Of a stretch of DNA of 25,568 bases, positions 1 through 25,568 are shown in pieces. The first letter of the stretch is position 1. The number at the start of each line of letters is the position of its first letter. The notes below the pieces were generated by a model. It saw only the letters and a list, made by a program, of their open reading frames with translations, had not been told where the DNA came from and made no database searches. The DNA comes from a virus: IMG/VR virus record IMGVR_UViG_3300042261_001008, positions 1 through 25,568 of that record; one strand, given 5' to 3'. A program made the translations under genes and the position numbers.

Positions 1-1157
1 GCGTGAACGGCCGATGGGATGCTCCAGACCTTGCGCGCGGTCGTCTTGTACGACAGCCAGATGGCCGGGGCGGTGGAGGCGGTGCCGGCCGCCCATGAGA
101 GCGTCGGCGGTGCGCCGGCGGCGGCGGTCTGGTTGACCCACAACATGCCGGTAGGCCCGCCGGTCTTGTAGCGCATGATCCACGGCCGGAGGTCGGCCGA
201 GTTGGCGATGCGTCGCCCACAGATGACGACGTGATAGGCTTTGCCAGCCTCGAACGTCCAAGTCAGGTTAGGATTGGTGGCCAGGTCGGTGTATTCCCGC
301 GCGGCGTCTATGGCGATGGAATGCGCTGAGTTGGCGACCGGCGAGAAGGTGTCGCCATCCTTCGTGTACAGCGCCAGGTACGCCTCCGAGCAGTTGTTCG
401 TCCGGGCGTACATAGACGCCTTGGCGTAGTCCACCGTCCACGTGCTGCCTGCCGTTGGGTAGATCGGCACGGATATTACGATCCACGTCTCCGATGCGCC
501 CGTGGCGCCTGGCGTGTTGTATTGCCACGTGCCAGTGGGATACAGGCTGCCCAGCGCGAACCGCGCCTGGCGGCTCGGCTCGATGACCGGCGGCAGGCGC
601 AGCAGCGCAGAACCGTGCGGCAGGTTGGTCGGGCAATCGACGAAGCAGATGCCCAGCCCGCGGGCCTGCTGCGTGGTGGCGCGAACCTGGTACGTGCTGG
701 ATGCCCCGTCGATCTCCACCGTTCCGGGCTGGAGGGCCGCCAGGTCAACGTAGTTGGTATCCAGCGTCAGGTGAGCCGCCAGCGTGTAGCGCCCCGGCGT
801 CAGCACCAGCGTGCGCCTGTTGGTGGCGGACAACGCGCCGAACTCCGCATCGCGCGAGGCCGACTTGAGCCAGGCATAAGCGGTGGCTATCGAGTCGCCG
901 GGTGAGATGACCGCGGCGTTAGTGAGGCCGAGCTTCGCGGCGGTCACAGCGCGCTCGGCGAGGTCTATGGTGGCAACGGAGCCAGGCACATTCACGCCGC
1001 CGGCGGCATCGACGGCCGGCTTGAGACCAGACGGGAACTGGGCCTTCAACGCTTCGGCGGCGGCGGCGCCGCGGCCCTCGTAGGAAAGCCCGTTGGCGGG
1101 ATCGACGCCGGCCAGTGCCTCCAGGGCCTCAGCCGTTCGCTGGTTGGAACTGCTCAT
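1..1157 (-). CDS. Partial phage tail-fibre/appendage-like protein (N-terminal 385 residues)
   Basis: Reading the minus strand from ATG at 1157 gives an open frame of 385 codons with no stop before the window edge, so the C-terminus is missing. The start follows GGGAGAA by four bases and forms an ATGA overlap with the stop of the gene before it. Residues 1-75 are Ala-rich and probably helical. Residues about 95-190 alternate hydrophobic and polar positions (TLVLTPGRYTLAAHLTL, then YVDLAALQPGTVEIDG), the rhythm of right-handed beta-helix, pectate-lyase-like tailspike domains. From about 215 onward a second beta-rich region with many Trp, Gly and Thr residues (TGTWQYNTPGATGASETW) looks like a jelly-roll or carbohydrate-binding module. 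Its place at the downstream end of the structural genes fits a receptor-binding appendage. The family was not identified, so the role is inferred from fold pattern and position. Confidence 0.72.
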   Translation of the reverse strand, partial: MSSSNQRTAEALEALAGVDPANGLSYEGRGAAAAEALKAQFPSGLKPAVDAAGGVNVPGSVATIDLAERAVTAAKLGLTNAAVISPGDSIATAYAWLKSASRDAEFGALSATNRRTLVLTPGRYTLAAHLTLDTNYVDLAALQPGTVEIDGASSTYQVRATTQQARGLGICFVDCPTNLPHGSALLRLPPVIEPSRQARFALGSLYPTGTWQYNTPGATGASETWIVISVPIYPTAGSTWTVDYAKASMYARTNNCSEAYLALYTKDGDTFSPVANSAHSIAIDAAREYTDLATNPNLTWTFEAGKAYHVVICGRRIANSADLRPWIMRYKTGGPTGMLWVNQTAAAGAPPTLSWAAGTASTAPAIWLSYKTTARKVWSIPSAVH

Positions 1158-1378
1158 TTGTTTCTCCCGATGGCCTTAAGGGCCATGCCGAGCTGCGCAA
1201 AGATCACCCGGTCGCTTCCACCAAGGGCTGCCTGCTCGCGGGCACGGGCCAGGGGCCCGGCCGCCTTTCGCTCGCCTGCCATGCGGGCGAGCATCGCGGC
1301 GGGCCCTTCATCCCCGGCATCGCTCAGCGAGCTGTGCCAGATGCGAAAGACATCCTCGAATGACCGCTTTGGGTTCAC
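1154..1378 (-). CDS. Small hypothetical protein (74 aa) between membrane protein and fibre gene
   Basis: The start is GTG at 1378, inside the last codons of the preceding membrane-protein gene (GTGA overlap), and the stop overlaps the fibre ATG (ATGA). Both overlaps support translation by coupling; no strong ribosome-binding site is visible. The product is charged and mostly helical (SFEDVFRIWHSSL, then an Ala/Arg-rich stretch MLARMAGERKAAG) and ends in KAIGRNK. There is no signal peptide, membrane segment or cysteine motif. I do not recognise the family. Its place between membrane proteins and a fibre gene could suit a minor structural or assembly protein, but that is a guess. Confidence 0.62.
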   Translation of the reverse strand: MNPKRSFEDVFRIWHSSLSDAGDEGPAAMLARMAGERKAAGPLARAREQAALGGSDRVIFAQLGMALKAIGRNK

Positions 1379-2328
1379 GTTTTGGTTTTGACCTTCGAGC
1401 CGATGGCGGCCTTGACCTTTGTCAGCAGAACCTTGTACCAGGGCTCGCTGCCGCCGGCGGCGGCTATGGATTGCTTGACGGCTGCGGCGGCATCCGGTGA
1501 GGCGTTCTCCACGCCGGCGGCCGCGATGGCCAGGGCGTCGGCCTTGCGCTTGGCGATCCACTGGCTATAGAGCAGCCAGCCCGCCACCCCGACCGCCACG
1601 CCCAGGGCCACAAGCCACACCCAGGGGTATTGCTCGATGGTTACGCCGACGGCTATCAGCACGCCGCCGCCGGCCGCCAGGGCCAGGCCAAGCTTGACCT
1701 GCTTGAGCCAGATGGCCACCACGACGCCCGCGACGATCAAAAGCCCGCCGACGATGTACAGCCCCAGCGACGATCCCGCCATCGGCACGCCCCAGGAGGC
1801 CGACAGGCCGCTGAGGCCCCCGCCGGTAGCCTTGGGTTCATCGCCCAGCGAGGCGCTTGGCGGCTTGAGCTTGCCGATATCGACATCGCCCTTGCCGCCT
1901 ATTTTCAGGCCCGGCGAGCTGGCATGGCTCAATTTATCGGTGATCACCACGTAGCGACTGTCGGCCCCGCCGAATGTGAGGTCCAGGGCCACCGGCCCGG
2001 CCATCTGCAGCCGGCCTCCGGGAAAGTCCAGCACGGTTGGGGCCGGCTGAGTTGCCGGCGGCGTAAAGGCCGCAGCGGCCGCAACGGCCGAAGAGCTGCC
2101 CGCGCCGCCAGATGCCACCGCCACGGCGGCCGGCTGGCATGGGGCGGTCGGGCGGACGATCAGCCTGGTGGGCTGGGAGCTCTGGCTGGTTGGGGCCGTC
2201 TGCTCGCGGCTGGAGGTGACCGCCTGCGCGGGCGAAACCTCCGTCGCTGTGCCCAACAGCCCGTTGCAGCCCGCCATCGCCAACAGCATCATCGCCGCCG
2301 CTATCAGCATCATCGTCAACGCTCGCAT
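1375..2328 (-). CDS. Predicted lipoprotein with three transmembrane helices (317 aa)
   Basis: ATG at 2328 is preceded by CAGGAGCAAGCG, a good ribosome-binding site. The N-terminus is a signal sequence, MRALTMMLIAAAMMLLAMAGC, ending in a lipobox-like MAGC with Cys21 as probable lipidation site. A Ser/Thr/Ala/Pro-rich linker follows to about residue 95, then a small soluble segment (DFPGGRLQMAGPVALDLTFG). Three hydrophobic helices lie near residues 183-209, 211-228 and 233-254, and the tail is Ala/Lys-rich. It follows a coiled-coil plus TM protein and may belong to a lysis or envelope-modifying cassette, but no peptidoglycan hydrolase is visible, so that is only contextual. Its ribosome-binding site and first codons are duplicated 89 bp upstream. 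The membrane prediction is firm and the role unknown. Confidence 0.75.
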   Translation of the reverse strand: MRALTMMLIAAAMMLLAMAGCNGLLGTATEVSPAQAVTSSREQTAPTSQSSQPTRLIVRPTAPCQPAAVAVASGGAGSSSAVAAAAAFTPPATQPAPTVLDFPGGRLQMAGPVALDLTFGGADSRYVVITDKLSHASSPGLKIGGKGDVDIGKLKPPSASLGDEPKATGGGLSGLSASWGVPMAGSSLGLYIVGGLLIVAGVVVAIWLKQVKLGLALAAGGGVLIAVGVTIEQYPWVWLVALGVAVGVAGWLLYSQWIAKRKADALAIAAAGVENASPDAAAAVKQSIAAAGGSEPWYKVLLTKVKAAIGSKVKTKT

Positions 2329-2487
2329 CGCTTGCTCCTGTTGCCTGTTGCCTCTGGGCTTTCAGCTTTCAGCTTTCAGTTTTCAGCTTTCCGTTCCGCC
2401 ATCGTCATCGCTCGCATCGCTTGCTCCTGTTGCCTGTTGCCTCTGGGCTTTCAGCTTTCAGCTTTCAGTTTTCAGCTTTCCGTTCCG
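2311..2487 (-). repeat. 88-bp tandem duplication carrying a gene start and heptamer arrays
   Basis: Bases 2311-2398 and 2400-2487 are direct copies with an 89-bp period and one visible mismatch (GTCAACG versus GTCATCG). Each copy holds the ribosome-binding site, ATG and first codons of the lipoprotein gene, a TTGCCTG heptamer run and a CTTTCAG heptamer run. The upstream copy therefore has a duplicate start at 2417 that reads 13 codons and stops in the repeat. Confidence 0.95.
2376..2417 (-). other. 13-codon upstream mini-ORF created by the duplicated gene start
   Basis: The duplicated start gives ATG CGA GCG ATG ACG ATG and then enters the adjacent heptamer array, where AAC TGA ends it (peptide MRAMTMAERKAEN). 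It has the same AGGAGCAAGCG ribosome-binding site as the real lipoprotein gene. It is probably a by-product of the duplication, but ribosomes could use it and so affect the next gene. Confidence 0.5.
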
Positions 2488-2511
2488 TCCTCTGTGGCTC
2501 CGGCGGCTTCG

Positions 2512-2766
2512 CTAGCCCTTGACGAACCAGCCGATGACGCCGCCGGCGACGAACTTGATAGCGCTGACGAGCCAGCGGCCCGCCTTGGCGGTCCCCTGGG
2601 CCTGCACCATCAGCGTGTGCATCTCATCGACCTTGACCTTGGTGGCAACCATCGTGTCGGAGAGCTGCTGCTGCTGCGTTTCCAGGCGGGCCATCCGCTC
2701 GGCGCCGGCGGCGAATGCGTCGGCGCAGCTCCGCGGAATGCTTGTCTCGCTGCAATCCGGCGTCAT
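2512..2766 (-). CDS. Small coiled-coil protein with C-terminal TM helix (84 aa), XhlA-like in outline
   Basis: I chose ATG at 2766 because AGGAGCGG lies six to eight bases before it; a 97-aa version from 2805 lacks such a site. Residues about 20-60 form an amphipathic coiled coil (RMARLETQQQQLSDTMVATK), followed by a single C-terminal TM segment (LVSAIKFVAGGVIGWFVKG). This layout, a short N-in coiled coil anchored by a C-terminal helix, resembles hemolysin XhlA or holin-associated proteins of phage lysis modules. Lying directly downstream of the capsid gene and before a lipoprotein, it may be part of a lysis or membrane cassette. The topology is clear; the homology is inferred from shape only. 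Confidence 0.68.
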   Translation of the reverse strand: MTPDCSETSIPRSCADAFAAGAERMARLETQQQQLSDTMVATKVKVDEMHTLMVQAQGTAKAGRWLVSAIKFVAGGVIGWFVKG

Positions 2767-2811
2767 CGATCCGCTCCTGGCGTGGTTGGTCTGCCCGGCG
2801 AACAACCCCGC

Positions 2812-2866
2812 GCCCCGGGCAAGGCGTTCTGTGATCCAGCCGTTGTCGGCCGGCCTGGCCCGGGGC
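2812..2866. other. GC-rich inverted repeat after the capsid gene
   Basis: GCCCCGGGC at 2812-2820 pairs perfectly with GCCCGGGGC at 2858-2866 across a loop of 37 bases, in the gap after the capsid stop codon. It could be an RNA structure limiting transcription or protecting the capsid message. There is no U-run in the minus-strand direction and the loop is long, so a classical intrinsic terminator is not supported. Confidence 0.3.
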
Positions 2867-2885
2867 GGGGGCGTCGAAACGTCGG

Positions 2886-3851
2886 CTAGGTGGTCAGCAC
2901 GTAGCCGGCCAGGTTGACGGCGCCGATGAGCACCTCGTCGGTGTCATCGCGCATGCGGATGATGTCGCTGGACTTACTATCCTGGCGGTAGCTCTCGACC
3001 ATCGGCAGCTCCGGCGCGTGGCGGGTCCACAGCATGGTGCGGGCGAGCTGGGGCATTTCCAGCGGCGTGTTTTCGCCGTCGGCCAGCAGGGCCAGCATCA
3101 CGCGGCCGGCTGTCCATATCTGCGTCATGCTCTCGGCGACGCCCATCTCGGTGGCGTCGTAGGAGCCGCCGGCGGTGAGCACCTGGCGGATCTGGAGCAT
3201 GGCGGCGATCTGCGTGTCGGTGAGCTGGGCCGGCTGCACGCCGGGGTAGGTGTACTTGACCTTATCCTGCACCTGGCTGGTGGCCAGCATCTCCCGCTTG
3301 TCGGCGCGGGGAATGATCAGGCTGAACATCGAGCGGGGCAGCCCGGTGAGGTCTTCCAGGGCCTCGCAGCCGGTCAGCAGGTCGTCGATGGGCACGGCGG
3401 TAGCCGACGTGCTCCAGACCACGCTGGGGGCGTTCTGGGTGAAGCTGGCGTTGTTGAGCGTCAGGGCGGCGACGCGGATCTCATGGGCCATCAGCACCTG
3501 GTGGCGGAGAATGCGCGTGGCGGCCGACTCGGCGTCGATGAACTCGGCGTAGCGGGCCCGCATGCGGTCGTCGATGGGGTACTCCAGCCCGTGCTCCTCG
3601 CAGGTGAAGGTGCCCATGCCGAACTCGCCCGTGACGCGGTTGTAGTCGCCGCCCTCAGCGCGGGCCAGGCGGGCGGGCTTCTTGAAGCTGCTGCGGCGGA
3701 TCACGGGGAAATTGCCCGTGTCGCGGTCCGTGCGGAAGATGGGGGCCACGCGCCGGCCGATGAACATCTGCTGAGCGGCGCCGCTGTCGAACTCCTGGGC
3801 GACGGCCGACAGGTCGCGCCGCAGGGAAACGCTGCTGTTTTCGGGTCTCAT
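2886..3851 (-). CDS. Major capsid protein (321 aa)
   Basis: It forms the phage head shell. The length, and its position right after the decoration protein and protease/scaffold genes, fit major capsid proteins of lambda-type phages. The N-terminal part (LSAVAQEFDSGAAQQMFIGR, then a Phe/Pro/Arg-rich stretch with GNFPVIRRSSFKK) looks like the N-arm and E-loop of HK97-fold capsid proteins. The middle segment (EYPIDDRMRARY) and the helical stretch with RILRHQVLMAHEIRVAAL resemble spine and P-domain patterns, and the C-terminus ends in a hydrophobic strand (NLAGYVLTT). ATG at 3851 is preceded by GAAAGGAATCGCG and overlaps the stop of a small leader frame (ATGA). The family call rests on context and overall pattern. 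Confidence 0.8.
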   Translation of the reverse strand: MRPENSSVSLRRDLSAVAQEFDSGAAQQMFIGRRVAPIFRTDRDTGNFPVIRRSSFKKPARLARAEGGDYNRVTGEFGMGTFTCEEHGLEYPIDDRMRARYAEFIDAESAATRILRHQVLMAHEIRVAALTLNNASFTQNAPSVVWSTSATAVPIDDLLTGCEALEDLTGLPRSMFSLIIPRADKREMLATSQVQDKVKYTYPGVQPAQLTDTQIAAMLQIRQVLTAGGSYDATEMGVAESMTQIWTAGRVMLALLADGENTPLEMPQLARTMLWTRHAPELPMVESYRQDSKSSDIIRMRDDTDEVLIGAVNLAGYVLTT

Positions 3852-3976
3852 CGCGATTCCTTTCGCTTCTGGTGGTTGTGGTGGATGGCGGGTTCAAAGG
3901 CGGCAGGGCGGACGGCGCCGCGAGGCCTCCGTGCCTCGCGGTTCACTTCGCCGCCCGCCTGTGCCGCCTTAGTCAT
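3848..3976 (-). CDS. Possible 42-aa leader peptide translationally coupled to the capsid gene
   Basis: ATG at 3976 is preceded by GAGGAAGCAAGAGCC and runs 42 codons to a TGA that overlaps the capsid ATG (ATGA), the same coupling seen at many junctions here. The product is basic and low in complexity (MTKAAQAGGEVNREARR at the start, HQKRKESR at the end) and matches no family I know. It contains a 9-bp perfect hairpin within its coding sequence. It could be a real small protein, a translation-coupling leader that boosts capsid synthesis, or chance. Confidence 0.4.
   Translation of the reverse strand: MTKAAQAGGEVNREARRPRGAVRPAAFEPAIHHNHQKRKESR
3918..3941. other. Perfect 9-bp stem hairpin upstream of the capsid gene
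   Basis: CCGCGAGGC (3918-3926) and GCCTCGCGG (3933-3941) are exact reverse complements around a 6-base loop. It lies between the decoration and capsid genes, about 70 bases before the capsid start and inside the possible leader frame. No T-run follows, so an RNA-stability or attenuation element is likelier than an intrinsic terminator. Confidence 0.55.
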
Positions 3977-3999
3977 TGGCTCTTGCTTCCTCGCGGCCC

Positions 4000-5052
4000 C
4001 TAGCGGGCCTGCACGACCAGCACGTAGTCCACGAACGCCGTCACGACCTGGGCCGCCGTGGTCAGCAGCGCGATCGTCGGGGTGAGCACCTCGTCGTCGG
4101 GGATGACGATGGTGGTGGCGTTGTCGGTCTTGGTGACCTTCAGCACGTCGTTGACGTAGAACTTCACCGTGTCCACGCCATCCCAGTAGAAGGCCAGCTT
4201 GACCTTGGTGGCGGCGAAGTTGGCCACCGCCGCGCAGTCGGCCACATCGACCGTGGTGTCGGTCTTGCTCTCGGTGGAATCCTGGCAGACCAGGGCGTCG
4301 ACGTTGCCGTCGTGATCCACCTGGAAGCCGATGCGGTCGGTGGTGGTCAGCGGGCTGGTGTCGGTGATGCCCAGGCCGATGAAGAAGTCGGCCTTGTCCA
4401 CGTCGTTGATGGCCACCGACGCCTCGAAGTACAGCGGCTTGCCGATGGCAGTCTTGAAGCTCTCGCCGTTTAGCTGCGCGTAGTTCGCGTCGTTGGCCTT
4501 GTTGTTGGTGGTGTCGGCGAGGATGCCGCCGGCGCCGTCGTCGGAGACGTTGAAGACCTGCGCGGCGTCGGAGTCGCCGTCGACCACCGTCAGCAGCCAC
4601 GCGGCGCGGTCGGCCGTGGTGGAGGCCCGCCCGCCGTCGTAGACGTAGGCGGTGATGAAGTCATCCATCCACTCGACCTTGCCGGTGGAGGTCAGAAGCA
4701 GGTCGCCCGAGAAGATGTTGGCGACCACGCTGATCCGCCCGCCGTCGGCGGTGGAGGCGGTGATGGCCGTGCCAATCCGCCGGCCGCCGGCTGCGGCATC
4801 CGACACCTTGCCGTCGTTGGCGGGGTAGACGGCCGCCCCGGCGGCGATGACCTTGGAGGCGGTCATGCGGACGATGCTGCCCAGCGGGCGGATGGCCACC
4901 TGCGAGCCGCTGGCGGCCGCAAAGACGGTGGCGCCCGCGGGCTCCTCGCCGGCGTCGCAATAGACCGCCGTGCTGCCCGACAGCTTGACCAGCCGGTCGG
5001 CCTCCAGGGCCTCGCCGGCGGTCAGTGTGAAGTTGCCGAAGTTCTCGATCAT
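4000..5052 (-). CDS. Capsid decoration protein: DUF2190-like head plus lectin-like C-terminal domain (350 aa)
   Basis: Residues 1-115 follow the DUF2190 (capsid cement) pattern: AGEALEADRLVKLSGSTAVY, a DAGEEPAGATVFAA stretch, GSIVRMTASKVIAAGAAVY and IGTAITAST. These proteins bind the outside of lambda-like heads and stabilise them. Residues about 130-350 form a second beta-rich domain (PLYFEASVAINDVDKADFF, FIGLGITDTSPL, KLAFYWDGVDTVKFYVND, FVDYVLVVQAR) resembling a concanavalin/LamG-like jelly roll. The usual stand-alone protein is about 110-130 residues, so this looks like a fusion that would display a lectin-like module on the capsid surface. ATG at 5052 has GAAAGGAAAGCC before it and heptamer repeats just upstream. 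The N-terminal assignment is good and the C-terminal fold is inferred. Confidence 0.78.
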   Translation of the reverse strand: MIENFGNFTLTAGEALEADRLVKLSGSTAVYCDAGEEPAGATVFAAASGSQVAIRPLGSIVRMTASKVIAAGAAVYPANDGKVSDAAAGGRRIGTAITASTADGGRISVVANIFSGDLLLTSTGKVEWMDDFITAYVYDGGRASTTADRAAWLLTVVDGDSDAAQVFNVSDDGAGGILADTTNNKANDANYAQLNGESFKTAIGKPLYFEASVAINDVDKADFFIGLGITDTSPLTTTDRIGFQVDHDGNVDALVCQDSTESKTDTTVDVADCAAVANFAATKVKLAFYWDGVDTVKFYVNDVLKVTKTDNATTIVIPDDEVLTPTIALLTTAAQVVTAFVDYVLVVQAR

Positions 5053-5064
5053 GGCTTTCCTTTC

Positions 5065-5128
5065 GAGTTTTCAGTTCGGAGTTCGGAGTTCGGAGTTCTG
5101 GCCTTCAGCTTTCAGTTTTCAGCTTTTG
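5065..5128. repeat. Heptamer arrays between decoration gene and protease gene
   Basis: Plus strand shows GTTCGGA units repeated several times, followed by CTTTCAG/TTTTCAG units. On the gene strand these are GAACTCC and CTGAAAG arrays. The protease/scaffold stop codon (TGA, 5121-5119) lies inside the CTGAAAG part. The GAACTCC part leads directly into the GAAAGGA ribosome-binding site of the decoration gene. Confidence 0.95.
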
Positions 5129-5613
5129 CTGGCCGCTTCCGTCCACGCCTTGTGGGCCTTGGTCATCTCCTTGGCGGCCTGGATGTACGCGGTGGCCTTG
5201 GCCGTGCCGGCCTTGATGAGCGCATCGACGCGGGCCTGGTAGCTGGCGGCCTTGCCGTCGTCGGTGGAGGCCTGCTCGCCGCCGGCGGCGGGCATGGTCT
5301 TGCCGGCGGCGTCGCCGTCGGCGGCCTTGACCTGGGCAACCGGCGCAGCGCCGCCCTTGGCTATGACATCCAGCCTCGCGTTGGCGTCGGCCAGCGCCTT
5401 CTCCAGCTCGCCGATGCGGGCCTGGAGCTTGGGAGTCAGCATCGCCTGGGCCCGGGTCTCGTCGCAGTTGGCATCGGCCAGCGCCTTCTCGATCAGATCG
5501 CCGTGGCCCGCGAGCACCTTGACAACCGCCTGGCAGCGGGCCCGCTCCGCGGCGGCGGCCTCGGTGGCCTTGGCGGCCTCGGCGGACTTTGCCGCCTTGT
5601 CCTTCTCGTCCAT
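5119..5613 (-). CDS. Nested in-frame scaffold protein (164 aa), Nu3-like internal start
   Basis: Codon 346 of the protease frame is an ATG at 5613 preceded by CAGGAGACAGTC, a stronger ribosome-binding site than the protease start has. The 164-residue product, beginning MDEKDKAAKSAEAAKATE, is highly charged, Ala-rich and predicted to be helical, the usual character of internal scaffolds. In lambda, Nu3 is made from an internal in-frame start within gene C, so the arrangement is known biology. Here it is inferred from sequence. Confidence 0.72.
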   Translation of the reverse strand: MDEKDKAAKSAEAAKATEAAAAERARCQAVVKVLAGHGDLIEKALADANCDETRAQAMLTPKLQARIGELEKALADANARLDVIAKGGAAPVAQVKAADGDAAGKTMPAAGGEQASTDDGKAASYQARVDALIKAGTAKATAYIQAAKEMTKAHKAWTEAASKS

Positions 5614-6648
5614 GACTGTCTCCTGAGGCCGGGTGGTGGTTAGGTTGGGATCGCCGCCGGCGTCGGCGCTGCCGGCCTCGGCCGCCGCCGCGGTGGTTTC
5701 TGCTGTCGGGGTTGCATCGGCCTTCGCCCGCGATCCGGCGGGTCTGGGGAATTTCTTCGCGTCGCCCGCGGCCTGGCGAGCCATGTCCATCGCGTCGGCC
5801 AGCGTGCCCAAACTGTCGGCAAGGCCGATCTCGACGGCCTGCAGGCCCGTCCAGGAGCGGCCATCGGCCAGCGCCTCAACCGCCTGGGCATCCATGCCCC
5901 GCCCGCTGGCGACGGCCGCCTTGAAGACGCCATGCAGGGCGTCCATGCGGGCCTGAATGGGCTCAACGTCGGCGGAGCTGATGGGCAGACCCGGCGTGCC
6001 GACGCCCTTGTAGCGGCCTCCACGCACCAGCACGAATCGCAGCCCCCTGGCCTCGGCCTGCTGGGAGTAGTCCGTCAGCAAGGTGTAGACGCCGATGGAG
6101 CCCACAGAAGCCGCCTGCGTGACGACTATCCGCCGGGCCTGGCTGGCAAGCCAGTACGCGGCTGAGTCGGCCTGGTCATCCACGAAGGCGATCACCGGCT
6201 TGTCCGCATCGGCCTGGTGGATGGCGGCCGCCAGCTCCGGCAGCCCGCCTATGGAGCCGCCGGGGCTCTCGATCCGCAGCACGATGCCCCGTGCCCGCGG
6301 CTCGGCCACCGCGCGGGCCAGGTCGTCGGCTATGCGCTGCACGCTGGAGCCCTGGGGCTGCGAAACGCCGTTGACCATGCTGGCGTGCTTGGCGATGATG
6401 CCCGTGATGGGGATGGTCGCCACGTCGCCGGAAAGTTCGTAGCGGTCCTCGCGGTCGGCCTCATCGCCGCGGGCGGCCGCGACAATCTGGCGGACCTCAT
6501 CAGCCGACAGCCGCTCGCCGGAAAGGTGGCGGGCCAGAACATCCGCCATCGAACGCAGCACTGGCTCGTGCAACAGCCAGCATTCCTGCGTCAGGTAGTT
6601 CAAGAGCGACTGGTCGCGTTTGATGGTGGCTTTGTAGTGGGAGTTCAC
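5119..6648 (-). CDS. Prohead protease (S49/SppA-like) with C-terminal scaffold region (509 aa)
   Basis: Like lambda gpC/Nu3, this frame joins a head-maturation protease to a scaffold. Residues about 70-290 are an S49 serine peptidase: IESPGGSIGG (127-135), a nucleophile candidate Ser162 in DSAAYWLAS, the SVGSIGVY stretch (181-188) and a lysine candidate Lys214 in GRYKGVGTP. The Ser-Lys spacing of 52 matches the bacterial SppA dyad. After about residue 300 the chain becomes Ala/Lys/Asp-rich and helical (EKALADANARLDVIAKGG), as expected of a scaffold. The start is GTG at 6648, overlapping the portal stop (GTGA). An internal ATG with AGGAGA at 5613 probably makes the scaffold alone. The last codons and the stop come from a heptamer repeat. 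Confidence 0.88.
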   Translation of the reverse strand: MNSHYKATIKRDQSLLNYLTQECWLLHEPVLRSMADVLARHLSGERLSADEVRQIVAAARGDEADREDRYELSGDVATIPITGIIAKHASMVNGVSQPQGSSVQRIADDLARAVAEPRARGIVLRIESPGGSIGGLPELAAAIHQADADKPVIAFVDDQADSAAYWLASQARRIVVTQAASVGSIGVYTLLTDYSQQAEARGLRFVLVRGGRYKGVGTPGLPISSADVEPIQARMDALHGVFKAAVASGRGMDAQAVEALADGRSWTGLQAVEIGLADSLGTLADAMDMARQAAGDAKKFPRPAGSRAKADATPTAETTAAAAEAGSADAGGDPNLTTTRPQETVMDEKDKAAKSAEAAKATEAAAAERARCQAVVKVLAGHGDLIEKALADANCDETRAQAMLTPKLQARIGELEKALADANARLDVIAKGGAAPVAQVKAADGDAAGKTMPAAGGEQASTDDGKAASYQARVDALIKAGTAKATAYIQAAKEMTKAHKAWTEAASKS

Positions 6649-8330
6649 GCCGGCTGCTCCTGTTCGTCGTCGTCGGGTTCATCGGGGCGGCCATCGCGGC
6701 CCGGGGCGGCGGGCGGCCTTTCGGCGTCGCCGGCGGCGGCGGCTGGCGGCTCGGAGCTGGCCAGCACGGTGCTGGTGGGCACGCCCAGCTGCCGCAGGCG
6801 CTTCAGCTCGGCTGCGCGGGCCGTAAAGATCGTCTCGGCCAGGCGGCCATCCTCGCTGATCCAGTCCTCCAGCGTGCCGGCGGCGGCCTGGATTTTCTTC
6901 TCCATGGCCAGCGCCTCCTTGAGCGGGTCAACCCACGCCCAGCGGGGCGGGAAGAATTTCAGGCGCGCGGCGTTGGGCAGCGGCGACAGGGCTCGCCGGG
7001 CTATCCAGCGGCTCACCCAACGGCTGTACACCCGCTGGATCATTCGCTCGCGGATGAACCGCTGCCAGACGCGGAAGGTTCGGTACGCCTGCAGCAGGGC
7101 GGCCCGGGCGCTGGAGTAGTTCGTCCGCGAGAAGTCCAGCAGCACCAGCTCCAGAGGGATGCCTATGCCCGCGCCGACCATCCGCAGCATCGTGAGCGTG
7201 TAGGGCTCGAACGTCAGCCCCGGGCGCTTCGGGTCGATAACGCCAGCCTCTTCATCCGTGCCCAGGTTCAGGATCACGCCAGGCTCGGAGCGCAGCCAGC
7301 GGTCGTAGGCAGTTTCGGTGTCGGCGGTGGCGTTGCCATCCGTGCGGATCTCGCTTCCGGGCAGCTGCGCCCCGTCGCGGCTTTTCATCCACCAGGTCAG
7401 GTGGCTGGTCAGCTCGGCGGCGAGGGTCTCGGAGTCCAGGTAGCCGTCCAGGCGGCTGAACAGGTCCAGGCTGCTGGCCAGCACGGGCACGCCCCGCGTG
7501 GCGGAAAAACGCTCGCGGTTGGCCCAGTGGTCGCAGTCGGCGGCGTCGATGCGCTGCAGGCTGGAGTAGCCGCCCGCCCAGAACCCGCGAGGCGCGGCAA
7601 GTCGGCGGACCTCGCGTGGATCGACCACGTAGTAGGCGGTGTGCCGGCCGGCGTCGTCAAGCTCCACGCCTCCCACCACGGTGCGGCCGGAAAAGCCCTT
7701 GCCGCCGGCTGGTGTTGCCAGCTCGTGGGCCTCCAGCATCTGCATGCGGTTGTCGGCCAGGTGCACCGCCAGGCAGTCGCCATCGGGCAGCAGCGACCGG
7801 AAGGCTGTGTACAGCACGCCCTGCAGGTCAAAGAGGCCGCGATACTCGGCGGCCGCTGAGGCCTCCCGCAGCAGGTCCGCGGCGTCGCGGTCGAAACTCG
7901 CGTCGCCGCTGTCTGGCAAAAAGCCCCACTCTGGCCCCGCGGCGTTGTCGGCGCATCGGCTGATGATGCCGTGCAGCAGGCAGGAATTACGGTCGTGGTC
8001 GCGGCAGATTTCGCGGAGGTCCCACAGCGTCCGCTCGGTCTGGGCGTTGTCGGCGTGGCCCTGGGCCCAGGTCTGCTGGCGGCGGCGCGTTCGCGAGGGC
8101 TGCGTTACGTCGTAGCCGCCCGAGGCGATGGCCAGCTCGGCCCGCTTGCGGATGCGTGCAGCGCCCCAGGCGGGGGAGATGGCGGAGGCGACCGCATCCA
8201 GCCCCCGGCCCAACAGGCCGCCCCGGCTGGCGGCGGCGAGCTGGCTGCCCCGGCCCGATGCCAGCTCGCGGGCGGCAAGCGCGCTGGAAGCCGACTCCAT
8301 CGGCGAGCGGGTTAGCCCGGGGCGGATCAT
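6645..8330 (-). CDS. Portal protein, lambda gpB-like (561 aa)
   Basis: It forms the dodecameric portal through which DNA enters and leaves the head. Length and pattern fit the lambda portal family: an N-terminal region with RRRQQTWAQGHADNAQTE, the core stretch CRDHDRNSCLLHGIISRCAD, VLYTAFRSLLPDGDCLAVHL, the diagnostic PRGFWAGGYSSLQRIDA and later LVLLDFSRTNYSSARAALL, which is strongly conserved in this family. The C-terminus is acidic and low-complexity (RPDEPDDDEQEQPA). ATG at 8330 overlaps the stop of the joining-protein gene (ATGA), and the stop overlaps the protease GTG. No sign of disruption. Confidence 0.93.
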   Translation of the reverse strand: MIRPGLTRSPMESASSALAARELASGRGSQLAAASRGGLLGRGLDAVASAISPAWGAARIRKRAELAIASGGYDVTQPSRTRRRQQTWAQGHADNAQTERTLWDLREICRDHDRNSCLLHGIISRCADNAAGPEWGFLPDSGDASFDRDAADLLREASAAAEYRGLFDLQGVLYTAFRSLLPDGDCLAVHLADNRMQMLEAHELATPAGGKGFSGRTVVGGVELDDAGRHTAYYVVDPREVRRLAAPRGFWAGGYSSLQRIDAADCDHWANRERFSATRGVPVLASSLDLFSRLDGYLDSETLAAELTSHLTWWMKSRDGAQLPGSEIRTDGNATADTETAYDRWLRSEPGVILNLGTDEEAGVIDPKRPGLTFEPYTLTMLRMVGAGIGIPLELVLLDFSRTNYSSARAALLQAYRTFRVWQRFIRERMIQRVYSRWVSRWIARRALSPLPNAARLKFFPPRWAWVDPLKEALAMEKKIQAAAGTLEDWISEDGRLAETIFTARAAELKRLRQLGVPTSTVLASSEPPAAAAGDAERPPAAPGRDGRPDEPDDDEQEQPA

Positions 8331-8590
8331 TGGGGCCTCCCGGAGATGTCAGCCAAAATGAGCCTGCGCCGGCCGGTAGTGCCCAGCTCGACCCCCGGCG
8401 TGCCGTTGGCCACCTCAGAGGCCAGCTCCGAGCGGAGCTTTCGGAGCTGGTCGAGGTCGGAATAGGTGTACTGGACGCCCGCCAGCGAATAGCTGTGCAC
8501 GCGCTTGGTCAGGAGGTCCAGTATGGCCTTGTTGACCTCGGCCAGCAGTTCGGCGGCAGTGGGGTTTTCCGCACTCACGCCAGCCAGCAT
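8327..8590 (-). CDS. gpW-like head-tail joining protein (87 aa)
   Basis: The core AAELLAEVNKAILDLLTKRV, then SLAGVQYTYSDLDQLRKLRS, is the gpW/gp6-like pattern of a small alpha/beta protein that plugs the portal so the tail can attach; lambda gpW also sits directly before the portal gene. I place the start at ATG 8590, giving 87 residues. GTG at 8578 is an alternative, and neither has a clear ribosome-binding site. An extension to GTG 8686 would start inside a CTCTGTGCC repeat and is unlikely. A 16-bp palindrome lies about 33-48 bases before the ATG. The stop overlaps the portal ATG. Confidence 0.75.
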   Translation of the reverse strand: MLAGVSAENPTAAELLAEVNKAILDLLTKRVHSYSLAGVQYTYSDLDQLRKLRSELASEVANGTPGVELGTTGRRRLILADISGRPQ

Positions 8591-8622
8591 GCCGCCCGCC
8601 GCCGCCGGCGGGAACGGGGCAG

Positions 8623-8638
8623 TCTCCAGATCTGGAGA
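8623..8638. promoter_or_regulatory. Perfect 16-bp palindrome upstream of the head-gene block
   Basis: TCTCCAGATCTGGAGA is its own reverse complement. It sits between a repeat block and the first head gene of the gpW-portal-protease run, where an operator or other dimer-binding site would be plausible. No promoter boxes could be recognised with confidence nearby. Confidence 0.45.
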
Positions 8639-8662
8639 GTAGTTCCAAAAAAACTGGCAGCC

Positions 8663-8780
8663 CCGGAACGGAGGCCACAGAGGCACAGAGGGCGGAGGAG
8701 GACGGAAAAGCTGAAAACTAAAAGCTGAAAACTGAAAGCCCGGAGCGGGGCGAGGCCCGGCTCCTGGCTACCGGCTTCGA
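8663..8780. repeat. Composite heptamer block in inverted orientation
   Basis: The block reads, on the plus strand, GGCCACAGAGGCACAGAGGG, then AAAGCTGAAAAC-type units, then CCGGCTCCTGGCTACCGGCTT. The CACAGAGG and CTGAAAG parts are in the opposite orientation to every other clear copy in the window. Its right half overlaps the 3' end of the truncated ParB gene and supplies that gene's last codons and stop. Confidence 0.9.
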
Positions 8781-9005
8781 CAGTTCGGCCGCCACGTGGA
8801 TGGGCACGCGCCGCAGGCCCAGCAGCTTCGCCGCCTCGTAACGCACGTGCCCGCAGATGATGACGCCGGTGGCGTCGACGACGATGCGCTGACGAAAGCC
8901 GAATTGCCTGATCGACTCGGCCACGGCCGCGACTGCCGCCCCCGTGCGCCTGGCGTGGCGTTCGTAGGGGCGGATGGCATCGGTTGCCTGAAGCATCACC
9001 TTCAC
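8718..9005 (-). CDS. Stand-alone ParB/sulfiredoxin-like domain, C-terminally truncated by repeats (95 aa)
   Basis: Residues 1-75 form a compact ParB-N domain: IRPYERHARRTG, AVAESIRQFGFRQRIVVD, GVIICGHVRYEAAKLLGLRR and VPIHVAAELS. Phage proteins of this type normally continue with a segment like the YAIADNRTGELSEW seen in the neighbouring ParB-methyltransferase. Here, right after AAELS, the frame enters CCGGCTA-type and CTGAAAG-type heptamers, reads a junk-like tail ending LSVFSF and stops at TAG in the repeat. The start is GTG at 9005, overlapping the methyltransferase stop (GTGA). It is either a remnant or a minimal DNA/nucleotide-binding domain. Confidence 0.75.
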   Translation of the reverse strand: MKVMLQATDAIRPYERHARRTGAAVAAVAESIRQFGFRQRIVVDATGVIICGHVRYEAAKLLGLRRVPIHVAAELSKPVARSRASPRSGLSVFSF

Positions 9006-10351
9006 GGCCGCCCCACCGCCGCCGGCGTCAGCTCAGCCCAGTCGCAGCCCTCGCCGTGCACCTCCTGGGCCCAGCGCCGTCGGGCCACATCGCAGAACCG
9101 CTCGCTGATCTCGACAGCCATGCATGCCCGCCCCGTCCGCTCGGCCGCGATGATCGTTGTGCCGGAACCGCAGAACGGCTCCATCACCGTCTCGCCCGCG
9201 TCGCTGTGCATCAGGACCGCCCGCAGCGGCAGCTCTACGGGAAACATCGCCGGGTGCTCGTCGTTCGCGGCGACGGTGTTCATCTGCCAGACGCCCGCAT
9301 AGCCCCAGTCGCGACGCTGCCGCGGCGACAGGCGGCGAACGTAACGGTACTTCGCCCCGGCCATGGCCACGATCCACTCGAAGTCCGTGCCGCAGAAATC
9401 CTCCCTGCTGATCGCCGCGCCTTCCTCGTCGGTGCCGAATGCCCCGACGTACTCGTACTGCTGGACGGGCTTGGTCGAGACCAGATGGTATGGCGCCACG
9501 CCAAAGTTCATCCCCTGCTTGAGCCAGATCCGGATCCACAGCGGCCTGAAACCGTGCTCGGCAAACATGCCCAGGCTGTGGGCGAAGGTGGGCTCGATGT
9601 GCTGAGAGCCGGTGGCGTACAGGTCGCCGATGTTCCAGACGACCACCTCAGCGCGCCGGCAAAGCTGCTCGATCACCGGCCGGACCGTCGAAAACCACGG
9701 CTCAATGCCATGCTCCTCGTAGCATTTGCCGACGCCGTAGGGCGGGCTCGTGACGGCCAGCGCCGCCCGCCGCCTGCCCAGCAGCCTCTGGTAAGTGCCG
9801 GCATCGGTGGCGTCGCCGCAGATCAGCCGGTGCCTGCCGAGCCGGTAGACCTCCCCACGCCTGCTCCTGGGCGGCTCTTCGTCCGCCGCATCCGCCGCCG
9901 GCGGCCCCTCATCGGCCTGTGCCTCATGCAGCACGTCGGCCAGTTCGTCGGTCGTGAAACCCAAGGCATCCAAGTCCACCTTGGCGGCCGCCAGTTCGCG
10001 GAGCTGCTCGGCCAGGCGATCCTCGTCCCACTCGCTCAGCTCGCCGGTGCGGTTGTCGGCGATGGCGTAGGCGCGGACCTCAGCGCCCTTGAGGGCCGTC
10101 CGCACCGCGGCGATGTGCGTCCAGCCGAGCTGGCCGGCCGCCTGGAAAATGCCGTTGCCGGCGATCACCACGCCGGCGGCGGAGATCACCACCGGCTTCT
10201 GCTGGCCGAACCGCTGCAGTGCGGCGGCCTTGTGAGCCAGGTCCGCCGGGCCGTGGCGGCGGGCGTTGCTGGGGTCGAGCTTGAGCTTGCTGATCGGCAC
10301 AAGCAGGCCGGCCAGGCCGGCGGCGATTTTGCATACGCGCTTGTCGCTCAT
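9002..10351 (-). CDS. ParB domain fused to a beta-class DNA methyltransferase (449 aa)
   Basis: Residues about 17-100 are a ParB-N domain (LKLDPSNARRHG, AGVVIAGNGIFQAAGQLG, AYAIADNRTGELSEWDED). Residues about 170-449 are an S-adenosylmethionine DNA methyltransferase with the catalytic TSPPYG at about 201-206 and the cofactor motif EPFCGSGTTIIAAE near 386-399. Motif IV before motif I is the beta-class order; TSPPY favours N4-cytosine but N6-adenine is possible. Such ParB-methyltransferases are common in phages and modify phage DNA, probably against host restriction. ATG at 10351 overlaps the upstream stop (ATGA). No restriction endonuclease partner is visible nearby, so it is probably a solitary enzyme. 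Confidence 0.92.
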   Translation of the reverse strand: MSDKRVCKIAAGLAGLLVPISKLKLDPSNARRHGPADLAHKAAALQRFGQQKPVVISAAGVVIAGNGIFQAAGQLGWTHIAAVRTALKGAEVRAYAIADNRTGELSEWDEDRLAEQLRELAAAKVDLDALGFTTDELADVLHEAQADEGPPAADAADEEPPRSRRGEVYRLGRHRLICGDATDAGTYQRLLGRRRAALAVTSPPYGVGKCYEEHGIEPWFSTVRPVIEQLCRRAEVVVWNIGDLYATGSQHIEPTFAHSLGMFAEHGFRPLWIRIWLKQGMNFGVAPYHLVSTKPVQQYEYVGAFGTDEEGAAISREDFCGTDFEWIVAMAGAKYRYVRRLSPRQRRDWGYAGVWQMNTVAANDEHPAMFPVELPLRAVLMHSDAGETVMEPFCGSGTTIIAAERTGRACMAVEISERFCDVARRRWAQEVHGEGCDWAELTPAAVGRP

Positions 10352-10809
10352 TTGCGGGCCTCCATCTGCCTGATGGGGTACGTGTGGTGCTGGCGGCCCT
10401 CGCACCGGAAGCTGCGCGTGACGACCACGCGGCCGGAGCCGTCGGCGAGGCTCTGGCGGCGGGTGCCCATGACGAGGCCGGGCGAGCCGCAGACTTCGCA
10501 GAGCGTGTGGCCGGGGACGTAGCCATCCTGGCCGCCGAGCTTGAGGGCCACCAGCGAGGCCACCATCTGCTCGCGGTGCACCCGGGCCGGCAGCCCGGCC
10601 GCCTGGCAGAGGGCCCGAAGCTGCACAACGCGCAGGGACTTGATCTGTTCGAGCGTGAGATCCTCCAGCGAGCTGGCGACGACGGCGCCAGCCGGCGCCG
10701 GCGGCTGGGGGTCGGCCGACTGGCCGAGGGGCGAGGCTGGCGCATCGGCGGCCGGCAGGCCCGTGGGCACTTCCGCCGGCGGCGTGGTTGGCTGAACTTC
10801 CGTGTTCAT
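10348..10809 (-). CDS. SAP/Rho-N-like plus zinc-ribbon protein (153 aa), unknown role
   Basis: ATG at 10809 follows GAAAGGAACCCC. The first 45 residues are a Pro/Ala-rich tail, then LTLEQIKSLRVVQLRALCQA and GLPARVHREQMVASLVAL form a helix-extended-helix of the SAP, LEM or Rho-N type, which binds nucleic acid. The C-terminal part has CEVCG at about 104-108, a DGSGRVVVTRSFRCEG segment and a final RQHHTYPIR, suggesting a single zinc ribbon completed by the later Cys/His residues. The stop overlaps the ParB-methyltransferase start. It may assist DNA or RNA handling with its neighbours; no exact family was recognised. Confidence 0.72.
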   Translation of the reverse strand: MNTEVQPTTPPAEVPTGLPAADAPASPLGQSADPQPPAPAGAVVASSLEDLTLEQIKSLRVVQLRALCQAAGLPARVHREQMVASLVALKLGGQDGYVPGHTLCEVCGSPGLVMGTRRQSLADGSGRVVVTRSFRCEGRQHHTYPIRQMEARK

Positions 10810-10818
10810 GGGGTTCCT

Positions 10819-10940
10819 TTCGAGTTCTGAGTTCGGAGTTCGGAGTTCGGAGTTCTGAGTTCGGGGGTTTTTGCTTCCAGCTTTCGGTTTTCTCTTCCGT
10901 CCTCTGTGTTCTCTGTGCCTCTGTGGCGCCGTTCCGGTGT
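10819..10940. repeat. Heptamer leader and CTCTGTG module between RRM and zinc-ribbon genes
   Basis: Contains, on the plus strand, GAGTTCG/GAGTTCT heptamers (10819-10864), a degenerate CTTTCAG part and the CTCTGTGTTCTCTGTGCCTC module. It fills the gap between the RRM stop and the next gene's GAAAGGA ribosome-binding site. It is not coding on the gene strand. Confidence 0.93.
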
Positions 10941-10942
10941 CG

Positions 10943-11203
10943 CTACTCGCTCCGCCTCGGCCTTGGCGTGGCCTCGCTGACGGCGATCACCCTGCCGGCG
11001 AAGGTTGAGCCGTCGGCCTCCTTCAGGGCCCGGCGGGCGTCGGATTCGTGGGCGAACTCCACGAAGCCGAAGCCCCGCGGCTTGCCCGTCTCGCGGTCGG
11101 TGCAGTGCACGGCCCGGCGTATCTCGCCGAAACGGCCGAAATGATCCGACAGCTCCTTGTTGGTGGTGGCATACGGCAGGTTCTTGACGTGCAGCGTGTT
11201 CAC
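10943..11203 (-). CDS. RRM-type RNA-binding protein (86 aa)
   Basis: This is a single RNA-recognition motif. RNP2 is LHVKNLP at residues 4-10 and RNP1 is RGFGFVEF at 43-50, with the aromatic residues that stack on RNA bases in place; the beta-alpha-beta-beta-alpha-beta pattern fills the chain and a short basic tail (PRPRRSE) follows. Such small RRM proteins are known from cyanobacteria and other bacteria, including Planctomycetota, and are uncommon in phages. The start is GTG at 11203, with GGGAGAACGCC before it. It follows the large terminase gene after a 72-base gap, so it is probably in the same transcript. It may be a host-derived regulator of RNA stability or translation. Confidence 0.9.
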   Translation of the reverse strand: MNTLHVKNLPYATTNKELSDHFGRFGEIRRAVHCTDRETGKPRGFGFVEFAHESDARRALKEADGSTFAGRVIAVSEATPRPRRSE

Positions 11204-11275
11204 GGCGTTCTCCCATAAGTCTGGCCCCCGATCCGCCGCCGGCGACGCGCCGGGGGGCGGTGGGGCGGTTGTTGG

Positions 11276-13165
11276 TCATCGTCGGTAGCGTTCCATCACG
11301 CCGGCCCGCTGGCGGGGCAGGGCCGCGGGCGTGGCGGGGTTGCGGATGAGCCTGGCCCCGGCCAAATCGGCGGCGGCGGTGGCGTAGACGGCGGCATCCC
11401 ACAGGTGGTTGGCTCGGTTGGCCCGCTTGACCCACTCGTGGCCGACCACGCCTCGGCGGTCGCGTATGGGCCGGCGCTGCTCGGCCGAAAAATGCTCCAG
11501 CAGCTCCGGGGCCAACTGGCCCAGGTCGGCCGGCAGGTGCAGGTAGCCGGGGCCCGGCGAGCGCGACTCCACCAGGCGGGCGAGGCGATCCTTGTAGGCC
11601 CCGGTGTTCAGGTCGTAGCGGATGTCGCTGCCCACCTTCGCCGTGCGGATCAGGGTGCGGCAGGCGGGGTCGCCGCGAACGGGCACGATGGGCAGCTCGG
11701 CCGCCTGGCGGCAGAAATCGAGCACCTCGTCGCGACGGTAATTGCAGTCGAACGCGATCTTGGACAGCGGCAGTCCCATTTCCGGGCGGGCCGCCCGCGG
11801 CAGCACCGTCGCCAGCAGCTCGCGGAGGAGTGTCCAGTTCTTCAGCACGCTGGTGTCGCCGGTTTCAACGCGCTGGGCGTGGATCACCCAGCATTCCGAC
11901 AAGAAGCCCCAGCCCAGGATGATCAGCCACGCGTGGTCGATCTGCAGGTCGACGCCGGCGGTGACCACCTGCACAGCCTCCGGCAGCAGGCCCATGGGGA
12001 CCTCGCCGACGTGGCTGGCGAGCTGCTGCGGGTCGGCGGCCTTTGCGGTTTCCACCCACGCCTCGCCGAGCTGGGAGTTGATGAAATCCTGCAGGGGCCC
12101 CGCGTCGCCGGCCTTGAGGTGCTCCTGGGCCTCGGCCCATTGGGCGGCCATGCGGCCCATCGTCATAAAGTGCGGGTGCAGCATCAGCGCGTGCACGTGG
12201 TAGCTGCGATGCGTGGTGGCCGGCAGCTGGCCGTCAATTCGGCCCTCGGCATCAAGCTGGCAGCAGTCGGGCAGCCAGCGGCCGGCCGAGACGGCCTGCC
12301 AGCGGCGGGCCTCATCCCACAGGGCCCCGCAGTGCCGGCAGGCGTAGTGGGCGTGCTCGCCGTCGAGGTATTCCTGGGGCTCAAGCAGCCGGCCGTCGGC
12401 GGTTTTGTCGAGCTGCACCTGGCTCCAGGCCAGCGGCTGCCAGCGGCGGCAGTCGCCGCAGGGGGCCCACCAGATGCGCCGATCGCCGCGGTTGTACTCG
12501 CGGCAGATCAGGTCGCCCTCGTGCACCGGCGATGAGAGCACGAACAGCTTCGAGCGATGGAAAAACGTCCGCTGGCGATCCTTGGCGAGGCTGACCGGAT
12601 CGGCCTCCTTGTTGACGCGGGAGGGGAATTTGCCGACTTCATCCAGCACGATGTAGCAGACGGGGTTGTCGGCCAGGGCGGCGGCGGAGGTGCTCCATGC
12701 CAGGTACAAAATCATCGAGTCGAGCTCGGTTTCCTTGCCGATGTTCAGGGCGTCCATCCGGCCTCCCAGGTGGCGCAGCAGCGAGGGCGTGGCCTCGAAC
12801 ATGGGCTTGACGCGAGTGGCCACGCGGCGGACGACGTCATCCTCGCGGGGCATCACCAGCAGCATCGGGGCCGGCGACTCATCGACCGCCCAGCCCAGAA
12901 AGTTCGAGCTCATCTCGGTGCCGGCTGACTGGCTGCTCTTGCGGAGCGTCACCTGGCGAATGCCGGGCGATGACAGCGAGTCCATGATCTCCACGGCGTA
13001 GGGGACGTACTCGTGGCTCCAGCGGCCGTGCAGGTCGGTGGTCTTCGGCGAGAGCTGGCGGAACTCCGCCGCCCACTGCGAGACGCTCAGGCGGTCGCGA
13101 GGCTCCAGCGCATCGCGCTCTTCCGGCTGCATCGGCAATGGCAGCGGCATGGTCCAGCTCACCAT
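11276..13165 (-). CDS. Terminase large subunit, GpA family (629 aa)
   Basis: This is the packaging motor ATPase and nuclease. The N-terminal ATPase shows the deviant Walker A typical of lambda gpA (KSSQSAGTEMSSN, with lysine at the front rather than in GKT) and a Walker B-like YIVLDEVGKFP. A Cys4 zinc site, APCGDCRRW and later ACRHCGALWDE, is characteristic of the family. The C-terminal nuclease has AGVDLQIDHAWLIILGWG, FDCNYRRDEVLDFC and NHLWDAAVYATAAA. I chose ATG at 13165 because it overlaps the small-subunit stop by one base (TGATG) and matches the family's N-terminus. A longer in-frame extension only mirrors the overlapping gene. Confidence 0.95.
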   Translation of the reverse strand: MVSWTMPLPLPMQPEERDALEPRDRLSVSQWAAEFRQLSPKTTDLHGRWSHEYVPYAVEIMDSLSSPGIRQVTLRKSSQSAGTEMSSNFLGWAVDESPAPMLLVMPREDDVVRRVATRVKPMFEATPSLLRHLGGRMDALNIGKETELDSMILYLAWSTSAAALADNPVCYIVLDEVGKFPSRVNKEADPVSLAKDRQRTFFHRSKLFVLSSPVHEGDLICREYNRGDRRIWWAPCGDCRRWQPLAWSQVQLDKTADGRLLEPQEYLDGEHAHYACRHCGALWDEARRWQAVSAGRWLPDCCQLDAEGRIDGQLPATTHRSYHVHALMLHPHFMTMGRMAAQWAEAQEHLKAGDAGPLQDFINSQLGEAWVETAKAADPQQLASHVGEVPMGLLPEAVQVVTAGVDLQIDHAWLIILGWGFLSECWVIHAQRVETGDTSVLKNWTLLRELLATVLPRAARPEMGLPLSKIAFDCNYRRDEVLDFCRQAAELPIVPVRGDPACRTLIRTAKVGSDIRYDLNTGAYKDRLARLVESRSPGPGYLHLPADLGQLAPELLEHFSAEQRRPIRDRRGVVGHEWVKRANRANHLWDAAVYATAAADLAGARLIRNPATPAALPRQRAGVMERYRR

Positions 13166-14214
13166 CAGGCGGGCCCTCCGGTGGCGCCGGCCGCCGGCGG
13201 CGGCGACTGCACGGGGGCGACGGCAGCGGCGGCGCCGTCGGCGTGCTGTGAGTCCAGCCGGCGCAGCAGGTCGGCCAGGCCGTCGTCGGCCCACTTGGGC
13301 AGGCGGAGCCAGTCGGGGCACTCGGCCAGGTGGCGGCGAAGCTCGGAAAAAAACGCCCGCAACAGCTCGCTGATCCGCTCGGGCGGCTGGTTGGCCAGCA
13401 TGCCGCTCCACTCCAGGTCGGCCCGCTGCGTGGCGGCCACCAGAAGCTGATGCCGGGCGACCAGGCCGGCGACGACGGTGGAGCGGTCCAGCAGTTCGCC
13501 GCGGTCGCGGGCGAGGTCCTGCTGGAGCCGCTGGGCCTTGGCCAGCTTTAAGGGGTCGAGCTGGCCCGATGCCCGGGCCGACGGCAGGCCGGCACGCGCG
13601 GCGACGTACCCCTCGTGCCAGCTCCACAGGGCCGGCAGGTTGATCGAGCCGTCGCTGTTGCAGGGGGCGCCGCGGTTGACTCGCCAGTCGTGCAAAGTCT
13701 GGCGCGTCACGCCGATGGCAATCTCGGCCTGGTTGACCGGCAGGCGGAGGTAGTCCACGCGCGGCTGGGCGATCTCGCGGCGAAGCACCGCCATCACGTT
13801 CGCCACGGCGGCAGCCTTGCCATCACGCGCGGCAGAGACAAGCCCGGCCTTGACGGCGATGGCGGTCGAAATGCGGGCCTGGTTCCAAATGTCTCGCACC
13901 TCGCGGTCGCGCTCCAGTAGATCCCGCAACGATTCCTCGCTCATGTCCAGCGACTGGGCGGCCTCCTGGACGGTCGCCGCCGCGCTGGCCAGCCCGCGGA
14001 TCGACCGCAGCAGTCGCCCCCGCTTCCACGCCTCGGCGAGGTGGCCAAACTCATCGAGCGTGGCAGACAACGACGTGCCGATGCCAAGTTCCCGCTCGGC
14101 ATCGGCCATCGTGGCATGCGCGATGGCCGCCGCGCGCACCGCCGCCGGCGAAACCGGCGCCCGACGCCGCTTCGCCCGCTTCCCGCCGCCATGTTGAGCC
14201 CGGTTACGCGCCAT
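13165..14214 (-). CDS. Terminase small subunit, Nu1-like (349 aa)
   Basis: It recognises the phage DNA packaging site and hands it to the large subunit. The N-terminus is very basic (GKRAKRRRAP). A first HTH-like region is TVQEAAQSLDMSEESLRDLL, and a second, Nu1-like winged HTH is LPVNQAEIAIGVTRQTLHDW followed by NRGAPCNSDGSINLPALWSW. A helical oligomerisation region and an Ala/Pro-rich tail follow. At 349 residues it is longer than lambda Nu1 (181), mainly through the extra N-terminal HTH. ATG at 14214 is preceded by GCGAGGTATGC. Its stop and the large-subunit start overlap, as expected for a terminase pair. Confidence 0.85.
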   Translation of the reverse strand: MARNRAQHGGGKRAKRRRAPVSPAAVRAAAIAHATMADAERELGIGTSLSATLDEFGHLAEAWKRGRLLRSIRGLASAAATVQEAAQSLDMSEESLRDLLERDREVRDIWNQARISTAIAVKAGLVSAARDGKAAAVANVMAVLRREIAQPRVDYLRLPVNQAEIAIGVTRQTLHDWRVNRGAPCNSDGSINLPALWSWHEGYVAARAGLPSARASGQLDPLKLAKAQRLQQDLARDRGELLDRSTVVAGLVARHQLLVAATQRADLEWSGMLANQPPERISELLRAFFSELRRHLAECPDWLRLPKWADDGLADLLRRLDSQHADGAAAAVAPVQSPPPAAGATGGPA

Positions 14215-14465
14215 GCATACCTCGCTGTGACTCGCGCCGTAAACCCCGGTCGGTAAAGCACCTAAAAATTTCCCTCCAAGCACGCCCCCGCGTCAATAGC
14301 CAAACCCGTTGCGTTTTTTTTGCGCGGAAGGACCCGCGATGTAACCCACGTGTTACCATGATGTTGTGAGGCGTAATCACGCCCGCATTGCGTGCTGTTA
14401 GCCCCGCACTTGCGCGATGTATCCGGCTGCTTGACGGTGCTTTACGTCCATTTGCAAACGCCATT
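14215..14465. other. Lower-GC gap upstream of terminase, with a weakly supported 93-codon frame
   Basis: This is one of the few longer gaps without heptamer repeats, and it is visibly poorer in GC than its surroundings. A minus-strand frame from ATG 14485 to 14204 has a strong AGGAGG before it, but its codons lack the GC-rich third positions of all neighbours and the product (MAETTLEMAFANGRKAPSSS at the start) resembles nothing I know. The gap also holds an A-run and the imperfect dyad GTAAC-N6-GTTAC at 14341-14356. I read it as a probable regulatory region for the packaging operon, with a horizontally acquired small gene as the alternative. Confidence 0.35.
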
Positions 14466-15920
14466 TCAAGCGTCGTTTCGGCCATGCCTCGGCCCTCCTG
14501 ATGAGCGGCCGAACCTACTCCGAATCAGGCTGTTGAGCTCGTACATGAACAGCCTGCCGCGGACAGTATGAGGCCGCTTGCGATGGGTGCCCTGAGCCGC
14601 TTTGAGCGCCCACTCCAGCAGGCGAACCGCTCCAACCTGGTCGAGACCAGTCAGTGCCTTGCTGAGGCCGCTGGCAAAGGCGGCCAGTTCGGTGCGCCTG
14701 AACTCATCGGGTGCACGAGGGACGCGGCACATCCGTCCCTGCCTGGCCACCTCGGCATCGCAGGGATAGAGCACGTCGAACACCTGCTGGGCCATCCGCT
14801 CGGCGTGCCAGGTGAGGTCGGCGACGGGCAGGGCAGGGCCGCCTGCCGGCCCTGGGTCGGCTTCGGTCGGCTCAACCGGCTGCGGCTCGGCAGGCAGTGA
14901 GGCGTGAGCCTGTAGGGCTGCCAAAGCCTCGCGTTGGCCGCTATCGCGACTGGCGTCAGCCGTCGGCGGCGGCTCGTGTGCATCGAGGGGCAACGCACAA
15001 TCGCCCCGCTGGGCTTCTCGCACGTCTGGCTGTGGCGGGGCGGTCTGCTGTGGCGAGGCAGGCGTCTGTGCCTCTGGCGTCGGCTCTGCGGGGTCGGCCG
15101 GCGGAGGCGCAGCCGGAGCCGGCTGTTTCTCCTCTGGCGTCTTGCCGCAGCCGTCAGCCGAAGGCGGCGAAGGCAAAGCCGACGCCGCCGGCGGCGTCTG
15201 GTCTCTGGGGTCTGGAGTCTGGAGTCTAGAGTCTGGTGTCTCGCGTGCGTCGGCCGCTGTCCGGCCGCCGGCCGGAAAGTTTCCGGCCGATGGCCGGACA
15301 CCGTCCTGTCCAGCGGCAGCGGCCTTGGCAGCGGCTGCCGCGTCCAGCCGGCGATCCATCTTGCGCCTGCGGTTGCCGCCCTTGCGCTTCGGCGCCTCGG
15401 CCTCGGCGGGTCGTCGCCCCTCGCCCTGGAGTCTCCAGGGGTCGTCGGTGCTCTCCGCGTCGTCGGCGTCGTCGGCGAGCTCAACCGTATACTGCGTTAC
15501 ATCGCGCCTGATCCAGTCGGCGAAATCGGGGCGTTTCGCCCACACCAGCAGCCCCACATCCAGCAGCGCCGGCACGGCCTGCTCCACCAGCGCCACGCTC
15601 AGCCCGACCGCCTGGGCTATCTGCCCCGGCGTGGCCGAGTTGAACTCGTAGTTGACGATGAATCCCCGCAGCGGGGCGATCTGCGCGAACCCGTAGTGAA
15701 TCAGGATCTCGTCGTAGCAGCAGAGGATCGCCGGCCCGCTCTCCAGGGCTTTGATCGCCTCTCGCCGCCGCATGTAGATGATCCCCACGGGCGACTGGTC
15801 GCCCTTGCAGCGGAACTTGCCCCAGTCCAGGGCGCTGGAGCGGCCCTTGCGGATGGCATCATCCGGCAGCAGCTTGCCGATGCCCTCGATGTACAGCACT
15901 CGCTTGTCGATTCGTTTCAT
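14466..15920 (-). CDS. Replication-initiator-like winged-helix protein with long repeat-bearing linker (484 aa)
   Basis: Residues 1-150 include MRRREAIKALESGPAILCCY and a winged-helix segment (PGQIAQAVGLSVALVEQAVP, then ALLDVGLLVW), like the N-terminal domains of phage replication-initiation and DnaD-type proteins. Residues about 170-370 are a Pro/Ala/Asp-rich disordered linker. The C-terminal 110 residues form a compact helical domain (WHAERMAQQVFDVLYP, KALTGLDQVGAVRLLEWALK, RGRLFMYELNSLIRSRFG). A heptamer array is translated in the linker as DSRLQTPDPRDQTP. ATG at 15920 follows GAGAAGGCACGG. Position before the terminase genes suits a replication or DNA-binding role, but the family is not certain. 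Confidence 0.68.
   Translation of the reverse strand: MKRIDKRVLYIEGIGKLLPDDAIRKGRSSALDWGKFRCKGDQSPVGIIYMRRREAIKALESGPAILCCYDEILIHYGFAQIAPLRGFIVNYEFNSATPGQIAQAVGLSVALVEQAVPALLDVGLLVWAKRPDFADWIRRDVTQYTVELADDADDAESTDDPWRLQGEGRRPAEAEAPKRKGGNRRRKMDRRLDAAAAAKAAAAGQDGVRPSAGNFPAGGRTAADARETPDSRLQTPDPRDQTPPAASALPSPPSADGCGKTPEEKQPAPAAPPPADPAEPTPEAQTPASPQQTAPPQPDVREAQRGDCALPLDAHEPPPTADASRDSGQREALAALQAHASLPAEPQPVEPTEADPGPAGGPALPVADLTWHAERMAQQVFDVLYPCDAEVARQGRMCRVPRAPDEFRRTELAAFASGLSKALTGLDQVGAVRLLEWALKAAQGTHRKRPHTVRGRLFMYELNSLIRSRFGRSSGGPRHGRNDA
15198..15242. repeat. GTCTGGA heptamer array inside the replication-like gene
   Basis: Plus strand shows GGGGTCTGGAGTCTGGAGTC followed by TAGAGTCTGGTGTC, a 7-nt period. 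On the coding strand it is read through in frame as part of the disordered linker, with no stop codon. Confidence 0.9.
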
Positions 15921-15982
15921 CCGTGCCTTCTCGCCGGCGCCAATCCATCAGCGCCTCGAATGTTGACCGCCGTCCGCCCGCG

Positions 15983-16207
15983 CTACCGCTGGGTTGCCTG
16001 CTGCTGGAGAAGCGGCCCCACCTGTTTGTTCCACAGCCGGATCGCCCCGGCCTCCGTCCGCGCGTGCGGGCCAAGCCCCCGCCGGCAGTCGGCGTTAACG
16101 CACTGCACGCAGTAGCCGTGCCTCTGCGCTCGCGGCAGGTTGGTCACGTAGCTGCTCATCACGCGTGCCCGCGTCCCGCACGGGCAGTTAAATATGACGG
16201 TTGCCAT
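15983..16207 (-). CDS. Lar-like zinc-ribbon protein (74 aa)
   Basis: The chain follows the Lar restriction-alleviation family outline: an N-terminal knuckle (FNCPCGTRARVM), a second cysteine group in the middle (YCVQCVNADCRRGLG) and the typical C-terminal EAGAIRLWNKQV (family pattern: Ala-Ile then Trp-Asn and a basic residue). E. coli Rac prophage Lar modulates type I restriction, but most phage homologues are untested. ATG at 16207 has GGAAGGGACAGAGCG before it. A second Lar-like gene lies at 21785-21997. Confidence 0.75.
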   Translation of the reverse strand: MATVIFNCPCGTRARVMSSYVTNLPRAQRHGYCVQCVNADCRRGLGPHARTEAGAIRLWNKQVGPLLQQQATQR

Positions 16208-16280
16208 CGCTCTGTCCCTTCCGCGGCTCTCGCCGCCTCATCCGTTTTCCGTGTCCTCTGTGCCTCTGTGGCCTTCGGCT
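16208..16280. repeat. CTCTGTG module between two small genes
   Basis: Contains CCGTGTCCTCTGTGCCTCTG on the plus strand followed by TGGCCTTCGG, a copy of the dispersed CTCTGTGCCTCTGTGGCC module. It lies between the stop of the hydrophobic-protein gene and the ribosome-binding site of the Lar-like gene. Confidence 0.85.
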
Positions 16281-16538
16281 TCAGGGCTGTTGCTCGTCGG
16301 CACGCTCAGCCACCCACCAGCCGAATTGGATGGCCAACATCGGGATGATCTGCACGCACACGCAGCGCACGCTGATGATCGGCATGAAAGTGCTATAGCG
16401 AATGCCGATCCAGAAGTTGCGGGGCGAGAATCGCAGCGCCACGTCCCGCTTGCGCCCCCTCAGTGCCGCCACGACCTCAACGCCCTCGCGGTTGACCATC
16501 AATCTAAATTTCGCACCCGCCACTTTGTCAGTGCTCAT
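16281..16538 (-). CDS. Small hydrophobic hypothetical protein (85 aa)
   Basis: ATG at 16538 overlaps the radical SAM stop (ATGA) and follows GAAAGGAACGGTGGCAA. The first half is soluble and basic (KFRLMVNREGVEVVAALRGR). The second half, RNFWIGIRYSTFMPIISV then IIPMLAIQFGWWVAER, is hydrophobic with Cys, Trp and Tyr and could be one or two short membrane segments or the core of a small beta/alpha fold. I have no firm family match. Its coupling to the radical SAM gene suggests the two are made together. Confidence 0.7.
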   Translation of the reverse strand: MSTDKVAGAKFRLMVNREGVEVVAALRGRKRDVALRFSPRNFWIGIRYSTFMPIISVRCVCVQIIPMLAIQFGWWVAERADEQQP

Positions 16539-17374
16539 TTGCCACCGTTCCTTTCGATGACTTCCTGGTAACTGTCCTTCCAGCGAACCAAAGGATGCGC
16601 TTTGAGCCGCTGAACGACTGACATGACCGCCTCGTCGGACTGTTGGAGTCGCAGCGCCTTGGCGGCATCGGCCAACGCGGCCTGATCCTCGGCCGGCAGG
16701 CCGTGCGTGCCGTCGAACGCCCACTTGAGCCGCGCCTGCATCTGGTTGAGCTTGCCGATCCAGATCGTGCCCGACACGTAAGGGTTGATGATCTCCACCA
16801 GGCGATGCACGCGGTCGGGCTGCAGGTTCGGCTCGATGGATACGCTCGTGGGAATCCCCTCCGCGTGGAGGTATCGCAGGGCCTCGATCCGCTCCTGGAT
16901 GTCTGGCGCTCCGGGCTCCCACTGTCGGCGGACGTCGTCGTCGAGGCACGTGATCGAGCAGCGGACCTCGAAGTGACGGTATCCCGTCTCCCAAGGCCCG
17001 TTGGGATAAGCTCGCGCGACGCCCGCCACTTCGGGCATAATCTCCAGGTGCGGCTTGGTGACCAGCAGCACCTGGTTGCCCGCGGCCAGCAGCTTCTTCA
17101 GCACCGCCATGCAGCTTTCCCGGTTGCCGGGCGTCAGGTCGTGGCGAGTCGGGAACATCACCACGCCCTTGTAGCGGCCGTGATAGTTCTGCGGCTGGCG
17201 GATGATCGCCGGCGCCACCGGCTGTTCCCGCCGCCAGTCCGCCGCCGTCTTGATCTGCCCAAACCGCCGGGCCTGCAGGCGGGCGTAGCAGTACAGACAG
17301 TCGTGCGAGCAGCCGACGCAGCAGTTGACGCTATGCTCCGACCATTCCCGCGTGCCGGTCTTTCGAGCGTTCAT
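16535..17374 (-). CDS. Radical SAM protein (279 aa)
   Basis: The N-terminal motif is CSHDCLYCYA, with the CX3CX2C cysteines at residues 22, 26 and 29, which bind the 4Fe-4S cluster that cleaves S-adenosylmethionine; two further cysteines (18 and 19) sit just before. TIM-barrel landmarks follow: VVMFPTRHDLTP, NQVLLVTKPHLEIM, FEVRCSITCLDDD and EGIPTSVSIEPNL. The pattern resembles SplB-like radical SAM proteins more than the phage DUF5131 group. Substrate unknown; DNA repair or nucleotide/base modification are possibilities. ATG at 17374 is preceded by GGAGGCGCCGAA and overlaps the zinc-ribbon stop (ATGA). Confidence 0.9.
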   Translation of the reverse strand: MNARKTGTREWSEHSVNCCVGCSHDCLYCYARLQARRFGQIKTAADWRREQPVAPAIIRQPQNYHGRYKGVVMFPTRHDLTPGNRESCMAVLKKLLAAGNQVLLVTKPHLEIMPEVAGVARAYPNGPWETGYRHFEVRCSITCLDDDVRRQWEPGAPDIQERIEALRYLHAEGIPTSVSIEPNLQPDRVHRLVEIINPYVSGTIWIGKLNQMQARLKWAFDGTHGLPAEDQAALADAAKALRLQQSDEAVMSVVQRLKAHPLVRWKDSYQEVIERNGGK

Positions 17375-17646
17375 TTCGGCGCCTCCGCAATGGAGGTGCC
17401 GGCCCGCCGAGCTGCGTCTATCCAATCCTGCAGCGCGGAGGGTATGAAAATTTCTCCGGCACCCAGGCCGACCTCAATAGGCTCGGTTCGTGGATCGAAC
17501 CATCCGCAGTTTGAGCACTCGACGCGCCCCTCCATGTATTCCGTCCCGGCCCACCACTTTCTCCAGCTAACCCTCCCATGGGTCCCGCAACGGGGACACT
17601 TGGGAAACTCGCCCAGACACTCCGGCCGTATCTGAAGATCGCTCAT
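17371..17646 (-). CDS. Zinc-ribbon small protein (91 aa)
   Basis: Two knuckles, CPRCGTHGRVSW at about 17-28 and CSNCGWFDP at about 44-52, form a four-cysteine zinc ribbon separated by a Trp-rich loop (RKWWAGTEYMEGRVE). The C-terminal 40 residues form a helix-rich tail (FIPSALQDWIDAARRAG). It overlaps both neighbours by ATGA, so it is translationally coupled to the wHTH protein before it and the radical SAM enzyme after it. It may bind nucleic acid or serve as an adaptor; no specific family recognised. Confidence 0.75.
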   Translation of the reverse strand: MSDLQIRPECLGEFPKCPRCGTHGRVSWRKWWAGTEYMEGRVECSNCGWFDPRTEPIEVGLGAGEIFIPSALQDWIDAARRAGTSIAEAPK

Positions 17647-17915
17647 TCACTCTCCCATGCCCGCTTGCGGCCCTCGGCCGTGATGATGAAGCGTTGCTCG
17701 TTTCGGATCCAACGGAGGTACCCGGCGGCGTGCAGGGCATCCGCGTCAGCCTTGCTGAAGCCGTCGATCTGGCGGCCGCCGGCCCTTACGAACACGCCGC
17801 CGTCGCGGCCCAGAAAAGCCATCGGGGCGTGCCTCCCGCGTCCCATGCCCAGGACGCGAAGCATTCGCACTTGTTGCGTCGTGAGATCAAACGTGCCGGC
17901 CGTTCCGCTGCTCAT
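17643..17915 (-). CDS. Small winged-helix-like protein (90 aa)
   Basis: The product begins TGTFDLTTQQVRMLRVLGMG and has VRAGGRQIDGFSKADADALH, then AAGYLRWI and RFIITAEGRKRAWE. The last part, a two-strand wing followed by T-x-x-G-R, is typical of winged-helix domains of small transcription regulators in phages. ATG at 17915 follows CGGAGCGAACTCG, with a CACAGAG-type repeat just upstream. It is coupled to the zinc-ribbon gene. Confidence 0.65.
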   Translation of the reverse strand: MSSGTAGTFDLTTQQVRMLRVLGMGRGRHAPMAFLGRDGGVFVRAGGRQIDGFSKADADALHAAGYLRWIRNEQRFIITAEGRKRAWESE

Positions 17916-17921
17916 CGAGTT

Positions 17922-17972
17922 CGCTCCGTTCTCTGTGCTCTCCGCGCCTCTGTGGCCTTCCGTTTCCGGTGT
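17922..17972. repeat. CTCTGTG module after the ParB gene
   Basis: Plus strand TTCTCTGTGCTCTCCGCGCC then TCTGTGGCCTTCCGTTTCCGG: a degenerate copy of the dispersed module, filling the gap between the ParB stop and the next gene's ribosome-binding site. Confidence 0.85.
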
Positions 17973-20144
17973 TCACCGTTTGGGCTTGGCCTTCTCCGCG
18001 CGATTCTTCGCAGCGGCCGCCGCCTTGTAGAGCCGCCTGGCGTCGCGCTCGTGGAGTTGCAGCTTCAGCGAGCCGCGGACGCCCAGCGGACTGCCGGCGA
18101 TGGTGACCGTGAAATCGACGTTGCTGGCCTCGACGAACCCGGTGGAGGCGTTGACGGAGAAGACCGTCTCTTTGGCGTTGGCCGCGATCTTCGCCGGCAC
18201 GCCAAAAACCTTCTCGAACTGGCTGGCCGCCTCGCTGTCTCGCCGGGCCTGCTCGTGCCGCTCGGCCTGGGTCTGCCCCTTAGTGCCCTTGATCGGCGCT
18301 TCAGCCACTCGCCCAGCGCGCCGCTGGTTCACCTGGTCGTGCTCATCCGTGGGGCCTTCGCCGCCCGTTGCCTGTTGCCCGCTGCCCGTTGCCTCCTGCG
18401 AGGGCATCCACAGCCGCTCAAACGCATCATCCACGGCCTTCTGCGCCGCCTCCCCGATGCCGGTGATCTCGCGCGTCCAATTGACCCCATGCGTCTCCTG
18501 GAACTTGGCGACCAGCCCCGCGCACCACAGGCCCGCCGCCACCAGCGCATCGCTGACGGCCTTGGGCATGCCAATCGTCGCCACGTGCCTGGCCTTCCAG
18601 CTGTTATCCGCCGGCGGCGTGGGCCTCTGGGGAATCGCTGGAGTTTCGGCTTCCGCCCCTTCAGCGTCCTGGCTGCCGGCTGCCGGCTCCTGGCTACCGC
18701 CGGAAACCAGCGGCCCGGGCTGGGCCTTGCCCAGTGCAGCGTTGACCCGCTCCGTCAGAACCGACTCCGACAGCCCGTGCAGCCAGGCGTGCTCGGCCAT
18801 GTCGGCCTGCCGATCCTCCGGCAGCCTCGCAACCGTGATCGCCTTGTTGAGCGACAGCTTGCCGCCGTCGACCATGGCCTGCAGGAGCGGCGACCACTTG
18901 AGGTAGGCCAAATGTTTCCGCACGTCGTCGTCTCCAAGCCCCAGGGCCTTGGCGATCCCGGCGACGCTGAGGCTCGTCTTGGCGGCGTAGGCGGCCAGGC
19001 CCCTCGCCCGCTCGCCGTGGGTGAGGTCCTTGCGGCTCGCGAAGGTCATCAACTGGAACCAGAGGATCTGCCCGTCGTTGAGCGCTTCGTCGTAGACCTC
19101 GGCCCGCAGGCTCGCCAGCCCCTCGGCCTTGGCCGCCCGGTAACGCCGCTCACCATCCAGCAGCCGGTATCGGCCGCTGGGGAGGCGCATCAGCTTGACG
19201 GCCTCGATTTGCCCCTGCGTGGCCAGCGAGTCGCCCAGCTTGGTCAGGTCCTCGCCGAAGAGACTGTCCGCGCTGCGCACGTTCGACACGACGTCAATCA
19301 GCGACAGATCGACATCGGATGGCCGGGGGATCGGCAGTTTTCCAGGAGAGGCCGGCAGCGTGGCAGCCGCCGAATCGCTAGCCGGTAGCCCGGAGCCGGA
19401 AGCCGGTTCATCGCTACGCCCGAAGCTTTCAGCGTTCGGCTTTGAGCTTTCAGCTTTCGCCCGCTCGGGCCTCGGGAACACCACTTCCTGGACCGACGTC
19501 GCCCAGTGGCGGTTCCATTCCTCGATGGTGACCGTCGTCGGCTCGCCCTTGAAGCGGATCGTGATGGCCTTCTGCTCGAGGTCCACCTCCAGCAGCTTTA
19601 CCGGGCCGTGGCTGGCGCCGTACCTCGGCTCCAGCGTGATCATGCTGCCCTCGGGCCAGGGATCGTTGATGTCGAACAGCCCGATGCACGGCGAGCTGGT
19701 AGCCGGTAGCGTGGAGCCGGTCGCCGGGGCCGTGTCGTTTTCAGGTTTCAGCTTTGAGCTTTCAGCTTTCAGCTTTTCCGTTCCGTTCTCTGTGCCCTCT
19801 GTGCCTCTGTGGCTTCCGGTTGCCTTCGCCGCGCGTGCCATCGTCTCTCCTGGTTGTGCTGAGGCCGGCTTCCGCGGCCGCGCCTCGTTGTTCCTGATCT
19901 CTTCGTCGCTCACCATTGCCGTCGCCGGCAGTTGCGAATCGTCATCCCATGCCGCGTAACGTCGCTCGATGAGGCACTGCACCAGCTGCTTCGCCGAATC
20001 CTTGCTGACCTCCAGCAGGACCCGCAGCACCCGCACTGAAAGGCAGCCGGTCCGCCTCACCACGTTCAGCGCCTGGACCAGATCATCCGCCGTCGGCGGG
20101 TTGCCGCACTCGATGTTGGCGGCGGATGAAAGGTCATGGGTCAT
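17973..20144 (-). CDS. Large ParB/RepB-family protein with repeat-derived linkers (up to 723 aa)
   Basis: The ParB core lies at about residues 265-480: LSLIDVVSNVRSADSLFGED, GQIEAVKLMRLPSGRYRLLD with GERRYRAAK, then the HTH SVAGIAKALGLGDDDVRKHL. An N-terminal HTH-like region (LRVLLEVSKDSAKQLVQCL) and a beta-rich segment (about 155-222) precede it, and a C-terminal region of unknown fold follows. Phage ParB proteins act in plasmid-like partition or DNA modification; which applies here is unknown. Linkers near residues 108-151, 225-258, 481-495 and 576-595 are translated heptamer arrays. Two starts compete: ATG 20144, itself inside an AGGTCAT array and lacking a good ribosome-binding site, or ATG 19841 (622 aa), preceded by CAGGAGAGACG. 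The repeat tract begins soon after the second start. Confidence 0.85.
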   Translation of the reverse strand: MTHDLSSAANIECGNPPTADDLVQALNVVRRTGCLSVRVLRVLLEVSKDSAKQLVQCLIERRYAAWDDDSQLPATAMVSDEEIRNNEARPRKPASAQPGETMARAAKATGSHRGTEGTENGTEKLKAESSKLKPENDTAPATGSTLPATSSPCIGLFDINDPWPEGSMITLEPRYGASHGPVKLLEVDLEQKAITIRFKGEPTTVTIEEWNRHWATSVQEVVFPRPERAKAESSKPNAESFGRSDEPASGSGLPASDSAAATLPASPGKLPIPRPSDVDLSLIDVVSNVRSADSLFGEDLTKLGDSLATQGQIEAVKLMRLPSGRYRLLDGERRYRAAKAEGLASLRAEVYDEALNDGQILWFQLMTFASRKDLTHGERARGLAAYAAKTSLSVAGIAKALGLGDDDVRKHLAYLKWSPLLQAMVDGGKLSLNKAITVARLPEDRQADMAEHAWLHGLSESVLTERVNAALGKAQPGPLVSGGSQEPAAGSQDAEGAEAETPAIPQRPTPPADNSWKARHVATIGMPKAVSDALVAAGLWCAGLVAKFQETHGVNWTREITGIGEAAQKAVDDAFERLWMPSQEATGSGQQATGGEGPTDEHDQVNQRRAGRVAEAPIKGTKGQTQAERHEQARRDSEAASQFEKVFGVPAKIAANAKETVFSVNASTGFVEASNVDFTVTIAGSPLGVRGSLKLQLHERDARRLYKAAAAAKNRAEKAKPKR
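18363..18405. repeat. TTGCCCG-family heptamers inside the ParB gene
   Basis: Plus strand CCCGTTGCCTGTTGCCCGCT then GCCCGTTGCCTCC. The coding strand reads it without a stop as EATGSGQQATGG in a linker of the C-terminal region. Confidence 0.88.
18668..18702. repeat. GTAGCCG-family heptamers inside the ParB gene
   Basis: Plus strand GGCTGCCGGCTGCCGGCTCC then TGGCTACCGCC. It is translated in frame as GGSQEPAAGSQD directly after the ParB core domain. Confidence 0.85.
19372..19466. repeat. Mixed heptamer tract inside the ParB gene with stop-avoiding variant
   Basis: Contains GTAGCCC/GGAGCCG/GAAGCCG units and a CTTTCAG tract. The unit that would put TGA in the ParB frame reads CTTTGAG on the plus strand, giving TCA (codon 234, bases 19445-19443). 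The encoded linker includes RAKAESSKPNAESFGR. Confidence 0.92.
19694..19822. repeat. Composite heptamer plus CTCTGTG tract inside the ParB gene
   Basis: A full composite copy: GTAGCCG-type units, a CTTTCAG array, then the CTCTGTGCCCTCTGTGCCTC module. It is read in frame as HRGTEGTENGTEKLKAESSK and onward. The in-frame TGA expected from the third CTGAAAG unit is TCA instead (codon 130, bases 19757-19755). Confidence 0.95.
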
Positions 20145-20323
20145 AGGTCGTAGGTCCCGGTGTCTCTGGCTTTCAGCTTTTAGCTTTCAGCTTCTCCGCT
20201 TCGTCCTCTGTGCTCTCTCTGCTTCGCTCGAGCTTCGTAGAGCACGCTGTGCCTCTGTGGCCACCCGGCTCCCGGCTTCCGGCTACCTGTTGCCCGTTGC
20301 CTGTTGCCCGTTGCCCGCTGCTC
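20131..20323. repeat. Large mixed heptamer block between ParB and metallopeptidase genes
   Basis: From left to right on the plus strand: AGGTCAT/GGGTCAT/AGGTCGT/AGGTCCC (20131-20158), CTTTCAG/CTTTTAG (20168-20191), a disturbed CTCTGTG module containing GCTTCGCTCGAGCTTCGTAG (20220-20239), CCGGCTC/CCGGCTT/CCGGCTA, and TTGCCCG/TTGCCTG alternating (20290-20320). The whole gap is repeats. The first possible ParB start codon lies inside the leftmost array. Confidence 0.95.
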
Positions 20324-21214
20324 TCACGTCGCCTTTGCCGCCGCCCGCTGGTGGCTGCCGCCAAGCGGCAGGGCCGGCCCATCGCGGTGCACCAGCACAT
20401 CCACCATCCTGCCGACGCTGCGGTCCCACGCGCCCCAGCGGGCCACCACGCCGCAGAACTCCTCCAGGTCGTGCCGCCGTAAAGCCCAGCGGTAGCTCCC
20501 GCCCGGCTCGCGGACCATGTAGCGCACCAGCACCTCGCCTTTGTCGTTCTGGATGTCGTCGCACGTCTCGACGTGCAGCTCGCCCAGGCTCACCACGTAG
20601 GAGGCCAGCTCCGCCCGCTTGACGAACTCCCCGGCGATCCGCGTGCTGCAGTGGGCCAGCTCGTGGTCGATCAGCGCCGCCGCCGCCTGCAGGCCCTCGG
20701 TCGTGCCGTCGCCGAAGCCGCAGGCAGTCAGCCAGTCGCCCGAAAGCTTGACGATGAAATCCATGCCCGCCAGGCCCGACACCAGCGATGCATCGGCCAT
20801 CTCGGCGCTGCTTGGCTTTTTGCCGGCGGCGGCCTTCTCCTGGGCGGCGGGCGCTGGCGGCGCGGAGAGCAGCCGCTCCATCGGCCCGCACTTTCGGGCC
20901 CGGCCGATCACCACCCGCTGGCCGGCGGCGAGCTTGTCGGCCGTGGATTCGCTCCGCTCCACCAGCAGGGCCACGCGGGCCGCCCGCAGGTGGCGGTGCT
21001 CGTGCACCAGCTCGATGATCCCCTGAGCGATGGCCCGCAGGTTCGCCGGGGCGGGCGCCAGGATGCGCTTGCCGTCGCTGTACATCTGCCGATCCAGGGG
21101 CGGCACGTTGGGCGTCAGCGCCCGCGGCTTAAGCACAGCCTTCAGCAGCTCATCGCCGCAAAGGTTTTTGGGTGGGACGGCATCGGTTGAGGGGCCAGGG
21201 GTCGAGCCTTTCAT
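20324..21214 (-). CDS. Putative phage metallopeptidase (296 aa)
   Basis: The C-terminal half matches the putative phage metallopeptidase family: MDFIVKLSGDWLTACG, a zinc-binding HELAH in AAALIDHELAHCSTR (two His ligands and catalytic Glu), and the family's closing motif RRHDLEEFCGVVARWGAW. The N-terminal 60 residues are low-complexity (GSTPGPSTDAVPPKN). A helical middle region with HRHLRAARVALLVER precedes the peptidase. ATG at 21214 overlaps the upstream stop (ATGA); a longer version lacks support. It could process a phage or host protein, but the target is unknown. It ends just before a TTGCCCG-type repeat array. Confidence 0.82.
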   Translation of the reverse strand: MKGSTPGPSTDAVPPKNLCGDELLKAVLKPRALTPNVPPLDRQMYSDGKRILAPAPANLRAIAQGIIELVHEHRHLRAARVALLVERSESTADKLAAGQRVVIGRARKCGPMERLLSAPPAPAAQEKAAAGKKPSSAEMADASLVSGLAGMDFIVKLSGDWLTACGFGDGTTEGLQAAAALIDHELAHCSTRIAGEFVKRAELASYVVSLGELHVETCDDIQNDKGEVLVRYMVREPGGSYRWALRRHDLEEFCGVVARWGAWDRSVGRMVDVLVHRDGPALPLGGSHQRAAAKAT

Positions 21215-21684
21215 GCCGGCACCGCCTCGGCGCCGGCTGATGCCGTGATGGTCAGCGTGACGATCTTCCCGTCGCCGCCGATGCTGATAAGCTTCCGGCC
21301 GCCGATGACGAACACGTCGCCGTGAACGCCCGGCAGCAGGCCAGTCAGGTCGTGGCATGGGATGTTCAGCACGCCCAGCATCTCCTTGAGCTCCCCGATT
21401 CGCTTGGCGGCGGCCGTCGATGCGCTGGATGGCGATGGATCGCCGGCGGCTGGGCCGGCAGCCGGCCGGTGTTGGGCGGCCATCAGCGCCTCGTTGGCGG
21501 ATTGCTCCTGGGCCGGCTTGCGGCGCCCGCGGCGGCTGGGCAGAATGTACCGCTGGGCAAGCTGCCGGGCGGCCTGGTCAGCGCCCCGGCCGCTGGCGTG
21601 GTAGTAGTGGGTGGTGCACAGGCCGCGGTGTGCGGCGGGCCTTGGGCAGTCGGGCACTTGGCAGGCGGGCTGTCGGCAAGTCAT
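21211..21684 (-). CDS. Small cysteine-rich (treble-clef-like) protein (157 aa)
   Basis: The N-terminus CRQPACQVPDCPRPAAHRGL, followed by CTTHYYHASGRG, is a zinc-binding module of the C-x-x-x-x-C/GLC-x-x-H-Y type found in many small phage proteins. A basic stretch (SRRGRRKP), an Ala/Gln linker and a C-terminal small domain (KRIGELKEMLGVLNIPCHDL, then GDVFVIGGRKLISIGGDGK) follow. ATG at 21684 is preceded by AGAGGAGAACACG, much better than the further upstream start at 21861. It is coupled to the metallopeptidase gene by ATGA. No known function. Confidence 0.72.
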   Translation of the reverse strand: MTCRQPACQVPDCPRPAAHRGLCTTHYYHASGRGADQAARQLAQRYILPSRRGRRKPAQEQSANEALMAAQHRPAAGPAAGDPSPSSASTAAAKRIGELKEMLGVLNIPCHDLTGLLPGVHGDVFVIGGRKLISIGGDGKIVTLTITASAGAEAVPA

Positions 21685-21721
21685 CGTGTTCTCCTCTGGA
21701 GGTTGTGGCGCTTCGTGCGGG

Positions 21722-21740
21722 GCAGCAGCAGCAGCAGCAG
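21722..21740. repeat. GCA trinucleotide run in a leader
   Basis: GCAGCAGCAGCAGCAGCAGC on the plus strand, about 40 bases before the start of the cysteine-rich protein gene. It would read as poly-Ala only if the longer, less supported start were used. A related GCA run lies in the methyltransferase gene. Confidence 0.9.
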
Positions 21741-21784
21741 CTTCGACGCCGGCCGTGGCGAAGGGGACGCCAATGTTGAAGGAT

Positions 21785-21997
21785 TCAGTTAACACGCGCC
21801 CTCCGCTGCCGCTTGTTCCAATGAATCGCGGCCTCCCGCAGTGTTGGCTGCGCCGGGCCATCCCATTCGCAAATCGGGCAGTTGTACAAAAACCAGTTGC
21901 GGTTCCGGTTGCCCAGGATGCGCTCGTAGGTCGGCTTATTCCCGCACGCTGAGCACGGCTTGCACGCTGGCTTTCTGGCCTTTGGCTTAGTTGGCAT
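21785..21997 (-). CDS. Lar-like zinc-ribbon protein (70 aa)
   Basis: The paired knuckles CKPCSACGNKPTYER and YNCPICEWDGPAQ, followed by REAAIHWNKRQRR, match the Lar restriction-alleviation family outline (first knuckle, aromatic strand, second knuckle, Ala-Ile-x-x-Trp-Asn-x-Arg end). The start is placed at ATG 21997, with CAGGAGCGGCA in front; an extension to 22012 is possible. With the copy at 15983-16207, this gives the phage two Lar-like proteins next to two DNA methyltransferases, which suits a theme of coping with host restriction. The activity is untested. Confidence 0.8.
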   Translation of the reverse strand: MPTKPKARKPACKPCSACGNKPTYERILGNRNRNWFLYNCPICEWDGPAQPTLREAAIHWNKRQRRARVN

Positions 21998-22040
21998 TGC
22001 CGCTCCTGTCACTTTTGTATGAAACTTATTCCAAACGGCA

Positions 22041-22388
22041 TTACGCCGATAACACCTTGGATTCCAACGAGTTAAGACGCTCTTTCAACGCTATTTGTGC
22101 CAGTTCCAGCGTCTTAAAAACGCGCGACGCCGGAATTGCGTACTTCCAGGTGTAATCCCCTTTGCACTTGATCCGCACGCATCCATTGTGCGTGTTGGCA
22201 ACGCGCCCCTGGATGATGAAAAGCTCCGGTCGATCTCCGGCAGCGGCACGTTTCACAAAGAATGCCGGGTCTCCCTCCTTGAATGACCGCTCCGCAATGA
22301 TCGCCTCGGCAGAGTTGATCAACTCCCTCAATGCGTCTGTGGTCATGAACTGGATGTGCTCCAGGGCTACGCGATGATTGGTTTCCAC
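22041..22388 (-). CDS. Hypothetical protein (115 aa)
   Basis: The start is GTG at 22388 with a strong CAAGGAGAGAAC before it. The product has an N-terminal helix (TTDALRELINSAEAIIAERS), a central beta-rich part (PAFFVKRAAAGDRPELFIIQ, then GRVANTHNGCVRIKCKGDYT) and a C-terminal helix (ELAQIALKERLNSLESK). The middle looks like a small SH3-like or KOW-like barrel. Codon use is less GC-rich than in the neighbours, so it may be a recent acquisition. I do not recognise the family. Confidence 0.72.
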   Translation of the reverse strand: METNHRVALEHIQFMTTDALRELINSAEAIIAERSFKEGDPAFFVKRAAAGDRPELFIIQGRVANTHNGCVRIKCKGDYTWKYAIPASRVFKTLELAQIALKERLNSLESKVLSA

Positions 22389-22442
22389 GTTCTCTCCTTG
22401 TTAACTGGAAAAACACAAAATGACTTTGGCCTCGTTTCTGAC

Positions 22443-22976
22443 TTAGGAACGCATCTTTTTTCGCGTCACTTCACCCGTGGCGTCTTCATTGGCGGCAGGC
22501 TGCAAATGATCATCATCATCCGGCCCATCAAGCGGCGGCGCAGTCGCACGGTGCCAGCAGATCCGACGGCGCTTTCGTGAGTTTCTCGCGTCGTTGTCGC
22601 CCGGGATCGTTTCGGGGTTTCCGACCCAATCTCCCGCGTGGCGATCATCGGGACGGCTGGGGCGGAGCGGCGAATTCACCGGCAGGGGCGATGCGAGCCT
22701 GACCTCCTTGCCCTGGCGCCAGCGGGCGCTGCACTTCTCGCAGAGACCGTCGCCGCTGTCCTCGCCGATGCATCCGTGTGCCCGGCAAAACCCATCCATG
22801 GTCAAACCCTTCCGCCGCCACAGCTCGCGGCAGCACGCATTCACCTTCGCCAAAAGCTGCTCATCGCTCGCCAGATTCCTATGCCGCCGGCCAACGCCCA
22901 TCGGCAGGCCCAGGCCGATCTTCGCGGCCCGCATGATCCGCCGCACCGCCGGCGTGTCGAAGTCTCGTAGAGCCAT
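22443..22976 (-). CDS. Hypothetical protein with zinc knuckle (177 aa)
   Basis: Residues 1-65 are basic and helical (PAVRRIMRAAKIGLGLPMGV, then a segment with ACCRELWRRKG). A metal site follows in FCRAHGCIGEDSGDGLCEKC, probably a treble-clef-like finger with Cys/His ligands. The C-terminal 70 residues are charged and disordered (PDDDDHLQPAANED). The ATG at 22976 directly abuts a heptamer array (GGCTACGGGCAACGG), which provides at best a weak ribosome-binding site. Zinc-bearing small proteins of this kind are common in phage early regions; no function can be assigned. Confidence 0.62.
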   Translation of the reverse strand: MALRDFDTPAVRRIMRAAKIGLGLPMGVGRRHRNLASDEQLLAKVNACCRELWRRKGLTMDGFCRAHGCIGEDSGDGLCEKCSARWRQGKEVRLASPLPVNSPLRPSRPDDRHAGDWVGNPETIPGDNDARNSRKRRRICWHRATAPPLDGPDDDDHLQPAANEDATGEVTRKKMRS

Positions 22977-22979
22977 CCG

Positions 22980-23070
22980 TTGCCCGTAGCCTGTAGCCGG
23001 GAGCCAGTAGCCGGGAGTGGCGGCCGTTTCCGGGCTTTCAGCTTTCAGTTTTCAGCTTTCAGCTTTCCGC
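22980..23070. repeat. GTAGCCG and CTTTCAG heptamer arrays
   Basis: Plus strand GTAGCCTGTAGCCGGGAGCC then AGTAGCCGGGAG, a spacer, then CTTTCAG/TTTTCAG units to about 23070. It fills the gap between two genes and stops seven bases short of the stop codon of the Myb-like gene. Confidence 0.95.
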
Positions 23071-23076
23071 CGTGCC

Positions 23077-24012
23077 CTACACCGTCCGGTCCACTCCCCC
23101 GCGCTTAAACGCATCCACCGCCCGCTCCACCAGCACGCGCTGGCCCTCGCCCAGGGGCCCAGGCCGGCCGCTCTCGACGAGCTCATCCCACTGGCCCACG
23201 GTGAGGATCGGCGGCTTCAGCGACGACAGCGCCTCCACTATGGCCGGCTGACCGGCCAGCAGGCCCGCCAGCGGCTTATCCTGCCAGCGAGGCCCGCCGC
23301 CCGATGCGCACTCGGCTGAGTCGTCGACGGCCTCGCTTTTTGGCGCCTGCGCCTGCGCCTGTGCCGCCGCCGGCGTGGCGGCTGCCAGCTTGGAGCGGCC
23401 CTCGTAGGCCAGGCGGAGGTTGCCGGCCAGCTGGTGGATCCGCAGCGCCTCGGCCTGCGGCACATCCAGGGCAATCAGGTCGCGGGCGGCGGCCTCATCC
23501 TCGGCGATAATGGCCGCCCACGTCGCCCGCTGCAGGGCCAAGCAAAGCTCCAGCAGATCGGTGATGGCGCGGGTGGCCTCGGCGAGCTGGCTCAGCGAGC
23601 TGCTCAGGCCGGCCAGCCGCACCTCCAGCGTCTCGATCCGCCGGGTGAGGTCGCGGTAGACCAGCGAGGCCTCGGACCCAAGCGCCGGCGGCTTGGCCGG
23701 CGGGGCTGCGGCATCGCGTGCGGCCCGCAGGTCCTTCAGCGTGTCGGCGGCATCGGCCGGGCACTCGGCCTCACCGCGCAGCAGCCTCTCGATCATCTCC
23801 ACCACGCCGGCCTCCGAGCGGTCCAGCCGCCGGGCCAGCTCCGCGGGCGAGTTGCCCATGGCGGTCAGCTCCAGCAGCATCGAGCGTTCCCACTGGGGCC
23901 AGTGCAGCTTGTGGCGGCGCGGCGTGCCGGCGGCGGCTTGAAGCTGCGGATCATCAAGAAGCGACGTGGCCTTGGCGGCCGGTTCGGCGGCGGCGGTTGC
24001 GGTTGCGTTCAT
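23077..24012 (-). CDS. Putative DNA-binding protein with Myb/SANT-like HTH and coiled coil (311 aa)
   Basis: ATG at 24012 is preceded by GGGAAAGGACGCCC; upstream codons in this frame read through repeats and are not credible. Residues about 35-85 form a SANT/Myb-like three-helix HTH (HKLHWPQWERSMLLELTAMG, then NSPAELARRLDRSEAGVVEM). A coiled coil (DLTRRIETLEVRLAGLSSSL) and an Ala-rich helical section follow. The C-terminal domain has PPILTVGQWDELVESGRPGP and RVLVERAVDAFKRGG. It could be a regulator or a phage DNA-binding protein. The HTH is plausible and the rest is of unknown family. Confidence 0.72.
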   Translation of the reverse strand: MNATATAAAEPAAKATSLLDDPQLQAAAGTPRRHKLHWPQWERSMLLELTAMGNSPAELARRLDRSEAGVVEMIERLLRGEAECPADAADTLKDLRAARDAAAPPAKPPALGSEASLVYRDLTRRIETLEVRLAGLSSSLSQLAEATRAITDLLELCLALQRATWAAIIAEDEAAARDLIALDVPQAEALRIHQLAGNLRLAYEGRSKLAAATPAAAQAQAQAPKSEAVDDSAECASGGGPRWQDKPLAGLLAGQPAIVEALSSLKPPILTVGQWDELVESGRPGPLGEGQRVLVERAVDAFKRGGVDRTV

Positions 24013-24554
24013 GGGCGTCCTTTCCCGGGCGGAGTTCGGAGTTCTGAGTTCGGAGTTCTGAGTTCGGAGTTCAGTCGTTGACGTGAATGGCCAGGCCCAG
24101 CTCCTCGGCCAGCCGGCAGGCTGTGTCCCTGCAGGCATCTCGCGTGGTGTAGGTCTCGCTCGTGGCCAGCACCTGGCCGTTGATGTGGATGATGACCCAC
24201 CAGTAGCTCGTGCGTCCCAGCCCCAGCAGCTTCCGCCGCCGGCGAAGCTCGACGCGGTATGCCCGCTGCGATGGCAGCAGCTCGGCGCCTGGCACCCAAA
24301 TATGCGCCCTGGTCCGTCGCCGCGGCCAGGTTGCGGGCGGCGAGGTAGCCGCTCGACCAGATCGTCAGCCGGTAGACCGACTGGCCCGGGCCAGACAGCC
24401 CGCCGAGCGTGTAGGCGCGTGGCGAGCGCAGCAGCCGGTAGGTGATGTACGGGGCGGCGGCATCAGCCGGCGCCAGCACGGGGTACACCCTGCCGCCGGC
24501 AGCGGCCACTTCCGCAATGCCCAGCAGCCAGGCGTGGATGGCTTCTTCGATCAT
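24009..24554 (-). CDS. DUF3168-like tail-completion protein, probably frame-disrupted at its C-terminus
   Basis: ATG at 24554 overlaps the methyltransferase stop (ATGA). Residues 1-80 match the DUF3168 pattern of phage tail terminator/completion proteins: MIEEAIHAWLLGIAEVAA, GRVYPVLAPADAAAPYITYR, GGLSGPGQSVYRLTIWSSGY and LAARNLAAATDQGAY. From about residue 85 the frame reads an Arg/Ala/His-rich sequence antiparallel to real coding patterns and then the heptamer leader (NSELRTPNSELRTP), so the natural C-terminus is not in this frame. The +1 frame carries a good DUF1508-like sequence. Either the tail gene is truncated by a junction or an indel, or it truly overlaps the next gene. The placement far from the head genes is also unusual. 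Confidence 0.5.
   Translation of the reverse strand: MIEEAIHAWLLGIAEVAAAGGRVYPVLAPADAAAPYITYRLLRSPRAYTLGGLSGPGQSVYRLTIWSSGYLAARNLAAATDQGAYLGARRRAAAIAAGIPRRASPAAEAAGAGTHELLVGHHPHQRPGAGHERDLHHARCLQGHSLPAGRGAGPGHSRQRLNSELRTPNSELRTPPGKGRP
24018..24072. repeat. GAGTTCG/GAGTTCT heptamer leader
   Basis: Repeats of GGAGTTCGGAGTTCTGAGTT on the plus strand, ending just before the GAAAGGA ribosome-binding site of the Myb-like gene. The left edge of the DUF1508-like gene meets it: that gene's stop is at 24071-24073. Confidence 0.95.
24071..24295 (-). CDS. DUF1508/YegP-like small protein (74 aa)
   Basis: The C-terminal half, SYWWVIIHINGQVLATSETY then TTRDACRDTACRLAEELG, follows the DUF1508 repeat: two strands around an N-G-Q turn, a conserved S/T-E-x-Y-x-T/S-x and a helix. 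The N-terminal part (LLPSQRAYRVELRRRRK) is a common lead-in in phage versions. The start is GTG at 24295. It lies inside the DUF3168-like frame, shifted by +1, with no good ribosome-binding site, so either it is translated by reinitiation or a frameshift error has damaged this region. Function of the family is unknown. Confidence 0.55.
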   Translation of the reverse strand: MPGAELLPSQRAYRVELRRRRKLLGLGRTSYWWVIIHINGQVLATSETYTTRDACRDTACRLAEELGLAIHVND

Positions 24555-25396
24555 GTTCCTACCTCGGACAGCAACGGGAGTGTCGGCCCATGCCCACGCT
24601 TGACATCAAGCTCGCGGCGGCAGCGGTCTACGGCTATCTGGAAATAGCCGGGGTCGATTTCGATTCCGATGTACCCCAGCCCCGCGCGAATACAGGCAAC
24701 GCCGGCCGGGGCGTGGCCCATGAACGGGTCGAGTACGACGTCGCCCGGTTTGGCGTGCAGCCGCAGGAAATGCGCCACCAGTTCAACCGGCTTCGGCGTG
24801 GGGTGGTCGTCGGCGCTGGGAATGATCTTCGGCAGCCGCACGACGTTTGCCGTTTCCGGCCCCTTGCTTGTGGCTTCCCATTTCAGCCGGCCGCCGCGCC
24901 GATGCGCCACCATCACCATTTCGTAGTTGCGGCGGTAGCGCCAGCCCATGCCCAGCCCGCCCTTGTCCCACACAACCGCGTGGAAGAACGCCAGGCCGTC
25001 GCGATCCATTCGCTCGGCAAGCCAGGCGAACGTCGGGCGAGGGCCGCCGCCGCCGCAGCAGCAGCAGCAGCAGCAGCAGCAGTCGCGCTTCATAACGCGG
25101 GCCGCTTCCCTAAGCATCGCGTCGACCGCCGCCCGCATTTCTTCCGGCCCGTCGTTGGCGATTGGCCGATCCGTCTCGCCCGGAACGTACTCGCCCTTGC
25201 CAAGCGCCGCTTCCCGTCGCGCGATCAGGTCGCCGTTGTTGTTGTTGTGGCCGTAGGGCGGGTCGGTCCAAATGACATCCACCGCCCCCGCCTCAATCAG
25301 CGGCAGCACCTGGAGGCAGTCGGCGTTGACCAGCAGCACCGCGCCGTCGGGTGACTGCCAGTGGGGGAAGCTCGCTTTGATGACCTCAACGCTCAT
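24551..25396 (-). CDS. Beta-class DNA methyltransferase with poly-cysteine insert (281 aa)
   Basis: The catalytic motif WTDPPYGHNNN lies at about 43-53 and the cofactor motif VVLDPFMGHAPAGVACIRAG near 219-238, the beta-class order (IV before I) of N6-adenine or N4-cytosine enzymes. Motif I deviates from the usual FxGSGTT (here FMGHAPAG), so cofactor binding may be altered. Other supporting segments are HPTPKPVELVAHFLRLHAKP and GIEIDPGYFQIAVDRCRREL. Residues 106-114 are nine consecutive cysteines followed by four glycines, coded by TGC and GGC trinucleotide runs between motifs. ATG at 25396 follows AAGAAGG, merging with a CTGAAAG array. It probably modifies phage DNA. Confidence 0.88.
   Translation of the reverse strand: MSVEVIKASFPHWQSPDGAVLLVNADCLQVLPLIEAGAVDVIWTDPPYGHNNNNGDLIARREAALGKGEYVPGETDRPIANDGPEEMRAAVDAMLREAARVMKRDCCCCCCCCCGGGGPRPTFAWLAERMDRDGLAFFHAVVWDKGGLGMGWRYRRNYEMVMVAHRRGGRLKWEATSKGPETANVVRLPKIIPSADDHPTPKPVELVAHFLRLHAKPGDVVLDPFMGHAPAGVACIRAGLGYIGIEIDPGYFQIAVDRCRRELDVKRGHGPTLPLLSEVGT
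25055..25082. repeat. GCA trinucleotide run coding nine cysteines
   Basis: Nine GCA units on the plus strand (TGC on the coding strand) adjoining four GCC units. The run is in frame and may vary in length without shifting the frame. Confidence 0.95.
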
Positions 25397-25403
25397 GCCT
25401 TCT

Positions 25404-25568
25404 TTCAGCTTTCAGCTTTCAGCTTTCAGCTTTTCGGTTCCGTTCTCTGTGCTCTCTGTGCCTCTGTGGCCGGCCCTTTCCGGTTTCAGCTTTCAGCTTT
25501 TAGCTTTCAGCTTTTAGCTTTCAGCTTTTAGCTTTCAGCTTTTAGCTTTCAGCTTTTAGCTTTCAGCT
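25404..25568. repeat. Long CTTTCAG/CTTTTAG array with CTCTGTG module at the window edge
   Basis: CTTTCAG units (25404-25433), the CTCTGTGCTCTCTGTGCCTC module (25445-25470), then alternating CTTTCAG and CTTTTAG heptamers, a 14-nt higher-order period, running to the last base. The array continues beyond the window. No gene is seen here on either strand. Confidence 0.95.

Follow-up and report, generated by a model that had tools for sequence, protein, structure and literature searches.

The presence of two CTTTCAG-type repeat arrays inside a ParB-like open reading frame (ORF) of IMG/VR virus record IMGVR_UViG_3300042261_001008 raises the question of how a repeat that brings in stop codons can persist within a gene, and whether it is translated there. 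On the gene strand the unit reads CTGAAAG and, because TGA sits at offset 1 of each 7-bp unit, three consecutive units (TGA at offsets 1, 8 and 15, that is, one per frame) close every frame, an arithmetic argument that had been correctly made in a preliminary description of the locus. The same description proposed that both arrays escape the stop by the same TGA-to-TCA change, that the resulting CTTTGAG unit is specific to coding copies, and that selection has kept the arrays open, turning a non-coding repeat into protein linkers.

Heptanucleotide repeats in the window

The window analysed here is the entire virus record (25,568 bases). Its minus strand encodes phage head and packaging proteins, recognized by profile matches as a terminase, a portal, an S49 head protease and a major head protein, and no close relatives of the terminase were found among the viral contigs searched. 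It is a phage-like record rich in several families of tandem 7-bp repeats, located mostly at gene borders. Nine exact runs have a period of 7, compared with none for periods 4, 5, 8, 10 and 11 and one to three for periods 6, 9 and 12, and the unit CTTTCAG is present in 28 copies for 2.0 expected, a number that no shuffle reached. The window thus displays the tandem 7-bp organization and over-representation that define heptanucleotide repeats; the copies are also dispersed and mainly intergenic, with the CTTTCAG arrays outside the ParB ORF lying at gene borders (Table 1).

Two of the intergenic arrays belong to an 89-bp unit, tandemly duplicated at 2311-2487 with 98% identity, which contains two heptamer families. 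The record ends within a 13-unit array, and the contig therefore probably broke at the repeat. The array preceding ORF 24551-25396 is separated from the ATG by about 6 bases, a placement also reported for TAACTGA repeats; this ORF additionally contains a DPPYG methylase-like motif and nine perfect GCA repeats in tandem (25055-25082), which encode a cysteine run. Another heptamer family, GTCTGGA, occurs at 15196-15241 within ORF 14466-15920, where it encodes a P/D/Q/T-rich stretch. Finally, a domain seemingly uncommon in phages, the RNA-binding RRM (PF00076, E 4.6e-23), is encoded by a short ORF at 10943-11203.

Table 1. Position of the ParB-like ORF, its linkers and the CTTTCAG-type arrays in the window.
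Feature	Positions	Strand	Description
Intergenic CTTTCAG array, copy 1 of the 89-bp tandem duplication	2359-2393	+	Without CTTTGAG
Intergenic CTTTCAG array, copy 2 of the 89-bp tandem duplication	2448-2482	+	Without CTTTGAG
Unmodified CTTTCAG-type array, end of the S49 head-protease gene	5104-5126	+	AGC AAA AGC TGA
ParB-like ORF	17973-20144	-	723 aa; from the ORF list, Pfam and PHROG
Linker 4, aa 580-600	18345-18407	-	GCCCGTT heptamer array QEATGSGQQATGGEG; TRF 18363-18393; GC3 dip
Linker 3, aa 476-508	18621-18719	-	GGCTGCC heptamer array SGGSQEPAAGSQDAEG; TRF 18671-18699; GC3 dip
Linker 2, aa 228-268	19341-19463	-	CTGAAAG array, then AGCCGGA array; TRF 19424-19458, 19380-19406; GC3 dip
CTTTCAG-type array, linker 2	19426-19460	+	CTTTCAG CGTTCGG CTTTGAG CTTTCAG CTTTCGC; peptide AKAESSKPNAESF
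Middle block between the two CTTTCAG arrays, aa 152-228	19461-19691	-	High GC3 in the frame of the ORF
Linker 1, aa 101-153	19686-19844	-	Consecutive arrays of 8-bp CTCTGTGC, CTGAAAG and 7-bp AGCCGGT; TRF 19788-19811, 19739-19776, 19694-19727; low GC3
CTTTCAG-type array, linker 1	19738-19772	+	TTTTCAG GTTTCAG CTTTGAG CTTTCAG CTTTCAG; peptide EKLKAESSKLKPEN
CTTTCAG CTTTTAG CTTTCAG, intergenic, upstream of the ParB ORF	20170-20190	+	Stop-bearing units
Intergenic CTTTCAG array	23035-23069	+	Without CTTTGAG
CTTTCAG array ahead of the start codon of ORF 24551-25396	25402-25429	+	Without CTTTGAG
13-unit array, CTTTCAG and CTTTTAG alternating	25476-25566	+	Without CTTTGAG; cut by the contig end

A ParB-like protein with an additional N-terminal part

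The ORF matches PHROG 4715 (ParB-like partition protein, E 3e-18) and, above the curated Pfam cut-offs, ParB_N (PF02195, aa 297-350, E 9.6e-7) followed by HTH_ParB (PF17762, aa 373-460, E 4.3e-7), which are the domains of known ParB-like partition proteins in the same order. The ParB homologues found share 24-31% identity with it, cover the ParB domain only, and start only tens of residues before the point matching aa 275-300 of this ORF, most of whose first 260 residues are missing from them. Compared with these homologues, the protein thus has an extra N-terminal part of about 260 residues as well as heptamer-bearing linkers that they lack. The N-terminal, middle, helical (aa 506-580) and C-terminal blocks had no Pfam match above cut-off; neither the ORF nor its middle block had close relatives among the viral contigs, and searches of phages, plasmids and 392 Planctomycetota genomes with the N-terminal and middle blocks returned chance-level matches or none.

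The in-phase unit of both arrays is free of stop codons

The two arrays lie inside the ParB ORF and provide TCA, not TGA, at codons 130 and 234, in agreement with the coordinates, frame and codons given in the preliminary description. In both cases the codon derives from the third unit of the array: the gene strand reads AAG CTG AAA GCT GAA AGC TCA AAG CTG AAA in linker 1 and AAA GCT GAA AGC TCA AAG in linker 2, so that the single unit of each array that would otherwise read AGC TGA AAG reads AGC TCA AAG. The S49 head-protease gene provides a natural control: it terminates in an unmodified array whose TGA is the gene's own stop codon, in the codon context AGC TGA that is read as AGC TCA in ParB.

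As the two tracts have AAAGCTGAAAGCTCAAAGC in common and an AGCCGG-type array follows each of them, one could be a copy of the other, in which case TCA would have arisen only once within the gene. We consider this rather unlikely, since the shared letters consist of heptamer sequence only, the neighbouring units differ between the tracts, and the TCA solution recurs in many unrelated genes (see below). A copying event would in any case be compatible with the explanation that we favour, and bears only on the independence of the two changes.

Support for translation of the arrays

Coding signal was judged by third-position GC (GC3) and homology, as a codon-usage score derived from long ORFs was too noisy, due to shadow ORFs in the training set. 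GC3 reaches about 0.8-1.0 in one common frame at aa 1-80, 150-225, 280-475, 510-580 and 610-720, and falls where the repeats lie. All blocks are thus in a single frame, over 723 codons devoid of stop, which argues against the ORF being two or three genes parted by intergenic arrays and open by accident, with ParB beginning around codon 286, or with codon 168 as the start of the middle block. Such an arrangement would fit with most CTTTCAG-family arrays of the window being intergenic, with homologous ParB proteins beginning near there, and with the weak GAGG found upstream of ATG 168; however, high in-frame GC3 starts ahead of ATG 168, no ATG, GTG or TTG is present in codons 103-167 or 223-285 even though the ParB domain starts near aa 275, and two open in-phase units would be unexpected given that none of the 30 units elsewhere in the window is CTC. 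We therefore regard separate genes as improbable. Because no start codon lies between each array and the block that follows it, both arrays must be read through for these blocks to be made. The protein itself may begin at codon 102, since an AGGAG-type ribosome site precedes ATG 102 and none precedes ATG 1, and both arrays are downstream of either start.

Further support comes from homology-confirmed genes of other genomes, in which the same in-phase solution is encountered. Taken together with the coding signal that flanks the arrays in one frame and the lack of alternative starts, this sequence evidence supports the earlier proposal of arrays translated as linkers.

Heptamer arrays in the other linkers of the protein

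The preliminary description covered two arrays, but further heptamer-family arrays occupy its remaining linkers as well, so that one is present in every apparent inter-domain linker of the ORF (Table 1), while the homology-defined ParB domain is devoid of heptamer repeats. We attach no probability to the coincidence between linkers and arrays, because the linkers were recognized partly by their low GC3, which is itself caused by the repeats. The families other than CTTTCAG are stop-free on the gene strand, and therefore only the CTTTCAG family required a change. The arrays of ParB would yield short, hydrophilic linkers that are probably unstructured. An AlphaFold2 single-sequence model of the protein has coil in the linkers, but its low confidence (mean pLDDT 41.6) makes it too poor to judge them.

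CTTTGAG in the window and in other genomes

CTTTGAG is present in four copies in the window, two of them isolated and the other two being the ParB array units. Among the units of CTNAAAG arrays, those of the ParB ORF comprise four CTG and two CTC, versus 23 CTG, seven CTA and no CTC in the rest of the window, and this difference (2/6 vs 0/30, Fisher p = 0.024) is a modest enrichment that rests on two units. The reported absence of CTTTGAG from intergenic copies is thus true of the array units of the window, but it does not extend to other genomes. In non-coding arrays outside the window, defined as those without a covering ORF of at least 60 codons, CTC accounts for 6/56 units in viral contigs, 1/53 in a Phycisphaerales genome (G001), 5/19 in a Planctomycetota genome (G019) and 54/330 (16%) in mixed GTDB contigs. 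A similar frequency of CTTTGAG in intergenic arrays, which the preliminary description had named as evidence that would count against it, is therefore encountered in general but not in this window. In other genomes CTTTGAG belongs to the usual variation of non-coding arrays, and we reject the idea that it is coding-specific; as it is common there, survivorship becomes the simpler reading of the ParB units. This does not overturn the translation of the arrays.

With CTC representing 16% of the units in the non-coding arrays of the mixed bacterial set, one might also consider CTTTGAG as a neutral variant whose in-phase position is meaningless, yet the complete lack of CTC among the 30 units outside the ParB ORF and the coding signal flanking both arrays on both sides make such a chance occurrence very doubtful. 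Least probable of all is positive recruitment, by which TGA-to-TCA would have been favoured through a benefit of the linkers to ParB function: the change does sit exactly where it is needed in both arrays, and the linkers are at apparent domain borders, but the same pattern is predicted by survivorship alone, non-coding arrays of other genomes often contain CTC units, and the searches returned no relatives of the N-terminal and middle blocks that could be compared for selection. The statement that selection has kept the arrays open is thus retained in the sense of survivorship, or of purifying selection that removes nonsense changes from a required ORF, and abandoned in the sense of functional recruitment.

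In the Phycisphaerales genome, GCTTTNAGCTTTNAG occurs at 182 places. Its CTTTNAG arrays are often in facing pairs, made of a minus-strand array, about 10-100 bp, and a plus-strand array (loci L240, L242-L245, L252-L254, L257, L259, L262, L265, L266 and L269); each pair is an inverted repeat and could therefore fold as a hairpin.

CTNAAAG arrays within conserved genes

Arrays were scored as running through an ORF when at least 40 codons were present on each side. We identified ten such CTNAAAG arrays in viral loci and ten in GTDB loci, and 17 of the 20 contain CTC. Their peptides resemble one another, following A-E/Q-SSKLKA-E/Q. The arrays themselves comprise a few tandem heptamers, and their flanks are unrelated. 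Over all through-ORF arrays the in-phase unit gives TCA or TTA in 25 of 25 cases, while CTG or CTA is kept in 20 of 54 out-of-phase units, although there is some circularity in the in-phase count, as only open ORFs were scored as coding. A few of the array-bearing ORFs may be shadow frames; those confirmed by homology are real genes.

The latter include a Mu-type portal (PF06074, E 1e-114), in which the array corresponds to a 5-residue insertion relative to four phage portal homologues, and phosphoenolpyruvate synthase (PpsA), where it corresponds to a 6-residue insertion, SSKLKA, relative to 2ols. The units of the PpsA array are CTG, CTA, CTC and CTA, and the sole stop-free unit is the in-phase one. 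Arrays are also present in homologues of methionyl-tRNA formyltransferase (Fmt, compared with 1fmt), acetylglutamate kinase (ArgB, compared with 2bty), cysteine desulfurase (IscS, compared with 9wep) and MurD (compared with 3lk7). The arrays of MurD and Fmt entail almost no difference in length, if any, and may therefore stand in place of a native loop.

The cysteine desulfurase homologue (L136:2547-3731) has a second insertion-like stretch, GGRLKAEGLK, at about aa 88-97, which is partly missing from the aligned solved structure. In addition, a minus-strand phage ORF of 395 codons (L009) has a C-terminal Phage_Mu_F domain preceded by other sequence, with RKGAKTQRVEAESSKLKAQ between the two as a candidate junction array.

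Proposed origin of the linkers and comparison with known repeats

We thus propose, as the probable explanation, that heptanucleotide repeats are translated as linkers of the ParB-like protein, and that the persistence of the ORF requires a CTC or CTT unit in phase and is due to purifying selection or survivorship. The heptamer arrays would be dispersed repeats tolerated where they are least harmful, namely at gene borders, in loops and at domain borders, and those of the ParB gene would lie between folded blocks and be translated along with it. The stop-bearing CTGAAAG orientation would survive in an ORF only if its in-phase unit is CTCAAAG or CTTAAAG. The variant base and the array may result from ordinary slippage and substitution, or from the insertion of an array already holding a CTC unit. 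The outcome would be a full-length ParB protein with flexible linkers, open through purifying selection or survivorship.

More tentatively, and with more doubt than confidence, we suggest that conserved genes of many phyla and of phages repeatedly acquire arrays that stop all frames, by entry or by growth in place, always with TCA or TTA as the in-phase unit. The arrays might in this way be a widespread source of loops and linkers, all the linkers of the present ParB protein deriving from heptamer arrays.

An excess of heptameric repeats, located mostly in intergenic regions, is known from bacteria, as exemplified by the cyanobacterial STRR and by GGGAATC and GGGGA(C/T)T of Xanthomonas and Nostoc (PMC4692102). 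Like the arrays described here, these form many-copy tandem 7-bp arrays, mostly between genes near start or stop codons, and are under-represented in coding sequence. Their units are different, and the focus of that study was on intergenic G-quadruplexes and regulatory roles, whereas the present arrays were followed into ORFs, where the stop-bearing orientation is read through.

In Beggiatoaceae, the TAACTGA direct repeats (MacGregor 2015, PMC4679880) are heptamers with one orientation that stops all frames; they are found across stop codons and ahead of start codons. That study foresaw that the repeats could be tolerated between the subunits of modular proteins, at their beginning or at their end. 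The units of our window are CTTTCAG, AGTTCGG, GTTGCCC and others, not TAACTGA; moreover, forward TAACTGA arrays are found at ORF ends and the copies within ORFs are in the stop-free orientation, whereas the arrays studied here are found well inside ORFs in the stop-bearing orientation and have an altered in-phase unit.

The Rickettsia palindromic elements are a known case of in-frame repeats within unrelated genes (PMC10969869), tolerated as extra peptide. The present arrays are likewise in frame in unrelated protein genes (the portal, Fmt, ArgB, PpsA, IscS and MurD). The Rickettsia elements measure about 150 bp; the coding arrays contain no conserved element of this size, being tandem heptamers of mostly 3-7 units that encode about 7-16 residues.

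In the open-access literature searched, the peptides SSKLKAQ, LKAESSK, KLKAESS and QSSKLKA appear in no paper, no report of heptanucleotide repeats in Planctomycetes was found, and the present pattern is unreported, which is weak evidence of novelty.

Although heptameric repeats are over-represented in bacteria, their origin and effect have been little studied. A repeat that stops all frames unless one defined base changes is a natural reporter, whose state within ORFs reveals whether it is translated. Should the pattern prove to be genome-wide, it would provide countable in-frame acquisitions in well-understood enzymes, from which the emergence of loops and linkers and the spread of the arrays could be studied.
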